Assembly: GCF_017599305.1 (NCBI RefSeq)
Contig: NZ_JAGFWR010000031.1
Location: 1-64,000, forward strand
Origin: Micromonospora antibiotica
Lineage (GTDB): Bacteria; Actinomycetota; Actinomycetes; Mycobacteriales; Micromonosporaceae
Reading direction: 5' to 3'
Length of the DNA stretch: 64,000 nucleotides
Shown: piece by piece, positions 1-64,000 of the stretch
How positions within the stretch are numbered: the first letter of the stretch is position 1
Layout: each line of letters begins with the position of its first letter
Translations under genes and position numbers: made by a program
The notes under the pieces: model-generated
What the model was told of the DNA's origin: nothing
Seen by the model: the letters and a program-made list of their open reading frames with translations, nothing else
Database searches by the model: none

Positions 1-150
1 GCTGGGGGTGCGGCGCGGGCGGTGCTGGGGGTGCGGCGCGGGCGGTGCTGGGGGTGCGGCGCGGGCGGTGCTGGGGGTGCGGCGCGGGCGGTGCTGGGGG
101 TGCGGCGCGGGCGGTGCTGGGGGTGCGGCGCGGGCGGTGCTGGGGGCGGT
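1..150. repeat. 23-bp tandem repeat at the left edge
   Basis: Six perfect copies of a 23-bp unit that begins gctgggggtgcggcg run from position 1, and a seventh copy breaks off after about 8 bp. The array may continue beyond the left edge. Because 23 is not a multiple of 3, each copy shifts the reading frame, so the open frames across it are not evidence of coding. Confidence 0.9.
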
Positions 151-204
151 GCGGACATTCCGGGCGGACGGAGGCTGGCGGGTCGGGAGGAGAGGGTGGT
201 GTTC

Positions 205-848
205 GCGTCCTTTCGAGCTGATGACGTCAGCGATTCAGGCATGACCGGTCCGACCGGCCGACCCGATCGGCGTGGCCGGCTGGTCCCCGCCTAGCCGGGG
301 CGGACTACCCGGTTCGCCGGGCGGACCTGGCCGGTTCGGACAACCTGGCTCGCTGGTCCCGGCCTGGTCGGGCCGGACTACCCGGTTCGCTGGGCGGACC
401 TGGCCGGGGCGGACTACCTGGCTCGCTGATCCGGCCTGGCCGGTCCGAACAACCCGATTCGCTGGGCGGACCTGGTCGGGCCGGACTACCCGGTTCGCTG
501 GGCGGACCTGGCCGGGGCGGACTACCTGGCTCGCTGATCCGGCCTGGCCGGTCCGGACAACCTGGCTCGCTGGGCCGACCTGGCCCGGCCGGACTACCCG
601 GTTCGCTGGTCCCCACCTGGCCGGTCCGGACAACCTGGCTCGCTGGGCCGACCTGGCTGGGGTTGGTCGACACGGCTGCCGGGTTCCGACCCGGCCAGGT
701 TGGTCGACGCGGTGGCTCGACATCTGTGGGGGAAGCCGATACACGCCCCACCACTGAGAGCTTGCGACGCAACCGCCGCCCACCGGTCCGGTACCCGGGG
801 GACGAGCATCGTCGGCGATTCGTCAACGTCATCAGGTCGAAAGGACGC
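205..848. repeat. Inverted-repeat-bounded element, copy 1
   Basis: The left end (205-230) reads gcgtcctttcga followed by gctgatgacgtcag. The right end (821-848) is its reverse complement over the outermost 23 nt with one mismatch. The same ends flank 26507-26624 in this window. The left end contains the perfect palindrome TGACGTCA (222-229). Between the ends lie the 36-bp repeats and no gene. I see no transposase and no obvious target-site duplication. This looks like a dispersed, non-coding, MITE-like or regulatory element. Confidence 0.7.
296..660. repeat. Degenerate 36-bp tandem repeats
   Basis: About ten diverged copies of a 36-bp unit (core cggactacccggttcgctgg, then gcggacctggcc) lie end to end. 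Three units form a 108-bp higher-order repeat, seen as near-identical blocks starting about 363 and 471. Copies are contiguous without spacers, so this is not a CRISPR array. As 36 is a multiple of 3, all frames stay open and spurious Pro/Gly/Ser-rich reading frames appear. There is no ribosome binding site or recognisable product. Confidence 0.85.
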
Positions 849-1041
849 TGAGTGGTACACCTACCGGCCGTCCCGGCCAGGCAGATTGGGCCAGATCCAG
901 GCCCAGCCCAAACCCACAGCAGGCTCAGGCCCAGACCCACAGCATGCCCAGACCACACCCAGCCCAGACCCAGCCCAGGCCAACACCAGGCCTAGGTCCA
1001 AGCCCAGACCAGGCCCACAGCAGGCCCAGGCCAGGGTGGGG
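849..1041. other. Gene-free low-complexity stretch
   Basis: About 150 bp (roughly 885-1035) is a degenerate run of cccag/ccacag/caggcc words, strongly purine/pyrimidine biased. It lies after the 3' end of the unknown minus-strand gene at 1042. I see no gene, and no clear terminator. Confidence 0.6.
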
Positions 1042-1764
1042 TCAGCTGCCGACCGCGTCCTTGCCGGCCCGTTCCGGGACGCGGTAGTAGTCCTCGCGGG
1101 ACAGGAACTCCACCGGCAGTGATCCGGGCAGGGTCACCCGCCCCTCGCCGGTCACGGGTGCGGCGGTGGCCCGCCGGATCAGCACGTCCCGCTCCGGGGG
1201 CGCCAACTCCACCAGCTCGGGTCGGGTGACCCGGAAGCAGGCCACCGTCCGGCGGATCAGCCGGGCCAGTTCGGTCACCGTGCCGACCGTGCCGCCCAGC
1301 GCCAGGGCCGGCTGCTGGATCGTACGCAGCGCGTCGCAGACGACCAGCAGTTCCGCCTCCGCAGTGGCGTCCTGGGTGGGGCCGGTGGTCCGCAGCTCCA
1401 GCCGGGACGGCCACTGCCAGCGGATCTGTCCGCTGACCAGGCGGGGCAGCCGGACGTTGCGCCGGTGCCGGACCCCCGTCGAGTCGATCTTCCCGGCGAC
1501 CAGGGCCAGGTCACCGGCGAGGCAGACGTAGGCGAGCCGGCGGTCAGTGACGGTGACCGAGGCGGGGGCGGGGAGCACCCAGTGTCCCCGGGCCCCGGTC
1601 GGGCTGACCAGGCAGCCGGCCACCGACGTCGGATAGCGGCCGAGCACCCGTTCGCCGGGTTCCGGGACCAGCTCGTAACGGCGGTCGAGCACCGGGGCGG
1701 CGTCGTCCTCCGGTGCGTCGAACCGGTGTGGCGCGATGAAGAACGGGGACTTGTCCTCGCGCAT
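1042..1764 (-). CDS. Unknown cytosolic protein, 240 aa
   Basis: I do not recognise the family. The product is soluble, with no signal peptide or membrane segment. Residues about 70-80 (VTVTDRRLAYV) and the alternating hydrophobic/basic segment after them recall the strand pattern of small PH/GRAM-like domains, but this is a weak resemblance. ATG at 1764 is preferred because a GGGGGAGG ribosome binding site lies 8 nt before it; a GTG six bases earlier would sit only about 2 nt from that site. The gene lies 75 bp downstream of the two-component operon on the same strand and could be read through from it. Confidence 0.7.
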   Translation of the reverse strand: MREDKSPFFIAPHRFDAPEDDAAPVLDRRYELVPEPGERVLGRYPTSVAGCLVSPTGARGHWVLPAPASVTVTDRRLAYVCLAGDLALVAGKIDSTGVRHRRNVRLPRLVSGQIRWQWPSRLELRTTGPTQDATAEAELLVVCDALRTIQQPALALGGTVGTVTELARLIRRTVACFRVTRPELVELAPPERDVLIRRATAAPVTGEGRVTLPGSLPVEFLSREDYYRVPERAGKDAVGS

Positions 1765-1839
1765 GGTCACGACCTCCCCCGCGCAGTGGTCTTCGGGCGT
1801 TCAGCCTTGTCGACCCCTGGTGTGCTGTCATGACACCCG

Positions 1840-2529
1840 TTAGGGGGTCGGCCGGTCGTACGACGCCTGTGACCGGTAGATGCCGATCTCCTCCGGCCGG
1901 ACGAGGCCGTCCTCGATCGCCCGGGCCAGTAACGCGGCCTTCGTGGCGGCCGGTCGGCCCGCCCGGGTGTACTTGATCCGTGCCCGGTCCACATATTGTT
2001 TGACGGTGTGCTCGCTGATCTGCATCCGGCGGGCCACCGACGCCTTCGACATCGACTGGAACCACAGCAGCAGCGCTTCCCGTTCCTTGTCCGACAGGGC
2101 CGGTCGGTCCGGGCGCGGATCGCCCACCATCGCCCCGGCCAGCGCCGGCGGCACGTACGGGCGGTCGCTGGCGGCGGCCAGCACCGTCGCCACGCAGTGT
2201 TCCCGCCCCTCGTGCTTGGCCAGGAACGCGGTCGCCCCGGCGTCGAGCACGGCGAGCATGGTCGCCGGGTCGGTGTGCTCGGAGTAGACCACCACCCGTC
2301 GGCCGGCGGCGCTCAGCTCGGCCAGCTTGTCGAGCATCATCCGCCCGTGCAGTCGCAGATCCAGTAGGATCACGTCGGCCTCCGGCGCGGCCCGCAGCAC
2401 CAGGTCCGGGTCGTCACCGGTGGCGAGCACCCGCAGTCGGGGCTCGGTGGTCAGCCAGGCCCGGACCCCGTCGATCACCACCGGATGGTCGTCGACGATC
2501 GACACCCCGATCGGGGCTTCCCCGCTCAT
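1840..2529 (-). CDS. NarL/LuxR-type response regulator
   Basis: Two-component response regulator of 229 residues. The receiver domain (about 7-125) has the acidic pair in IVDDHP, the phospho-acceptor Asp57 in LLDLRL and a conserved Lys near 106 (FLAKHEG). A LuxR-type helix-turn-helix follows (about 155-215; LSDKEREALLLW, then ISEHTVKQYV). The start ATG overlaps the stop of the upstream kinase-like gene (ATGA), which argues for translational coupling; an ATG 12 bp upstream is in frame but has no better ribosome binding site. It is the last gene of the 5121-1840 operon, so one or both upstream membrane proteins probably control its phosphorylation. The DNA target is not visible. Confidence 0.93.
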   Translation of the reverse strand: MSGEAPIGVSIVDDHPVVIDGVRAWLTTEPRLRVLATGDDPDLVLRAAPEADVILLDLRLHGRMMLDKLAELSAAGRRVVVYSEHTDPATMLAVLDAGATAFLAKHEGREHCVATVLAAASDRPYVPPALAGAMVGDPRPDRPALSDKEREALLLWFQSMSKASVARRMQISEHTVKQYVDRARIKYTRAGRPAATKAALLARAIEDGLVRPEEIGIYRSQASYDRPTP

Positions 2530-3908
2530 GGCCGACGCCATCGGGTCTGCGTCCACCTGATCTCCCCGTCCCGTTCGAGTACGTGTTCCACCTGCTCGCC
2601 CACCGGGTCGGCTGGCGCATCGACGGCCGCTGGACCGTCCACGTCCGGCGTCACCAGGCTGATCACCACCTCCTGCGGGTTGGCCACCACCGTCAGCCGG
2701 GCCCAGCCGGTGGCGTCGGCGAGCGCGGCGGCCAGCGGGTCGGCCAGCCGTCGGCGGATCTCGACCGGCAGGGGTGGCGGCGTGCCGATGGCGATCAATT
2801 CGATCGGCAGCCCGTTGCGTTCGGCCAGGTCGGCGGCGGCCCGCAGCTCGTGCAGTAGCGGGTCCGGCACGTCGTCGGACTCGGCGATCAGCCGACGCAG
2901 CCGGGTCGCGGCGAGCACGCACCGGCGTTGCACGAGCGGGTCGGTCGGGTCGGCGCGGCCGTCGGCCAACTCCGCCAGCACCTGTTCGGCGGCCCCGCCG
3001 ACCAGCGCCAGCCGGGCCCGCCGGTCCGCCCAGGCCCGCTCGGCGGCGTCCCGTTCGGCGCGGACGGCGAAGGTCGCCGTGGCGGTGTCGGCGCGTTCCC
3101 GGGCGAGGGTGGCGATCACCGCAGCCCCGGTGAAGACCGCCACCGGCAGCGACGAGGTGCCGTAGACGTACATCGCGTAGCGGGTCAGGTCGGCGGGGGC
3201 GGTCGCCCCGTCACCGACCAGCGCGGCGAGTGCGATCACCGCGTGCCCGGCCAGCAGGACGATCATCCAGCGGATCCGCCGGCTCCACAGCACCACCACG
3301 AAGAACCAGGCCAGCCCCGTCCACGCCCAGTTCGCGGCGGCGAAGAGCTGCTCGCGGCCGGCCGCCGCGAAGACCGCCGCGTCGACCACCAGCAGGGCCG
3401 CCGCCAGTGGCAGCGCCGGTGGCAGCAGGCCGTGCAGCAGCCGGTGCGCGGCGTACCCGCCGATGGCGCAGGCGGCCAGCCAACCCGCCGCCACCACCGT
3501 GGGGGCGGCCAGCGTGGGCCAGGCGCCGAGCAGTGCCGGCAGCCCGATCGCGACGTGCCACACCAGGGCGATGGCGACCGCCGCGATCCGGGCCCCCCGG
3601 TCCGAGGCGCGGGCCACGTCGACCGCCGGGCCTTCGGCCGCCGCCGGGTCCGTCGCCCTCTGCTCCGGCCGGGGTACGCGGGCCGAGGCGGTCGCGCCGA
3701 GGTCAGTCGCGCCGAGGTCAGTCGCGCCGAGGTCAGTCGCGCCGAGGTCAGTCGCGCCTAGGTCGGTCGTGCCGAGGTCAGTTGTGCCGAGGTCAGTTGT
3801 GCCGAGACCGGTCGCGTTGAGGTCAGTCGGGCTGAGGTCAGTCGTGCCGAGTTCGGTCGTGCTGAGGTCAGTCGCGCCGAGACCGGTTGCGTTGAGGTCA
3901 GTCGACAT
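2526..3908 (-). CDS. Membrane histidine-kinase-like protein with pentapeptide-repeat N-terminus
   Basis: A 460-residue membrane protein. Residues 2-73 are a low-complexity run of TDLGA/TDLST-type pentapeptides encoded by 15-bp tandem repeats. Residues about 108-270 hold five or six hydrophobic segments, followed by a helical region (about 270-340) and a C-terminal domain in the position of a kinase ATPase domain. I find no phospho-acceptor histidine in the helical region and no clear G-box, so it may be a degenerate kinase or a partner of the true kinase. Its start overlaps the upstream kinase gene by 11 bp and its stop overlaps the regulator start by 4 bp, so the three genes form one tight operon. 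The product assignment rests on context and topology. Confidence 0.75.
   Translation of the reverse strand: MSTDLNATGLGATDLSTTELGTTDLSPTDLNATGLGTTDLGTTDLGTTDLGATDLGATDLGATDLGATDLGATASARVPRPEQRATDPAAAEGPAVDVARASDRGARIAAVAIALVWHVAIGLPALLGAWPTLAAPTVVAAGWLAACAIGGYAAHRLLHGLLPPALPLAAALLVVDAAVFAAAGREQLFAAANWAWTGLAWFFVVVLWSRRIRWMIVLLAGHAVIALAALVGDGATAPADLTRYAMYVYGTSSLPVAVFTGAAVIATLARERADTATATFAVRAERDAAERAWADRRARLALVGGAAEQVLAELADGRADPTDPLVQRRCVLAATRLRRLIAESDDVPDPLLHELRAAADLAERNGLPIELIAIGTPPPLPVEIRRRLADPLAAALADATGWARLTVVANPQEVVISLVTPDVDGPAAVDAPADPVGEQVEHVLERDGEIRWTQTRWRRP
3690..3905. repeat. 15-bp tandem repeats inside the kinase-like gene
   Basis: Around fourteen copies of a 15-bp unit (typical copy gtcgcgccgaggtca) encode the repeated T-D-L-G-A peptide at the N-terminus of the 2526-3908 gene. 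The most regular copies are at about 3700-3770 and more diverged ones follow to 3905. The unit keeps the frame, so copy number can change without disrupting the gene. Confidence 0.85.
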
Positions 3909-5121
3909 GCGGCCACTCCAGCGTGATCCGGGTGCCCATGCCAGGGGCGGAAGTCACCACCGCCCGGCCACCGACCTCGGCCATCCGGCCCCGGATCGAC
4001 TCGCGGACCCCGTACCGGTGCAGGGGGATGGTGGCCGGGTCGAAACCGGGACCGTCGTCGACCACCTCGACCACGATGCCGCCGTGGCTGCGGCCCAGCC
4101 GCACGGTCACGGTGGCGTCCGGCGCGTGCCGGGCCACGTTGGCCAGCGCGGCGGCGGTGGCGTCGACGAGGGCGGCGGTCACCCCGGCGGGTGCCGCGCA
4201 GGGCGGCAGCGTTGCCGTCACCCGCAACTGCGGGTGGGTGGCGAGCAGCGCGCGCAGGCCGGCGTCGACGTCGACCGGACCGGCGTCGACCGGGCCGACT
4301 TCGGTCGGGCCGGCGTCGGTCGGATCGCCCACCGGGCCGGCCCGGGCGTGCGCGAGGCCGACCAGGGTACGCAGGTCGGCGGCGGCCCGGTCGCGTAACG
4401 CCGCCGAGCCGGCCGGTAGGGCACCCAACCCGACCATGGTGAGCGTGGCCAGGACGGTGTCGTGCAGGTCCCGGTTCTGCCGCCGTTCGACCTCGCGGGC
4501 CGTGCGGGCCAGCACCACGTGCCGGCGCAGCCGCTGGAAGTCGGCGAAAGCGGTGTCGGCCCGGCCGATCCACCGGCGCATCACCGCCGCCATCATCGCC
4601 GTGCAGGCCGTCTGCATGAGCAGGGTCGCCGCGTGCGCGCCGGCCTCGACGGTGTTGCCGGCGGCCGAGGTGCCGGCCGCGTATCCGGCGGTGACCAGCA
4701 GGCCGGCCGGCACCGACCAGCGGGCCGGCGCGGTGGCCTGCGCGTTGATCACGGTGGTGCTGGCCAGCACGGCGAGCCAGCTACCCTCGCCGGGCAGCAC
4801 CTCCGGGGCGACCAGCAGCGGGGCCAGCAGGCTCGCCGCGACGGTGAACGTGACGTCCCCGGCGACGAGCCCCGGGCCGATGCCGACCCGCAGGGCGCGC
4901 GCCGCATACCACAGCGACCAGCCGGTGAGCGCGGCCACGGCGGCCAGCAGCAGCGGCACCCGCACCGGTGGGGTACGCACCGCCAGCGCGGTCACCGCAC
5001 CGAACAGCCCGCAGGTCAGCCGCAGCAGGGCCGGCAGGGTGGTGAAGATGAGCTGGAGTGCGCCACCGGCCGGCCGGTCCAGCAACGACGGTGACGAGGT
5101 CGGAGCGGGCAGGGCCGACAT
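3898..5121 (-). CDS. Membrane sensor histidine kinase (HisKA_3 type)
   Basis: Sensor kinase of 407 residues. Several hydrophobic segments span about 20-185. The dimerisation/phosphotransfer helix carries the expected acceptor His220 in RDLHDTVLATL. The ATPase domain follows, with the N-box asparagine in ALANVARHAP and the G-box DDGPGFDP, and ends GMGTRITLEWP. This is the architecture of NarX/DesK-type kinases that pair with LuxR-type regulators such as the one at 1840-2529. An insert of DAGP/DVGP-like repeats (about 258-285) sits between the phosphotransfer and ATPase parts. It is the first gene of the operon; GAAGGA lies upstream of the ATG, spaced rather long at about 13 nt. The signal sensed cannot be read from the sequence. 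Confidence 0.93.
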   Translation of the reverse strand: MSALPAPTSSPSLLDRPAGGALQLIFTTLPALLRLTCGLFGAVTALAVRTPPVRVPLLLAAVAALTGWSLWYAARALRVGIGPGLVAGDVTFTVAASLLAPLLVAPEVLPGEGSWLAVLASTTVINAQATAPARWSVPAGLLVTAGYAAGTSAAGNTVEAGAHAATLLMQTACTAMMAAVMRRWIGRADTAFADFQRLRRHVVLARTAREVERRQNRDLHDTVLATLTMVGLGALPAGSAALRDRAAADLRTLVGLAHARAGPVGDPTDAGPTEVGPVDAGPVDVDAGLRALLATHPQLRVTATLPPCAAPAGVTAALVDATAAALANVARHAPDATVTVRLGRSHGGIVVEVVDDGPGFDPATIPLHRYGVRESIRGRMAEVGGRAVVTSAPGMGTRITLEWPHVD

Positions 5122-5209
5122 CGGGGGGAGTGCGTCCTTCGGGCGGTGACCCGTCCGGGTCTGCTCGGCGGTGCATCGACGCCGGAGAATAACATGAGCA
5201 GCCCTAACT

Positions 5210-5253
5210 GTTCACCTTTGGTGTGCGGCGTGTCGCGTTGCGTTCGGTGAACA
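5210..5253. promoter_or_regulatory. Inverted repeat upstream of the kinase operon
   Basis: TGTTCACC (5210-5217) and GGTGAACA (5246-5253) form a perfect 8-bp inverted repeat. It lies about 90 bp before the kinase start and just after the end of the hydrolase gene at 5277. It could be a regulator binding site for the minus-strand kinase operon or a weak hairpin at the hydrolase 3' end. Confidence 0.35.
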
Positions 5254-5276
5254 TGTCGGTCGACATCCGGTGCCGA

Positions 5277-6110
5277 TCAGCGGCGGAGCCACTCCAGGGC
5301 GGCCGGCGCACCACCCAGCACCGACAGGTGCCCGTCGTCGTCGGTGATCCGCAGCTCGGCCGCCGGGCAGACCCCGGCCAACCAGCGGCTGTGGCTGGCC
5401 GGCACCACCCGGTCGCGCCCGCCGTGCAGCAGCAGCACCGGGACGGTCACCCGGGCCGGGTCGAAACCCCACGGGGTGACGTAGGCGAGGTCGTCGTCGA
5501 CCAGGCCGTCCGGGCCGCCCCGCACCGCCGGACCCACCACCTCTTCGAGCCAGGCCCACGGCCCGGCCAGGGTGGCGAGGTCGGCCGGGGTGAACTCCGG
5601 GTCGTAGTCGGTGTCGGACGCCGCGTGCCGCTCCTTGACCGCCCGGCCCTGGGTGGCGGCCCGCAGCGACTCCTGCCCGGACGGCGTCATCCCGGCGAAC
5701 CAGTCGAGCCCGGCCGCACCGTAGGGGGCGAGGCCGGCGACGGCGACGACCCCGACCACCCGGTCGGGGTGCAACGCGCCGCTGGCCAGCGCGTGCGGTG
5801 CCCCGCCGGAGTGACCCATCGTGGCGTACCGGGGCAGGCCCAGCGCGTCGGCGACCCGGGCGACGTCACCGGCGGCCGAGGCCACGTCCCGCCCGGGGCG
5901 TCGGGTGGAACCGCCGTAACCGGGCCGGTCGTAGGACACCCAGCGCAGGCCGAGCCGGTCGGCGGCGGCGAACAGCGGTGCCGGCGGGGTGCCGATGTTG
6001 GGGGTGCCGTGGTGCCAGACGACCGGCAGCCGGCCGGTGCCGTCGTCGCCGGTGTCGTAGACGTGCAGGGTGCCGCCGTCGGGCAGCGCCACGTCACGCT
6101 CGGTCAGCAC
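5277..6110 (-). CDS. Alpha/beta hydrolase
   Basis: Cytosolic serine hydrolase of 277 residues in the alpha/beta-hydrolase fold. Visible elements are the oxyanion-hole motif HHGTPN near residue 35, the nucleophile elbow GHSGG near 100, the acid-bearing strand LLHGGRDRVVP and the catalytic His in DDDGHLSVL close to the C-terminus. Substrate unknown; the family covers esterases, haloperoxidase-like enzymes and prolyl iminopeptidases. The GTG start has GGGAG 5 nt upstream. It lies 25 bp downstream of the DUF4240 gene on the same strand and may be co-transcribed with it. Confidence 0.88.
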   Translation of the reverse strand: MLTERDVALPDGGTLHVYDTGDDGTGRLPVVWHHGTPNIGTPPAPLFAAADRLGLRWVSYDRPGYGGSTRRPGRDVASAAGDVARVADALGLPRYATMGHSGGAPHALASGALHPDRVVGVVAVAGLAPYGAAGLDWFAGMTPSGQESLRAATQGRAVKERHAASDTDYDPEFTPADLATLAGPWAWLEEVVGPAVRGGPDGLVDDDLAYVTPWGFDPARVTVPVLLLHGGRDRVVPASHSRWLAGVCPAAELRITDDDGHLSVLGGAPAALEWLRR

Positions 6111-6135
6111 GACGACTCCCCGACGGGTGCGCGGC

Positions 6136-6675
6136 TCACCGGTCGGCCCAGCCGGCCGGGTTCATGCAGGACTCCCGGGAAATGCCGGAGCCGGTCTGGG
6201 GCGACCCGCCGAAGCGCTGCTGGTGCAGGCGGGCGAAGAAGTAGCCCATGCCCTGGAGGTAGCCGTCGGGCAACGCCCAGGTCGGGTCGGCCCGGACCGC
6301 CTCGTAGAACTCCCGCCCGAGCGCCACCACGTGGCCCCGGCCATAGAGGAAGCCGTCGTCGGAACCGTCGATCACCGCGTGCACGTCGGCCCGGTCGAGG
6401 TCGTACAGCTTGCGTTCGACGACCCGGTCGAGGGCGGTCAGCTCGGGGCCGGACAGGTCGGCGCAGAGCTGGCCCAACTGGTCGAGGAAGGCGTCCAGCC
6501 AGCCGTCGATCGCGTACACGCTGTCGTCGGCGGCGGCCCGGTCACGGGTGAGCAGCGCCCGGCGCAGCGCGGCCGGCTCGGGGCCGAGCCGCTCCCAGGC
6601 GGCCTCCACCAGGGCCCAGAACCGGGCCTCCTCCTCGGCCGTGGGCAGCCGATTCGCGGTTTCCGTGTCACTCAT
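6136..6675 (-). CDS. DUF4240 domain protein
   Basis: A 179-residue soluble protein matching the DUF4240 pattern. It begins with a helical segment starting FWALVEAAW, continues with the conserved DGWLDAFLDQL region, and ends with the YGRGHVVALGREFYEAV and GYFFARLHQQRF segments. The function of the family is unknown; members are common as single genes in actinomycetes. I take ATG 6675 as the start; a GTG nine bases upstream is also in frame and neither has a strong ribosome binding site. Confidence 0.75.
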   Translation of the reverse strand: MSDTETANRLPTAEEEARFWALVEAAWERLGPEPAALRRALLTRDRAAADDSVYAIDGWLDAFLDQLGQLCADLSGPELTALDRVVERKLYDLDRADVHAVIDGSDDGFLYGRGHVVALGREFYEAVRADPTWALPDGYLQGMGYFFARLHQQRFGGSPQTGSGISRESCMNPAGWADR

Positions 6676-6772
6676 GAGCAGCACCGTAGCGGGTCACCCC
6701 GACGTTCTCCGGGCGACGCCGTGGCACCGACGCGTCGGGGCCGCCCACCGGGGTGGGCGGCCCCGCGAGGGT

Positions 6773-6970
6773 TCAGCGTGGTCCGCGAGGTACCGCGTGG
6801 ACGAAGGTGGACCAGGCGGTGGGGTGGAACCGTAACGCCGGGCCGGACCGGTCCTTGCTGTCCCGTACGCCGATCAGGCCGGGCAGGTTGTCGGCCACCT
6901 CGACGCAGTCGCCGCCGCTCCCGCCGCTGCGGGTGCTCTTGCGCCAGACGGCCCCGGCCAGGTCAGTCAT
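6773..6970 (-). CDS. DUF397 small protein
   Basis: A 65-residue DUF397 protein with the full family signature: W-R-KSTRSGGSGGDCVEVA, then GVRDSKDRSGPALRF and a final W-STFVHAV. DUF397 proteins are encoded next to XRE/DUF5753 regulators throughout Streptomyces and Micromonospora, where several such pairs affect development or antibiotic production (the WhiJ/BldB-type systems). Here the start codon overlaps the regulator's stop (ATGA), so the two are translationally coupled. I infer that the small protein modulates the regulator. Confidence 0.93.
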   Translation of the reverse strand: MTDLAGAVWRKSTRSGGSGGDCVEVADNLPGLIGVRDSKDRSGPALRFHPTAWSTFVHAVPRGPR

Positions 6971-7851
6971 GCTCGCTCCTCGATGATCGCTCTGATCATT
7001 TTCTCTGATGCCGCCTCGTCCGCCGCGAGCGTCTCCAGGTCGGCCCAGACGCGGTCGTAGGCGGCGACCTCCGCCGGCTTGTCCAGATAGAGCGCGCCGG
7101 TGATGTTCTCCAGATAGACGGTAGTCGGCTCCGTCGATGCCCGTCCGAACGCCTGCGGGAAGTCCAGCAGGACGAAGGTGCCCGTCTCGCTGGCCAGCGG
7201 CGGGCCGGCGGTGAACGGCAGGACGCGCAGGCTCACGTTGGGCAGGGTGGCCATGTCGAGCAGGTGCCGTAGCTGCCCGGCCATCGCCTGCCGGTCGGGG
7301 AGGGTGCGCCGCAGCACCGCCTCGCTCAGCACCACCCTGAGGGTGGGCGCGCTGGGCAGCCGGCGGGTCAGGACGTGCTGGCGCTGCATCCGGACCTCGA
7401 CGAGCTTTTCCCGATCCGCCGCGCTCATGGTGGGATTCTTGCGAAGAAACAATTCTGCGGCGTACTCGCGGGTCTGGAGCAGGCCCGGGATCAGCTCCGA
7501 ATCGTATCGGCGCATGAGGGTGGCCGACGATTCGAGGCCGACGTAGAGCGAGAACCAGGAGGGGACCACGTCGCCGTAGGAATGCCACCAGCCCTTGGCG
7601 CGGGTCTCCCGGGCGAGCCCGGCGACGATGGACGTCATCTCCTCCGGCACCCGGTACATCGCACACATGGCACGGGCGTCCACCACCCGCACCGGCACCA
7701 GGCCCTTTTCGATGCGCCACACCTTCTGCCGGGAGCAGTCCAGCCCCTCGGCCGCGCTGTCCAGCGAGACCGAGGCGTCCTCACGGAGCTGGGTGAGCAG
7801 CCGCCCGAGCTGCCGTCGGGGGACGGTCGACCCGCTTGTTTCATCCGTCAT
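6967..7851 (-). CDS. XRE-family regulator with DUF5753 domain
   Basis: DNA-binding regulator of 294 residues. An N-terminal helix-turn-helix (about 12-65; LGRLLTQLREDASVSLDSAAEGL, split here by meaning, then CSRQKVWRIEKG) is followed by a DUF5753 domain (about 90-280) with the family landmarks LIPGLLQTREYA, MQRQHVLTRR and VLPFTAG. It forms an operon with the DUF397 gene. The first in-frame ATG is 7851, as a TGA lies just upstream. Palindromes and direct repeats directly before the start suggest autoregulation, and the divergent small-protein operon at 8106 may also be a target. Confidence 0.93.
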   Translation of the reverse strand: MTDETSGSTVPRRQLGRLLTQLREDASVSLDSAAEGLDCSRQKVWRIEKGLVPVRVVDARAMCAMYRVPEEMTSIVAGLARETRAKGWWHSYGDVVPSWFSLYVGLESSATLMRRYDSELIPGLLQTREYAAELFLRKNPTMSAADREKLVEVRMQRQHVLTRRLPSAPTLRVVLSEAVLRRTLPDRQAMAGQLRHLLDMATLPNVSLRVLPFTAGPPLASETGTFVLLDFPQAFGRASTEPTTVYLENITGALYLDKPAEVAAYDRVWADLETLAADEAASEKMIRAIIEERA

Positions 7852-7888
7852 GCAACATCACCGCACCCCTGGTGCAACAACAATTGTT
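7851..7888. promoter_or_regulatory. Putative operator cluster before the XRE gene
   Basis: Directly upstream of the XRE start are a GCACC-cct-GGTGC inverted repeat (7863-7875), a perfect 10-bp palindrome AACAATTGTT (7879-7888) and TGCAAC direct repeats (7851-7856 and 7873-7878). The AT-rich palindrome is conspicuous in this GC-rich DNA. Autoregulatory binding by the XRE protein is my inference. Confidence 0.45.
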
Positions 7889-8105
7889 TCCTCCGACGCA
7901 TTTGTCTCCTCCATTCCTCGCGGATCAATTCGACCCGAGGTTAGGGGGAGGGGTGGGCGTTGCGCAAGGTGTGCGGCATGTTGCAGGCTGTGTATTGCCG
8001 GACGGAGATCCGAGGTGCCGGAAATGGCACCGACAATAGCCCGCTGTCCCGTCCGCTGCGAATAGCGCGTGGGCGGGGCGGCGCTATTTCCGGGAAGGAC
8101 ACCCG

Positions 8106-8285
8106 ATGCGCGTGACCTATGAGGACTACCTGCTCGCCGCCGCGCTGACGCTGGCCCGTCGGCACCGGCCGACCTGGAGCTGGACCCGGTGGCGTCGGGT
8201 CTGCCGCTGCGGCGCGGAGTTGCCCTGCCGCGCCGGCCGCCGCAGCCTCCCCGCCCCGGGGCACTGGCCCGGGGCGGCGTCGTGA
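8106..8285 (+). CDS. Small protein of unknown function, 59 aa
   Basis: Short gene with a good ribosome binding site (GGAAGGA, about 7 nt before ATG). The product begins MRVTYEDYLLAAALTLARRH, has a tryptophan/arginine-rich middle (TWSWTRWRRV) and a small cysteine cluster (CRCGAELPC). I do not know the family. It is the first of three short genes read away from the XRE/DUF397 pair; the next two overlap or nearly overlap, so this is a compact operon. The length and Cys pattern would fit a small metal-binding or partner protein, but that is a guess. Confidence 0.7.
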   Translation: MRVTYEDYLLAAALTLARRHRPTWSWTRWRRVCRCGAELPCRAGRRSLPAPGHWPGAAS

Positions 8286-8373
8286 CGGCCCGCCGTGCGC
8301 TGCCGGTGCTGATCCGGGTGGCGTGGTGACGGCTCCCCGCGAATTGCCGGTGCTGATCCTGGCGGCGTGGGAC
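8282..8373 (+). repeat. 44-bp direct duplication of a gene start
   Basis: The first 44 bp of the 58-aa gene at 8326 are duplicated immediately upstream (8282-8325). The upstream copy also begins GTGACGGC and would encode MTARRALPVLIRVAW, then hits a TGA that overlaps the true GTG start. It looks like a start-region duplication whose first copy became a 15-codon remnant or leader peptide, overlapping the stop of the 59-aa gene. Confidence 0.7.
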
Positions 8374-8502
8374 TGCCTGGACCGGCACCGCCGCAGTCGC
8401 TGTCCGAAGTGCGCCGAGGCCGGGTTCTGCCCGCTGGTGGAGGCCGCCCGGGGCCGGATCAGGCAGTGGCGCAGATTCCGGCACGTCTGGGGACGGCGGT
8501 GA
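8326..8502 (+). CDS. Small cysteine-containing protein, 58 aa
   Basis: A 58-residue basic protein. It begins MTAPRELPVLILAAWDCLDRH and carries CPKCAEAGFC, a CxxC plus distal Cys that could bind zinc or iron, followed by an Arg/Trp-rich tail. The family is not known to me. The GTG start follows the duplicated remnant at 8282; its stop TGA overlaps the GTG of the next gene, so it is coupled to it. The Cys pattern echoes that of the 59-aa neighbour, which suggests the two work on the same thing. Confidence 0.65.
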   Translation: MTAPRELPVLILAAWDCLDRHRRSRCPKCAEAGFCPLVEAARGRIRQWRRFRHVWGRR

Positions 8503-8834
8503 TCGCCCCACCGCCGAAAGCGGGTGACCTGGTGGTGGTCGGCCGGGCGGCCAGTGTGCAGTTCGTCGAGCCGATCAGATGCCGGGTGATCCGGGTGCTG
8601 GACTGGATCACGTACGACGGGTGGTGCTGGCTCGACGTCTACCAACTCGATGCCAAGGGGGACGCGGTGGCCCGGCGGTCGATCTTCGTACAACCGGCGG
8701 GGTTGCAGGTGTCGCCGGCCGCGCCGACGCCCCGGACGCCGGCCCGGTCGGGTGTGGCCCCGAACGCCAGGCGGCGGGCCCGGCCGGCCGTGGTGCCGCC
8801 GTCGGCACCGCGCCCGGCGGGCGGTGGCCGGTAG
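8499..8834 (+). CDS. Unknown protein, 111 aa
   Basis: Third gene of the small operon, starting at a GTG that overlaps the previous stop by 4 bp (GTGA). The N-terminal about 70 residues (GDLVVVGRAASVQF, then IRVLDWITYDGWCWLDVYQLD) look like a compact beta-rich domain rich in aromatic residues. The remaining 40 residues are a Pro/Ala/Arg-rich, probably disordered tail. No family recognised. A companion role to the two small Cys proteins or the divergent XRE system is possible but unproven. Confidence 0.7.
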   Translation: MIAPPPKAGDLVVVGRAASVQFVEPIRCRVIRVLDWITYDGWCWLDVYQLDAKGDAVARRSIFVQPAGLQVSPAAPTPRTPARSGVAPNARRRARPAVVPPSAPRPAGGGR

Positions 8835-8835
8835 C

Positions 8836-8901
8836 GGCGTCAGCGGGTCGGGACGTCAGCGGGGCAGGGCTTCGGCAGGCCGGGGCGTCAGCGGGTCGGC
8901 G
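8836..8901. repeat. Copies of a gene 3' end in the intergenic region
   Basis: The 16-nt word ggcgtcagcgggtcgg spans the stop codon of the reductase gene (8884-8899) and recurs at 8836-8851, with a partial copy at 8853-8864. The three copies sit between the converging genes at 8834 and 8888. Confidence 0.7.
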
Positions 8902-9835
8902 CGCTGGAGAAGTGGGGCTCGGCCGCCTCCAGCCTGGGCACCCGCACACCCAGCCGGCGGGCCTCCGCCAGGGTGTCGCGGCAGACCGCGCGCAACTCCT
9001 CGGGGTTGGCGTGCGCCTGCGTCACCCGGCGCATCGGCGGAAAATGCCCCATCAGCCAGGACATGGCCGGTGCCGCCAGCGAGAGGGGAGCGGTGAAGGG
9101 CAGCAGTTCGGCGCGGTGCCGTCGCAGGTCGACGCCCCGGGCCTCGACCAGCGGCAGCAGCTCGCGGGTGGCGAGGATCGCCTCGCGGAGGTCCCGGGTG
9201 GTCAGCCCGGACAGGGTGCCCCGCCGCAGGCTCTGGGTGTGCAGGCCGGCGTTCTGGACGAAGTGGACCGACAGCCAGCCACGGAAGTCGGCGTTCTCCC
9301 GGACCCGGAACCCTGCTCCCCGGAACACCTGGCGTACGGCCCGCTCGCGGTCGGTCGGCGGCCGGTCGAGCGTGCCGAGGAAGACCACGGGCAGCAGGGA
9401 CGCGCGCAGCACGCCGTCGTCGCCGAACCCGCCGCCGGCCCCGGGAAAGCCCCAGGCCACCTGGTCGACGGGGAGGTCGGCGGTCGCGGTCAGCGGCTCC
9501 ACCCACAGGTTGTTGAAGACGAGCACCGTGGCTCCGCCCACCCGGGGCCCGAGGAAGGCCGCCGCCTCGGCGAAGTTGTAGTGCTGCACGCTCAGCACGA
9601 TCAGGTCGAAGTCGTGGTCAGGCTCCAACGTCTCGCGGTAGCGCACCGGCCACGTCTCGACGACCCGCCGGCCCCACGGCCGCCGCCGGGCGTCGAGCAG
9701 GTCGAGGTCGATCGCCTCCCCGTACGCCGCCGCCCGGCCCGGCCGGACGTAGAACTCCACGTGGTGGCCCGCCCGTTCCAGGGCCCATCCGTAGGTCGCG
9801 CTGATCACGCCACGGCCGAACATCAGGATCTTCAC
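8888..9835 (-). CDS. Ketopantoate reductase-like (ApbA/PanE family) enzyme
   Basis: NAD(P)-dependent oxidoreductase of 315 residues. The N-terminal Rossmann segment reads KILMFGRGVISATYGWAL, with the GRGVIS glycine turn at about residues 6-11. The strand-end HDFDLIVLSVQHYN and the C-terminal all-helical domain (VHFVQNAGLHTQ onwards) match the PanE/ApbA fold. Actual substrate unknown; many members are not true pantothenate enzymes. The GTG at 9835 is chosen because GAGG lies 5 nt upstream. It is divergent from a TetR gene and its promoter spacer holds one of two matching palindromes, so TetR repression is likely. Confidence 0.85.
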   Translation of the reverse strand: MKILMFGRGVISATYGWALERAGHHVEFYVRPGRAAAYGEAIDLDLLDARRRPWGRRVVETWPVRYRETLEPDHDFDLIVLSVQHYNFAEAAAFLGPRVGGATVLVFNNLWVEPLTATADLPVDQVAWGFPGAGGGFGDDGVLRASLLPVVFLGTLDRPPTDRERAVRQVFRGAGFRVRENADFRGWLSVHFVQNAGLHTQSLRRGTLSGLTTRDLREAILATRELLPLVEARGVDLRRHRAELLPFTAPLSLAAPAMSWLMGHFPPMRRVTQAHANPEELRAVCRDTLAEARRLGVRVPRLEAAEPHFSSAPTR

Positions 9836-9849
9836 GCGCACCTCGGGGG

Positions 9850-9878
9850 CTATAATCGGAGACCATCTCCACTTACAA
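9850..9878 (-). promoter_or_regulatory. Promoter of the reductase gene
   Basis: Reading leftwards, TTGTAA (9878-9873) and TTATAG (9855-9850) are separated by 17 bp and fit a sigma-70 promoter for the reductase gene. The palindrome at 9858-9870 lies wholly within the spacer, an ideal position for repression. Confidence 0.6.
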
Positions 9879-9896
9879 AATATGGAGACAGTCTCC
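9858..9896. promoter_or_regulatory. Paired TetR operators
   Basis: Two copies of GGAGAC-N-N-TCTCC, at 9858-9870 and 9884-9896, lie 26 bp apart between the divergent reductase and TetR genes. Both are followed by ACTT. Each is a short palindrome with 5-bp arms. The arrangement is typical of a TetR regulator that controls its neighbour and itself. Confidence 0.75.
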
Positions 9897-9918
9897 ACTT
9901 GTCAACGCGAGGCCCCAC

Positions 9919-10488
9919 ATGACCGACGCCAAGCCACTGCGCGCCGACGCCCGCCGCAACCGCGACGCCCTGCTCGCCAAGGCCCGCGAACTGTTCGCCG
10001 AGGGCCGCTACGACCTGCGCTTCGACGACTTCGCCACGCTGGCCGGGGTCGGCGTCGGCACGCTCTACCGGCACTTCCCCACCCGGGAAGCCCTGGCCGA
10101 GGCGGTCTACCGGGAAGAACTCGCCGCCATGTGCGACCGGGCCCGCGAGGCGCAGACCACCCTGCCCGCCGACGAGGCGCTGGAGTCGTTCCTGCGGGGA
10201 TTCGTGGCCCACCTGCACGACCACGAGGGCCTCGCCCGCACCCTGTCCACACTGATGGCCGCCCGCTCGGGCGCGCTGGCCGAGGGCGCCGAAGCCCTCG
10301 GTCGGGCCGTCACCGACCTGCTGGCCGCCGCCGTGCGGGCCGGGAAGATCCGAGACGACGTGGGAGCCGGCGCGGTCATGATGGCCCTCCAGGGCATCTG
10401 CGCGGCCTACGGCCACCCGGCCTACCGGCCCGACGCGGACGGGGTGATCACCCTCGTCCTCGCCGGACTGCGCCGACCGGCACGATGA
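9919..10488 (+). CDS. TetR-family transcriptional regulator
   Basis: A 189-residue TetR regulator. The N-terminal DNA-binding domain (about 10-60) shows the hallmark FDDFATLAGVGVGTLYRHFPTREAL, given here in parts: FATLAGVGVGTLYRHF then PTREAL. The remaining helical ligand-binding domain resembles the TetR group with an alanine-rich C-terminus. It is divergent from the PanE-like gene with two identical palindromes between them. The ligand is unknown; it may be a substrate or product of the reductase. I see no strong ribosome binding site before the ATG. Confidence 0.93.
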   Translation: MTDAKPLRADARRNRDALLAKARELFAEGRYDLRFDDFATLAGVGVGTLYRHFPTREALAEAVYREELAAMCDRAREAQTTLPADEALESFLRGFVAHLHDHEGLARTLSTLMAARSGALAEGAEALGRAVTDLLAAAVRAGKIRDDVGAGAVMMALQGICAAYGHPAYRPDADGVITLVLAGLRRPAR

Positions 10489-10546
10489 GCGCGGCCCGCG
10501 CCCCTACCGCTGGTGGCGGGGGAACGCGGGCCGGGCAGGAAGCCGG

Positions 10547-10585
10547 GGCGGGGTACGGGCCGCTCGTGGCTGCCCGTACCCCGCC
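10547..10585. terminator. Hairpin terminator between tetR and the metalloprotease
   Basis: A perfect 14-bp stem (10547-10560 with 10572-10585) and an 11-nt loop lie between two converging genes. It can act for both strands. No T-run is present, as usual in these GC-rich genomes. Confidence 0.75.
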
Positions 10586-10591
10586 GATGGC

Positions 10592-12013
10592 TCAGGTGTC
10601 GTAGCGGCAGGTACCGCCGGTGTTCGCCGTGCAGTCGTTGAGCTGGAGGCTGTCCAGGTTGATGGCCTGGTTGCCGGTGGTCGACTGGGTCGGCACGTTC
10701 ACCGTGATCCGCACGCTGGCGGCGTTCGCCGGGGCGGTGGCGGTCGTCCGGTACTCCAGCCAGTTGCTGGCGAGCGTCTCGGTCGCCCCGGTGCTGGTCG
10801 ACAGCAGGGTGCCGCCCGAGTTGTACCAGGCGAGCTGGAGTTGGGTGTTGACCGCCACGCCACTGCGCAACCGGGTGAACAACTTGTACGTCCGGCCGGC
10901 GGTGACCGTTGCCCGGTTCGTCAGCGAGATCGACGACGTGTTGGACGGCCCGGTGTAGGTGTTGAGCTGGACCGACCGGCGGCCGTCGAAGTAGGTGCAG
11001 GAGTTCGTCGAGATGCCGCAGGCGGGCGTCACCTGGTGCCAGCCGCCCGACGTGGTGAACGTCGACGTGCTGCTGCTCGGGGTGGCGGCCTCGACGGTGC
11101 GCTGTTCGGCGGTGAGCAGGTCGTTGTTCGCTCCCACGTCGCAGCAGACCGGGGCGGTCAGCATCGGGTGGTTCGCGACGTTCACCTTCGCCGTCGACGG
11201 GCTCGGGTCGATGTAGAAGCTGGCCGACAGCTCACTCGGGTCGTAGTAGCTGCGGAACCCCGGGTCGGTGTTCCAGTTGTCCCACCAGCCGTACATGATG
11301 TCGGGGACGTAGGAGGCCCCCGTCTCGGCCATCCAGGCGTGCCCCGCGCCGAGGACGTGCAGCAGTTCGTGCCCCGCGACACCGGTGGTCCACGACTCGG
11401 TGACCGCCGAGCAGTGCACGCCGCTGGAGTTGCCGCCGGTCGGGCACTGGTAGGCGTCGGAGTTCGACGCGAAATCGGTGAAGACCAGGTAGATCCGGTT
11501 GCTGTCCTGGTATCCGGCGGAGATCAGGTCACTGCGGACGGTGCTGGCGGGGGTGTTCGGGTTCGCCCCGGCGTCGATCTTCTCGGGCACGACCAGGGAG
11601 CGGGCGTAGCCGGCGTACGTGCTGGTGTCGTACCCGGTGCGGCAGCTGAAGTTGTAGTGCTGGTCGTAGTTGGTCGACTCGTCGAGCGCCCAGTCGATCC
11701 GGTCCACCACCTTGGCGATGTACTCGACGTTGGCCTCGTAGTTGTTGCCGACGCCGTCGTGCCACGCGTAGATCACCTGGACGGCGGGGGTCGCCCCCGT
11801 CGGTGCGGCCGGGTTGGCGACGGTGGACTGGCAGCCGCGCTTGGGCACGGTGGGCATGCTCGGTTGCGCGTACGGCTGGGCCGCCTCGGTGCCTGGCCCC
11901 CAGGCCAGGGCAGCGGTGGGGGCGGAGACCACCGCGAGGGCGGTGGCCAGGGCGGCGGTGACGACGGCGGTGAGGGTACGCGGCCGTCGGGTCCGGAACG
12001 GGGACCGGGGCAA
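10592..12013 (-). CDS. Secreted metzincin-type zinc protease with C-terminal carbohydrate-binding-like domain
   Basis: A 473-residue exported protease. Residues 1-38 form a signal peptide (RRPRTLTAVV, hydrophobic core, ending AALA-W). The zinc site HELLHVLGAGH (215-225) fits HEXXHXXGXXH, with His215, His219, His225 as ligands and Glu216 as base; DIMYG near 240 could be the Met-turn. Residues about 310-465 form a beta-sandwich with the features of a carbohydrate-binding module (ITVNVPTQS-type strands, a C-terminal disulphide pair in NDCTANTGGTC). The start is a TTG with AGGAG 5 nt upstream, clearly better than any alternative. The substrate is unknown. It faces the tetR gene and has a long AT-richer upstream region. 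Confidence 0.9.
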   Translation of the reverse strand: MPRSPFRTRRPRTLTAVVTAALATALAVVSAPTAALAWGPGTEAAQPYAQPSMPTVPKRGCQSTVANPAAPTGATPAVQVIYAWHDGVGNNYEANVEYIAKVVDRIDWALDESTNYDQHYNFSCRTGYDTSTYAGYARSLVVPEKIDAGANPNTPASTVRSDLISAGYQDSNRIYLVFTDFASNSDAYQCPTGGNSSGVHCSAVTESWTTGVAGHELLHVLGAGHAWMAETGASYVPDIMYGWWDNWNTDPGFRSYYDPSELSASFYIDPSPSTAKVNVANHPMLTAPVCCDVGANNDLLTAEQRTVEAATPSSSTSTFTTSGGWHQVTPACGISTNSCTYFDGRRSVQLNTYTGPSNTSSISLTNRATVTAGRTYKLFTRLRSGVAVNTQLQLAWYNSGGTLLSTSTGATETLASNWLEYRTTATAPANAASVRITVNVPTQSTTGNQAINLDSLQLNDCTANTGGTCRYDT

Positions 12014-12281
12014 GGGTGCTCCTCGATTGGTGGGGACACTGCCGGTGGGCAGCGCTTTCCATCCAAACCGAGTGACATGACATACATCAATGTAAATGAA
12101 TGGTGAGCAAGGTCATTCCCAGGTCCTGGGTAAATGCTTGTCCCGGCGCACATAACGTGCAGTAAGCGAACGGTCACGGTGGGCGTCGGTGGTGGAGCCG
12201 GCTCACGCGGGCCACCCCGACCTGCCCGACCTCCGACCACCGCCCCGCAGGGCGGTGGATTCCACCCGCGAGGTGTTGCCG
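12014..12281. promoter_or_regulatory. Upstream region of the metalloprotease gene
   Basis: This 268-bp gap contains an unusually AT-rich stretch (12064-12105) with ttgatgtatgtcatg on the minus strand, probably the promoter. Closer to the gene, TGGAAAGCGCT (minus strand, about 12062-12046) resembles the half-site of LacI-family operators that control secreted hydrolases in actinomycetes; its other half is imperfect. No gene is seen. Confidence 0.4.
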
Positions 12282-13982
12282 TCAGCCGCGCTCCGGCCGC
12301 TGGCGGCAGAGGTACACGTCGTAGCCGCCGAGCTCGTACCGAGAAACCACGTCGACGCCGAGCGCCGGGGTGGACCGGGCGAAGTTGACCGACATCGTGC
12401 CCGACGAGGGAAGGACGTAGGCCACCCGAGCGGACCCACGGACCTGGTCCCGGTACGGTCGATAGCGATCGAGACCGGGCGACAGGTCCTCATCGAGGAC
12501 GGCGCACCGCACCTGCTCCCGACTGCGGTAAGCGAGCCGGTTGCACGTCCAGTACCCGGAATAGACGTGGCTGACGCCGGCCGTTCGCAGACCGTCCACA
12601 AGCCGCTGTTCATCGTCGGCCTGAGCGGCGTAGTCGGACCGGTGGGCGATCAACTGCCCGGTGGCGACCGACAGACCGACGACGAACGCACCGGCGAGTG
12701 CGATACAACCAGCGGCCAGGAATGCACCGCCCAGGCTCGGGCCGGTCACCCGCCGTCGGATTCCACCATGGTCGCCAGAGGTGCCGGACCCCACCTTGCC
12801 GACCACGGAGGCCGCACCGACCCACAGCGGCCAGAGAACGGCTGGCAGCGACACCAGCCCATAGTGGAGGTAGCGGGCACTCTCGACGGGGGTCATCGCC
12901 GACGAGGAACTCGCGACGTACGCGGCGAGGGTCATCGCGGCACCGGCGACGAGCGCCAACCGGCCGGCGTGCACGCGACGTCCACCGCCGTCGGCGCGAC
13001 GAAACGCGGCGACCGCGACGGCCGTCGCCGCCACCAGCAGGACAAGATAGGTCGGCCCCCACCACAATTGCCAGGTGGCACAGTGGCTCGGCGCACACAA
13101 CCCGGAGCTGAGCGGTAGGCCGACCAGGACCGCGCCGTGCAACCTGTCCGACCAGGCGGCCGGCTCGGTCGCACCACTGAGGGAAAGCAACACCGAAAAC
13201 GAATCGGGACGGCCCGGGCGAAGATTGAACACGATCAGTGGCGCCGCACCGAGGAGGAATCCGCAGACCGCCAGGGACACCCGACGTAGCGTCATCCCCG
13301 CCCGTCCCACCCATGCCACGAGCAGGACGGCGGCGGCAACGTACGGCAGGGCGAGCCAGTGGGTCCAGACGATGTAGCCGGCCAACCCGCCCCACACGAC
13401 GAGCATCGTCCTCGGCTTCTCCGGCCGCAGGACCAGCAGTGCGGACGCCAGCATGAGGCCGGCGACGGCGGTGGCGACGTCGGAATAGCCGCCGGCGCCG
13501 ATGATCTGATCCTTGACCACCCGATCAGACCCGAACGCCAAGACTGCCGTGACGAAGACGGCGAACCAGGAAGAATAGAGGGTACGCGTCAACCGGAAAA
13601 CGAGGAGGAGGAACACGGCGTACATGACGAGTGCCGGCAGCCGCAGGGTCCACCAGTGCGTGCCGAACACCTGCACCAACGGAGCCGCAAGATAGGAATA
13701 GAAGGTGCCCATGTAGTCCTGGCCGTAAAAGAAGGTCGGCCAATCCCGGCCTTCTCCGATGTGCAGAGCGGCCAGGCCGGCGGTGCCCTCGTCGCTGTTG
13801 GCCGGTGGGACGTCCACAGCTATCAGAATCGCCCGGTAGACGACACCCACAAGGCCGAGAATTGCTGCCGCGCACCATGGAAGCGACTTCCGCAGGCGAA
13901 TCCCCGCAGTGGCTCCCACTGCCGTGTCTCCTGCGTTTCCCACCCGCCCGACGAGGTTGTTGCTTTCCGCCAGCTTTGCCAC
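12282..13982 (-). CDS. GT-C type membrane glycosyltransferase (PMT/ArnT-like)
   Basis: A 566-residue polytopic membrane protein with about 10-12 hydrophobic segments. After the first membrane helix it has PPANSDEGTAGLAAL, the acidic motif of the first external loop in GT-C/ArnT/PMT-type enzymes, followed by GEGRDWPTFFYGQDYMG. The last 100 residues form a soluble domain ending in DVYLCRQRP. Such enzymes transfer sugars from polyprenyl-phosphate donors on the outer face of the membrane; the acceptor is unknown. The GTG at 13982 with AGGGGGG just upstream is the best start; the open frame runs much further upstream, but that part overlaps a tRNA gene and another coding region. Confidence 0.8.
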   Translation of the reverse strand: MAKLAESNNLVGRVGNAGDTAVGATAGIRLRKSLPWCAAAILGLVGVVYRAILIAVDVPPANSDEGTAGLAALHIGEGRDWPTFFYGQDYMGTFYSYLAAPLVQVFGTHWWTLRLPALVMYAVFLLLVFRLTRTLYSSWFAVFVTAVLAFGSDRVVKDQIIGAGGYSDVATAVAGLMLASALLVLRPEKPRTMLVVWGGLAGYIVWTHWLALPYVAAAVLLVAWVGRAGMTLRRVSLAVCGFLLGAAPLIVFNLRPGRPDSFSVLLSLSGATEPAAWSDRLHGAVLVGLPLSSGLCAPSHCATWQLWWGPTYLVLLVAATAVAVAAFRRADGGGRRVHAGRLALVAGAAMTLAAYVASSSSAMTPVESARYLHYGLVSLPAVLWPLWVGAASVVGKVGSGTSGDHGGIRRRVTGPSLGGAFLAAGCIALAGAFVVGLSVATGQLIAHRSDYAAQADDEQRLVDGLRTAGVSHVYSGYWTCNRLAYRSREQVRCAVLDEDLSPGLDRYRPYRDQVRGSARVAYVLPSSGTMSVNFARSTPALGVDVVSRYELGGYDVYLCRQRPERG

Positions 13983-14155
13983 GGCCCCCCTTTCCGAGCG
14001 GCGTCCACATCCCCATCGGGCCGTACCGGGCGATTCTGCCACAGCGTGCGGCGGGCACCGGCCGCTGCGGAGCGGTTGTCGTTGGCCTGCCCGGCCGGGC
14101 CGCAAAGGTGTGCGGTGGCGGCAACGCGCCCCATCTACCGACGGAGGAGTATCTG

Positions 14156-14228
14156 TGCGCCCGGCAGGATTCGAACCTGCGGCCTTGGGATTAGAAGTCC
14201 CCTGCTCTATCCGCTGAGCTACGGGCGC
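14156..14228 (-). tRNA. tRNA-Arg (anticodon UCU)
   Basis: Read on the minus strand, the sequence folds into a standard cloverleaf: acceptor GCGCCCG/CGGGCGC, D-arm GCTC/GAGC, anticodon loop CTTCTAA (anticodon TCT) on a stem GGGA/TCCC, and T-arm GCAGG-TTCGAAT-CCTGC. The discriminator base is A and no CCA is encoded. It reads AGA codons, which are rare in this genome. Confidence 0.97.
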
Positions 14229-14378
14229 GCGGCGTACGTGTCGCGCCAAGAGGGTACCGCCGACCCCCTGCCATCCGGGGGCACGGGTCGCGTCCGGACA
14301 GGCGTGATCAGCGTCGCACGACACCCCCCATCCGGGCACCCGGCTTCCGGCCGGCGCGTCGGCCCGTACCCTCGGTCC

Positions 14379-15062
14379 GTGCTGCTGGAACCGGACACCG
14401 AGAACGAGGTCGCCTACGAGCTGTGCCAGCTCCTGGGTCGGGCCATCCTGCCGGTCCACACGGCAGGTGACCCGGGCACCGCCTTCTTCCTCGACCACCC
14501 CGGGGGCGGTTTCCTGCTGACCGCCGACGTGGTCGCCGCGCAGGCGCGGTGGCTCGGCCTGCGGCCCAGCGTCACCGAGCCGACCGGCACGGCCGGGGAG
14601 TCGCTGACGCTTACGGACCTGCCGGCGCGGTGGGTACGCGATGCCCGGCTCGGGGTGGCCGTCCTGCCGGCCGCCGCCCTGCACGGGTTCGCCGCCGGGC
14701 AGGGCTGGCGGTGGCGGGTGCAGCCGGTGCCGGCCGCGGTCGCCGTCCGGGCGGACGACCTGGCCGGCTTCGGTGCCGGGCCGGTCACCGCGATCGTGCT
14801 GGCCCTCGGCGTCGGCGTCGACGGCGCCCGACCGCTGGAGGTCGCCGTCGAGCGTGCCGTCCGCGACGGCGACTCGCTGCGCATCGCCGCCGCCCTCCCC
14901 GCCGGCTACGTCGGCGCCCCCGTCTTCGGGGTACGCCCCGACGCCGACGGGGAGATCGGCCTGCGCTGCCTCGGCGTGGTCCTGCCCGGGGACGGTGCAC
15001 CCGGGGACGGGCATCCGGTGGCGACCCTCGACCGCGTGCTCGCCGCCCTCCCCGCCGCCTGA
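14379..15062 (+). CDS. Unknown protein, 227 aa
   Basis: Cytosolic protein without signal peptide or membrane helices. It starts MLLEPDTENEVAYELCQLLGRAILPVHTAG and continues with GFLLTADVVAAQARWLGL; the family is not known to me. A trypsin-like beta pattern (GTAFFLDHPGGGFLLTADVV, split here as GTAFF then GGFLLTADV) hints at a protease-like fold without an evident catalytic triad. The gene is probably leaderless: TACCCT lies at 14366-14371, placing the transcription start at the GTG. It converges with the hydrolase gene at 15080. Confidence 0.7.
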   Translation: MLLEPDTENEVAYELCQLLGRAILPVHTAGDPGTAFFLDHPGGGFLLTADVVAAQARWLGLRPSVTEPTGTAGESLTLTDLPARWVRDARLGVAVLPAAALHGFAAGQGWRWRVQPVPAAVAVRADDLAGFGAGPVTAIVLALGVGVDGARPLEVAVERAVRDGDSLRIAAALPAGYVGAPVFGVRPDADGEIGLRCLGVVLPGDGAPGDGHPVATLDRVLAALPAA

Positions 15063-15092
15063 CCCGCCGCCGTGCCCGCCTAACCAGGCGGC
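15054..15092. terminator. Hairpin between converging genes
   Basis: GCCGCCTG (15054-15061) and CAGGCGGC (15085-15092) form a perfect 8-bp stem. The arms overlap the stop codons of the flanking converging genes. It is a candidate bidirectional terminator with a rather long loop. Confidence 0.45.
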
Positions 15093-16072
15093 GTGGTCGT
15101 CGACCCGGCGGCGGAAGGCGTCGGGCCGGCACCGAGGAACGCGTCGGCCCAGCGACCGACCTCGGCGAAGACCTGCTCGCGGACGGCGGGGCCGGACAGC
15201 ACCAGGTCGTGCTTGCCGCCGTCGAAGCGGGTGACGGTGACGTGCCGGCCGAGTCGGGGCGCCCAGCGGACCATGTGTTCCACGTCCAGCACCGCGTCGG
15301 CCAGCGCCGCCGAGTCGTGCCAGCGGGTGCCCCGGAAACTCCGGGTCGAGCAGGCCATCAGCACCGGAACAGGGATGTCCAGCCCGGCGCGGAGCTGCCG
15401 TTGGGCGGTACGGATCGCGGTCAGCCAGCCGGCCCGGACGGGGAACCCGGCGAGCGGCTTCCAGGCCAGGTCGTACGTCCACTCGCCGCGATGGTCGGCG
15501 TGCAGGCTCTCGCCGTACACGGTGCCCAGGCCGAAGGGGAGGATGCGGTGCGGCGCGCGACGGCCGAACCGGGCGACGGCCGCCGCGAGGGGTCGACGGA
15601 CCACCCAGGGGGCGTTGAGGTCGAAGAAGGGGCTGTTGAGGACGAGCCCGTCGACTCTGCCGGCGTCGCGGCGGGCGTGCGCCCAGAGCGAGATGATCAG
15701 GCCGCCGGTGGAGTGGCCCATGGCGAGCAGGGTGTCGTGCCCGTCCTCGTCGCGGATGATCTTGGCGGCGGCGTCCAGCTCGGGGAAGTAGTCGCTCAGG
15801 TCGCGGCAGAAGTTCGGGGTCTGGTGGGGTAGCAGGCTGCGGCCGTACTTGCGCAGGTCGAGGGCGTAGAAGTCCCAGCCGCGCTCGGCGTAGAAGTCGG
15901 CCAGGTGGGTCTGGAAGAAGTAGTCGACGAAGCCGTGCACATACAGCACCGCCCGGCCGGTCGGGCGGTCGGCGCGCCGCCGGACCAGCGTCGCGACCAC
16001 CGGACCCTCGTCGTCGGTGCCCAGGTCGATCGACTGCCGCTCGTACGGCGGCCCCAGCACGTCCTGTTCCAC
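15080..16072 (-). CDS. Alpha/beta hydrolase, monoacylglycerol-lipase-like (S33)
   Basis: A 330-residue cytosolic hydrolase of the serine aminopeptidase S33/monoglyceride lipase group. It has the oxyanion segment YVHGFVDYFF (about 45-54), DLRKYGRS typical of this group, the nucleophile elbow GHSTGG (about 121-126) and the terminal GGKHDLVLSG with the catalytic His. Family members cleave monoacylglycerols or lysophospholipids. Probably leaderless: TAGCGT lies 7-8 nt before the GTG. The last 15 residues are a low-complexity tail. Confidence 0.87.
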   Translation of the reverse strand: MEQDVLGPPYERQSIDLGTDDEGPVVATLVRRRADRPTGRAVLYVHGFVDYFFQTHLADFYAERGWDFYALDLRKYGRSLLPHQTPNFCRDLSDYFPELDAAAKIIRDEDGHDTLLAMGHSTGGLIISLWAHARRDAGRVDGLVLNSPFFDLNAPWVVRRPLAAAVARFGRRAPHRILPFGLGTVYGESLHADHRGEWTYDLAWKPLAGFPVRAGWLTAIRTAQRQLRAGLDIPVPVLMACSTRSFRGTRWHDSAALADAVLDVEHMVRWAPRLGRHVTVTRFDGGKHDLVLSGPAVREQVFAEVGRWADAFLGAGPTPSAAGSTTTPPG

Positions 16073-16147
16073 GACCGCGACGCTACGCCCGCCGACTACC
16101 CGGCGGTAGCCCCGGTGCCGGGGTGGCCGAACCCCACGTCGACGCGA

Positions 16148-16191
16148 CGGGTCGCCCCCACCCGGCGTGACGCCTGGGCAGGGGCGACCCG
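16148..16191. terminator. Terminator after the hibernation-factor-like gene
   Basis: An 11-bp perfect stem (16148-16158 with 16181-16191), rich in GGGTCGCCCC, follows the 3' end of the minus-strand gene at 16200. Confidence 0.7.
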
Positions 16192-16199
16192 GTGACCGG

Positions 16200-16628
16200 T
16201 CAGGCGGTTTCGGCGTCCACCCGGTCGGTGTCGTTGTCGGCGTCGAGGTCCGGCAGCGGCGCGGGGACGGGCTGGGCCATCTCCCGGATGTGCTTGTTGT
16301 GCCGGGGCTCCTGCTTGGTCTTGGCGTCGTTGAGCTTGCGGCGCAGGTCGTCCCGGGCGTCGTTGAGGGCGGCCCGCAGATCCTCCTCGCTCGACGTGGT
16401 GACGATCTTCTGCCGACCGGCGATCCAGCACTCCAGGGTGACCTTCTGCCCGCGCGCCTCCCGGTCCTTGACCGACACCTCCAGCTCGGTGGCGTCGGCG
16501 TGGAAGGCGGCCAGCCGGGCGTCCAGGGTGCCGAACTGCTCGACGATCCAGTTCCGGTCGCCCTGGGAGAAGCCCGCGCCCATCCGCAGGCACTCGGCCA
16601 CGGTCGCCGGGTTCGTCACCGCGCTCAT
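16200..16628 (-). CDS. HPF/RaiA-like ribosome-associated protein (short form)
   Basis: A 142-residue protein whose core (about 25-115) has the beta-alpha-beta-beta-beta-alpha pattern of the sigma-54-modulation/HPF/RaiA family: FGTLDARLAAF, ELEVSVKDRE, VTLECWIAGRQKIVTTSS, then DLRAALNDARDDLRRKL. These proteins bind the 30S decoding region and silence ribosomes under stress. It lacks the C-terminal dimerisation domain of long HPF and ends with an acidic tail. The similarity is moderate, so a divergent paralogue is possible. GGGAGG 7 nt before ATG 16628 fixes the start against a longer open frame. Confidence 0.7.
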   Translation of the reverse strand: MSAVTNPATVAECLRMGAGFSQGDRNWIVEQFGTLDARLAAFHADATELEVSVKDREARGQKVTLECWIAGRQKIVTTSSEEDLRAALNDARDDLRRKLNDAKTKQEPRHNKHIREMAQPVPAPLPDLDADNDTDRVDAETA

Positions 16629-17060
16629 CGCCGCACCTCCCGCTCGGTGCGGACGGAACCGGTGGTGCTGAGCGGGGTCCGAATCATCAGCACTGCCTTT
16701 CTCTTCGGACGTCGTGCCTGGTGGTACCTGGTTGATCAACTCATTACCCAGTCGGGGTCGACCTCACTCCGGGTAACGCCGTCTTCTCGGTGTCGTTGTC
16801 GCTCGATGCCGGTCGTTGCCTCCGATGCCGGTCGTCGCCCCGCCCCTGCGGTGGCCTCTGGTCCCATCCTGGTCCCGGCCCGGCAGGGTCCTCCAGGGCC
16901 GGTCGACCTAGCACGACGGGACCTTGATCAGGTCGTCGTCCACAGGCGCTCCGGTTGTCCACAGGGCGGGGCGCGGGGCTCGCGTCGTCCCGCCGCGCGG
17001 GTCAGGCTCGGTCCGAGTCGACTCGCCACCGCATCCGCAGGACCCCTGGGAGGGGGAACG
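16629..17060. promoter_or_regulatory. Divergent intergenic region, hibernation factor / SSB
   Basis: This 432-bp gap contains no gene that I can support. It holds a perfect palindrome GTTGATCAAC (16731-16740), a TTACCC/GGGTAA inverted repeat (16744-16749 and 16771-16776) and a short direct repeat of gatgccggtcgt (about 16805 and 16828). The palindromes lie upstream of the minus-strand ribosome-factor gene and could control it. Confidence 0.4.
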
Positions 17061-18062
17061 ATGTTTGACACTTATGTAACTATTGTCGGCAACGTACTGA
17101 CCGCGCCGGAGTGGCGTCGTACCGCGCAGAGCAACACCCTGGTCGCCAACTTCAAGGTGGCCTCGACCGCCCGCCGCCTCAACCGGGACAGCGGCCGGTG
17201 GGTGGACGGCAACAGCCTCCGCGTCCGGGTCAACTGCTGGCGCAAGCTGGCCGAGGGGGTGGCCGCCTCCGTCATGGTCGGCGACCCGGTGGTGGTCGCC
17301 GGGCGGCTCTACACCCGCGACTGGACCGACGACGCCGGCAACCACCGGGTCCTCTACGAGTTGGAGGCGGTCGCGGTCGGCCACGACCTGTCCCGGGGCC
17401 GGTCCCGCTTCCTGCGCAACCGGCCGAGCATGGCCACCAGCGCGGTGGAGGACGACGAGGCGGCCCAGCGGGTGCAGGGTGAGCCGACCGAGCCGGTCCC
17501 GGTCGGGCAGGCTCCCGCCGGGCCCGACGACCGGCCCCTCGACGACGACTTCGAGCTGTCCGGCTTCGGCTTCCCGCGCGCCGGCCACGACCTGCCCGGC
17601 CACGACCTGCCCGGCCACGACCTGCCCGGCCACGACCTGCCCGGCCACGACCTGCCCGGCCACGACCTGCCCGGCAGCGGGTACGCCCCGGCGACCGACC
17701 CGTTCGACGGCGAGCCCGACGACGACCTCACCCCGCTGCCCGACGACGGGACCGACACCGGTGACGACCCGACGGCCCGGTCCGGCGACTGGGCCGAGCC
17801 GCACCGGTCGGGCGAACAGAGCCGGTCGGACGGACCGGGCGGGCCCGGCGGTGCGGTGCGGTCGGTCGGCGAGGGGCAGCCCGACGGCGCGGAGCAGCCG
17901 GCCGACGGGGGGCAGCCGGGCGACGGAGGGCAGCCTGGCGACGGGGACCGGTCCGGTGGCGCGGGCCGGTCGGGTGGTGCGGTGGCGACGCCGGGCGAGG
18001 TGGCCCTCGGTCCGGCGGGTCGGGCCCGACGTGGCCGGGGCCGGGTGCCGGCCCCCGCCTGA
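17061..18062 (+). CDS. ssb: Single-stranded DNA-binding protein paralogue with repeat tail
   Basis: Residues 1-115 form an OB-fold of the SSB family (MFDTYVTIVGNVL, FKVASTARRLN, VNCWRKLAEGVAASVMVGDPVVVAGRLYTR). The remaining 215 residues are low complexity and probably disordered; they include six perfect GHDLP pentapeptides (about 175-204) and Gly/Asp/Ser-rich stretches. The protein ends RGRVPAPA and lacks the acidic DDDIPF-like tip with which housekeeping SSB recruits partners. This and the 333-residue length (usual 150-200) mark it as a second SSB, of the type used in chromosome segregation, competence or stress. Strong GGGAGGGGG precedes the ATG. Confidence 0.87.
   Translation: MFDTYVTIVGNVLTAPEWRRTAQSNTLVANFKVASTARRLNRDSGRWVDGNSLRVRVNCWRKLAEGVAASVMVGDPVVVAGRLYTRDWTDDAGNHRVLYELEAVAVGHDLSRGRSRFLRNRPSMATSAVEDDEAAQRVQGEPTEPVPVGQAPAGPDDRPLDDDFELSGFGFPRAGHDLPGHDLPGHDLPGHDLPGHDLPGHDLPGSGYAPATDPFDGEPDDDLTPLPDDGTDTGDDPTARSGDWAEPHRSGEQSRSDGPGGPGGAVRSVGEGQPDGAEQPADGGQPGDGGQPGDGDRSGGAGRSGGAVATPGEVALGPAGRARRGRGRVPAPA
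17583..17672. repeat. 15-bp tandem repeat in the SSB tail
   Basis: Six identical copies of ggccacgacctgccc encode (GHDLP)6. Perfect identity at the DNA level, including third positions, points to recent expansion by slippage or unequal recombination. Confidence 0.95.
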
Positions 18063-18068
18063 GCCGCC

Positions 18069-18096
18069 GACCCGCGCCGGGGAAGGGGCGCGGGTC
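18069..18096. terminator. Terminator after ssb
   Basis: A perfect 10-bp stem GACCCGCGCC/GGCGCGGGTC with an 8-nt loop lies 7 bp after the ssb stop. A second, weaker GGGGTGGC/GCCACCCC hairpin follows at about 18116-18145. Confidence 0.75.
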
Positions 18097-18181
18097 GCGG
18101 TGCGTACGAACGGGGGCGGGGTGGCGACGGCGACGTGGCCACCCCGCGTACGACTAGGCTGGCCGGCCGGAGGTGGTGCGG

Positions 18182-19219
18182 GTGGGGCGGCGCACAGCGG
18201 CGGCGGACGCGGTCGGCCTGGTGGCCGGGTACGCGCTGGACAGCCTGCTCGGCGATCCACGGCGCTGGCATCCGGTGGCCGGTTTCGGTCGGGCCGCCGG
18301 TGCCCTGGAACGTCGGGTCTACCGCGCCGATCGTCGGGCGGGAACGGTCTTCACCGCCGTGGCCGTGGGTGCGCCGGTGCTGCTCGGTGCGGTCGCCAGC
18401 CGGGCCACCCGGCGACACCCGGTGGCCCGGGCCCTGGTCGTGGCCGCCGGCACCTGGACCGTGCTCGGCGGTCGGACCCTGCGCCACGAGGCGACGGTGA
18501 TGGGCACCGCCCTGCGCGCCGGTGACCTGCCGACGGCCCGGCACCGGCTCGGACACCTCTGCGGCCGGGACCCGTCCCGGCTCGACGAGAGCGAGTTGGC
18601 CCGCGCCACCGTCGAGTCGGTCGCCGAGAACACCTCCGACGCGGTGGTAGCCCCGCTGGTCTGGGGTGCCCTCGCCGGGCTGCCCGGCCTGCTCGGCTAC
18701 CGGGCGGCCAACACCCTCGACGCGATGGTCGGGCACCGCTCACCCCGCTACGCCCGGTTCGGCACCCCGGCCGCCCGGCTCGACGACCTGCTCAACCTGG
18801 TGCCGGCCCGACTGACCGGGCTGCTCACCGTCGCCGCCGCGCCCACCGTGCACGGCGACCGGGAGCGGGCCTGGCAGGTCTGGCGACGGGACCGCCACGA
18901 CCATCCCAGCCCCAACGCCGGGCAGTGCGAGGCGGCCATGGCCGGCGCGCTGGGCGTCCGGCTGGGTGGCCGCAACGTCTACTTCGGGCGGTCCGAGGTG
19001 CGACCGTTCCTCGGTGACGGCCCACGCCCCGAGGCCCGGCACCTGAAACGGGCCGGCCGGCTGTCCGGGACGGTCGGCCTGGCCGCCCTCGCGCTGGCCG
19101 CCGCCTGGCCGTTGACCGGCCGCCCGCTGACCACCGCCGCCGGCCGCACCCTGCTGCGTCGACCGGCCCGGCAGATCGTCGCCCGTCTCGGCACCGCCAG
19201 CCGGGTGAGCGGACGGTGA
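18182..19219 (+). CDS. cobD: Adenosylcobinamide-phosphate synthase CobD (CbiB)
   Basis: Membrane protein of 345 residues that attaches the aminopropanol (phosphate) arm to cobyric acid in cobalamin synthesis. Family landmarks are [22 protein letters not shown] (split: DSLLGDP and HPVAGFG), the conserved [20 protein letters not shown] region ([11 protein letters not shown]) and [21 protein letters not shown] ([13 protein letters not shown]). Several hydrophobic segments fit an integral membrane protein. GTG 18182 is chosen because GGAGG lies 8 nt upstream; two GTGs at 18173 and 18176 are too close to it. Its stop overlaps the cobQ start (GTGA), so both are made together. Confidence 0.95.
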
Positions 19220-20760
19220 GCGGAGGGCTGCTCGTCGCGGGCACCACCTCCGACGCGGGAAAGAGCGTGCTGACCGCCGGCATCTGCCGCTGGTTGCACC
19301 GGCAGGGGGTCGCCGTCGCGCCGTTCAAGGCGCAGAACATGTCGAACAACTCCGCCGTGGTGGTCGGCCCCGACGGACGCGGCGGCGAGATCGGTCGGGC
19401 CCAGGCGATGCAGGCCGCCGCCTGTGGCCTCACCCCCGACCTGCGGTTCAACCCGGTGCTGCTCAAGCCGGGCAGCGACCTGGCCAGTCAGGTGGTGCTG
19501 CTCGGGGAGGCCGTCGACACGGTCACCGCCGGCAACTTCCGTACCCTGCGACCCAGGCTCGCCGAGACGGCGTACGCGGCTCTGGCCGAACTGCGGGCAA
19601 CGTACGACGTGGTGATCTGTGAGGGGGCCGGTAGTCCCGCCGAGATCAACCTGCGGGCCGGCGACTACGTCAACATGGGGCTCGCCCGGCACGCCGGTCT
19701 GCCCACCATCGTGGTCGGTGACATCGACCGGGGCGGCGTGTTCGCCTCGATGTTCGGCACGGTCGCCCTGCTCGACCCCGCCGACCAGGCGCTGATCGCC
19801 GGCTTCGTGATCAACAAGTTCCGGGGTGATCTCGGCCTGCTCCGCCCCGGGCTCGACATGCTGCACCGGGTGACCGGCCGGCCCACCTACGGGGTGCTGC
19901 CCTGGCAGCTCGACCTGTGGCTCGACGCCGAGGACTCGCTGGCCTACGGGCGGGTGCTCGGCCGGCCCGCCGCCCCGTACGGCACCGAATGGCTCGACGT
20001 CGCGGTGGTCCGGCTGCCCCGGATCAGCAACGCCACCGACGTGGAGGCCCTCGCCACCGAGCCGGGGGTCCGGGTCCGGCTCACCGTCGAACCCGCCGAG
20101 CTGGCCGCCGCCGACCTGGTCGTCCTGCCCGGCTCCAAGTCCACCGTCGCCGACCTGGCCTGGCTGCGGGAGACCGGGCTCGCCGAGGCGGTCACCGCGC
20201 ACGCCGCCGCCGGCCGGCCGCTGCTCGGTATCTGCGGCGGGTTCCAGATGCTGGCCACAGCCATCCACGACCCGGTGGAGAGCCGGCAGGGCAGCGTCCC
20301 CGGCCTGGGCCTGCTGCCCATCGAGATCACCTTCGATCCGGGCAAGACCGTCCGGCCCGCCGTCGGCACCGCCGCACCCGACGTCCCGGTGCGCGGCTAC
20401 GAGATCCACCACGGGTTCGTCTCCGCCGCCGATCCGGCGCTGCCCCCGCTGCTGCACCACGCCGACGGCCGTCCCGAAGGTGCCCGGCTCGGCGCGGTGC
20501 ACGGCACCCACTGGCACGGTGCGTTCGAGTCCGACGGGTTCCGCCGCCGCTTCCTCACCGAGGTGGCCCGGTCGGCCGGGCGGCACGGCTTCACGGTCGC
20601 ACCCGACACCAGCTTCGCCGCCGCCCGCGAACGCTCCCTCGACCTGCTCGGTGACCTGGTCGAGGAGCACCTGGACACGGCCGCGCTGTGGCGGCTCGTC
20701 GAGACCGGCACCCCCGCCGGCCTCCCGTTCATCCCACCCGGCGCACCACCGACGAACTGA
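19216..20760 (+). CDS. cobQ: Cobyric acid synthase CobQ
   Basis: Glutamine- and ATP-dependent enzyme (514 aa) that amidates four side chains of adenosylcobyrinic acid a,c-diamide to give cobyric acid. The N-terminal dethiobiotin-synthetase-like domain has the modified P-loop [10 protein letters not shown] (about 8-17) and [10 protein letters not shown]; the C-terminal glutaminase domain has the nucleophile Cys340 in [11 protein letters not shown] and the His-Glu part near HWHGAFESD. All key residues are present. Co-translated with cobD through a 4-bp overlap. Confidence 0.97.
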
Positions 20761-20826
20761 CCGTCCCGCCCGCACCGGGCCGGTCGCGGCGACCGTGCCG
20801 CCCGTGGCCCGGCCACCGGCGGGTCG

Positions 20827-20914
20827 TCAGAGCCGGACGTCGGCGGCCCCCGCCGGGCACCTTCCAGAGGTGGGCCTCGCCGTTGCCGGCCCGCTCAGAG
20901 CCGGACGTCGGCGG
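20827..20914. repeat. Duplicated 3' end of the rhodanese gene
   Basis: The 20 nt from the rhodanese stop codon inward (20895-20914; tcagagccggacgtcggcgg) are repeated exactly at 20827-20846, 68 bp further downstream of the gene, together with its stop triplet. Confidence 0.85.
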
Positions 20915-21296
20915 GGCGGTCGGACAGGGGCAGCCCCGCCTCCCGCCACGCCTGCACACCGCCCGTCATGTCGGTGGCGTTGCGCAGGCCCAACGCCTGG
21001 AGGCTGGCCGCCGCCAGGCTGGAGCTGTAGCCGTGCCGGCACACCACCACGATCTCCCGGTCGTAGCCGGTCGACTCGGGGATGCGCCAGTCGCTGGCCG
21101 GGTCCAGCCGCCACTCCAGCACTGTCCGGTCGATGACGATCGCGCCGGGCAGTTCCCCCTGCTCGCGGCGTTGACCCTCGGTACGCGTGTCGACCAGCAG
21201 CGCACCCGCCCGTACCGCCTCGACCGTCTGTTGAGGACTCAGCCGCCGCAGCCCGGCTCGGGCCTGTTCCAGCAGGGCGTCCACACCGGGACTCAT
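20895..21296 (-). CDS. Rhodanese-like domain protein
   Basis: Single-domain rhodanese homologue of 133 residues. It has the typical opening ALLVDTRTEGQR, the strand EIVVVCRHGYSSSLAA with the active-site Cys at the head of a CRHGYSS loop, and the closing MTGGVQAWREAGLP. These proteins transfer sulfane sulfur or act as sulfur carriers. ATG 21296 is taken as start; GTG codons up to 15 nt upstream are possible and no ribosome binding site decides between them. Convergent with cobQ. Confidence 0.9.
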   Translation of the reverse strand: MSPGVDALLEQARAGLRRLSPQQTVEAVRAGALLVDTRTEGQRREQGELPGAIVIDRTVLEWRLDPASDWRIPESTGYDREIVVVCRHGYSSSLAAASLQALGLRNATDMTGGVQAWREAGLPLSDRPADVRL

Positions 21297-21408
21297 CACG
21301 TCATTGAGCACGTCCAGATCATGCCCCGGCCCCCGCACCCCCGCCTGACGAACAGCACTCCCCACGGCGGAACCAGGCTCACGGGGGACACCCGCTAGCG
21401 TCACCGGT

Positions 21409-22059
21409 GTGACGGTGGCCCTGGTGGAGGCGTACGCGACGCTGGCCCGCCGGGTGCTCGGCGGACCCGCCCGGTTGGGGCGTACCCGACTGGTGGCCGT
21501 CGACGGGCCCAGCGGCGCGGGCAAGAGCGTGTTCACCGCGCGCCTCGCGGACGCCCTGGCCGCCCTGCCCGACGGCGGGCGGCCACCGGTGGTGCACACC
21601 GACGACCTGCTCGACGGCTGGGACGACCAGTTCACCTTCTGGGCCCGGCTGGAGCGACGGGTGCTCGCCCCGCTGCGGGCCGGCCGACCGGGGTCCTACC
21701 AGCGGTACAGCTGGGTGCGGCGGGCGTTCCTGCCCCGCGCGGTGCCGGTGCCGGTCGTGCCGGTGCTGCTGGTGGAGGGGGTGAGCGCGGCGCGGGCGGC
21801 GATCCGGCCGGAGCTGACCCTGTCGGTGCAGGTCACCGCCCCGGCCGGGCTGCGGCTGCGCCGCGCGCTGGACCGGGACGGGGTGCAGCTCCTGCCGGAG
21901 CTGCGGCGCTGGCACGCCGGGGAGCAGGCCCACTTCGCCGCCGACCGGACGGCCGCCGCCGTGGACCTGGTGGTCGACGGGGCACCGACGCTGCCGCACG
22001 ACCGGGACCACTACTACGTCCGCCGCCCGCCACCCGTCACCCCGGTCGACCCGGCCTGA
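21409..22059 (+). CDS. Uridine kinase-like P-loop kinase
   Basis: A 216-residue nucleoside-kinase-like protein. It has a Walker A motif GPSGAGKS at 33-40, a VVHTDDLLDGWD strand with the Asp that usually binds the nucleoside, LLVEGVSA as the Walker B-like strand and a basic lid (AGLRLRRALDRDG). Similar actinomycete proteins are annotated as uridine kinase, but the substrate is unproven. Probably leaderless: TAGCGT at 21396-21401 puts transcription start at the GTG. Confidence 0.82.
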   Translation: MTVALVEAYATLARRVLGGPARLGRTRLVAVDGPSGAGKSVFTARLADALAALPDGGRPPVVHTDDLLDGWDDQFTFWARLERRVLAPLRAGRPGSYQRYSWVRRAFLPRAVPVPVVPVLLVEGVSAARAAIRPELTLSVQVTAPAGLRLRRALDRDGVQLLPELRRWHAGEQAHFAADRTAAAVDLVVDGAPTLPHDRDHYYVRRPPPVTPVDPA

Positions 22060-22150
22060 CTCCGTTGACCCCGGTCTGACGCCCGTGCAGGGGACGGCCG
22101 CGCGGCCCGGCCGCTGCCGGTTCCGGCTCGCCGGGTACCTCCCGGTAAGG

Positions 22151-22167
22151 CCGGCATACGATGCCGG
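22151..22167. promoter_or_regulatory. Palindrome over the promoter of the M20 peptidase
   Basis: CCGGCAT-acg-ATGCCGG is a perfect 7-bp inverted repeat that contains the likely -10 box TACGAT (22157-22162) of the leaderless peptidase gene. A protein bound here would block RNA polymerase. Confidence 0.5.
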
Positions 22168-22169
22168 TC

Positions 22170-23537
22170 ATGACCTCACCGATCATGTCCGAGTCCGAGG
22201 TACGGGCCGCCGTCGCGCGGGAGCTGCCCGGTGTCCGTGCCGACCTCGAACGCCTCGTCCGCATCCCCGGCATCGCGTTCGAGGGCTTCGACCACTCGCA
22301 CGTCGAGCGCTCCGCCGAGGCGGTCGCCGAGTTGCTGCGCGGCTGCGACCTCGACGTGCGGATCGTGCGGTCGGGCGGCCAACCCGCCGTGATCGGGACG
22401 AGGGCCGCCCCGCCCGGCGCACCCACCGTGCTGATGTACGCCCACCACGACGTCCAGCCCGTCGGCGACCTGTCGCTGTGGGAGTCCGAGCCGTTCGAGC
22501 CGGTCGAGCGGGACGGCCGCCTCTACGGGCGCGGCGCGGCCGACGACAAGGCCGGCATCATGGCGCACGTCGCCGCCCTGCGCGCCTTCGGTGACCGGCT
22601 CCCGGTCGGCGTGGTGCTGTTCATCGAGGGTGAGGAGGAGTACGGCTCCGACTCGCTGGAGCGGCTGCTCGCCGAGCACCGGGAGGAGATCGCCTCGGAC
22701 GTCATCGTGATCGCCGACTCCACCAACTGGGACGTGGGCGTACCGGCCCTGACCACCTCGCTGCGCGGCGTGGTCAACCTGTTCGTCGAGCTGCGCACCC
22801 TGGACCACGCGGTGCACAGCGGCATGTTCGGCGGTGCCGTGCCGGATGCGCTGACCGCGCTGGTGCGCCTGCTGGCGACCCTGCACGACGATGCCGGAGA
22901 CGTGGCCGTCGCGGGCCTGACCAGCCGGACCGGTGCCGCCGTCGACTATCCGCAGGACCGGTTCCGGGCCGAGGCCGGGCTGGTCGAGGGGGTGTCGCTG
23001 ATCGGCAGCGGCCGGATCACCGACCGGCTCTGGACGAGGCCGGCGTTGGCCGTGCTCGGCATCGACGCCCCGGCCACCGGTGAGGCACCGAACGCGCTGG
23101 TCCCGGCGGCGAAGGCCAAGCTGAGCGTACGGCTGGCGCCGGGTGACGACCCCAAGCGGGCGTACGACGCGGTGTGTGCCCATCTGGAGCAGCACGCCCC
23201 GTGGGGTGCCCGGGTGGCGGTGACCCTGGAGCACGACGGCGACCCGTGTGTCATCGACGCGTCGGGGCCGATGTTCGACGCGGCCCGCGCGGCGTTCCGG
23301 GCCGCCTGGGACGGCACCGAGCCGGTGGACATCGGCGTCGGCGGTTCGATCCCGTTCATCGCCACCTTCCAGGAGATGTTCCCGCAGGCGGCGATCCTGG
23401 TCACCGGGGTGGAGGACCCGCACGCGCGGGCGCACGGCCCGAACGAGAGCCTGCACCTCGGTGAGTTCGCCCGGGTCTGCCTGGCCGAGGCGCTGTTGCT
23501 GGCCGGGGTGGCCGAGCAGGGGCGGCAGGCCGGTTAG
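22170..23537 (+). CDS. M20/M28-type metallodipeptidase
   Basis: A 455-residue zinc peptidase of the ArgE/DapE/dipeptidase group. Metal and catalytic residues are visible: His92 and Asp94 in YAHHDVQPVG, the bridging Asp in YGRGAADDKAG, the Glu pair in FIEGEEEYGS, an Asp in VIADSTNW, and the final His in ESLHLGEF. The middle holds the dimerisation lid with the conserved DHAVHSGMFGG. It probably hydrolyses dipeptides or related amides in the cytosol. ATG 22170 is preferred over 22161 because the -10 box TACGAT places transcription start there. Confidence 0.92.
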   Translation: MTSPIMSESEVRAAVARELPGVRADLERLVRIPGIAFEGFDHSHVERSAEAVAELLRGCDLDVRIVRSGGQPAVIGTRAAPPGAPTVLMYAHHDVQPVGDLSLWESEPFEPVERDGRLYGRGAADDKAGIMAHVAALRAFGDRLPVGVVLFIEGEEEYGSDSLERLLAEHREEIASDVIVIADSTNWDVGVPALTTSLRGVVNLFVELRTLDHAVHSGMFGGAVPDALTALVRLLATLHDDAGDVAVAGLTSRTGAAVDYPQDRFRAEAGLVEGVSLIGSGRITDRLWTRPALAVLGIDAPATGEAPNALVPAAKAKLSVRLAPGDDPKRAYDAVCAHLEQHAPWGARVAVTLEHDGDPCVIDASGPMFDAARAAFRAAWDGTEPVDIGVGGSIPFIATFQEMFPQAAILVTGVEDPHARAHGPNESLHLGEFARVCLAEALLLAGVAEQGRQAG

Positions 23538-23615
23538 GCCGCGGAACCACAAATTTCGGGGTCGTTGTCGGAGTTTGCGGCGTGTCGGACGGCAGCCTGG
23601 TATAGCCTTTCGAAC

Positions 23616-23822
23616 ATGCGTACGAACGACGTGATGACGCGGCTGGAAGCCGCCGTGAGCGCTCTGGGAGACGTCGACGTCTCCGCGTGGCCCGAGGACA
23701 CGCTCAAGGAACAGCTCGGCGAGCTTTCGGCGGTGTTGGTCGCCCTGGACGGGGTGTTGTCCCGGGTCGCCGACGGCGTCCGCGCCCGGGGTCTGCGCAT
23801 CGAGGAGCCCGTCTCGGCCTGA
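23616..23822 (+). CDS. Small protein, 68 aa, DUF222-like fragment
   Basis: A helical 68-residue protein. The pattern LEAAVSALGDVDVSAW, LGELSAVLVALDGVLSRVADGVRARG resembles the first helices of DUF222, the N-terminal domain of many actinobacterial HNH nucleases, but there is no HNH part here or downstream. It is either a stand-alone small protein or the remnant of a larger gene. TATAGC (23601-23606) directly before the ATG suggests a leaderless or near-leaderless transcript, so the gene is probably expressed. Confidence 0.65.
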   Translation: MRTNDVMTRLEAAVSALGDVDVSAWPEDTLKEQLGELSAVLVALDGVLSRVADGVRARGLRIEEPVSA

Positions 23823-23879
23823 GCCGTGGTCCGGGTGGTCACACCCGGTGCCGTTGGGGAGGACGGCCCGATCGGGACG

Positions 23880-23903
23880 ACCCGGGTACGGCAATACCCG
23901 GGT
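23880..23903. promoter_or_regulatory. Perfect inverted repeat before ligB
   Basis: ACCCGGGTA (23880-23888) and TACCCGGGT (23895-23903) form a perfect 9-bp inverted repeat with a 6-nt spacer. It lies about 30 bp before the ligase start, so it may be an operator for the ligase or the terminator of the preceding small gene. Confidence 0.55.
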
Positions 23904-23934
23904 GATGTCGGGGGTGGCTGGCAGGATGAGGTGC

Positions 23935-25545
23935 GTGCGGTTCCTCGACCTGGCAGCCACCTCCGCGGCCGTCGCGGCCACCTCCGGCCGACGCGCCAAG
24001 GTGGAGTTGCTGGCTGGCGCGCTGCGGGCGCTCGACCCGTCCGAGGTGTCGGTCGGCTCCGGCTATCTCGCCGGTGAGCTGCGCCAGCGGCAGACCGGCG
24101 TGGGCTGGGCCAGCCTGCGCGAGCTGCCGCCACCGGCCGCCGAGCCGACCCTGACCGTGACCGCTGTCGACGCGGCGATCGACGAGATCGCCGCCGTGCA
24201 CGGCCCCGGTTCCCAGGCCCGCCGCCGGCACCTGCTCGCCGCCCTCCTGGGTGCCGCCACCGCCGACGAGCAGCGGCTGCTGGTCGACCTGTTCCGTGGC
24301 GAGCTGCGCCAGGGCGCCCAGACGGGCCTGCTCGCCGACGCCATCGCCCGGGCCGCCGAGGTGCCGGTGACAGCGGTCCGCCGCGCCCTGCTGCTCGCCG
24401 GTGACCTGCGGGCCGTCGCGCTGGCCGCCCGCACCGGCGGGGCCGCCGCGCTGGCCGGGTTCGGGCTCCAGGTGGGCCGGCCGCTCGCGCCGATGCTGGC
24501 CCAGAGCGCACCCTCGGTCGATGCCGCGCTCCAGGCCACCGGGGTCCCGGCGGTGGTCGACGTGAAACTCGACGGCATCCGCATCCAGGTGCACCGCAAC
24601 GGCGACGACGTCGCGGTCTTCACCCGCAGCCTCGACGAGATCACCGACCGGGTGCCTGGCGTGGTGGCCGCCGTGCGTGCGTTGCCGGCCCGGGAGCTGG
24701 TGCTCGACGGCGAGGCGATCGGGTTGGACACCGCCGGCCGTCCGTTGCCGTTCCCGCAGACCTCCAGCCGGGCGGCCCGCCGGGCCACCGCCACCGCTGC
24801 GACCTCCGCCGACGGTGCCACTGCCGCCGACGGTGCCCCCGCCGCCAGCGCTGCGGCCGACGTGGCCCCGCTGGCCGAGGCGACCGCGCTCACGCCGTAC
24901 TTCTTCGATCTGCTGCACCTCGACGGCGACGACCTGATCGACCTGCCCGGCCGGCAGCGGTGGGCCCGGCTCGCCGACGTGGTCGACGGGTCGCTGCTGG
25001 TCGGTCGGGTCGAGGTCGACGATCCCGAGCAGGCCGGCGCGGCGTTCGCCGCCGCGCTCGACGCCGGTCAGGAGGGGGTGGTGGTCAAGTCGCCGGACGC
25101 CCCCTACGACGCCGGGCGCCGGGGCACGGCCTGGGTCAAGGTCAAGCCCCGGCACACCCTCGACCTGGTCGTGCTGGCGGTGGAGTGGGGCAGCGGCCGG
25201 CGGGAGGGCTGGCTGTCCAACCTCCATCTCGGCGCGAGGGACCCGCGCACCGGTGAGTTCGTCATGCTCGGCAAGACCTTCAAGGGGCTCACCGACGAGT
25301 TGCTGCGCTGGCAGACCGAACGCTTCCTCGGGCTGGCCGTGGAGCGCGGCGACTGGGTGGTGCGGGTCCGCCCCGAGCAGGTGGTCGAGATCGCCTTCGA
25401 CGGGGTGCTCGCCAGCACCCGCTACCCGGGCGGGGTGGCGCTGCGGTTCGCCCGGGTGCTGCGTTACCGCGACGACAAGTCGGCTGCCGAGGCCGACACC
25501 ATCGACACGGTCCGGGCACTGCACGCCGGCCGGCTCACCGGCTGA
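23935..25545 (+). CDS. ligB: ATP-dependent DNA ligase (LigB-like)
   Basis: A 536-residue ATP-dependent DNA ligase of the actinobacterial LigB type. An N-terminal helical DNA-binding domain (about 1-190) leads to the nucleotidyltransferase domain with Lys211 of motif I (KLDGIR), which takes the AMP, the ELVLDGEAIG motif III, EGVVVKS motif IV and WVKVKP motif V, and an OB domain at the C-terminus. Between motifs III and IV lies an Ala/Thr-rich insert of about 40 residues (near 280-320) that looks disordered. It would seal nicks in repair. GTG 23935 is favoured since CAGGAT (23922-23927) predicts a leaderless start there; an ATG at 23926 is also in frame. Confidence 0.93.
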   Translation: MRFLDLAATSAAVAATSGRRAKVELLAGALRALDPSEVSVGSGYLAGELRQRQTGVGWASLRELPPPAAEPTLTVTAVDAAIDEIAAVHGPGSQARRRHLLAALLGAATADEQRLLVDLFRGELRQGAQTGLLADAIARAAEVPVTAVRRALLLAGDLRAVALAARTGGAAALAGFGLQVGRPLAPMLAQSAPSVDAALQATGVPAVVDVKLDGIRIQVHRNGDDVAVFTRSLDEITDRVPGVVAAVRALPARELVLDGEAIGLDTAGRPLPFPQTSSRAARRATATAATSADGATAADGAPAASAAADVAPLAEATALTPYFFDLLHLDGDDLIDLPGRQRWARLADVVDGSLLVGRVEVDDPEQAGAAFAAALDAGQEGVVVKSPDAPYDAGRRGTAWVKVKPRHTLDLVVLAVEWGSGRREGWLSNLHLGARDPRTGEFVMLGKTFKGLTDELLRWQTERFLGLAVERGDWVVRVRPEQVVEIAFDGVLASTRYPGGVALRFARVLRYRDDKSAAEADTIDTVRALHAGRLTG

Positions 25546-25568
25546 GCCGCACCCGGTGGGACGGTCGG

Positions 25569-26303
25569 TCAGAGCGTGGACAGCGACCGGGCGTAGTTGA
25601 CCTGGTTGTTGATCTGCTGGACCTGTGTTTGGTCGACGACCGGGATGCGGGCCACGTACTGGTGTCCGCCGTTGGTCACCGTCACCTGCACGGTGCCGTG
25701 GTGCCGCGTCTCCTTGATCAGCAGGAAGAGCAGGCTGAAGATGGTCAGGCAGAAGAAGCCGAGGATGGCGCAGACGATCGCCCAACTGGCGATCTTCTCC
25801 TCCCGCTGCCAGTAGTCGGCCACGTACCAGGTGGCGCCGGCCAGGGGCAGCACGCCGGTCGGGGTGCGGATCACCGGCGGGGTGACCATGATCTCGCCGA
25901 TCTGCACCGCCACCGGCTGCTGACCACCCATCGCCCCCGGCAGCGGCGGGGTGAAGTGCGGCGGGTACGGCCCCGGCTGGCCCATCGAGGCGGCGTACGG
26001 GTCGACCCCGGCCGGTGCCGGGAACGGTGCCGATGACGTGGAGAACTGGGCCGGTGGGGCCGAGAACTGGTCTGGCGATGCGGAGAACTGGGCGGGCGGG
26101 GCCGAGTACGGTCCGCCGCCCATCGACGGGGTGGAGAGGTCGACCGGCACCGCCGGGGGAGGTGCGGCCGGGAACGGGGCCGTGGGAGGTGTCTGCTGCG
26201 CCGGGGCCGGGGGCACGTCCGGCGACGGCGCCCAGGGATCGTAGGCGGGGTTCGCCGGCGTGGGCGGATCGGACGGGTACGACGGGGCGGGGTCGGAGGT
26301 CAC
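25569..26303 (-). CDS. Proline-rich single-pass membrane protein
   Basis: A 244-residue protein. The first 130 residues are Pro/Ala/Ser-rich and disordered, with repeats of the type APPAQFSASPDQF. A short folded stretch (VQIGEIMVTPPVIRTPTG) precedes one hydrophobic segment (ASWAIVCAILGFFCLTIFSL, about 175-196) and a C-terminal domain (GTVQVTVTNGGHQYVARIPV) of about 45 residues. The family is common in actinomycetes and uncharacterised. The GTG start has GAGG 7 nt upstream. Which side of the membrane each end lies on is not clear. Confidence 0.75.
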   Translation of the reverse strand: MTSDPAPSYPSDPPTPANPAYDPWAPSPDVPPAPAQQTPPTAPFPAAPPPAVPVDLSTPSMGGGPYSAPPAQFSASPDQFSAPPAQFSTSSAPFPAPAGVDPYAASMGQPGPYPPHFTPPLPGAMGGQQPVAVQIGEIMVTPPVIRTPTGVLPLAGATWYVADYWQREEKIASWAIVCAILGFFCLTIFSLLFLLIKETRHHGTVQVTVTNGGHQYVARIPVVDQTQVQQINNQVNYARSLSTL

Positions 26304-26870
26304 CGCGACACCTCACGCGCGTTGAACATCCTGCGGACCATACAGCGTCCGGCGTCGCCCCGTGTTCCGGCGTCGCCCCGTGTTCCGGCGTCGCCCCGTG
26401 TTGCGGCGCGCAGCCCGGTGTTCCGGCGTTGCCCCGGTGTTCCGGCGTTGCCCGGTGTTTCGGCGTGGTGCCGGCCTGTCGGCCCGGCCGGGTAGATGCC
26501 TGTCGTGCGTCCTTTCGAGGTGATGACGAGAACGAGTCAGTCCGACCGGGGCGTGGTGGGCCGAGTCGCGCGGTCCCGGCAGTCGGCCGGTTGATGCTGT
26601 GACGTCATCAGCTCGAAAGGACGCGCACCCATGATGCGCCGCCCCCGGCTGGTGCCAGGTCCGCCAGCGGTGGGGCGGCGCGGGTCGGCTGGGACCCGCA
26701 CGGTCCGTCCGGCGGAACCGACCTGGTCGGCCGAGCCTGGTCGGCAGTGGAGCGTCGGGTGTTGCGCGAGCGGGCCGTTCAGCGGGGATGGCGGCCAGGC
26801 GGAGGTGCCGGTCCGGCGGAGGTGCCGGTCCGGCGGAGGTGCCGGTTCGGCGAAAGTGCCGGCCGGGCGG
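26304..26870. other. Gene-free, repeat-filled interval
   Basis: A 567-bp stretch between two minus-strand genes. It contains about six copies of an 18-bp degenerate repeat (ttccggcgtcgccccgtg; 26348-26465), the second inverted-repeat-bounded element (26507-26624), and three to four copies of a 17-bp repeat (cggaggtgccggtccgg; about 26799-26858). A plus-strand open frame starts just after the element but has no supported coding signal. Confidence 0.7.
26507..26624. repeat. Inverted-repeat-bounded element, copy 2
   Basis: A 118-bp element with ends 26507-26528 and 26603-26624 that are inverted copies over 22 nt with one mismatch. The right end, reverse-complemented, is identical over 25 nt to the left end of the element at 205-848, including the TGACGTCA palindrome (26600-26607). 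RNA from it would fold into a long hairpin. The 68-bp interior is unrelated to that of copy 1. Confidence 0.75.
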
Positions 26871-27686
26871 TCAGGCGGGCGTGACGGGTTCGGCGGCCCG
26901 GTCGACGGGCGGCTTCGGGGCGTCCAGGCCGGCGGCGCGGCGGGCCTCCCGCCGGGCCACCCAGCCGTAACCGAAGAGCGTCATCGCGGCGAACAACCAC
27001 CACTGGACGACGTAGCCGAAGTTCTGCCAGTTGTTGGTGTGCCCGATCGGCACCGCCCGGAACGTCGGGTCGTTCGCCGGGGTCTGCTCGTCGAGCAGCA
27101 GGTACGCCCCGTGCAGCGGGTACGGCAACTCCCGGGCCAGCTTGTCCACGGTCACCCGGCGGGTCTCCAACCGGCCCTCGCGCCGGTCCACCCCGTTGCC
27201 GCCGCTCTCGGTGGGGTGCACCCGGCCGACGACGGTCACCGTGCCGGTCGGCAGTGCCGGCACCTCGGGCATCGCCAGCGCGCCGCCGGGTGCCGGGGGG
27301 ACCCAACCCCGGTCGACCAGCACCGCCGTGCCGTCGTCGAGCACCAGCGGGGCGAGCACCTCGAAACCGACCCTGCTCTCCACCGTCCGGCCCCGGACCA
27401 GGACGACGTTCCCGGCGTCGAACCGGCCGCTGACGGTGACCCGGCTCCATTCGTCCTGCTCGGCGGGGGCTGGGCCGACCGTGCCCGCGCCGCCGGTCGG
27501 GGCGGGCAGCGTCGACCGTAGCGGTGCGGGGGTGCCCGCGGTGCCGGCGTCGATGCGTTCGTTGACGGCGGTGCGCTCCCGGTAGCGGTCCAGCTGCCAG
27601 TTGCCGAGCAGCACCATGACGGCGGCGGCGACCAGGGTCAGCGCGAGGATGCCCAGCCAGCGTGGGGTCAGCAGGAACCGGTACAC
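26871..27686 (-). CDS. SURF1-family protein
   Basis: A 271-residue membrane protein of the SURF1 family, which helps assemble the haem a part of aa3-type cytochrome oxidase. Two membrane helices flank an external domain: the first at about 8-30 (ending GNWQLDRYRER, a SURF1 hallmark), the second at about 225-245 (NFGYVVQWWLFAAMTLFGY). Between them are VTVSGRFDAGNVVLVRGR, FEVLAPLVLDDGTAVLVDRGWVP (LVDRGWVP is the family motif) and NNWQNFGY. The GTG start lies 6 nt after a TAGCCT box, so the mRNA is probably leaderless. Confidence 0.93.
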   Translation of the reverse strand: MYRFLLTPRWLGILALTLVAAAVMVLLGNWQLDRYRERTAVNERIDAGTAGTPAPLRSTLPAPTGGAGTVGPAPAEQDEWSRVTVSGRFDAGNVVLVRGRTVESRVGFEVLAPLVLDDGTAVLVDRGWVPPAPGGALAMPEVPALPTGTVTVVGRVHPTESGGNGVDRREGRLETRRVTVDKLARELPYPLHGAYLLLDEQTPANDPTFRAVPIGHTNNWQNFGYVVQWWLFAAMTLFGYGWVARREARRAAGLDAPKPPVDRAAEPVTPA

Positions 27687-27865
27687 AGCACGAGGCTACC
27701 CGTATGACCGGGGCCACCCTCCGCGACGGCCCGGGACCGGCCCGGGTGGCACCGGATCGGCGGTCCCACCTGTTGATGCGGGCGGGTATGGTCACGCGAG
27801 CGGATCGCCGCCGGTGTTCCTGGCGGCCGTCCGGGTCACCGTCCGTCACCACCGAGGAGTCGATG

Positions 27866-29242
27866 ATGACTGCCGTGCCGCGCCTCGTGTTCAGCGCGCC
27901 GTCCTCCGGTCACGGCACCAATGCGCTCTCCGTCGGCCTGCTGGCGGCGCTGGCCGACCGGGGGCTCGACGTCGCCGGTTTCAAGGTCGGCCCGGACCAC
28001 GTGGACGCCGCGTACCTCGGCCTGGCGGCCGGCCGTCCCGGTCGTAACCTCGACCCCCGGCTGATCGGGGCCGACCGCCTCGGGCCGCTCTTCGCCCACG
28101 GCGCGCAGGGTGCCGCGTTGGCCCTGGTCCAGGGCACCATGGGGCTGTACGACTCGGTCGCCGGCCGCCCCGAGGCGGAGTCCACCGCCGCGGTCGCGAC
28201 CGCCCTGCGCAGCCCCGTCGTGCTGGTGGTCGACGTGGCGGCGATGGGGCAGTCGGTGGCGGCCCTGGTGCACGGTTTCCGCTCGTACGACGAGCAGCTC
28301 TGGTTGGGTGGGGTGATCCTCACCCAGGTCGCCTCCGGCCGGCACGAGTCCATGCTGCGGGAGGCGCTCGACGATGTCGGGGTGCCGGTCTACGGGGCGT
28401 TGCGCCGCCACGAGCTGCCCCCGGTGCTGCCTGCGCGCCGGCACGGCGTGGTGCCGGTCCTCGCCCGCGACGCCGAGGCGACCCGGGCGGTCCGCCGGCT
28501 CGGTGAGGCGGTCGCCGGCACGGTCGATCTGGAGCGCCTGCTCGCGCTGGCCCGCTCGGCTCCGGCGCTGTCCGTCGCGGCCTGGTCGCCGGCCACCGGG
28601 ACCCCGGTGGCGGACGCGCCGGTGGTGGCGCTGGCCGGGGGGCCCGGTGGCAGCTACGGCCACCCGGAGACCGCCGAGCTGCTGCGGGCCGTCGGGGCGC
28701 AGGTGGTCACCGTCGACCCGCTGCGTGACGAGGCGCTGCCCGCCGGGACCCGTGCGCTGGTCGTCGGGGGTGCGCTACCCGAGTCGTACGCGCGGGACCT
28801 GTCGGCCAACCGGCGGCTCTGCATCGCGGTGGCCGAGCTGGCCCGTACCGGCCGCCCGGTGCTCGCCGAGGGCACCGGCCTGCTGTGGCTGGCCCGGGAA
28901 CTGGACGGGTTGCCGATGTGCGGGGTGCTGGACGCGATCGGCGCGAGCCGGGACGGTCTGGTGGTGGGCTACCGGGAGGCGACCGCCCAGTCCGACAGCG
29001 TGGTCGCCCGGGCGGGTGCGACGGTGGTGGGCTACAAGCAGCACGGCGCGGTGCTCACCCCCCGGTCCGGGCCACGGGCGGCCTGGAGCTGGGAGGGTGG
29101 CACGCCCGAGGGTTTCGTCTGGCGGGGGGTGCACGCCTCCCAGCTCGGCCTGCACTGGGTGGCGTACCCCGAGATCGCGACCCGGTTGGTGACGGCGGCG
29201 GCGCTGCCGTCGCCGGTCGAGGGCGTCGCCGCCCCAGCCTGA
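27866..29242 (+). CDS. CobB-like cobyrinate diamide synthase homologue, catalytic residues lost
   Basis: A 458-residue protein with the two-domain layout of CobB/CbiA (ATP-dependent amidotransferase plus glutaminase-like domain): RLVFSAPSSGHGTNALSVGL at the N-terminus, FKVGPDHVDAAYLGLAAGR, and VVALAGGPGGSYGH opening the second domain. The P-loop reads SSGHGTNA where the family has SGxGKTT, so the lysine (here Thr18) is missing. The glutaminase elbow reads LAEGTGLLWL where AECGG is expected, so the nucleophile is Gly336. The GHEFHYS segment is also not recognisable. It is unlikely to catalyse the usual reaction and may have a new role. GAGGAG lies about 7 nt before ATG 27866. Confidence 0.85.
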   Translation: MTAVPRLVFSAPSSGHGTNALSVGLLAALADRGLDVAGFKVGPDHVDAAYLGLAAGRPGRNLDPRLIGADRLGPLFAHGAQGAALALVQGTMGLYDSVAGRPEAESTAAVATALRSPVVLVVDVAAMGQSVAALVHGFRSYDEQLWLGGVILTQVASGRHESMLREALDDVGVPVYGALRRHELPPVLPARRHGVVPVLARDAEATRAVRRLGEAVAGTVDLERLLALARSAPALSVAAWSPATGTPVADAPVVALAGGPGGSYGHPETAELLRAVGAQVVTVDPLRDEALPAGTRALVVGGALPESYARDLSANRRLCIAVAELARTGRPVLAEGTGLLWLARELDGLPMCGVLDAIGASRDGLVVGYREATAQSDSVVARAGATVVGYKQHGAVLTPRSGPRAAWSWEGGTPEGFVWRGVHASQLGLHWVAYPEIATRLVTAAALPSPVEGVAAPA

Positions 29243-29246
29243 CCGG

Positions 29247-29278
29247 CCCGGTCGGCCCCACGGACCGGCCCGACCGGG
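29247..29278. terminator. Hairpin between converging CobB-like and PBP genes
   Basis: CCCGGTCGG (29247-29255) and CCGACCGGG (29270-29278) form a perfect 9-bp stem just after the CobB-like stop. Confidence 0.6.
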
Positions 29279-29300
29279 ACTGCCGCCGTCGGCCCGGGTT

Positions 29301-31433
29301 TCAGCCGACGATGGCGTCCGACGGTGGGGTGAACTGGCGGGTCGGGGTGCCCTTGAGACCGTCGCGCAGGGTCTGGGCGACCGCGTTGACCGGCACCTGG
29401 GACTGCCCGTCGCCGACGGCGTTGAACGGGTTGTCCGGGTCGGCGATGAAGCTCGCCGCCGCCAGTTCCGGGGTGTAGCCGACGAACCAGGCCGACCGGG
29501 TGCTGTCCGTGGTGCCGGTCTTGCCGGCGACCGGACGGCCCACCGTGCGGCGGACGCTGTCCGCCGTCGACCAGCCGCCGCAGGTGCCCTTGGCCGGGGT
29601 GTCGCCGGTGGGGCAGCGGGCGGCGTCGGTGGCGGCGCGGGCCGCGTCGGCGTTGACCACCTGCCGGCAGCGGGGCTTGGCAACCTCCCGTTCGATGCCA
29701 CCGGCGGTCCGGTACGTGGCCGGGGTGCCGTCCCGGTTGGTGATCGAGTTGACCGGCATCGCCTCGCAGTACCGGCCGTCGGCGGCGATCGCGGCGTACG
29801 CGTTGGCCATCTCCAGCGGGGTGGCGTCGGAGACGCCCAGGGTGAACGCGCCCCACTTCTTGGCCTTCGCCGGTGACGCCTGCTCCTTGTCGACGTCGGT
29901 ACGCCAGCGCAGGCCCAGCTGCTCCGCCAGGTGCACCCCCCGGTCCGCGCCGATCTTCTCCTCCAGCTGGACGAAGTAGGTGTTCACCGACTTGCCGAAC
30001 CCGGACCACATGGTCTGCCGGCCGGTCATCGCCCCGCTGGCGTTGGACGGCGCCCACCCGTCGTAGACGGCCGACTTGTACCGGTACGGCGAGTCGAACG
30101 CGGTGGACAGCGGCATCCCGGCGTCCAGGGCGGCCAGCATCGGGAACATCTTGAACGTCGAGCCGGCCTGGTAGCCCGGGAGGGTGCCGCCGCCGAGCAG
30201 CGGGGCGACCGTGTTCGGGTAGTTCGCCTTCATCTTCGGATCGGCCTCGGGGTTCGAGCTGGGTCCGTTCTCGCTGACGTCCAGGGAGTACGTCCGGTTC
30301 ACCGCCATCGCCTTGATCCGTCCGGTGCCCGGTTCGGCGACCACGATCCCGTTGGCGAAGGGACTGTCGACGCGGTCCTTCGCACCGACGTTCTTCTCGG
30401 CGGCGGCCTGCACCTTGGGATCGAGGCTCAGCACGATCCGGTAGCCGCCCCGGCGCAGCTTGTCCATCCGCTCCAGCCGGTTCTCCCCGAACGCGGGCTG
30501 CGCGCTCCACCAGTTCTTCACGTAGTCGCAGGCGAAGCCCCAGGTGTTGTACTTGTTGGGGATCGCGGCGCAGTCGTTGGCGGGGGTGGTGGGTCGGGTC
30601 CGGATGGGTTCGCTCTTGGCCACCGCGGCGGCGTCCGGGGACAGGTAGCCGAGCTGGGTCATCTTGTCGAGCACGTAGTTGCGCCGGCCGGTGGCCTCCT
30701 TCTGGTCCGAGCTGAGCGGGTCGTACTCGGAGGGGGACTTGACCAGGCCGGCGAGGGTGGCCGCCTCGACGGGGGTGAGGGTGGCCGGGGTCTTGGAGAA
30801 GAAGATCTGCGCCGCCGCGTAGATGCCGTACGCCCGGTGGCCGAAGTACGCCGAGTTGAGGTAGCGCTCCAGGATCTGCTCCTTGGTCAGCTCCTTCTCG
30901 ATGTCCAGCGCCATCCGCATCTCCTTGACCTTGCGCAGGCTGGTCTGCTGGGTGGCCTCCTGGACCTCCTGCGGCGTCTGTGCGCTGTCCCGTAGCGCCA
31001 TCCGGACGTACTGCATGGTCAGGGTGGAGGCACCCTGGGAGACGCCGCTGGAGCGGGCGTTGGCCACGAAGGCACGGGCCACGCCCTTCGGGTCGACGCC
31101 CGAGTGCTGGTAGAAGCGGTTGTCCTCGGCGGCGACGATGGCCTGCTGGATGTTCGGCGACATGTCCGACAACTTGGTGTACTGCCGGTACTCCTCGTAG
31201 AACATCGTCAGGATCGTCGTGCCGTCCGGCGCGTAGAGGTAGGACGTCTCGGCGGGCAGGGCGGTGCGCAGGATGTTCGTCTTGTGCTCCACGGCGTGCG
31301 CGGTGGCCTTGGCGCCCAGGCCGGTCACGGCGGCCAGCGGGTACGCCACGGCGGCGAGCACGACGCCGGCGATCAGCCCGGCGCGGAGGAGGGGAACGGA
31401 ACGGCCTGCGGCGGAAAGGGGTCGATTGCTCAC
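29301..31433 (-). CDS. Class A penicillin-binding protein (PBP1-type)
   Basis: Bifunctional peptidoglycan synthase of 710 residues. One membrane anchor (about 15-38) is followed by the GT51 glycosyltransferase domain with the catalytic Glu103 in AAEDNRFYQHSG and QGASTLTMQYVR, and then the transpeptidase domain with the SxxK motif Ser425-Lys428 (GSTFK), SxN at 482-484 (SVN) and KTG at 638-640. All catalytic motifs are intact. It polymerises and cross-links the wall outside the membrane. The GTG start lies close after a CATAAC box and has only a weak ribosome binding site, so the mRNA may be leaderless. Confidence 0.96.
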   Translation of the reverse strand: MSNRPLSAAGRSVPLLRAGLIAGVVLAAVAYPLAAVTGLGAKATAHAVEHKTNILRTALPAETSYLYAPDGTTILTMFYEEYRQYTKLSDMSPNIQQAIVAAEDNRFYQHSGVDPKGVARAFVANARSSGVSQGASTLTMQYVRMALRDSAQTPQEVQEATQQTSLRKVKEMRMALDIEKELTKEQILERYLNSAYFGHRAYGIYAAAQIFFSKTPATLTPVEAATLAGLVKSPSEYDPLSSDQKEATGRRNYVLDKMTQLGYLSPDAAAVAKSEPIRTRPTTPANDCAAIPNKYNTWGFACDYVKNWWSAQPAFGENRLERMDKLRRGGYRIVLSLDPKVQAAAEKNVGAKDRVDSPFANGIVVAEPGTGRIKAMAVNRTYSLDVSENGPSSNPEADPKMKANYPNTVAPLLGGGTLPGYQAGSTFKMFPMLAALDAGMPLSTAFDSPYRYKSAVYDGWAPSNASGAMTGRQTMWSGFGKSVNTYFVQLEEKIGADRGVHLAEQLGLRWRTDVDKEQASPAKAKKWGAFTLGVSDATPLEMANAYAAIAADGRYCEAMPVNSITNRDGTPATYRTAGGIEREVAKPRCRQVVNADAARAATDAARCPTGDTPAKGTCGGWSTADSVRRTVGRPVAGKTGTTDSTRSAWFVGYTPELAAASFIADPDNPFNAVGDGQSQVPVNAVAQTLRDGLKGTPTRQFTPPSDAIVG

Positions 31434-31569
31434 CTGGTCAAGTTATGACATTTCCGAATCATCCATGAGAAGAACTCGTGAACGCCTCCGAGGTGCGGCC
31501 CCACGCCGTGATGTGGCCCACGCCGGGATCGGCTGTCCCCCGCGCCGGCTTCCCGGCAGGATCGCGGTC

Positions 31570-32706
31570 ATGCGTGGGCAATCGACCGGCACCGAGCCGC
31601 CGACCGGCCCGGGGCCCGTCGTTCCCGGGCCGTCCGCCGGGACCGGGCCGTCCGCCGGGACCGAGCCGGATCTCGCGCACCACGGGGACGCGGAGGCCAC
31701 CCCCGGCCTGGTCGATCTGGCCGTCAACGTGCGCCGCGACCCGATGCCGGACTGGCTGGCCGGCCCGCTCACCGCCGCCCTCGCCGACCTGGCCGGCTAC
31801 CCCGACCCCCGGGAGGCCCGGGCCGCCGTCGCCGCCCGGCACGGCCGCCCACCGGCGGAGGTGCTGCTCACCGCCGGTGCCGCGGAGGGCTTCGTGCTGC
31901 TCGCCCGCGCCCTGGGCGGGGTACGCCGGCCGGTGGTGGTGCACCCGCAGTTCACCGAGCCGGAGGCTGCGCTGCGGGCCGCCGGGCACCGGGTCGAGCG
32001 GGTGCTGCTCGACCCGGACGACGACTTCCGGCTCGACCCGGCCCGGGTGCCGGCCGACGCCGACCTGGTCATGATCGGCAACCCGACCAACCCGACCTCG
32101 GTGCTGCACCCCGCCGCCGACCTGGCCGCCCTGGCCCGGCCCGGCCGGGTGCTCGTCGTCGACGAGGCGTTCGCCGACACCACAGGCGTACCCGGCGTCG
32201 AGGGTGAGCCGGAGTCGCTCGCCACCCGCCGCGACCTGCCCGGCCTGGTGGTGGTGCGCAGCCTCACCAAGACCTGGGGCCTGGCCGGCCTGCGGATCGG
32301 CTACCTGCTGGGTGAGGCCGCGCTGCTGACGCGGCTGGCCGCCGTCCAGCCGCTCTGGGCCGTCTCCACCCCGGCGCTGGCCGCCGCCACCGCCGTCGCG
32401 TCCCCGACCGGGGTCGCCGCCGAGCGCGCCATCGCCGCCCGGCTCGCCGTCGACCGCGATCACCTGGTGCGCCGCCTGTCGGCCCTGCCCGGGGTACGCG
32501 TCGTGGGCCGACCGGCCAGCGCCTTCGTCCTGATCCACCGCCCCGGGGCCGACCGGTTGCGCCAGGTGCTGCGCGAGCGCGGGTGGGCCGTCCGACGCGG
32601 TGACACCTTCCCCGGGCTGGGGCCGGACTGGCTGCGGATCGCCGTCCGCGACCCGGCGACCACCGACGCGTTCATCGAGGTACTGAGGGAGATCCTGGAG
32701 GCATGA
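31570..32706 (+). CDS. Class I/II aminotransferase, CobC-like (Rv2231c type)
   Basis: A 378-residue PLP enzyme of the histidinol-phosphate aminotransferase group. The first 45 residues are Gly/Pro-rich and probably disordered. The core has GAAEGFVLLARAL, IGNPTNPTSVLHP (substrate-binding Asn), VVDEAFADT (Asp that holds the PLP nitrogen) and SLTKTWGLAGLRIGY with the PLP-binding Lys. Relatives beside cobalamin genes are called CobC and are thought to give the aminopropanol arm by threonine-phosphate decarboxylation. Its stop overlaps the start of cobT (ATGA), which supports that role. ATG 31570 fits a leaderless start after CAGGAT. Confidence 0.85.
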   Translation: MRGQSTGTEPPTGPGPVVPGPSAGTGPSAGTEPDLAHHGDAEATPGLVDLAVNVRRDPMPDWLAGPLTAALADLAGYPDPREARAAVAARHGRPPAEVLLTAGAAEGFVLLARALGGVRRPVVVHPQFTEPEAALRAAGHRVERVLLDPDDDFRLDPARVPADADLVMIGNPTNPTSVLHPAADLAALARPGRVLVVDEAFADTTGVPGVEGEPESLATRRDLPGLVVVRSLTKTWGLAGLRIGYLLGEAALLTRLAAVQPLWAVSTPALAAATAVASPTGVAAERAIAARLAVDRDHLVRRLSALPGVRVVGRPASAFVLIHRPGADRLRQVLRERGWAVRRGDTFPGLGPDWLRIAVRDPATTDAFIEVLREILEA

Positions 32707-33812
32707 TGCTGGAGACGACGATCGCGGCGATCGGTCCGCTGGACGGGTCGGCGATGACCGCAGCCCGGGACCTCCAGGCCCGGCTGACCAAGCCGGCCGG
32801 CTCACTCGGCGCCCTGGAGGAGCTGTCCGTACGCCTGGCCGGCCTGGCCGGGGCCTGCCCACCGCCGCTGCCCGAACCGGCGGCGGTGGCGATCTTCGCC
32901 GGTGACCACGGTGTGCACGCCCAGCGGGTCACCCCGTGGCCGCAGGAGGTCACCGCCCAGATGATCGGGAACTTCCTGGCCGGCGGGGCGGTGGTCAACG
33001 CGTTCGCCCGACAGGCCGGCGCCTCGGTCACCGTGGTCGACGTCGGCGTGGCCGCGCCGCTGCCGTTCCCGCCCGCCGACGCCGCGCCCGCCGACGTGCC
33101 CGCCCCGACCGGCACCACCCTGGCACCGCCGCGTCTGCTCGACGCGAACGTACGGCGGGGCACCCGGGACATGACGGTCACCGCCGCGCTCACCCGGGAC
33201 GAGGCGCGGGCGGCGGTGGAGGTCGGCATCCGGGTCGCCGGTGAGCTGCTCGACGCCGGGGCGGGCGTGCTGATCACCGGCGACATGGGGATCGCCAACA
33301 CCACGCCGGCCGCCGCGCTGATCGCCGCGTTCACCGGGGTGGACCCGGCCGAGGCGACCGGCCGGGGCACCGGGGTGGACGACGAGACGTACCGACGCAA
33401 GGTCGGCGTGGTGCGCGCGGCGCTGGACCGGCACCGGCCCGACCCGGCCGACCCGCTGGGGGTGCTGGCCGCCGTCGGTGGCCTGGAGCACGCGGCGCTG
33501 ACCGGGCTGATCCTCGGCGCGGCGGCCCGCCGGGTGCCGGTGCTGCTCGACGGGGTGATCGCGGTCAGTGCCGCGCTCGCCGCCGCCGCCCTCGCCCCCG
33601 ACGCGGTCGGCGCGATGGTCGCCGGGCACCGCTCCGCCGAGCCGGGCGCCACCGTGGCGCTGCGGCACCTCGGTCTCGACCCGCTGGTCGACCTCGGGCT
33701 GCGCCTCGGCGAGGGCACCGGCGCGCTGCTGGCCCTGCCGGTGGTCACCGGAGCGGTCCGGGTACTGCACGAGGTGGCGACATTCGACGCGGCGGGGGTT
33801 TCCGAGAAGTGA
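32706..33812 (+). CDS. cobT: Nicotinate-nucleotide-dimethylbenzimidazole phosphoribosyltransferase CobT
   Basis: A 368-residue enzyme that makes alpha-ribazole phosphate, the lower ligand of cobalamin. Signature segments are ARLTKPAGSLGALEEL, FAGDHGVHAQRVTPWP, the phosphate-binding ITGDMGIANTTPAAA, and the C-terminal GLRLGEGTGA with the catalytic Glu. GGAGG (32697-32701) is 4 nt from ATG 32706 but only 1 nt from the ATG at 32703, so I take the second. It overlaps the aminotransferase stop and, at its end, the next gene's GTG. Confidence 0.96.
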   Translation: MLETTIAAIGPLDGSAMTAARDLQARLTKPAGSLGALEELSVRLAGLAGACPPPLPEPAAVAIFAGDHGVHAQRVTPWPQEVTAQMIGNFLAGGAVVNAFARQAGASVTVVDVGVAAPLPFPPADAAPADVPAPTGTTLAPPRLLDANVRRGTRDMTVTAALTRDEARAAVEVGIRVAGELLDAGAGVLITGDMGIANTTPAAALIAAFTGVDPAEATGRGTGVDDETYRRKVGVVRAALDRHRPDPADPLGVLAAVGGLEHAALTGLILGAAARRVPVLLDGVIAVSAALAAAALAPDAVGAMVAGHRSAEPGATVALRHLGLDPLVDLGLRLGEGTGALLALPVVTGAVRVLHEVATFDAAGVSEK

Positions 33813-35116
33813 GCACCAACCCGTACCCCCTCGGCCTGCGGCTCGCCGGACGCCGGGTGGTCGTGGTGGGCGGCGGCGCCGTGGCCAGCCGCCGGGTGCC
33901 CGCCCTGCTGGATGCCGGCGCGGACGTCCTGCTGGTCGCCCCCGAGGTGACCCCGGCCCTGCAAGCGCACGTCGACGCCGGACGGTTGCACTGGCGGCCG
34001 CGCCGGTTCGCCCCCGACGACCTCGACGGGGCGTGGCTGGTGCAGGTCGCGGTGGACGATCCGCTCGCCGCCGCCTCGGTCAGCGCCGTCGCCGCCGAAC
34101 GGCGGATCTTCTGCGTCCGCGCCGACGACCGGACGGCGGCCACCGCGTGGACCCCGGCGGTCACCCGGCACGGGCCGGTGACGGTGGCCGTGCTGGGCGG
34201 CGGGGACCCGCACCGGGCGATGGGGGTCCGGGACGCCGTCCGGGAGCTGCTCGCCGCCCGGACGGGCCCGCTCGTCGACCCCGGGGAGGTCGACCCGGGC
34301 GAACCGGTGGCGGACGCGCCCCTCGCGGGCCCGCCGGAGCCGACGCCGGCCGGGTCCGGCGACGCCGCCGCGACCCGTCCGGGTGGCCCGGTCGGTCGGG
34401 TGTCGCTGGTCGGCGCGGGACCGGGCGACCCGGAGCTGATCACCGTGAAGGGGTGGCGGCTGCTCACCGAGGCTGAGGTGGTGGTCGCCGACCGGCTGGT
34501 GCCCGGGTTGCTCCTGGACGAGTTGCGCCCCGACGTCGAGCTGGTCGACGCCGCGAAGATCCCCTACGGGCCGTCCCGCGCCCAGGAGGAGATCAACCGG
34601 ATCCTGGTCGACCGGGCGCTCGCCGGCAAGGTCGTGGTACGCCTCAAGGGTGGCGACCCGTACGTCTTCGGGCGTGGCGGGGAGGAGTTGCTGGCCTGCG
34701 CGGAAGCCGGCGTACCGGTGACCGTGGTGCCCGGGGTGACCAGCGCCGTGGCCGTGCCGGCGTCGGTCGGTGTCCCGGTCACCCACCGGGCGGTGGCGCA
34801 CGAGTTCACGGTGGTCTCCGGCCACGTCGCCCCGGACTCGCCGGTCTCCCTGGTGCGCTGGGAGGCCCTCGCCGGCCTGCGGGGCACCCTGGTGGTGCTG
34901 ATGGGGCTCAAGAACCTGGCCGCCATCGCCGACACCCTGACCCGGCACGGCCGGGACGCGGCCACCCCGGTCGCGGTGATCCAGGAGGGCACCACGGGTG
35001 GTCAGCGCAGCCTGCGGTCGACCCTTGGCACGGTGGCGGCCGACGTGGTCGCGGCGGGGCTGCGGCCCCCGGCCATCGTGGTGATCGGCGACGTGGTCGA
35101 CGCCCTCGCCACCTGA
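33809..35116 (+). CDS. cobA: Uroporphyrinogen-III C-methyltransferase with precorrin-2 dehydrogenase domain (CysG/CobA fusion)
   Basis: A 435-residue fusion. Residues about 1-150 form a Met8/CysG-type Rossmann domain (VVVVGGGAVASRRV at 17-30; FCVRADDRTAATAW) that oxidises precorrin-2. Residues about 195-435 are a SAM-dependent methyltransferase (SLVGAGPGDPELITVKG, VVRLKGGDPYVFGRGGEE, PGVTSAVAVPA, VTHRAVAHEFTVVSGH) that methylates uroporphyrinogen III at C2 and C7. The two are joined by a Pro/Gly/Ala-rich linker. It supplies precorrin-2 for cobalamin and sirohaem. The start overlaps the cobT stop (GTGA). A strong terminator follows. Confidence 0.94.
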   Translation: MSTNPYPLGLRLAGRRVVVVGGGAVASRRVPALLDAGADVLLVAPEVTPALQAHVDAGRLHWRPRRFAPDDLDGAWLVQVAVDDPLAAASVSAVAAERRIFCVRADDRTAATAWTPAVTRHGPVTVAVLGGGDPHRAMGVRDAVRELLAARTGPLVDPGEVDPGEPVADAPLAGPPEPTPAGSGDAAATRPGGPVGRVSLVGAGPGDPELITVKGWRLLTEAEVVVADRLVPGLLLDELRPDVELVDAAKIPYGPSRAQEEINRILVDRALAGKVVVRLKGGDPYVFGRGGEELLACAEAGVPVTVVPGVTSAVAVPASVGVPVTHRAVAHEFTVVSGHVAPDSPVSLVRWEALAGLRGTLVVLMGLKNLAAIADTLTRHGRDAATPVAVIQEGTTGGQRSLRSTLGTVAADVVAAGLRPPAIVVIGDVVDALAT

Positions 35117-35159
35117 CCCCGCCCGCCGGGCCACGGGGGTGATCGACCCCCGTTCGCGA

Positions 35160-35195
35160 AGGTGGCGGTGTCCCCGCCCGGGGACACCGCCACCT
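35160..35195. terminator. Strong bidirectional terminator
   Basis: A perfect 16-bp stem (35160-35175 with 35180-35195) closes a 4-nt gccc loop. It lies between the converging cobA and OtsB-GH15 genes, about 45 bp after cobA and 20 bp after the stop of the minus-strand gene. Confidence 0.92.
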
Positions 35196-35214
35196 GGCGA
35201 CCAGATGAGTCGAT

Positions 35215-37821
35215 CTACTGCTTGAGCATGTTGTCCAGCAGCAGGGCGCAGCGGATCAGCCCGAGGTGGCTGTACGCCTGCGGGTGGTTGCCCAGCCCCC
35301 GCTCGGCCAGCGGGTCGTACTGCTCGGGGAGCAGCCCGGTCGGGCCGGCGGTGTCGACCATCTGGGCGAACAGCTCCTCGGCGTCGGTACGCCGACCGGT
35401 GCGCAGGTACGCCTCGATCAGCCACGCCGTGCAGATGTGGAAGCCGCCCTCGCGGCCCGGCAGACCGTCGTCCCAGTGGTAGCGGTAGACGACCGGGCCG
35501 CTACGCAGATCCGCCTCGATCTTGAGCACGGTGGAGAGGAAGCGCGGGTCGTCGCCCGGGAGCAGGCCGGACAGCCCGATCCAGAGCGAGGAGGCGTCCA
35601 TGTCCTCGTCGCCGTACGCGACGCTGTACGCCTCGACCTCCTCGTGCCAGCCGTTCTCCAGCACGTTGGCGCCGATCCGGTCGCGCAGCTCCACCCACTC
35701 CGGCCGGTCCTCACCGTCGTGCTGACGCACCACGTGCAGGGCCCGGTCGACGGTCATCCAGCACATCACCTTGGAGAAGATGTGGTGCCGGGGTGGGAGG
35801 CGGGCCTCCCAGATACCGTGGTCGGGCTCGTGCCAGCGGCGCCGGACCGCCTCGACCATGTTGTCCAGCACCCGCCACTCGTCGTCGCGGACCGAACCGC
35901 GGGCGTCGGCGACGGCCGCGATCAGGTCGGCGATCGGGCCGAAGACGTCCAGTTGGAGCTGGTGGTTGGCGAGGTTGCCGACCCGGACCGGCCGGGAGCC
36001 GGCGTACCCGGGCAGGGTGTCGATGACCGCCTCGGCACCCAGCTCGTAGCCGTCCACCGTGTAGAGCGGGTGCAGCCGCTCGGGGTGCCCGCCGGTGCGC
36101 TCGATGCAGCCGTCGACCCAGCGCAGCAGCGCCTCGGCCTCCTCGATCGAGCCGAGGTCGACCAGGGCCCGCGCGGTCATCGCCGCGTCGCGCAGCCAGC
36201 AGTACCGGTAGTCCCAGTTGCGGACGCCGCCCAGCTCCTCCGGCAGCGAGGTGGTCGCCGCCGCCAGGATCGAGCCGGTCGCCTCGTGGCAGAGCCCGCG
36301 CAGGGTGAGCGCGCTGCGGGCGACCAGGTCCCGGGCGGTGGCGGGCAGCCGCAGCGAGGCCACCCAGTCCTTCCAGGGCTGCTCGGCCTTGGCCTGCCGG
36401 TCGTGGACGGCGACCGCGTGGTCCTCCAGGCTGTGCGTGCCGAAGCGCAGCTCCAGCACCACCTGGCCGCCGGTGGCGGAGAGGTCGACCACGGCGTGCG
36501 CGGTCTCGTAGCCGCCGTCGTTGCGGACCTGCCAGGTCACCCCGGGGGAGTAGAGCGCCACGGGTTCGTTGGAGCCGAGCACCAGCAGGCCGTCGTCCGA
36601 CGGCTGGAGCTGGGTGGCGACCTGACCGAACTCCGGGCGGGGGGCGAACTCGATGCGGGCCCGGCCGGAGCCGGTGAGCACCCGGACGAGGGTGGAGTCG
36701 CCGGTGATGACGGCCGGGCCGTCCGGGGTGGTCTCCCGGGCCGGCAGGTCCAGCCAGTCGGTGACGGTGAGCCCCGACCAGCGGGTCTCCACGGTCATCG
36801 TGCCGTTGCGGTAGCGCTGGCCCAGCGGGATGCCGCCGCGCTCCGGCCCGACGGTGAAGTGCCCGGCCGGGCTGCCGCCGACCAGGTCGGCGAAGATCGC
36901 CGCCGAGTCGGGCTTGGGGTGGCAGAGCCAGCTGACCTTGGCCTCGGGGGTGAGCAGCGCGACGGTACGCCCGTTGGCCAGCATCGAGTGCCGTTCGATC
37001 GGCACCGCCCGCTCGCCGAAGAGCCAGTGCCGTCGGGTCTCCAGCAGCAGGCCGAGCGCCCGGGCCGCCTCGATCGGTTCGGCCACCCGGTAGTGCGCCT
37101 GGGTGTCCCCGGGGCCGATCTTGATGCCGAGGTCGGGGCCGCGCAGGGTGCCGAAGGCGTTCTCGTCGGTGACGTCGTCGCCGATGAAGAGCACCGCACT
37201 GGCCGAGAGCTGGGTGCGGAGCTGGTCGACCGCGGTGCCCTTGTGGGTGGCGACCACCGACAGCTCGATGACCTCCTTGCCCTGGGTGACGGTGACGTCG
37301 TCCCACTTCGCGGGCCCGTTGCGGACGGCCTCGACGGCGGCGGCGGCGACCTGCGGGTCGACCCCGCGGGTGTGCACCGCGACGCTGGCCGGCTTGCGTT
37401 CCAGCCGTACCCCCGGGTGGGCCTGGGCGATCTCACGCAGCGCGTCGCGCAGCCGGGTGCGGACCGCGACCAGCTCGGGGGAGAGCCGCTCGACGAAGCC
37501 GATGTCGAATTCGGAGCCGTGGCTGCCGACGAGGTGGATCTCGTTGGGCAGCCGGGACAGCGCGGCCAGGTCGCGCAGTGCGCGCCCGGAGACCACCGCG
37601 ACGGTGGTCTGCGGCAGCGCGGCCAGCGCCCGGACGGCGGCGACCGACTCGGGCAGCGGCACCGCCTTGCTCGGGTCCTCGACGATCGGCGCGAGCGTGC
37701 CGTCGTAGTCGCAGGCGACCAGGAGCTGTGGTACGCGGGCGATGCGTCCGATCGCGGCGAGCAGCTCCGGGTCCATCGTCCCGGCGGCGGGGGTGATGAT
37801 CTCGGCGGTGGGGGCGTTCAC
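35215..37821 (-). CDS. otsB: Trehalose-6-phosphatase fused to a GH15 glycoside hydrolase
   Basis: An 868-residue fusion. Residues about 30-260 form a HAD-type trehalose-phosphatase (OtsB): Asp38 and Asp40 in [29 protein letters not shown] and [14 protein letters not shown]. Residues about 275-868 are a glucoamylase-like GH15 domain: [26 protein letters not shown] (putative acid) and LLPEQYDP (putative base). GH15 members of this sort include acid trehalases and glucodextranases, so the second domain may hydrolyse trehalose or alpha-glucans. The start GTG overlaps the otsA stop (GTGA), tying both trehalose steps together. The split seen in E. coli is two separate genes. Confidence 0.94.
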
Positions 37822-39218
37822 TCGGCCTCCGTCCCCGGTGCGCCCAACTCGGTCAGAAAGGACTTCGCCCAGTGCCCCACATCGTGGGTGCGCAGATGAC
37901 GTTGCATGATCCGCATGCGTCTGCGGGCCTCCGGCTTCTCTACGTGTACAGCCCGCAGGAGGGCGTCCTTGACGGCGTCGGGGTCGTGCGGATTGCACAG
38001 GAACGCCTGACGCAGCTCGGTGGCCGCGCCGGCGAATTCGCTGAGCACGAGCGCACCGCCCTGGTCGGCGCGCGATGCGACGTACTCCTTGGCCACCAGG
38101 TTCATTCCGTCTCGCAGCGGGGTCACCATCATCACGTCGGCCGCGACGTACATCGCGGCCAGTTCGGAGCGACTGTACGACTGATGCAGATAATGCACCG
38201 CAGGCACGCCGACCCTGCCGAATTCGCCATTAATCCGACCAACCTCGCGTTCCACCTTGACCCGAAGTGCCTGGTAGTGCTCCACGCGCTCGCGGCTGGG
38301 CGTGGCGACCTGCACCATAACCGCGTCCGGAACTGTCAACTTTCCGTCAGAGAGGAGTTCCCGGAAGGCCTTGAGGCGGAGTTCGATCCCCTTGGTGTAG
38401 TCGAGCCGGTCGACGCCCAGGATGATCGTCTTCGGGTTGCCCAGCTCCTCGCGGATCTGCTTGGCGCGGGCCTGGATCGCCGGGTCCTCGGCCAGCCGCT
38501 CCATCTCCTTGGTCTCGATGGAGATCGGGAAGGCGCCCGCCTTCACCTGCCGCCCGTCGACCTGGATCATCTGGCCCTCGTAGCGCAGCCCGAGCAGGTG
38601 CCGGGCCAGCCGGACGAAGTTCTGCGCCGCCAACCGCTGCTGGAAACCGACCAGGTCGCTGCCGAGCAGACCGCGCAGGATCTCGGTACGGAACGGCATC
38701 TGCATGAACAGCTCGATCGGCGGGAACGGGATGTGCAGGAAGAAGCCGATCTTGAGATCCGGCCGCAGCTCGCGCAGCATCGCCGGGACCAGTTGGAGCT
38801 GGTAGTCCTGCACCCAGACCGTCGCGCCCTCGGCCGCGACGTCCGCCGCCGCCTCCGCGAACCGGGCGTTCACCAGCCGGTACGCCTCCCGCCAGCGACG
38901 CTTGTAGGCGGGGGTCTCGACCGCGTCGTGATAGAGCGGCCAGATGGTCGCGTTGGACTGGCCCTCGTAGTAGCGTTCCAACTCCTCGGCGCTCAACGGC
39001 ACCGGATGCAGGCGGATGCCCTCCAGGTCGAACGGCTCCGGGGCGGCGCCGGTGCCACCGGCCCAGCCCACCCAGGTGCCCCGGTGCTCGGCCAGGACGG
39101 GGTGCAGCGCGGTGACCAGCCCACCCGGGCTGCGTCGCCACTGCCGCCCCTCGGGTGTGCTCACCTCGTCGACCGGCAGTCGGTTGGCCACAACGACAAA
39201 GGAGCTACGGACGGTCAC
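37818..39218 (-). CDS. otsA: Trehalose-6-phosphate synthase OtsA
   Basis: GT20 enzyme of 466 residues that joins UDP- (or GDP-) glucose and glucose-6-phosphate. Landmarks are [22 protein letters not shown] (phosphate-binding loop), [37 protein letters not shown] and [17 protein letters not shown] with [10 protein letters not shown]. The GTG start has AGGTGG about 6 nt upstream. Two TACGCT boxes (minus strand, about 39250-39275) are likely promoter elements. It heads a two-gene operon with the OtsB-GH15 gene. Confidence 0.97.
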
Positions 39219-39543
39219 GATCGGCCACCTCCGGGTGCTGACGGGTCCACCGCGATGAGCGTACTGAGCGTAGCTGCGGCATCTGGGACCCCGTGCCGGA
39301 GTTACCTACCCTTCCCACGCCCGCTGAACCCGTACCGTGATCTTGTCAACATCACCAGCTCAGCGGTAGCGAAAGTGACGAGGACCCGACCTGGCGGGGT
39401 GATGTGGGCGCGGCGGGCCGTACCTGTCAGGATTGACGGTGGCGTGCGCGTGGCCGGCCCCCGGCCGGCGGCGGCGGGCGAAGTCGCAGCCCGCGCCGCG
39501 CCGCCGTCCAAGGCGACAGCAATCGACGGAGGTAGCCCGCACC
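39219..39543. promoter_or_regulatory. Divergent promoter region, otsA / ettA
   Basis: A 325-bp gap with no gene. Reading right, TTGTCA (39343-39348) and TAGCGA (39367-39372) with an 18-bp spacer form a good promoter for ettA and predict a leader of about 165 nt. Reading left, TACGCT boxes precede otsA. Confidence 0.6.
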
Positions 39544-41220
<1,677 letters not shown>

Positions 41221-41222
41221 GC

Positions 41223-41669
41223 ATGGCGGACCGTTTCGTCTACCACTGCACCCTGCGCTGGTCCGACCTGGACGCGTACGGCCACGTCAACAACTCGCGC
41301 TTCCTCACCCTGTACGAGGAGGCGCGGGTGGCGTTGATGTTCGCTGGCGGCAAGGCGTGGGGGGTCGGCTCGTTCGCCGACGGGGTCGTCATCCGCCGGC
41401 ACGAGGTCGACTACCTGCGCCCGGTCGACTACGCGCTCGGCCGGGCCACCGCCCAGGCCGCGCCGACCGTCCGGATCGAACTGTGGGTGGAGCGCATCCG
41501 GGCCGCCTCGTTCACCGTCGCCTACGAGCTGTACGACGGTGAGGTGCTGGCCAGCACCGCCCGCTCGGTGCTGGTCCCGTTCGACCTGGTCGAGAAGCGG
41601 CCCCGGCGGATCAGCGACGACGAACGGGCCTTCCTGGAGTCGTGGGCGCTGACCGACGGGGCGGCGTGA
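41223..41669 (+). CDS. Acyl-CoA thioesterase (4HBT hotdog fold)
   Basis: A 148-residue hotdog-fold thioesterase: LRWSDLDAYGHVNNSRFLTLYEEAR carries the family's catalytic Asp (WSDLDAYGHVNN), followed by the YLRPVDYALG and VERIRAASFTVAYELYDG strands. It probably cleaves short or aromatic acyl-CoAs. It starts 2 bp after the ettA stop and its own stop overlaps the next GTG, so it is in the ettA operon. Confidence 0.9.
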   Translation: MADRFVYHCTLRWSDLDAYGHVNNSRFLTLYEEARVALMFAGGKAWGVGSFADGVVIRRHEVDYLRPVDYALGRATAQAAPTVRIELWVERIRAASFTVAYELYDGEVLASTARSVLVPFDLVEKRPRRISDDERAFLESWALTDGAA

Positions 41670-42361
41670 ACGGCGGGCCCACCGTCCGACCCGGGCACGG
41701 GCTGGCCGGTGCCGCCGACGCGGGAGCCTTCCTGGCCCGGCTGGTGCGCCTCGACCCGGCTGCGGTGGTCCGGTTACGCCCGCTGCCCGACGTCGGCCGT
41801 ACCGCCCTCTGGGCCCGGTTGCCGTGGGACGTGCTGGTGGTCCGGACGGTGGCCGGCCTGGCCCCCGCCGACGTGACCGTGGTGGCGGCCGAGTTGCTGG
41901 CCCGGTTGGCGGCGGCCGACGCCGCGTTGCCTCCCGGCCGCGACGACCGGTGGCGCTGGCCGTTGCCGCCGGGGGCGAGTCGACCGGTCGAGGTGCTGCC
42001 CGCGGCCGGGTTGCGGCGGATCGCCGAAGCGGCGGCCGGCACCCTGCGCACGGCCGCCACCGAGGGGGTACGCGGCCGCGCGGTGGGGCAGCGGGTGCTG
42101 CGCGACGCGTTGCTCGACCACGTCGCGGTGACCGTCACGCCGGACGCCGACCCCACCGAGCCGGTGGAGGTGACCCAGCGGTTGGTGCAGGGTGTGGTCC
42201 GGATGGGCTTCCTCGGCCCGGCCGAGGTGACCGGGGCGCAGGAGGTCCAGGTGCGGGTGGCGGGCCGGTGGGTCGGCCTGGTGGGACCATATGGAGCCGC
42301 CTGGTCGCGGAAAGTTTCGGATCTCGCAATTCGTCCGGCACGGGATCAGCCGAAAGTATGA
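41666..42361 (+). CDS. Unknown protein, 231 aa
   Basis: A soluble, alanine/arginine-rich protein without recognised motifs. It opens HGLAGAADAGAFLARLVRLD and continues LPWDVLVVRTVAGLAPADVTVVAAELLARL. The start GTG overlaps the thioesterase stop (GTGA), so it is the third gene of the ettA unit. Homologues are, as far as I recall, found beside this thioesterase in other Micromonosporaceae, but no function is known. Confidence 0.75.
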   Translation: MNGGPTVRPGHGLAGAADAGAFLARLVRLDPAAVVRLRPLPDVGRTALWARLPWDVLVVRTVAGLAPADVTVVAAELLARLAAADAALPPGRDDRWRWPLPPGASRPVEVLPAAGLRRIAEAAAGTLRTAATEGVRGRAVGQRVLRDALLDHVAVTVTPDADPTEPVEVTQRLVQGVVRMGFLGPAEVTGAQEVQVRVAGRWVGLVGPYGAAWSRKVSDLAIRPARDQPKV

Positions 42362-42492
42362 CCCCGGCTCATTCTTCCGGGTTGGTGCTGCCGTTGGGGG
42401 GGTGTCTCAACCCGGCTGTCCGGGTACCGTCCATCCTCGGATCCAACGCACCGTAGGCGATTGGATCCGCTGGGGAGTGAGGTGCGCGAGCG

Positions 42493-43074
42493 ATGCCGTG
42501 GTGGTCATGGCGCCCTGGTCCCGCCGCTGGCGGCGACACGGAAACTCGAAGCGGGATCTCGGTGGACAGCCCCCGGGTGGGGCCACCGGCTCCCCGCCAA
42601 CCGGCGGAGGACTGCCCCAACACCGAGCGGCCCGTGGTGACCGACCGACCCGTCTCCGTGGCACCGGTCACCCTGGCCCGGGTGTGCGACGCACTCGACC
42701 TGCTCGACGTGCGTTACCTCGCCGACGGCGACGGCAACCTGCTGGCCATGTGGGAGCGGCACGCGGTGCTGGTCACCCTCGAAGGCCCGGAGGACGAGAT
42801 CCTGGTGATGCGGGCCCGTCCGCACGCGACCGTCCCGCCGGACTGGGCCGACCGGGCCTACCGGGTGGTCAACGAGTGGAACCACACCCGCCGGTTCTGC
42901 AAGGCCTACATCGGTGACCCGACCGAGCGCGGCCAGTTGCCCATCTACGCCGAGTTGCAGGTGCCGCTCGGTGCCGGGGCACACGACGCGTTGCTGGTGG
43001 AGATGCTGGACTGCGGGGCGGCCGTGGCCACCACCTTCGTCGACTGGCTGCACGACGAGGGTGCCCTGCTCTGA
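42493..43074 (+). CDS. YbjN-domain protein
   Basis: A 193-residue protein. The first 50 residues are low complexity. The rest matches the YbjN/type III secretion chaperone-like fold: VTLARVCDALDLLDVRYLADGDGNLLA, VLVTLEGPEDEILVMRAR, and AYRVVNEWNHTRRFCKAYI (the family's conserved WN segment) ending DWLHDEGALL. YbjN proteins of actinobacteria are of unknown function. ATG 42493 is about 10 nt from GAGG; starts further inside are possible because the N-terminus is poorly conserved. Confidence 0.8.
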   Translation: MPWWSWRPGPAAGGDTETRSGISVDSPRVGPPAPRQPAEDCPNTERPVVTDRPVSVAPVTLARVCDALDLLDVRYLADGDGNLLAMWERHAVLVTLEGPEDEILVMRARPHATVPPDWADRAYRVVNEWNHTRRFCKAYIGDPTERGQLPIYAELQVPLGAGAHDALLVEMLDCGAAVATTFVDWLHDEGALL

Positions 43075-43083
43075 CGGGCGACC

Positions 43084-43126
43084 GGAGGACCCGCCCCCGC
43101 CGGTTCACCGGGCGGCCGGGTCCTCC
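43084..43126. terminator. Bidirectional terminator overlapping the globin 3' end
   Basis: GGAGGACCCG (43084-43093) and CGGGTCCTCC (43117-43126) form a perfect 10-bp stem between the converging YbjN and globin genes. The right arm codes for the last residues of the globin. Confidence 0.75.
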
Positions 43127-43527
43127 ATCACGTTGACCATGAAGTAGGCCGACCGCTCCAGGTAGTCCCAGAGCGTGGCGGCGAGCTCCGGTGGCAGCGC
43201 CAACTCGTCCACCGCCCGGCGCATGTGGCTCAGCCACGCGTCCCGCTCGGCCGCGCCGATCCGGAACGGTGCGTGCCGCATCCGCAGCCGGGGATGCCCC
43301 CGCTGGGCGGAGTAGGTGTTCGGGCCGCCCCAGTACTGCATCAGGAACAGGGTCATCCGCTCGGCAGCCGGCCCGAGGTCGCCCTCCGGGTACATGGGAC
43401 GCAGCAGCGGGTCGGCGGCGATACCGGCATAGAACCTGTCGACCAGCCTGCGGAAGGTGGGCTCGCCACCGACCGCGTCGAAGAGGGTCGTCGGCGGAAC
43501 GGGCCGGGATTCGCCTGCGGAGGTCAC
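43105..43527 (-). CDS. glbO: Group II truncated haemoglobin (GlbO type)
   Basis: A 140-residue truncated haemoglobin. It has LFDAVGGEPTFRRLVDRFYAGI at the start, PMYPEGDLGPAAERMTLFLMQYWGG (with the Tyr and Trp of group II pockets) and RGHPRLRMRHAPFRIG with the proximal haem-ligating His. These proteins bind oxygen, NO or peroxide and protect respiration. The GTG start is preceded by CAGGAT, so the transcript is probably leaderless. Confidence 0.95.
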   Translation of the reverse strand: MTSAGESRPVPPTTLFDAVGGEPTFRRLVDRFYAGIAADPLLRPMYPEGDLGPAAERMTLFLMQYWGGPNTYSAQRGHPRLRMRHAPFRIGAAERDAWLSHMRRAVDELALPPELAATLWDYLERSAYFMVNVMEDPAAR

Positions 43528-43578
43528 CCTCTCATCCTGCCAGGTGTGCCGGTGCCACGGCCGCCGCCCGCCGGCCGA

Positions 43579-44934
43579 TCACGTCACAGCGTGCCGTTGG
43601 GGGGCCCGCTCCCCGGGCCGTGTCGCCGTGCTGTCGGGTCGGTCCTCGGCGGGCCTGCCGGTGCCGGCGTTGGCCCGGTCGGCGGCGTTCACGGCGGCGT
43701 CGACCGTCGTGCGGTCCGGCCAGTGCAACGCGGTGAACAGCATCAGCACCACCCCGGCGGCGCTCCACACCCCGACCACCACCGGCACCGAGAAACGGTC
43801 GGCGAGCAGGCCGGTGGCGAGCACCGCACCGCCCTGGATCACCTGGATCCCGGTCGCCATCACGCCGAACGCGCGGGCCCGGTAGCCGTTGGGCAGGGCC
43901 CGCACGAACAGACCGTTCGCGGTCGGGATCAACCCGGCGACTGCGAAGCCGCAGGCCGCCGCGAGCAGGGCGACCACCACCGGCGGAGGATTCAGCAGGG
44001 CCGGCACCAGCGCCAACGGGGCCAGCACCGCCAGCGGGCGCATCAGGGCGAGCCGGCCGCCGGGTGACACCAACCGCCCCACCAGCAACCCGCCGACGAT
44101 GTAGCCGACCGGGTTGGCCGCCATGATGACGGCCTGGGCGGCACCGGAGTTCAGGCCGTTGCCGGAGCGCTCCCCGGCCCAGGCCGCGGCCAGTCCCTCC
44201 GGCACGATCGAGAAGAGCATCGCGCTGAACACCAGCAGGCTGATCGCCCGCAGGACGGGCGTGCCGAACACGATCCGGAAGCCCTCACCGGTCTCCCGCA
44301 GCAGATGGGTCCGGTGGGCCGCGCTCAGTGCGGGCTCACGGTCCCGTACGCCGAACTGGACGATCAGGGCCGACAGCCCGAACGTGGCCGCGTTGAGCAG
44401 CAGCGCCGCTGTCGGACTGACCGCGGCGACCGCCGCGCCGGCCAGGTAACCGACCACCTGCGCGGCCTGGCCGGCGCTGGCGTTGAGCGACAGCCCGAGC
44501 ACCAGCCGGTCGCCGGTGAGGATCGCCGGTAGCAGCGCCGACCGGGCCGCCTGGCCGGGTGGGTTGGCCAGGGTGGCGGCGAAGAGCAGGGCCAGGATCG
44601 CCCAGACCGGCAGACCGGGCAGCACGATCAGGGCGGTCAGCACCATCCGGATCACGTCGCAGGTCACCATCACCTGCCGGTGCCGGTAGCGTTCGGCGAG
44701 GGCGGCGAGCAGCGGACCACCGACCAGCCAGGGCAGGTAGCTGACCGCGAACGCGGCGGCGGAGAGGGCGACTGACCGGCTCTCCTGGTAGACCAGCACG
44801 GTGACCGCGGCCTTGGCGACGTAGTCGCCGACCCAGGACAGGATGCTGGCGGTGAAGACCGCTCGGAACTCGGCCCGCCCGAACACCTCACGGAAGGTGG
44901 CCGGTTGGTCCGGGGCCGGTCGATCGTCGGACAC
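43579..44934 (-). CDS. MFS transporter
   Basis: A 451-residue transporter of the major facilitator superfamily with about 12 hydrophobic segments. It belongs to the group with the MFS_3/EntS-like profile (LSWVGDYVAKAAVTVLVY, LPWLVGGPLLAALAERYRHRQVM with the loop 2-3 motif, ANPPGQAARSALLPAIL). Substrate unknown; such carriers often export drugs or siderophores. GTG 44934 is preferred because GGAGG lies 5 nt upstream; that GGAGG is part of an ATG-GAG-GCG triplet sequence at 44946, an alternative start 12 bp upstream. The last 45 residues are a polar tail. Confidence 0.9.
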   Translation of the reverse strand: MSDDRPAPDQPATFREVFGRAEFRAVFTASILSWVGDYVAKAAVTVLVYQESRSVALSAAAFAVSYLPWLVGGPLLAALAERYRHRQVMVTCDVIRMVLTALIVLPGLPVWAILALLFAATLANPPGQAARSALLPAILTGDRLVLGLSLNASAGQAAQVVGYLAGAAVAAVSPTAALLLNAATFGLSALIVQFGVRDREPALSAAHRTHLLRETGEGFRIVFGTPVLRAISLLVFSAMLFSIVPEGLAAAWAGERSGNGLNSGAAQAVIMAANPVGYIVGGLLVGRLVSPGGRLALMRPLAVLAPLALVPALLNPPPVVVALLAAACGFAVAGLIPTANGLFVRALPNGYRARAFGVMATGIQVIQGGAVLATGLLADRFSVPVVVGVWSAAGVVLMLFTALHWPDRTTVDAAVNAADRANAGTGRPAEDRPDSTATRPGERAPQRHAVT

Positions 44935-45337
44935 CGTCGCCTCCATCGGGCCCCGGCACCGGCCACTTGTGATGGCCCGGCGGGGCCCCGTCGTCAGATT
45001 CGCGGATCAGCGATGACGTGATCACGCTCCCGGGAACGCGTGCACCGGATTCTGCCCGATCGTCTGACAACTGACTAGGGCGAACGGATTGATCGTCGCA
45101 TCCCCGACTGAACGAACGGACGATACCCGAGGGGCCGGCCGGTAGGCGAGCCCCGACTTTCGGGCCGGTGTGCACGGTGGTGCCAACCGGGTGGAGGTGT
45201 GTCCACCAGGGGCGGAGCCCACGATCCGCCCCGTCGGGCAGATGCCGCGAGACCTGCCCGACCGGTCGACCGGCACTGTGGACCCCGACCCCGACCCTGA
45301 TCCGGTCCGGGCCCGCCGGACGGCTTCCCGGTGGTCG
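44935..45337. other. Gene-free interval before the MFS gene
   Basis: A 403-bp gap between two minus-strand genes. The first 190 bp contain short inverted repeats (for example cgtgatcacg at 45015-45024) and are probably the MFS promoter region. About 45275-45305 is a run of gaccccgaccctgatccgg-like low-complexity sequence. I see no gene. Confidence 0.45.
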
Positions 45338-46498
45338 TCAGGTCCGGTCGCCGGACCCGGTGCCGCCGGACCCGGTCGGACCGGTGGTGGTGGGTGCTGC
45401 CGGGCCGGTGCCGGCCGGGCCGGAGCCGGCGGGGGTCGCCGGGAAGGTGGTCGTGCCCATCGGGGGCAGTCCCGGATAGAGCCGGGCGGCGGCGATCCGC
45501 GCGGTGATGCCCGAGTTCTCCAGCGCCTCGGCGAGTCGGCGGCGCAACTCCCGGCCCACCGCGAACTGTCCCTCCGCAGTGGTCTTGACCACCGTACGGA
45601 GCACCGCACCGTCGACCGTGACCTGTTCCACCCCGAGCACCTCGGGCGGCTCGACGATCTCCGGGGCCAGGTCCGGGTCCATCGCGACCGAGGCGGCGGC
45701 CGTGCGCAGGACCGCGTTGGCCTCCTCGGTGCCGGCGAACCCGATCGGCAGGTCGATCACGACCAGCGCCCAGCCCTGACTCTTGTTGCCCACCCGGATG
45801 ATCTCGCCGTTGCGGATGTACCAGAGCACCCCGCGCCCGTCGCGGACCGTGGTGACCCGCAGCCCCACCGACTCGACCACCCCGGTCGCCTCGCCCAGGT
45901 CGACCGTGTCACCGACGCCGTACTGGTCCTCGATGAGCATGAACAGCCCGGCGATCAGGTCCTTCACCAGACTCTGCGCGCCGAAGCCGAGGGCCACCCC
46001 GGCGATGCCGGCGCTGGCCAGCAGTGGGGCCAGGTCGAAGCTGAACTCGCGCAGGATCATCAGCAGGGCGATGCCGAAGACGAAGGCGGTGACCATGCTG
46101 CGCAGCACCGAACCGATGGCCTCGGCCCGTTGGCGACGCCGCTCGGGGACGAACTCGGTCGGATCGAGCGCGGCCGTCGGCACCCGCTCCCGCAGGGGAC
46201 GCAGCAACGTGGGCACCGACCCGTGCGCGGTGGTACGGACCAGCCGGTCGATCGTCCGGTGCAGCGCCCAGCGGGCCACGAACGCCAGCAGCAGGATCAG
46301 CACCACCCGCAGCGGCTTGAGCAGGATCCAGTAGCTGCCCTCGGCGAACCAGGCCGACCCGGTCAGCCGGTACAGGTATTCGCAGGAGGTGCTGCCCAGA
46401 CAGTCGGCACCCGAGCCGCTCCCGGCCCCCGGGCTGCCACTCGGCGTCGGGGTCGGTGCGGCGGACAGGACGACGGTCGACAGGCTGAGGGCGCTCAC
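45338..46498 (-). CDS. Mechanosensitive ion channel (MscS family)
   Basis: A 386-residue small-conductance mechanosensitive channel. An external Ser/Pro/Gly-rich start is followed by three hydrophobic segments (about 55-80, 130-150, 155-180); the pore helix has the Gly/Ala pattern GIAGVALGFGAQSLVKDLIAG, followed by the beta domain GVGDTVDLGEATGVVESVGLRVTTVRD and RNGEIIRVGNKSQ. It opens on hypo-osmotic shock. The C-terminal 40 residues are Pro/Gly/Thr-rich. The GTG lies 6-7 nt after TACTAA, suggesting a leaderless mRNA. Confidence 0.95.
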   Translation of the reverse strand: MSALSLSTVVLSAAPTPTPSGSPGAGSGSGADCLGSTSCEYLYRLTGSAWFAEGSYWILLKPLRVVLILLLAFVARWALHRTIDRLVRTTAHGSVPTLLRPLRERVPTAALDPTEFVPERRRQRAEAIGSVLRSMVTAFVFGIALLMILREFSFDLAPLLASAGIAGVALGFGAQSLVKDLIAGLFMLIEDQYGVGDTVDLGEATGVVESVGLRVTTVRDGRGVLWYIRNGEIIRVGNKSQGWALVVIDLPIGFAGTEEANAVLRTAAASVAMDPDLAPEIVEPPEVLGVEQVTVDGAVLRTVVKTTAEGQFAVGRELRRRLAEALENSGITARIAAARLYPGLPPMGTTTFPATPAGSGPAGTGPAAPTTTGPTGSGGTGSGDRT

Positions 46499-46775
46499 CC
46501 TGTCTTAGTACCGCAGCGGGTGCGGCGGCTGACGGCCGGCCCACCGGGGAGTCCCGGCCCATGATCGTACGACGTCGAACCGGACATCTTCCTACACCGT
46601 GCGGAGGGTTCCGCGGGTACCCCGGATTAGTGCGTGCATTACGGGGTCCGATCAGGGACGATTGGCGTCAACGGACGACGGTGATCCCGCCGGAGTCGGT
46701 CGTGGCCCTCGGCTGCCCGGGGGGTCGACCGGCGCAGCCAGCGGTGGGAGCGGCTGGACCGGGAGGGTGAGCACG

Positions 46776-47321
46776 ATGCCTGACATACGACCCACGGTGG
46801 GCTCCGGCGCGCTGGTTCTCAACGCCACCTACGAGCCGCTGTGCGTCGTGTCCGTGCGTCGGGCCGCGATCCTGGTGCTCACCGCCAAGGCTGTCTGTGT
46901 CGCCGACGGCGACGGCATCCTGCACAGCGCCCACGACGCGTTACCGGTCCCCTCGGTGGTGCGGCTGACCCGTTTCGTCCGGGTGCCCTACCGCACCCAC
47001 GTCGGGCTGTCCCGCCGGGCCATCTTCGCCCGCGACGGTGGCCGATGTGCCTACTGCCGGGGGCCGGCCGAGACCATCGACCACGTCTTCCCGCGCAGCC
47101 GGGGTGGTCGGCATGCGTGGGAGAACGTGGTCGCCGCGTGCGCCCGGTGCAACCACACCAAGGGCGACAAGACCCCCGCCGAGCTGGGCTGGCGGCTGCA
47201 CAGCCTGCCGGCGGCACCGAAGGGCAACGCCTGGCGGGTGCTCGGCCACCGCGCGCCGGACCCCCGCTGGGCGGACTGGCTGGACCTGCGCGACCCGCTG
47301 CGCGAGGCCGAGGCCGCCTGA
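46776..47321 (+). CDS. HNH nuclease-like protein
   Basis: A 181-residue protein with an HNH domain near the middle: CAYCRGPAETIDHVFPRSRGG, WENVVAACARCNHTKGDKTP. The two CxxC pairs bind a structural zinc and the DH/N residues are the nuclease core. The N-terminal 70 residues (GALVLNATYEPLCVVSVRRAAILVLTAKA) are highly characteristic of a conserved single-copy actinobacterial HNH protein of unknown biological role. GGGAGGG lies 8 nt before the ATG. Confidence 0.92.
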   Translation: MPDIRPTVGSGALVLNATYEPLCVVSVRRAAILVLTAKAVCVADGDGILHSAHDALPVPSVVRLTRFVRVPYRTHVGLSRRAIFARDGGRCAYCRGPAETIDHVFPRSRGGRHAWENVVAACARCNHTKGDKTPAELGWRLHSLPAAPKGNAWRVLGHRAPDPRWADWLDLRDPLREAEAA

Positions 47322-47343
47322 CCGGGGTTGCCCGACCGGTCAG
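47318..47343. terminator. Hairpin built from two converging stop codons
   Basis: CTGACCGG (47318-47325) and CCGGTCAG (47336-47343) form a perfect 8-bp stem with a 10-nt loop. The TGA of the HNH gene and the stop of the sortase gene lie within the two arms, so it ends both transcripts. Confidence 0.65.
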
Positions 47344-48230
47344 TGGGCCCGGACCAGGGTGGCGTAGACCACGACGTTGTCGGCGTAGCCCGTCGCGCCG
47401 CCGACCCAGCGGCCACCGCAGGTGATCAACCGCAGGTTGGGGCGGCTGAAGTCGCCGAATATCTGGTCGGTCGGCAACCGCTCCTTGCCGTACCGCTGCA
47501 CCTCGTCGACCGTGAAGACGGCCACCTGACGGTCGGCGCGGGTCACCTCGATCTCGTCACCGTCGCGTAGTTCCTTCAACCCGTGGAAGACCGCCGGCCC
47601 GGTGGTGGTGTCCACGTGCCCGACGATCACCGCCGGGCCGTACTGGCCGGGGGTGGGGCCCTGGTCGTACCAGCCGGCCTCCTGGGCGCGGGTGGCGTCC
47701 GGGACGGCGATGCTGCCGTCCGGGGCGATGCCGACCTGGTGCACGGGGGCGCGCAGGTCGAGCCGGGAGATGGCGATCTGCGTCGGAGGGCTCCCCGACA
47801 GCACGGGGAACTTCTTCGGTGGTGGACGCAGGCCGGCGATGAACCGGTCCGGCAGGACGCTCAGCCCGGTGACCCGTTCCACCCCGAGCATCGTCACGAT
47901 CAGCAGCATCACGGCGGCGATCGCCAGCACCGGAAGGCCCGGCCCGGTGCCGGCGAACCGGCCGCCGAACGCCGGTTGCCGGGGCACCGGGCGTACCGGA
48001 CGGGCCTGGGTGACCGGGTCGGCGGTGGTCACGCTGGCGGAGAACGCCTGCCCGGCCACCCGGCGGAAGCGGACGGTCACCCGGCGGAGGCGGCGTGCGG
48101 TCCGGCGGGCGCGGGCGGCGACCCGGCCGGCGGCCCGGCGGCAGCGGGCGGCGGCCCGCCCGGTCCGTTGGGCCGCCGCCCGTATCCGGTTGCCGCCCGG
48201 CCGGGGCCGACGGTGACGGGTACGGGCCAT
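47340..48230 (-). CDS. Class F-type sortase
   Basis: A 296-residue membrane-anchored transpeptidase. A long Arg-rich cytoplasmic start (1-90) precedes one membrane helix (about 97-115). The catalytic domain has His205 in VIVGHVDTTTGPAVF, Cys271 in LITCGG and Arg274 directly after. This pattern matches actinobacterial class F (single-domain) sortases. It would cleave a sorting signal and attach the protein to the wall. It starts 12 bp after the stop of the next gene upstream, which codes for a likely substrate, and has no ribosome binding site of its own, so it is probably coupled to that gene. Confidence 0.92.
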   Translation of the reverse strand: MARTRHRRPRPGGNRIRAAAQRTGRAAARCRRAAGRVAARARRTARRLRRVTVRFRRVAGQAFSASVTTADPVTQARPVRPVPRQPAFGGRFAGTGPGLPVLAIAAVMLLIVTMLGVERVTGLSVLPDRFIAGLRPPPKKFPVLSGSPPTQIAISRLDLRAPVHQVGIAPDGSIAVPDATRAQEAGWYDQGPTPGQYGPAVIVGHVDTTTGPAVFHGLKELRDGDEIEVTRADRQVAVFTVDEVQRYGKERLPTDQIFGDFSRPNLRLITCGGRWVGGATGYADNVVVYATLVRAH

Positions 48231-48242
48231 GGCGGCGGGCGG

Positions 48243-48767
48243 TCAGGAACCCGGCCGGGTCCGCCGACGGTTGCCGCCGAAGACACCGAGCCCGGCGACC
48301 ACGGCGACCACGGCCAGCCCGCCGACCAGCAGCAGCGAACCGGCACCCCGGTCGCCCGCCATGCCACCGCCGCCGGTCGCCGGACCCTTGCTCGGCTGCG
48401 CCATGTTCAGCACGGTCAGCATGGTGGAGGCGGTGTTGCCGTTGGCGCAGCGCAGGTCGACCGGGTAGTCGCCGGCCTGCTTGTTGCCCGGGATGGTGAC
48501 CGCACCGGTGAGGAACCCGTTGCCGGGGCGCAGCACCACCCGCCCGAAGGCGTCCGAGTGCACGGTGGCCTGCTGGTTGTTGGCGTTGTCGCAGTTGGCC
48601 CGGACGGTGACCCGGGTGCCGGCCTGCGCGCTGTTCGGCGTGACCTCGACGAAGGTGTTCTCGCCGGCCCGCGCCGCTGGGGCCGCCATCAGGACGAATG
48701 CCCCGACCAGGGCGAACATCGTGATTACGGCGTGGATGGCACGACGGTGCAGAGTGAGCCCCCGCAT
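48243..48767 (-). CDS. Exported protein with sortase-type C-terminal signal
   Basis: A 174-residue secreted protein. A signal peptide (1-34, ending AARA-G) is followed by a small beta domain of about 90 residues (FVEVTPNSAQAGTRVTVRANC, FLTGAVTIPGNKQAGDYPVDLRC) with two or more cysteines. The C-terminus has GPATG followed by Gly-rich sequence, a hydrophobic helix (SLLLVGGLAVVAVVAGLGVF) and the RRR tail, i.e. a sorting signal with xPxTG in place of LPxTG. It is encoded directly upstream of the sortase, the usual arrangement for a dedicated pair. GGAGGGGGG precedes the ATG. Confidence 0.85.
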   Translation of the reverse strand: MRGLTLHRRAIHAVITMFALVGAFVLMAAPAARAGENTFVEVTPNSAQAGTRVTVRANCDNANNQQATVHSDAFGRVVLRPGNGFLTGAVTIPGNKQAGDYPVDLRCANGNTASTMLTVLNMAQPSKGPATGGGGMAGDRGAGSLLLVGGLAVVAVVAGLGVFGGNRRRTRPGS

Positions 48768-48854
48768 GATTCCCCCCTCCCGGCGACGATTCGCCGGAAT
48801 CCTGCGACGGGTGTGCGGACCTGCATTCCCGCTGGCCCGGGGGCAAACCCGGAC

Positions 48855-49316
48855 TCAGGCCCGCCCGGGGGCGGGGGTGGGCGGCAGCGGGGTGACCGGA
48901 TGCCACTGCAACGGGCTGGACAGCACCATCGTGCTGGAGGGCTGCCCGTACGGGGCGAGTCGGTCGATGACCGCCTCGAACTGCCCGATCGAACCGGCGG
49001 CGACCTTGAGCACGCTGCACGCGTCCCCGGTGATCCGGTGGATCTCCTGGATCTCCGGCCAGTCGACGACCTGCGGGTCGTGCAGGATGCAGCGCGAGCC
49101 GTAACAGGACATCCGGATCAGCGCCACCACCGGTCGGCCGGCGCGGGCCAGGTCGACGTGGGCGTGGTAGCCGGTGATCACCCCGGACTCCTCCAGTCGC
49201 CGGACCCGCTCGGCGACCGCAGGTGGGGACAGGTGCACCCGCCGAGACAACTCGCTGTACGACAGCCGTGCGTCGGCCTGCAACTCGCGCAGCAGGGCCC
49301 AGTCCATCTCGTCCAC
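48855..49316 (-). CDS. Lrp/AsnC-family regulator
   Basis: A 153-residue feast/famine regulator. The winged helix at the N-terminus reads MDWALLRELQADARLSYSELSRRVHLSPPAVAERVRRLEESGVI (split: LLRELQADARLSYSEL, LSPPAVAERVRRLEESG); the C-terminal RAM domain binds an amino acid (VVALIRMSCYG, RITGDACSVLKVAA). It is divergent from tryptophan 2,3-dioxygenase, so tryptophan or a kynurenine is the likely ligand. The GTG lies 6 nt after TAAGGT, indicating a leaderless mRNA. Confidence 0.94.
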   Translation of the reverse strand: MDEMDWALLRELQADARLSYSELSRRVHLSPPAVAERVRRLEESGVITGYHAHVDLARAGRPVVALIRMSCYGSRCILHDPQVVDWPEIQEIHRITGDACSVLKVAAGSIGQFEAVIDRLAPYGQPSSTMVLSSPLQWHPVTPLPPTPAPGRA

Positions 49317-49329
49317 GCACCGACCTTAT

Positions 49330-49353
49330 CTTCGGCAGGCTGATCCGCCGAAG
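49330..49353. promoter_or_regulatory. Inverted repeat between the Lrp gene and kynA
   Basis: CTTCGGC (49330-49336) and GCCGAAG (49347-49353) form a perfect 7-bp inverted repeat with a 10-bp spacer. It lies at the promoter of the Lrp gene, with the -10 box of that gene just inside it, and upstream of kynA. A suitable binding site for the regulator. Confidence 0.55.
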
Positions 49354-49462
49354 TGCCTTTCGTTCGTGAAGTGAGAGTCGCCCAGCGCCGTCGAAGCGGC
49401 ATTCCACCACCCCGGCCCGTCGGGAGATCATGTCGGACAAGGCATCCGGAGGAGGCGAGACG

Positions 49463-50365
49463 GTGGAACAGACGGACCTGCGGGCGCGCGCCACCACCCC
49501 GGCGGTGCGCCCGGTCACCCCGCAGCAGCGCAGCGCCCGGGCCGCCCGCAACGGCGGCGAACCCACCCTGGAGTTCGCCGACCGGGTGCCCTACGACGCG
49601 TACGTGCACGCCAGCACCCTGCACACCCTCCAGCAGCCGCTGAGCAGCGACCCGGGGGAGATGTCCTTCCTGATGGTCAGCCAGATCATGGAGCTGTACT
49701 TCGGGCTGACCTGCCACGAGCTGCGCCAGGCCCGGGACGACCTGCGGGCCGACCGGGTCTGGCCGGCGCTCGCCCCGCTGCGCCGCGCCGCCCTGCACCT
49801 GGAAGGGCTCAACGCCGCCTGGCGCGGGCTGCGCTGGATGACCCCGGCCGACTTCAACCGGTTCCGCAACCTGCTCGGTGAGGGCTCCGGTTTCCAGTCC
49901 GCGATGTACCGCCAGCTGGAGTTCCTGCTCGGGCTGCGCGAACCGGCGCTGATCCGCCCCTTCCGCCGGCAGACCCAGGTCTACGACGAGCTGCACGCCG
50001 CGCTGGCCGAGCCGAGCCTCTGGGACGAGGTGGTCGCCCTGCTCGGCCGGCACGGTCACGACCTGCCCGCCGAGCTGCTCGACCGGGACGTCGCCGTCGA
50101 ACACCTGCCGCATCCCCGGGTCGAGGCGGCCTGGGTGGCGGTCTACGACGACGACGGCCCGGACAACCACCTGCGGCAGCTCGGCGACGCGCTGGCCGAC
50201 GTGGCCGAGCAGTTCGGCGACTGGCGCTGGAACCACGTCAAGGCCGTGCAGCGCACCATGGGTGCCAAGGTGGGCAGCGGCGGGTCGGCCGGGCTGGCCT
50301 GGTTGCAGCGCAGCATGTCCCGGGTGGTCTTCCCCGAACTGTGGTCGGCCCGCACCGCGATGTGA
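49463..50365 (+). CDS. kynA: Tryptophan 2,3-dioxygenase
   Basis: Haem enzyme of 300 residues that opens the indole ring of L-tryptophan to give N-formylkynurenine. Landmarks are YDAYVHASTLHTLQQPLS, MSFLMVSQIMELYFGLTCHEL and MTPADFNRFRNLLGEGSGFQSAMYR (the substrate loop) and the haem-side WRWNHVKAVQRTMGAKVGSGGSAG. GTG 49463 is chosen since GGAGGAGG lies 7 nt upstream; an ATG at 49430 is in frame but lacks a ribosome binding site. No kynureninase or formamidase gene is adjacent. Confidence 0.95.
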   Translation: MEQTDLRARATTPAVRPVTPQQRSARAARNGGEPTLEFADRVPYDAYVHASTLHTLQQPLSSDPGEMSFLMVSQIMELYFGLTCHELRQARDDLRADRVWPALAPLRRAALHLEGLNAAWRGLRWMTPADFNRFRNLLGEGSGFQSAMYRQLEFLLGLREPALIRPFRRQTQVYDELHAALAEPSLWDEVVALLGRHGHDLPAELLDRDVAVEHLPHPRVEAAWVAVYDDDGPDNHLRQLGDALADVAEQFGDWRWNHVKAVQRTMGAKVGSGGSAGLAWLQRSMSRVVFPELWSARTAM

Positions 50366-50420
50366 CCCCGGCGGCCCGCGCCCGCGGCGCACCACGGCAC
50401 CGCGTCCGGTCCACGGGCCG

Positions 50421-50440
50421 GCCCCGCCGCCGGGCGGGGC
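50421..50440. terminator. Hairpin between kynA and the polyester hydrolase gene
   Basis: GCCCCGCC and GGCGGGGC (50421-50428, 50433-50440) form an 8-bp perfect stem with a 4-nt loop between converging genes. Confidence 0.6.
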
Positions 50441-50462
50441 GACGGGACCGGCCGGTGTGCGG

Positions 50463-51416
50463 TCAGGAGTGCGGGCAGGTGTCCCGGTACTCCTGGATCG
50501 CGCTGCCCCGGGGCGCCGGGCAGAGGAACTGCTCGTAGCGGGTGTCGTCGTCGACGAACCGCTTCAGCCAGGAGATGCTGTACTTCGCCACGGTGACGTT
50601 GGGCGAGGTCGGCGCGGAGTGACCGGCCGCGTTCAACTCCAGGTACGCCTTGTCCAGGCTCGCCGGCAGGCTGGTGTAGAACGGCTCCGAGTGCGAGGCC
50701 ACCGGGGCGGTCGAGTCGTTCTCCGCGCCGATCACCAGCGTCGGCACCCGCACCGACGACCAGTTCTTGACCGTGTGCCAGCCGGTGAGCGGGATGGCGG
50801 CCTGCAACGCGGGCCGGGTGTTCGCCGCCGACAGGCTGCCGCCGCCGCCCATCGAGTGCCCCATCACCGCGAGCCGGGTGCGGTCGATCCGGGTCCGCAC
50901 CGCGCTGCTGCCGGTCAGGTAGTCCAACGCGGCGAGCAGCTGGGTGCCCCGGGAGGCCGGCTGGTCGTACACGGAGAGGGTGTCGATGGTGATCACCACG
51001 AAGCCCTGCGAGGCCAGCCGGGGGCCGAGCCAGGCGACGCTGGACTGGCTGGCGGTGTAACCGGGGGAGATCGCCACCGCGCCGAAGGTGCCCTCGGCGG
51101 TGCTGGTCGGGTAGTAGATCGTGCCACCCCGGAACCCGCTCACGGCGGACGCCGCGACGGTGCTCTGGGCGATGGCGAACGGGCCCCGGGTGGCCTCGAT
51201 GCTGGCCGTCGTCGGGGCGGGGCCCCGCTCGTAGGGGCTGGCGGCGACCGCTGCGACCGTCCGGCCGTCGGCGGGTGCGGCGGTCGCGGCGGGTGCGGCG
51301 ACCGCGCTGCCGCCGACCAGGGCGAGCGCGAGCAGCGGGCGGGTGACCAGTCGGGGCCAGGGCCGACGGGACGGGGGCCGGGTGGGGTGGGGGTGGAGGG
51401 CGGGCACGGGTTGCAC
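50463..51416 (-). CDS. Secreted cutinase/PET-hydrolase-like polyester hydrolase
   Basis: A 317-residue exported alpha/beta hydrolase. A signal peptide of about 47 residues is followed by a mature part that resembles Thermobifida cutinases and Ideonella PETase from memory: YERGPAP at 62, [16 protein letters not shown] (oxyanion Tyr120), the nucleophile elbow GHSMGGGG with Ser188, Trp213 in the substrate cleft (GWH), acid Asp234 in GAENDSTAP, catalytic His266 (AGHSAP) and a C-terminal disulphide Cys299-Cys314. All catalytic residues are present. GTG 51416 has AGGAG 5 nt upstream; the longer open frame would add 45 residues without a ribosome binding site. Confidence 0.93.
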
Positions 51417-51796
51417 GGGGGCTCCTGCGGGTGGGCGGACCGGAATCGATCGAAAACGTCCGATCGGTACGGGCCATCCTCCGGGTCCCGGCACCGAGAC
51501 CGGCAATCCCGGCCGGGTCATGTCAGACGGAATATGGGGCGCACGCCACACCCGTGCCGGTCGTGTCGTCCCGGCCCGATCGGGTGCCGAACCGGCAGGA
51601 TGGGACCGGTTCGACCCGACTCGTCGCCACCGCGGGGCCGCTGGAACACTGGAGTGACAGATGGGATCGGCACCCCGCAGGCTCGCGGGGCGTCGGCTCC
51701 GCTAACGTGAATGGCAGCGGAGTCGGGAGCCTGTCGTCACGATCGTCCACCCGACCCGGAAGCTCTGGTCTCTCTTACCGCCTGGGGGCGTTGGGA
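51417..51796. promoter_or_regulatory. Divergent intergenic region, hydrolase / membrane protein
   Basis: A 380-bp gap without a gene. On the plus strand TAACGT (51703-51708) is a likely -10 box for the small membrane protein gene, giving a leader of about 80 nt. The hydrolase promoter must lie between about 51430 and 51560 but I cannot place it. Confidence 0.4.
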
Positions 51797-52099
51797 TTGT
51801 CTGTCACTGACACGTTGCTGATCTTCGTCGGCATCCCGGCGGCGGTGGTGCTGGTGATCGTCGGGCTGGTCTTCGCCGCCAACCACGGCAGCGCCGGCGG
51901 CGCCAAGCGTTACCGGCCGGGCCGACGCTTCGACTTCACGCCGGTCTGGTTCCTGGGCCGCCCGGAGCAGCTGGCCGACTCGGCCGGCACCGCCCTGGCC
52001 GCCGGCGCCCAGGCGCCGGCGCTGACCAGCCACAAGCAGCAGCAGGCCGGCATCGAGGCGCCGGCAGGTGGAACCGGAGGCGCAAGTGACCGTTGGTGA
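51797..52099 (+). CDS. Small membrane protein upstream of DUF5130
   Basis: A 100-residue protein with one membrane helix right after the start (TLLIFVGIPAAVVLVIVGLV, about 5-24), then a basic patch (KRYRPGRRFDFTPVWFLG) and a soluble tail rich in Ala/Gln. Close relatives sit upstream of DUF5130 genes in other actinomycetes, and the stop here overlaps the DUF5130 start by 14 bp. The start is uncertain: TTG 51797 gives the typical MSVTDTLLIF N-terminus; a TTG 6 bp upstream is also possible. Confidence 0.75.
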   Translation: MSVTDTLLIFVGIPAAVVLVIVGLVFAANHGSAGGAKRYRPGRRFDFTPVWFLGRPEQLADSAGTALAAGAQAPALTSHKQQQAGIEAPAGGTGGASDRW

Positions 52100-52499
52100 G
52101 CAGGTCGACCAGGCCGGTACGGGCACCCCGCCCGAGGTGCTGGACGGGCCGTTCTCGACCCGGCAACTGCTGCGCATCGACGAGGCGCTGCGCCTGGCCG
52201 ACCACGGCAGCGGCCTGGTCTTCTCGGTCTATGTCGGAGGTCTCGACGAGCCGGTCCGGGAGCACGCCGAGCGGCTGCACCGGCAGCTCGCCGAGCCGGA
52301 CAAGTCGGTGCTGATCGCCGTGTCGCCCAACCAGCGCCAGCTGGAGGTCGTCACCGGCCGGTACGCCCGCAAGCGCATCCCCGACACGTACGTCAAGCTG
52401 GCCGCGCTGTCCATGGTGGCGTCCTTCGGCGGCGGTGACCTGGCCGGCGGCATCATCCAGGGCCTCGACCAGCTCGCCAGCCACGCCGGTCGGGCCTGA
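52086..52499 (+). CDS. DUF5130 (TPM-like) protein
   Basis: A 137-residue protein matching DUF5130: FSTRQLLRIDEALRLADHGSGLVFSVYVG, HAERLHRQLAEPDKSVLIAVSPNQRQLEVVTG, then KRIPDTYVKLAALSMVASFGGGDL. The fold resembles the TPM domain. Function unknown; it is a conserved actinobacterial protein. The GTG at 52086 has GGAGG 5 nt upstream and lies within the preceding gene. Confidence 0.88.
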   Translation: MTVGEQVDQAGTGTPPEVLDGPFSTRQLLRIDEALRLADHGSGLVFSVYVGGLDEPVREHAERLHRQLAEPDKSVLIAVSPNQRQLEVVTGRYARKRIPDTYVKLAALSMVASFGGGDLAGGIIQGLDQLASHAGRA

Positions 52500-52524
52500 G
52501 CCCCACCGCACGTCCCGAACAGTC

Positions 52525-52559
52525 CGGAGCCCGGCCCGCACCACGCGGACCGGGCTCCG
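52525..52559. terminator. Bidirectional terminator after DUF5130
   Basis: A perfect 10-bp stem CGGAGCCCGG/CCGGGCTCCG with a 15-nt loop lies between the converging DUF5130 and Uma2-like genes. Confidence 0.75.
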
Positions 52560-52568
52560 TCGCATCCG

Positions 52569-52802
52569 TCACACCCGTCGGGGCCCGATCTCGCGGATCA
52601 CCCGCCAGCCGGCCGGCGCGTTCTGCCGCAACGCCATCCGGATGTCGTCCGCAAGCTCGTGATGGTACGGGCCGGCCGGAGGGGTCCCGTGCAGACTCCC
52701 GTCGACGATCTCGTAGCGGTTCCCGTCCTCGGGCAGCTCACCCAGGTCCTGTTCGCGCCAGTCCCGCCCGGGTGGCCGCCACTCGTACGTCGGCTGTGCC
52801 AT
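52569..52802 (-). CDS. Truncated Uma2-family protein
   Basis: A 77-residue product that matches only the first third of the Uma2 (DUF820) family, which is usually about 180-190 residues: WREQDLGELPEDGNRYEIVDGSLH, then HHELADDIRMALRQNAP. The nuclease-core part beyond this is absent and no continuation is seen in any frame before the terminator at 52525. The ribosome binding site GAGGAGG is strong, so the shortened protein may still be made. I regard it as a decayed gene. Confidence 0.75.
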   Translation of the reverse strand: MAQPTYEWRPPGRDWREQDLGELPEDGNRYEIVDGSLHGTPPAGPYHHELADDIRMALRQNAPAGWRVIREIGPRRV

Positions 52803-52826
52803 CGCTCACCTCCTCGGCCCACGGTA

Positions 52827-52874
52827 ACGGCCCGGGGCCGGCGTGGGCTCGCACCCGCGCCGGCCCCGGGCCGT
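52827..52874. terminator. Strong terminator after pepN
   Basis: A 21-bp stem (52827-52847 with 52854-52874) with one G-T wobble and a 6-nt loop follows the pepN stop on the minus strand. It is among the two strongest hairpins in the window. Confidence 0.92.
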
Positions 52875-52885
52875 GCCGTTCCGCG

Positions 52886-55528
52886 TCAGCTGCTGCGGGC
52901 GTCCCGCGCGCGGGCCTTCAGCGCCCGGACCACCCCGTCGCGCCCCTCGGCCACCAACCGGCGCAGCGACGCCGGGTGGCCGTCGCCGGCCAGCCACGCG
53001 TCGGTGGCCGCCACCGTCTCCTCCTCGACCAGGTACGCCGGGTACGCCAGCTGCACGAACTCCTGCGCCGGCTCGCTGTCGCGCTGCGCCCACACCTGCG
53101 CCACCGTGGCGAAGTACCGCTCCCGGTACGGCGCGACCAGCGCGACCTGCGCCGGGTGGGTCAACCCCTGCAACAGCGCCCGGTTACGCCAGTTCGGCAG
53201 CGCGTCCGGGCCGGTCAGCAGGGACCACACCGTCGCCTTGTTCGCCTCGGTCGGCACCAGCGCGTGCGCGTACGCGGCCTCCCGCTCACCGGAGGCCGTC
53301 CGGTCGCCGGCCAGTTCCGCCTCGATCTCGGCGGTGCCGGCCGCCCCGTTGGCCACCAGCGACTGCAGGATCGTCCAGCGCAGCTCGGTGTCGACGGTCA
53401 GACCGGTGGGCACGTCGGTGCCGGTCAGCCAGCCGCGCAGCGTCGCCAGGTCCTCGTCGGCGCGGGCCGCCGAGGCGTACGCGCGGGCCCAGGCGAGCTG
53501 GAATCCGCTGCCCGGCTCGGCCGCCGCCAGCGCGTCCTTCGCGGCCCGGGACAGCCCGGCCCAGCCGGTCGGTGCCCACGCCGGGTCGGCGTAGAAGATC
53601 AGCGCCGTGCTGGCCTGCCGCAGGGTGGCGGTGACCAGGTTGATGTCGGTCTCGGCAGGCAGCCCGGCCAGCACCAGCGCCACGTAGTCGCGGGCGGACA
53701 GCTCGGCGTCGCGGACCATGTCCCAGGCGGCCGTCCAGCACAGCGCCCGGGCCAGCGACGAGTCGAAGCCGGCGATGTGCTGCACCACCGTCGCCATCGA
53801 CCGCTCGTCGAGGCGCAGCTTGGTGTAGGTCAGGTCATCGTCGTTGAGCAGCAGCACGTCGGCGGCCGGGCGGCCGTGCAGCACCGACAGGTCGGTCGCC
53901 TCGCCGGTGACGTCGACCTCGACCCGTTCCCGGCGGACCAGCCGGCCCTCGGTCAGGTCGTACAGGCCCACCCCGATCCGGTGGGTACGCAGCGTCGGGT
54001 GGCCGGCCGGTGCCTCCTGCCGGACCAGCACCCGCTCGTAGCCGCCGTCGGCGTCGATGGTCACCTCGGGGCGCAGGGTGTTGACCTGGGCGGTCTCCAG
54101 CCACTGGGCGGCGAACTTGCGCAGCTCCCGGCCGGAGGCCGTCTCCAGCTCCGAGAGCAGGTCGTCGAAGGTGGCGTTGCCCCAGGCGTGCTTGGCGAAG
54201 TAGGCCCGCAGCCCGGCCAGGAACGGCTCCTCACCGACGTACGCCACGAGCTGCTTGAGCACGCTGGCGCCCTTGGCGTACGTGATGCCGTCGAAGTTGA
54301 CCTCGACGGCCTCCAGGTCGGGCATCTCGCAGTAGACCGGGTGGGTGGAGGAGAGCTGGTCCTGCCGGTAACCCCAGTTCTTGCGGATCGACAGGAAGGT
54401 CGTCCACGCCTCGGAGAACCGGGTGGCGTGGGTGTTGCACCAGTGGCTGGCCCACTCGGCGAACGACTCGTTGAGCCACAGGTCGTTCCACCAGCGCATG
54501 GTGACCAGGTCACCGAACCACATGTGGGCCAGCTCGTGCAGGATCGTGTTGGCCCGCTGCTCGTACTCGAAGTCGGTGACCTGCGAGCGGAACAGGTAGT
54601 GCGACTCGGCGTGGGTGACGCAGCCGAAGTTCTCCATCGCGCCGGCGTTGAAGTCGGGCACCCAGAGCTGGTCGTACTTGGGCAGCGGGTAGCGCACCCC
54701 GAACTGCTCGTGGAAGAAGTCGAAGCCCTGCTTGGTGATCAGGAACAGGTCGTCGGCCTCCAGGTGGGGGGCCATCGACGCCCGGCAGAAGACCCCCAGG
54801 TCGATGCCGTCGTGGCTGTCGCGCACCTCGTGGTACGGCCCGGCGCACAGCGCGGTGACATAGGTGCTCATCCGCGCCGAGGTGGTGAAGTGGACGGTCT
54901 TGAGCCCCTCGCCGGCCGGTTCCTCCCGCTCGACGGGCATGTTGGACACCACCCGCCAGTGCGCCGGGACGGTGGCGTGCCAGGTGTAGACGCTCTTCAG
55001 GTCGGGCTGGTCGAAGCAGGCGAAGACCTTCTGCGCGTCGGCCGTCTCGAACTGGCTGTAGAGGTAGGTCTCGCCGTCGACCGGGTCGACCGTGCGGTGC
55101 AGGCCCTGCCCACTGTTGGAGTAGCCGAAGTCGGCCTCCACCACGAGCACGTTCTCGGCGGCCAGCCCGGTCAGCGCCAGGCCCTTCTCGGCCGACCAGC
55201 CGGCGAGGTCCACCGGTTCGCCGTTGAGCGTGGCCGCGTGCACCGCCTCGGCGGCGGTCTCGATGAAGGTGCCGGCGCCGGGTTCGGCGCAGCGGAACCT
55301 GACCTCGGTCACCGACCGGAAGGTGCGGCCCTCGGCCTGCACCGCGGTGGACAGGTCGAGGTTGATGTCGTACCCGGTGACCTCCAGCAGGCGGGCCCGC
55401 TCGGTGGCCTCGACCTGGGTCAGGTTGCGCACTCCTGGCACTTTCGTCTCCATCCCACTCTCGCCGCCTTCCGGCTGCGCCAGCCCCTGCCGGCCGCTCG
55501 TGGCGGCGACCCGAGCCGAGTCTTCCAT
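52886..55528 (-). CDS. pepN: Aminopeptidase N
   Basis: An 880-residue M1-family zinc aminopeptidase. It has the exopeptidase motif GAMEN at 296-300, the zinc site HELAH at 331-335 with the third ligand Glu354 in NESFAEW, and KYDQLWVPDF before. A long helical C-terminal domain follows (about 500-880). It removes N-terminal residues from peptides in the cytosol. ATG 55528 fits a leaderless start after CAGGGT; an ATG 75 nt inside is another possibility. Confidence 0.97.
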   Translation of the reverse strand: MEDSARVAATSGRQGLAQPEGGESGMETKVPGVRNLTQVEATERARLLEVTGYDINLDLSTAVQAEGRTFRSVTEVRFRCAEPGAGTFIETAAEAVHAATLNGEPVDLAGWSAEKGLALTGLAAENVLVVEADFGYSNSGQGLHRTVDPVDGETYLYSQFETADAQKVFACFDQPDLKSVYTWHATVPAHWRVVSNMPVEREEPAGEGLKTVHFTTSARMSTYVTALCAGPYHEVRDSHDGIDLGVFCRASMAPHLEADDLFLITKQGFDFFHEQFGVRYPLPKYDQLWVPDFNAGAMENFGCVTHAESHYLFRSQVTDFEYEQRANTILHELAHMWFGDLVTMRWWNDLWLNESFAEWASHWCNTHATRFSEAWTTFLSIRKNWGYRQDQLSSTHPVYCEMPDLEAVEVNFDGITYAKGASVLKQLVAYVGEEPFLAGLRAYFAKHAWGNATFDDLLSELETASGRELRKFAAQWLETAQVNTLRPEVTIDADGGYERVLVRQEAPAGHPTLRTHRIGVGLYDLTEGRLVRRERVEVDVTGEATDLSVLHGRPAADVLLLNDDDLTYTKLRLDERSMATVVQHIAGFDSSLARALCWTAAWDMVRDAELSARDYVALVLAGLPAETDINLVTATLRQASTALIFYADPAWAPTGWAGLSRAAKDALAAAEPGSGFQLAWARAYASAARADEDLATLRGWLTGTDVPTGLTVDTELRWTILQSLVANGAAGTAEIEAELAGDRTASGEREAAYAHALVPTEANKATVWSLLTGPDALPNWRNRALLQGLTHPAQVALVAPYRERYFATVAQVWAQRDSEPAQEFVQLAYPAYLVEEETVAATDAWLAGDGHPASLRRLVAEGRDGVVRALKARARDARSS

Positions 55529-55653
55529 GCACCGACCCTGCGGTGGTCGACGTCACGCTCTCATTCCGCTACCGATCGATGCCGTTCGGGGTGAGGATCG
55601 AATCAGCCGCGTCGGGTCCGCCGACGTGCCTGATGTCACGAAGGGACTCCACC

Positions 55654-56277
55654 GTGACCGAACGTGTCGCCGTCGACATGTGGTTCGACCCGCTGTGCCC
55701 GTGGGCCTGGATCACCTCCCGTTGGCTCCTGGAGGTCGAACAGGTCCGGGAGGTGGACATCAGCTACCACGTGATGAGCCTGTCCGTGCTCAACGAGGGC
55801 CGGGAACTGCCCGAGCAGTACCAGGAGATGATGAAGCTGGGTTGGGGGCCGGTGCGGGTCTGCATCGCCGTGGAGCAGGCGCACGGCGGCGCGACGCTGG
55901 CGAAGCTCTACACCGCGATGGGCACCCGGATCCACCTCGGCAAGGAGTCGCTCGGCCGGGAGATGATCACCGCGGCGCTCGCCGACGTCGGGCTGGACCC
56001 GTCGTTCGCCGACGCCGCCGACTCCACCGAGTACGACGAGGCGCTGCGGGCCAGCCACGAGGCCGGGATGCGGCCGGTCGGCACCGACGTCGGCACCCCC
56101 GTGGTGCACGCCCCCGGCCCGGACGGCGAGAAGATCGCCTTCTTCGGCCCGGTCATCACCCCGTCGCCGAAGGGGGAGGCCGCCGGTCGGCTCTGGGACG
56201 GCGTACTGCTGGTCGCCGGCACCCCCGGCTTCTACGAGCTGAAGCGGTCCCGCGAGCTGGGCCCGATCTTCGACTGA
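55654..56277 (+). CDS. DsbA-like mycothiol-dependent oxidoreductase (Rv2466c type)
   Basis: A 207-residue thioredoxin-fold protein with an inserted helical domain. It begins DMWFDPLCPWAWITSRWLLEV and has MSLSVLNEG, WGPVRVCIAVEQAHGG, LYTAMGTRIH, GTDVGTPVVHAPG and GPVITPSPKGEAAGRLWDG. This matches the mycothiol-dependent nitroreductase of mycobacteria, which reduces nitro-prodrugs and disulphides. Here the active-site motif is CPWA (Cys15 to Ala18) and not CPWC, so the resolving cysteine is absent and it may act by a single-cysteine mechanism with mycothiol. GAAGGGA lies upstream of the GTG. Confidence 0.92.
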   Translation: MTERVAVDMWFDPLCPWAWITSRWLLEVEQVREVDISYHVMSLSVLNEGRELPEQYQEMMKLGWGPVRVCIAVEQAHGGATLAKLYTAMGTRIHLGKESLGREMITAALADVGLDPSFADAADSTEYDEALRASHEAGMRPVGTDVGTPVVHAPGPDGEKIAFFGPVITPSPKGEAAGRLWDGVLLVAGTPGFYELKRSRELGPIFD

Positions 56278-56400
56278 TCCCCACCCCGGTCGGGTCCCGG
56301 TCCGGTCGGGCCGGGACCCGACCCGGGGGACGGTTCATCTGGTGGACCCGGCGCGGGGTCGGCGTCGCCTGGGCCGTCGTCGCCGGTAGCGTCAACCCCC

Positions 56401-57603
56401 ATGACGGTCGTACATCCGATCGCCCGGGCCTGGATCACCACTGGCGGCACCGGCGCGCAGAACTACGACGAGTTCGCCGACGACGCGGAGATCACCGCGA
56501 TCATCGAGGCGAACCCGCACAGTGCCCTCGGCATCGAGATGCCCCACCGGGCGCCGGAGAGCCTGGGGAAGTCCTTCCTCGACGCGCTCGGCGACGCGGT
56601 GTCCCGGCTCACCGAGGCCAAGGACGACGGCAGCTACACCCCGGCCGAGCAGGTGGTGGTCCTCTACCGGATCAGCGCCCCGGGGGAGGAGTCGGCGTAC
56701 GGGCTGTTCGCCATGGTCGACACCGACCAGATCTCCACCAGCGCCGACGAGCCCGGCCTGGTGATCCGCAACGAGGACGTGTTCATCGCCAAGGTGCGGG
56801 AGCGGGTCGCCCTGGCCGAGGCGCTGGGGCACCTGCTGTCCCCCGTACTCCTACTCCAGACCGGGCGCGGTGACGAGCTGCACGCCGCGCTCGCGGCGGC
56901 CACCGACCAGGCCGGGGTGCCGGCCGCCAGCGACACCGACCAGGCCGGCCGCACGCACGCCATCTGGCTGGTCGGCCCCGGCCCGGAGCAGGACGCGCTG
57001 ACCGCGCTGGCCGGCGGCGGCGAGCTGGTGGTCGCCGACGGCAACCACCGCAGCCTGGCCGCGCAGACCGGCGGCTTCCCGCGCTTCCTCGCGGTGGTCA
57101 CCACCCCGGCGTCGGTTGCCATCCAGCCCTACAACCGGCTGGTCAGCGAGCTGCCCTGCACCCCCGACGAGCTGCTCGACCGGCTGCGCGCCGCCGGGGC
57201 GCAGCTCGCCCCGGTCGACGGCCCGGTCGAGGTCCCGGCGGCCGGCGGCACCGTGCACCTCCGCCTCGCCGGCCAGGGGTACGCGGTGACCCTGCCGCAC
57301 GACGCGGACGCCGCCCGGCTGGAGAACCTCGACCACGCCCTGGTGGAGCGGCTGCTGCTGCGCGACGCCCTCGGCCTCGACCCGGGCGACAAGCGGATCA
57401 CCTATGTCGGCGGCGACTACCCGGCGAGCTGGCTCACCGGCGAGGTCGACGCCGGCCGGGCGGAGCTCGCCGTCCTGATCGCCCCGGTGACCGTGGACGA
57501 CTTCGTCGCGGTGAACCTGGCCCGGGAGAAGATGCCCCGCAAGAGCACCTGGTTCACCCCGAAGGCACGCGGCGGTCTGGTCGTCGCCGAGCTGCCCCGC
57601 TGA
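56401..57603 (+). CDS. DUF1015-family protein
   Basis: A 400-residue DUF1015 (SerK-like) protein: LYRISAPGEESAYGLFAMVDTD, the hallmark VVADGNHRSLAAQ (family motif ADGHHR/ADGNHR) and the C-terminal REKMPRKSTWFTPKARGGLVV. A few archaeal relatives are free-serine kinases using ADP, so a nucleotide-dependent kinase role is possible. Probably leaderless or short-leader: TAGCGT at 56386 precedes the ATG by 9 nt. Confidence 0.9.
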   Translation: MTVVHPIARAWITTGGTGAQNYDEFADDAEITAIIEANPHSALGIEMPHRAPESLGKSFLDALGDAVSRLTEAKDDGSYTPAEQVVVLYRISAPGEESAYGLFAMVDTDQISTSADEPGLVIRNEDVFIAKVRERVALAEALGHLLSPVLLLQTGRGDELHAALAAATDQAGVPAASDTDQAGRTHAIWLVGPGPEQDALTALAGGGELVVADGNHRSLAAQTGGFPRFLAVVTTPASVAIQPYNRLVSELPCTPDELLDRLRAAGAQLAPVDGPVEVPAAGGTVHLRLAGQGYAVTLPHDADAARLENLDHALVERLLLRDALGLDPGDKRITYVGGDYPASWLTGEVDAGRAELAVLIAPVTVDDFVAVNLAREKMPRKSTWFTPKARGGLVVAELPR

Positions 57604-57679
57604 TCCCGGCCCGCTGCTGATCGTGGCCCCGGCGGTGGTCGCCGTCCCGGCGTACCCCCGCTCCCGGTTGTGACGAATT

Positions 57680-57715
57680 CGCCCCGGCACGCCGCCCCCA
57701 CGGCGGGCCGGGGCG
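57680..57715. terminator. Terminator before rpiB
   Basis: A 15-bp stem with one mismatch (57680-57694 with 57701-57715) and a 6-nt loop lies between the DUF1015 gene and rpiB. Confidence 0.8.
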
Positions 57716-57737
57716 CGGCCCTGACAGACTGCCCGGT

Positions 57738-58223
57738 ATGCGCGTCTACCTGGGATCCGATCACGCCGGTTTCGAGTTGAAGGTGCACCTGGCCAATCAT
57801 CTGGCCAAGCAGGGCTACGAGCTGGTCGACGTCGGCCCGCACGCCTTCGACCCCGACGACGACTACCCGACCTTCTGCCTGCACACCGGCGACCGGGTGG
57901 TGGCCGACCCGGGCAGCCTGGGTGTGGTCATCGGCGGCTCCGGCAACGGCGAGCAGATCGCCGCCAACAAGGTCGCCGGCATCCGGGCGGCGCTGGCCTG
58001 GAGCGTCGAGACCGCCCAGCTCGGCCGGCAGCACAACGACGCCAACGTGGTGGCCGTCGGCGCCCGCCAGCACACCCTGGACGAGGCCGCCGCCATCGTC
58101 GAGGCGTTCCTCACCACCCCGTTCTCGGGCAACGAGCGGCACGCCCGGCGGATCGCCCAGGTGGCCGAGTACGAGCGCACCCACGAGCTGCCCGAGCTGC
58201 CCGCCCCCGCCGAGCTGCCCTGA
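57738..58223 (+). CDS. rpiB: Ribose-5-phosphate isomerase B
   Basis: A 161-residue RpiB that interconverts ribose-5- and ribulose-5-phosphate. It starts MRVYLGSDHAGFELK (phosphate-binding) and has GGSGNGEQIAANKV, where Glu replaces the catalytic Cys of E. coli RpiB, as in the mycobacterial enzymes. HNDANVVAVGARQ and the terminal helix complete the fold. Confidence 0.95.
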   Translation: MRVYLGSDHAGFELKVHLANHLAKQGYELVDVGPHAFDPDDDYPTFCLHTGDRVVADPGSLGVVIGGSGNGEQIAANKVAGIRAALAWSVETAQLGRQHNDANVVAVGARQHTLDEAAAIVEAFLTTPFSGNERHARRIAQVAEYERTHELPELPAPAELP

Positions 58224-58246
58224 CCCCCGCCCCGTCCTGACCTCTC

Positions 58247-58274
58247 GACCGGGCCGGCCGCCGCCGGCCCGGTC
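58247..58274. terminator. Bidirectional terminator after rpiB
   Basis: A perfect 12-bp stem (58247-58258 with 58263-58274) with a 4-nt loop. Its right arm overlaps the stop codon of the converging gene. Confidence 0.85.
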
Positions 58275-58605
58275 ACCGGCCCGAGCGGGGCAACTCCTCC
58301 CGGGGCACCCAGTTCCGTCGGATGATCACCAGTCGTTCCTCGGCCTCGGCCAGATCCTGCTCGGTGGGGCGGGCGGCGTCCCGGGCCCGCAGCGCGGAAC
58401 CCACCCCGACCTGGGACGAGCCGGAACCGACCAGCCCGCGCAGCCCCCGCTCGCTGTCCTCCGCCCCCGGGCCACCGCGCCGGGGCCGGGGGGCCGGTGT
58501 CCCGTCGTGCACCGGTGCCGTCGCCGCCGTCGGAAGCTCACCGCCACCGTCCGTCGCCTCCGGCTGGTGCCGTAACCGGCGTCGCCGCCGCTCCGCATCC
58601 GCCAT
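58273..58605 (-). CDS. Unknown protein, 110 aa
   Basis: A charged, mostly disordered protein. The N-terminus is Arg-rich (ADAERRRRRLRHQPEA), the middle is Gly/Ser-rich and the C-terminus has a helix (TEQDLAEAEERLVIIRRNWVP). Family not recognised. Probably leaderless: TACGGT lies 6 nt before the ATG. Divergent from the gene at 58727. Confidence 0.65.
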   Translation of the reverse strand: MADAERRRRRLRHQPEATDGGGELPTAATAPVHDGTPAPRPRRGGPGAEDSERGLRGLVGSGSSQVGVGSALRARDAARPTEQDLAEAEERLVIIRRNWVPREELPRSGR

Positions 58606-58726
58606 CTCCCGACCGTACCGTCCGGCAGGCCCCCGGGCCGGGCCGGTCGAGGCAGTTTGTCCGCTCGCTACCCTCGGAGGTGGTGGACCGGTCGACGGCC
58701 GGCACCGGTCATGGGGAGGAAACGAG

Positions 58727-59266
58727 ATGGCAGACCAGACACAGCCGTGGGCGGAGCGGACCGTCGAGGTGCCACCCCAGCCCGGTGTCGGGGTCCCGCC
58801 GCAGCGGGAGCCGTTCCGTCGGGGCGTCGCCTCGGTGGGGCAGTCCCGGGCTCCGCGTACCGAGCCGTTCCCGGTGGTCGAGCACGACACGTCCGGCTGG
58901 TCCGAGCCGGCGACGCCGCGCCGGCCGATGAGCTGGCACGTGGAGCAGTTGCGCCGGGGCGGCGAGTGGAGCGCGGCCGGCGCGTTGTTCGCGTTCGTCT
59001 GCTGGGGGATCTGGGCCATCTCCGGCCGGGGCGAACTGGGCACCCCGCTGCTCACCTTCCTGCTCAGCCTGCTGGTGGCGGCCGGCCTGTTCGCGCTCTC
59101 CCGGCTGCTCGGCCGGGTGGTCCTGGAACGCCAACTGGGCCGGGTACGCCGCAGCGCGCGCGGCGCGCACCTGGTGACCGCGGTGTTCCTGGTCGGGGTA
59201 GGCATCGCCTACCTCCAGCAGACCCAGTGGGTGATGGACGCCTGGAACTTCCTCACCGGCAACTGA
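58727..59266 (+). CDS. Membrane protein of unknown function
   Basis: A 179-residue protein. The first 80 residues are polar and probably disordered; three hydrophobic segments follow (AGALFAFVCWGIWAIS, TPLLTFLLSLLVAAGLFALS, AHLVTAVFLVGVGIAYL). Family not known. GGGGAGGAA precedes the ATG at a suitable distance. Confidence 0.75.
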   Translation: MADQTQPWAERTVEVPPQPGVGVPPQREPFRRGVASVGQSRAPRTEPFPVVEHDTSGWSEPATPRRPMSWHVEQLRRGGEWSAAGALFAFVCWGIWAISGRGELGTPLLTFLLSLLVAAGLFALSRLLGRVVLERQLGRVRRSARGAHLVTAVFLVGVGIAYLQQTQWVMDAWNFLTGN

Positions 59267-60410
<1,144 letters not shown>

Positions 60411-60529
60411 CCCGCCCGGTCCGGAACCGGGACCACCCGCACCACGCACCACCGCGCCACCGACCGCCCTGCCGGGCCGTCGGTGGCGCGGTCACGTCCG
60501 ACCCGTCGGGGCCCACGTGCGGGGGCGCT

Positions 60530-60690
60530 GCCGGCTCAGGGCGCTGTCGGCTCGGCCGTCCCGGTGCGGACGGTGCTACCGGCTCGGCCGTCCCGGTGCG
60601 GACGGTGCTACCGGCTCGGCCGTCCCGGTGCGGACGGTGCTACCGGCTCAGCCGTCCCGTGCCGGGGGTGTGGCCGGCTCAGCCGTCCCC
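60530..60690. repeat. 32-bp tandem repeats merging with a gene 3' end
   Basis: Three to four copies of a 32-bp unit (core ggctcggccgtcccggtgcg) run from about 60549 to 60656, with degenerate units on both sides. The last units contain ggctcagccgtccc, the same word that spans the stop codon of the minus-strand gene at 60679. Confidence 0.8.
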
Positions 60691-63645
60691 GGCGAACCGG
60701 TACAGCACGAAGTCCCGTTCCGCCCCGCAGACGATCACCGAGGTGTTCCACGCACACGACTCGCTGCGGACGCCCTGGAGCTGCCCCATCTCGGTCAGGT
60801 CGCCGGCCTTGGACACCCCGGCGAGGCTGTGGTCGTCCTCGACACTGCTCGGCGTCTCGGCGAAGAGCAGCAGGTTGCCGGCGTCGACCCGGGCCGCCGT
60901 GCCCTGGCGGTCGGTCAGCACCGCCTTCCCGGCCGGGTCGTACAGGCTCACCGTGGTCTTCGGCGACTGCCGCCGGACGAGCAGGTGCTCACCCACCGGC
61001 ACCAGGTCCGCGCCGCCCGGCGTCGCCCAACGCCGGCTGCCCTTGCCCTCGGTGGCGGCGACCACCTCGGTTCGCTCGGCGTCACCCTCCGGCACCTCCA
61101 ACAGGCAGGCCCGGTGCTCGCCGCAGGCCACCAGCCCGGTGACCCGCCGCTGCTGACCCGCGCTGTAGAGCACCGTCGGCTCGGCGAAGCTGCCCAGGTC
61201 GTAGCCGAGCAGCTTGTATCCCTGGTCCTCCTCCACGACGTAGAACCGGTCGCCGTACGCGACCATCCGGTCGCTGACGTCGGCCACCCCGTCGCGGCGA
61301 CGCAGCACCTCGCCACTGTCCATGTCGAGCACCCGGACCGAGCGGTCGGCACCCACCTGCACCAGCCGGTCGGTGTCACCGAGCCAGGGGGCGCGGGAGA
61401 CGCCGTCGAACCCGGCGGGGCCGACCTCGGCCTGCTCGGTGCCGACCGGCAGCACCGTGCTGCGGGTGTCGCCGTACTCGCTGCGCGGGTTGTCCTGTGC
61501 CCAGCCCTGCCGTCCGTCGCGCAGCCGCAGCCCGACCAGGCGGCTGCCGGCGCGGTCCACCCACACCAGGGTCTCCCGGGTGACGTGCACCGCGTCGTCC
61601 CCGTGCACGGGCAGCCGCCACCGTTCCCCGCCGTCGCCGGCGTCGAGCACCACCACGTCGCGGGGGGTGCTGTCGCCGGCCGCGTCGGCGACGGCCAGCA
61701 CCGCGCCCGGCACCGCCCGCAGACCGGCCCACCGCTGGCTGCCCGCCGAGATCGTGCTCCGCCACGCCTGCTTGCCGGTGCCGGCGTCGACCGCCACCAC
61801 CGTCAGCCGGTCGTCGGACAGCTGGTAGGCGAGGTAGGCGCGGTCGTCGAGGACGGTGGTGAACATCGCCGTCGGCCGGTCCCCGTCGGCAGCGGGCCGG
61901 GCCACCTGGGTGAGGGTGTGGAACTCCAACGCCGGATAGCGGTCCCGGGTGAACCAGAACGCCGCCGCGCCGAGCACGCCGAGCAGCGCCAGGCCCGCGC
62001 CGAGCCCGATCCACAGCCGGCGACGCCCGCGCCGCACCGGCGTCGGGGGGCCGGCACCGGTCCCCGGTGGTGGCACCGCCCCCGGTGGTACGCCCGGCCA
62101 GCCCGCCGGATACCCGGCCGGGGCGGGCGCGCTGCCCGGCCCGGTCCCGTGCGGCGGCATCCCGCCCAGGGCCGGCACCGGCGTTCCGCCTGATCCGGCC
62201 ACCGGTGTCCCACCGAGCGGGGTACCCGCCCCGGCCACCAGCGTCGCGCCGGGTCCCGCCGGCAGGGTGGCGCCTGGCCCTGGCAGGAGGGTGTGGCTCG
62301 TGCCGGCGGTCGCCGCTACGCCTGCCGGCAGGGTGGCGGCCGTGCCGGCAGGTTGGCCGTCATCCGACCCGACCGGGGCGGACACGGCGTCGGGTGCCCA
62401 CGGCGCGGCGTCGTGCGTCGCAGCGGTCGGGGCCTGCACCGGGGCGGGCGACGGCGGTGCCGGGGCGGGCCCGGCTGCGCCGGCCGGCCCGGGACGTCGG
62501 CCCGGCCGGGGCAGCGGCAGGTCGGTGAGCGCCCCCTCGGCCACCGGCAGCTCGGGCTGCTCCAGCACGGTCGGCGCGACCCCCAGCTCACCGTGCAGCA
62601 GCCGGGCCACCAGCGGCACCCGGGACGAGCCGCCGACGAGGAACAACCCGGCGAGCCGGTCCGGGGTGAGGCCCGCCTCGGCGACCACCTCCCGGGTCCG
62701 GGCGACCGCCCGGATCAGCAGGGGAGTGGCGAGTTGCTCCAGCTCCGCCCGGGTGAGCGGGACGGCGGTTTCCAGGCCGGGCACCGCGACCGGTGCCACC
62801 GCGACCCGGGACAGCATCTCCTTCGCCCCCCGGACGTTGTCCCAGAGCTGCTGCCGGTCCCGCCACTGCCCGGTCGTCTCCGGCCGGGTCAGCCGGGCCC
62901 ACAGCGCCGCCTGCGCGTCGCCGAGCCGCTCACCGAGCCGTCCGAGCAGGGCCGCGTCCAGGTCCAGTCCGCCGAGGTCGGCCATCCCGCCGGTGGCGAT
63001 CACCGTGAAACCCGAGTCGCCCCAGGGGTCGGCACCCTCGTTGCGGACCACCGCCACGTCCAGCGTGCCGCCGCCGAAGTCGAACACGGCGACCGACTCG
63101 CCCACCGGCACCGGTCGGCGCAGCACCTCGGTGTAGTAGCGGGCCGCCGCGACCGGTTCCCGCAGCAGCCGGGTGCCGACCGGCACCGGACCGGACATGG
63201 TGTGCTCGGCGGCCGACGGCCAACCGGCCAGGGCCAGCGCGTCGTGCAGCACCTGCCGTCGGGGGGCCTCCCAGGCGGCGGGGTAGGTGAGTACCGCCGG
63301 GGGCAGGAACCCCACCGTCGCCACCGCCTGCTCGGCGACCGCCCACAGGGTCGCGGCGAGCAGCTCCGCCGGGGCGTACGACCGGTCGCCGAGGAGGACC
63401 GTCGGGTCGTCCACCCGACGCTTCGGGTTCGGCTCGTAGCGCGTCGGGTCCGCCTGGGCCAGCCGTTGGGCGTCCCGGCCGACGTGCAGCCGGCCGTCGG
63501 TGTCGGCGTACACGCCGGAGGGGAGGATCGGGTGACCGTCGACGAGCAGCGGTCGGGTCCGCCCGTCCGGCCAGCGCAACACGGCCACCGTGTTGGAGGT
63601 GCCCAGGTCGATCCCGAGGGCGTATCCGTCCTGCTGGCCTGCCAT
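60679..63645 (-). CDS. Hsp70/actin-ATPase membrane fusion with extracytoplasmic PQQ-like beta-propeller
   Basis: A 988-residue fusion. Residues about 1-375 form an Hsp70-type ATPase domain: IDLGTSNTVAVL (phosphate 1), VFDFGGGTLDVAVV (phosphate 2) and FLVGGSSRVPLV (adenosine). No substrate-binding domain follows; instead comes a Pro/Ala/Gly-rich linker (about 385-540), a basic stop RRGRRR and one membrane helix (about 544-566). The remaining 420 residues contain repeated blades of the PQQ-type propeller (VVAVDAGTGKQAWR, VVVLDAGDGGERWR, VRVLDMDSGEVLRR) and four Cys near the end that could form disulphides. The ATPase would be in the cytosol and the propeller outside. GGAGG lies 9 nt before the ATG. 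Confidence 0.88.
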   Translation of the reverse strand: MAGQQDGYALGIDLGTSNTVAVLRWPDGRTRPLLVDGHPILPSGVYADTDGRLHVGRDAQRLAQADPTRYEPNPKRRVDDPTVLLGDRSYAPAELLAATLWAVAEQAVATVGFLPPAVLTYPAAWEAPRRQVLHDALALAGWPSAAEHTMSGPVPVGTRLLREPVAAARYYTEVLRRPVPVGESVAVFDFGGGTLDVAVVRNEGADPWGDSGFTVIATGGMADLGGLDLDAALLGRLGERLGDAQAALWARLTRPETTGQWRDRQQLWDNVRGAKEMLSRVAVAPVAVPGLETAVPLTRAELEQLATPLLIRAVARTREVVAEAGLTPDRLAGLFLVGGSSRVPLVARLLHGELGVAPTVLEQPELPVAEGALTDLPLPRPGRRPGPAGAAGPAPAPPSPAPVQAPTAATHDAAPWAPDAVSAPVGSDDGQPAGTAATLPAGVAATAGTSHTLLPGPGATLPAGPGATLVAGAGTPLGGTPVAGSGGTPVPALGGMPPHGTGPGSAPAPAGYPAGWPGVPPGAVPPPGTGAGPPTPVRRGRRRLWIGLGAGLALLGVLGAAAFWFTRDRYPALEFHTLTQVARPAADGDRPTAMFTTVLDDRAYLAYQLSDDRLTVVAVDAGTGKQAWRSTISAGSQRWAGLRAVPGAVLAVADAAGDSTPRDVVVLDAGDGGERWRLPVHGDDAVHVTRETLVWVDRAGSRLVGLRLRDGRQGWAQDNPRSEYGDTRSTVLPVGTEQAEVGPAGFDGVSRAPWLGDTDRLVQVGADRSVRVLDMDSGEVLRRRDGVADVSDRMVAYGDRFYVVEEDQGYKLLGYDLGSFAEPTVLYSAGQQRRVTGLVACGEHRACLLEVPEGDAERTEVVAATEGKGSRRWATPGGADLVPVGEHLLVRRQSPKTTVSLYDPAGKAVLTDRQGTAARVDAGNLLLFAETPSSVEDDHSLAGVSKAGDLTEMGQLQGVRSESCAWNTSVIVCGAERDFVLYRFAGDG

Positions 63646-63765
63646 CCGTCGCTACCTCCACCGGGCGAGGGGATGCCCGGTCCCGCATGGTACGCAGCCC
63701 GTGCCGCCCCGCCGTCGGCCGTGCTCACTGCCGTCATGACCCCGGGGCCGGACCACCGGGCCCGC

Positions 63766-64000
63766 TCAGCCCCGACGACCGGGTTCGCGGGGCGGGATCG
63801 CGTCGGCGTAGGAGCCGGCCGGCCCCGAGTAGCGCACCCCGTCGCGGTACGGCATGGCGTTCGCGGTGCACCCGTGCAGGCCCAGCGTCTGCTGCTGCAT
63901 CACCGGCGCAGGTCGGCCCCGCCCCGGGCACCGCTCGTGGCCGTGGCCCAGCCGGTGCCCGACCTCGTGGTTGACCACGTACCGCCGGTAGACGGCCAGG
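63766..64000 (-). CDS. DUF3152 metalloprotease-like protein, 5' part cut by the window edge
   Basis: Only the last 78 codons are in the window; the gene continues beyond 64000. The visible part has [17 protein letters not shown], which fits the HExxHxxGxxH zinc motif, followed by [21 protein letters not shown] with the Met-turn, as in DUF3152 proteins. These are secreted or anchored putative zinc peptidases with a characteristic disulphide. Nothing can be said of the start or signal peptide. Confidence 0.85.

What the first reader, a model, noticed from the sequence alone, without database searches (positions are those of the whole stretch)
50463..51416. Complete secreted enzyme of the cutinase/PET-hydrolase family
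Ser188, Asp234, His266, oxyanion Tyr120 and Met189, cleft Trp213 and the C-terminal disulphide match the polyester hydrolase family. From memory, parts resemble Thermobifida cutinases ([16 protein letters not shown]) and others PETase ([13 protein letters not shown]). Such an enzyme in a Micromonospora-like organism is a natural candidate for plastic or cutin breakdown, with only one disulphide seen (PETase has two).
Basis: partly seen in the sequence, partly recalled or inferred. Interest (0 to 1): 0.75.

Follow-up and report, generated by a model that had tools for sequence, protein, structure and literature searches.

The report
Ordinary secreted polyester-cleaving enzyme gene
This soil-bacterium gene encodes a complete, probably secreted, ester-cutting enzyme of the same well-studied family as the known plastic (PET) and plant-cuticle hydrolases; it is a sound new member of that family, with one unusual active-site detail, rather than something new in kind.

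Summary
A 317-residue ORF lies on the MINUS strand (51416 to 50463, GTG start, AGGAG ribosome site). It has a hydrophobic N-terminus, Ser188/Asp234/His266, Tyr120, Met189, Trp213, and only two cysteines (299, 314). Pfam PETase PF12740 E=3e-117. Nearest solved relatives: PHL7 (about 73%), PET40 and S. exfoliatus lipase (71.5%). The AlphaFold model matches 1jfr, TM 0.93 over the target. It is a type I polyester hydrolase of Micromonospora, 97% identical to an M. wenchangensis protein. PET hydrolysis by a Micromonospora enzyme (Mipa-P) is already published, so novelty is low. Two points add interest. Subsite II is His187/Ser267/Thr270: that Ser is IsPETase-like, whereas a review gives type I enzymes as His/Phe (PHL7: Leu); His/Ser occurs in 57 of 120 proteins of a sample biased towards this one. 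And the genome has two PETase-domain paralogues fused to sugar-binding modules (ricin-type lectin; CBM2), one with a catalytic domain 91% identical to solved chain 9xv5. Native substrate (cutin/suberin-like polyester) and PET activity are inferred, not shown.

The parts
50463..51416 (-). CDS, 317 aa + TGA stop; PF12740 polyester hydrolase
51422..51426 (-). AGGAG ribosome-binding site, 5 bases before the GTG start
   Evidence: sequence; GGAG in the consensus line of the orthologue upstream alignment
51276..51416 (-). N-terminal secretion signal region (about residues 1-47; exact cleavage site not determined)
   Evidence: hydropathy; pLDDT under 50 in nearly all of residues 1-65
50472..51242 (-). 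Catalytic alpha/beta-hydrolase domain (residues 59-315)
   Evidence: phmmer to PHL7; model and Foldseek
50853..50855 (-). Ser188, nucleophile in GHSMGGGG
50715..50717 (-). Asp234, catalytic acid
50619..50621 (-). His266, catalytic base
50616..50618 (-). Ser267 (IsPETase Ser238 / LCC Phe243 / PHL7 Leu210 position), subsite II
50607..50609 (-). Thr270 (IsPETase Asn241 position)
50475..50522 (-). Cys299...Cys314, the single C-terminal disulphide (bond inferred from homologues)
51476..51506 (-). Promoter-like pair TTGCCG-N19-GAGGAT; 19 of 30 orthologue upstream regions fit a pattern made after looking, without a shuffle control
51447..51466 (-). Inverted repeat CGATCG-N8-CGATCG just downstream of the -10-like box; possible operator
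   Evidence: weak

Best explanation
A secreted type I (cutinase-like) polyester hydrolase. After export and signal removal, Ser188, activated by His266 and Asp234, attacks an exposed ester bond. The acyl-enzyme forms with the oxyanion held by the backbone of Tyr120 and Met189, and water then releases the acid. Tyr120/Trp213 clamp one side of the scissile bond; subsite II (His187, Ser267, Thr270) holds the neighbouring unit in an open, polar cleft. The most likely natural substrates are plant polyesters and their fragments (cutin, suberin, feruloyl or other esters in plant litter). BHET and perhaps amorphous PET would be side activities. Shown here: family, residues, fold by homology and model. 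Inferred from established knowledge of the family: secretion and chemistry. Inferred more loosely: the native substrate.
For: PF12740 E=3e-117. 71.5-73% identity to PHL7, PET40 and S. exfoliatus lipase chains. Elements of the published M5 PETase motif ([11 protein letters not shown], Trp, Asp, His, DxDxRYxxFxC) present. AlphaFold2 ten-residue blocks from 81 to 310 all average pLDDT 85 or more; Foldseek TM 0.93 over 1jfr. Orthologues at 71% identity or more in 34 of 151 Micromonospora genomes including its own, plus one partial match (my count of the list). DUF5130, the divergent neighbour, also lies near it in 6 of the 9 named Micromonospora loci of this type. Related Streptomyces LipA (BdeA) enzymes cleave BHET, and one of three variants roughened PET film (PMC11169514). 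A plant-polymer role is supported by two same-genome paralogues with a ricin-type lectin domain and a CBM2 cellulose-binding domain.
Against: I found no activity data for this protein or for any member of its Ser267/Thr270 clade. The protein itself has no binding module, so the plant-wall inference comes from paralogues. Its neighbours (AsnC-type regulator, tryptophan dioxygenase, DUF5130, aminopeptidase N) say nothing about polyesters. The NCBIfam BHET-hydrolase equivalog score is just below cut-off. The Streptomyces relatives were weak: growing strains did not visibly damage PET film and all positive-control enzymes were more active on BHET (PMC11169514). Four of the five AlphaFold models were less confident than the one kept (mean pLDDT 76.4 down to 52.6).
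Confidence: 0.8

Rival explanations
1. A general extracellular lipase/esterase acting on soluble or emulsified short-chain esters and triglycerides, with polyester cleavage only incidental, as the old 'lipase' name of its relatives suggests.
For: The nearest relatives include S. exfoliatus lipase. LipA-type relatives clear tributyrin and act more on BHET than on PET (PMC11169514).
Against: The authors of that paper argue that the lipase annotation does not fit the observed activity. The protein aligns without a gap to PHL7, so it has no extra lid-like insertion relative to it. Same-genome paralogues carry polysaccharide-binding modules.
Confidence: 0.3
2. A recently adapted PET-degrading enzyme of IsPETase type (plastic as the natural substrate).
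For: Ser267 matches IsPETase Ser238, a residue that distinguishes IsPETase from type I cutinases.
Against: Trp159 and Ser214 of IsPETase are His187 and His242 here; the second disulphide is absent; identity 51%. The same Ser/Thr pair is shared by a wide actinobacterial clade, which points away from recent adaptation. No Tannase-family (MHETase-type) gene was found, but that search rang in none of its 14 control genomes and is inconclusive.
Confidence: 0.04

Closest known systems
PHL7 / PES-H1 (compost metagenome polyester hydrolase; PDB 7nei, 7cuv)
   Same: 72.7% identity over 256 positions to chain 9qva, a PHL7 entry deposited as a mutant; same triad, Gln152 (PHL7 Gln95), one C-terminal cysteine pair, His at the IsPETase-159 and -214 positions
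   Different: PHL7 Leu210 is Ser267 here, Leu93 is Tyr150, Phe63 is Tyr120; the PHL7 Asn at the Thr270 position is lost
PET40 (Amycolatopsis, PDB 8a2c), Streptomyces exfoliatus lipase (1jfr) and Streptomyces LipA/BdeA
   Same: 71.5% identity to both solved chains; actinobacterial relatives; NCBIfam BdeA model scores 510.2 bits
   Different: Below the BdeA cut-off of 520 bits; 1jfr and PET40 have Phe/Asn where this has Ser267/Thr270; the LipA sequences of PMC11169514 were not compared
IsPETase (Piscinibacter/Ideonella sakaiensis, type IIb)
   Same: Same triad; Ser at position 238; Gln119 and Trp185 positions match
   Different: 51.2% identity; Trp159 is His187, Ser214 is His242, no Cys203-Cys239 pair
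C3-cluster PET hydrolases (PDB 9xv6, 9xv7; 9xv5 and 9xv8 deposited as 'Lipase') and Mipa-P of Micromonospora pattaloongensis
   Same: Same family; same genus for Mipa-P
   Different: 9xv5 is 49% identical to the window protein but 91% to the paralogue at G000:C1:51932 onward.

Membership tests
PF12740 PETase / bacterial polyester hydrolases | Profile score above Pfam gathering cut-off | tested here: met
   391.1 bits against 28
PF12740 PETase / bacterial polyester hydrolases | Ser-Asp-His triad, GxSMGGGG, [PG]G[YF] and DxDxRYxxFxC (elements of motif M5 as described in PMC12224614) | tested here: met
   the published spacing rules were not seen. PMC13234336 (passage) notes PET-active enzymes without M5
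PF12740 PETase / bacterial polyester hydrolases | alpha/beta-hydrolase fold like solved members | tested here: met
   AlphaFold2 model, Foldseek to 1jfr E=1.1e-42, TM 0.93 over the target and 0.77 over the whole query
PF12740 PETase / bacterial polyester hydrolases | Hydrolysis of polyester or BHET | not testable with these tools
   needs purified enzyme
Type I PET hydrolases (Joo/Kawai scheme) | Single disulphide | tested here: met
   only two cysteines, 299 and 314, at the homologous positions; the bond itself is inferred
Type I PET hydrolases (Joo/Kawai scheme) | No extended beta8-alpha6 loop | tested here: met
   aligns without a gap to PHL7, a type I enzyme, over residues 59-315
Type I PET hydrolases (Joo/Kawai scheme) | Subsite II His164/Phe243 (LCC numbering; PHL7 has Leu) | tested here: not met
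   His is kept (His187) but Phe is Ser267. Type I by disulphide and loop, not by this residue
Type IIb (IsPETase-like) | Trp159/Ser238 pair and second disulphide | tested here: not met
   Ser only; His187, no second cysteine pair
NCBIfam NF051441 BdeA (BHET hydrolase) equivalog | Score at or above 520 bits | tested here: not met
   510.2 bits, 2% short
CE5-type cutinases (PF01083) | PF01083 match | tested here: not met
   no PF01083; none found in the genome either, in a search that rang in 1 of 14 control genomes

The most novel reading that the evidence does not exclude
The window enzyme represents a widespread actinobacterial branch of polyester hydrolases, without a close solved structure (best about 73%) or an activity that I found, in which type I scaffolds several times acquired an IsPETase-like open subsite II: Ser at position 238 coupled to Thr at 241, with His kept at 159 and 214. 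It works beside CBM-tethered sister enzymes in one genome as a natural division of labour on plant polyesters. If so, the branch is a natural experiment on the His/Ser cleft that engineers have approached by mutation.
Probability: 0.25. Interest if true: 0.5.

Novelty: new member of a known kind. Interest (0 to 1): 0.27.

Why it matters
It adds an intact-looking polyester hydrolase from Micromonospora, from a branch whose nearest solved structures are only about 73% identical. If the repeated change to Ser/Thr alters substrate choice, this branch would let the IsPETase Ser238 effect be tested on a natural type I background. The genome context (three family members, two with polysaccharide-binding modules) argues that plant material, not plastic, is what these enzymes are for.

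Tried and rejected
Considered and rejected: CE5 cutinase (no PF01083 hit). IsPETase-type enzyme. Sub1 of S. scabies as a close relative: its paper describes a protein like fungal cutinases with two disulphides (PMC7104285, first of five parts read).

Locus conservation is one-sided and partial: of the 9 named Micromonospora loci of this type (L004-L011, L013), DUF5130 lies nearby in L004-L009 and PepN in L005-L009, while L010, L011 and L013 showed none of the four neighbours tested. The other side (tryptophan dioxygenase and AsnC-type regulator) was found only in L004; L005-L009 lack it within about 6 kb. So a long stay in the genus is likely, but not proven by synteny.

Led nowhere or weak: MHETase/Tannase search of the genome (control rang nowhere, so no conclusion). 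Operator search: GATCG-N4-CGATC at up to 2 mismatches in 17 of 30 orthologue upstream regions against a shuffle mean of 7.5, maximum 14 in 200; the pattern was chosen after viewing the alignment and the sequences are related, so suggestive only. Paper searches for natural PETase-CBM fusions: 0 papers, 0, and 117 holding three of four broad terms, of which I saw the top 12 titles and starts of abstracts, none on that subject. I do not claim that such fusions are unpublished.

Limits: the 120-row tree was a quick search (SH-aLRT only, 37 of 117 inner branches open; the 52-row clade that holds the window has support 84 and is drawn open). Rows came mostly from the 79 best named loci and 30 best genus loci for the window protein, so frequencies of the Ser/Thr pair are biased towards it. 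Before the tree I dropped 16 near-duplicate rows and L110 (in-frame stop). IsPETase and LCC sit on long branches and their place is unsafe.

Full report
WHAT IS THERE. The ORF runs 51416 to 50463 on the minus strand, GTG to TGA, 317 codons, with AGGAG five bases before the start. The N-terminus contains a hydrophobic run (about 21-45) and residues 1-65 are almost entirely under pLDDT 50 in the model, as expected of an export signal and linker; no signal predictor was available, and SRRPWPRL before the run is at best a loose twin-arginine motif (my reading). Residues 59-315 are the enzyme.

FAMILY. Pfam: PETase PF12740, 391.1 bits, 3e-117. NCBIfam: BHET hydrolase BdeA NF051441, 510.2 bits against a cut-off of 520. 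PDB sequences: PHL7 entries first (3.2e-124), with S. exfoliatus lipase 1jfr, PET40 and PES-H1 close behind (best 60 of 181 shown). Identities over the mature domain: PHL7 chain 9qva 72.7%, PET40 71.5%, 1jfr 71.5%, LCC 54.7%, IsPETase 51.2%. An AlphaFold2 model from 26 aligned sequences (best of five, mean pLDDT 79.2; the others 76.4 to 52.6) finds 1jfr first in the PDB (E 1.1e-42, TM 0.93 over the target).

CATALYTIC PARTS. In IsPETase numbering (the recalled IsPETase and LCC rows matched PDB chains exactly): Tyr87 = Tyr120, Trp159 = His187, Ser160 = Ser188, Met161 = Met189, Trp185 = Trp213, Asp206 = Asp234, Ser214 = His242, His237 = His266, Ser238 = Ser267, Asn241 = Thr270, Cys273/Cys289 = Cys299/Cys314. 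The Cys203/Cys239 pair is absent. The M5 elements listed in PMC12224614 (passages read) are present. An ordered expression for three of them matched 123 of 129 locus proteins (one search prints 124 of 130, but its list also counted the LCC reference), so this pattern does not single the window protein out.

THE ONE ODD DETAIL. The Kawai review (PMC11219463, passages read) gives type I enzymes as His164/Phe243 (PHL7: Leu) and type IIb as Trp with Ser/Thr. The window protein has His/Ser. In the 120-row set, pairs at positions 238/241 were Ser/Thr 55, Phe/Asn 28, Phe/Gln 14, others 23; His159 with Ser238 in 57 of 120, and IsPETase alone had Trp/Ser. On a tree built without columns 238-242, the fewest changes between Ser and any other residue at 238 are 5. 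The 52-row group that holds the window (support 84, drawn open) contains Micromonospora, Actinoplanes and relatives, Dactylosporangium, Kibdelosporangium and a few others; one member, L119, has Ala. Other rows with Ser are three Streptomyces (L064, L069, L081) inside the LipA group, a Kribbella/Streptomyces pair (L047, L029; place unresolved), L074 and IsPETase. Engineering data at this position are mixed: PHL7 L210T is given as 1.04, 0.48 and 1.42 times wild type in three studies, and N213I (which I place at the Thr270 position by alignment) came up in a screen for larger BHET halos (PMC12371127, passages). So an effect of Ser267/Thr270 is plausible and undemonstrated.

GENOME AND RELATIVES. 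The nearest named relative is M. wenchangensis (97%; 98.8% over the mature domain). In a draw of 151 Micromonospora genomes including the window's own, 123 have some match at E<=1e-3 (some of these weak); by my count of the listing, 34 have a window-type orthologue (71% identity or more) and one more a partial match; one of the 34 (L110) carries an in-frame TAG. A second type at about 60-69% identity is common, and a third at about 48-56% (list truncated). Of the 9 named Micromonospora loci of the window type, DUF5130 is nearby in 6 and PepN in 5; the other flank is shared by L004 only. Neighbours in the window: AsnC-type regulator, tryptophan 2,3-dioxygenase (convergent), DUF5130 (divergent), aminopeptidase N; none suggests a polyester pathway.

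PARALOGUES. The same genome has two further PF12740 genes: L002 (C1:51932 onward, 479 aa read) is a PETase domain, a Thr/Pro linker and a ricin-type beta-trefoil lectin (PF00652 E=2.8e-29); L003 (C1, minus strand, from 23562 down past 22654, 465 aa read) is a PETase domain, a long Pro/Thr linker and CBM_2 (8.1e-24). L003 has GHSAGG where the window protein and L002 have GHSMGG. Seven of nine other third-type proteins scanned (L124-L130) also carry the lectin; L122 and L123, a separate subgroup, do not. The L002 catalytic domain is 91.0% identical to 9xv5, deposited as 'Lipase'; the neighbouring codes 9xv6 and 9xv7 are named 'C3 cluster PET hydrolase'. I saw no activity data for 9xv5 itself, but another C3 enzyme (C3 N1377) made BHET halos (PMC12283258, passages), so L002 may have at least as good a case for a PET test as the window gene.

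PRIOR KNOWLEDGE. Mipa-P, a PET hydrolase from Micromonospora pattaloongensis, is cited in PMC11219463 (passage). PMC12283258 (passages) reports BHET halos with cell-free Mipa-P, none on PET plates with cell-free enzymes, and activity on PET-containing plates with purified Mipa-P. Putative Micromonospora PETases from mangrove soil, two of them lacking the M5 motif, are in PMC13234336 (section 14 and passages). PMC12224614 lists Actinoplanes among bacteria encoding M5 variants (passage). PMC11169514 (outline with abstract, two of three parts of the Results, Discussion) shows BHET cleavage by related Streptomyces LipA enzymes and proposes that PET is a side activity.

VERDICT. A real, complete-looking type I polyester hydrolase with orthologues across its genus: new member of a known kind, with a subsite II that the review's scheme does not list. 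Family and chemistry are near certain by homology; plant polyester as native substrate is my best inference; PET activity is possible and untested.

Noticed in passing
L002:1501-2938 (G000:C1, start 51932, + strand): Same-genome paralogue: PETase domain + Thr/Pro linker + ricin-type lectin domain; catalytic domain 91% identical to PDB 9xv5. A natural PETase/binding-module fusion, also in L124-L130.
   Followed up: partly
L003 (G000:C1, minus strand, from 23562 down past 22654): Second same-genome paralogue: PETase domain + Pro/Thr-rich linker + CBM_2 cellulose-binding domain, with GHSAGG replacing GHSMGG. A 91% relative of its catalytic part is in G012; 45 of 61 genomes of the family have some match at E<=1e-3; their C-termini were not checked.
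   Followed up: partly
L119 (G006:C1:1273399-1274307): Divergent relative at 71% identity with several active-site changes in IsPETase numbering: Met161 to Leu, Thr88 to Lys, Ser238 to Ala, Gln119 to Pro; possibly a changed function.
   Followed up: no
L110 (G091:C2:582058-582963): Orthologue with one in-frame TAG in the segment around the oxyanion residue: a decaying gene or a sequencing error.
   Followed up: no
L046 and L052 (records titled Rhodococcus rhodnii NRRL B-16535): Both genes group with Kibdelosporangium sequences in the tree: gene transfer or, perhaps more likely, a mislabelled assembly. L029 (Streptomyces sp. SID13031) likewise pairs with Kribbella L047.
   Followed up: no
window 51447-51509, minus strand: Upstream region partly conserved across orthologues: promoter-like TTGCCG-N19-GAGGAT and an inverted repeat just after it; possible regulated promoter.
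   Followed up: partly
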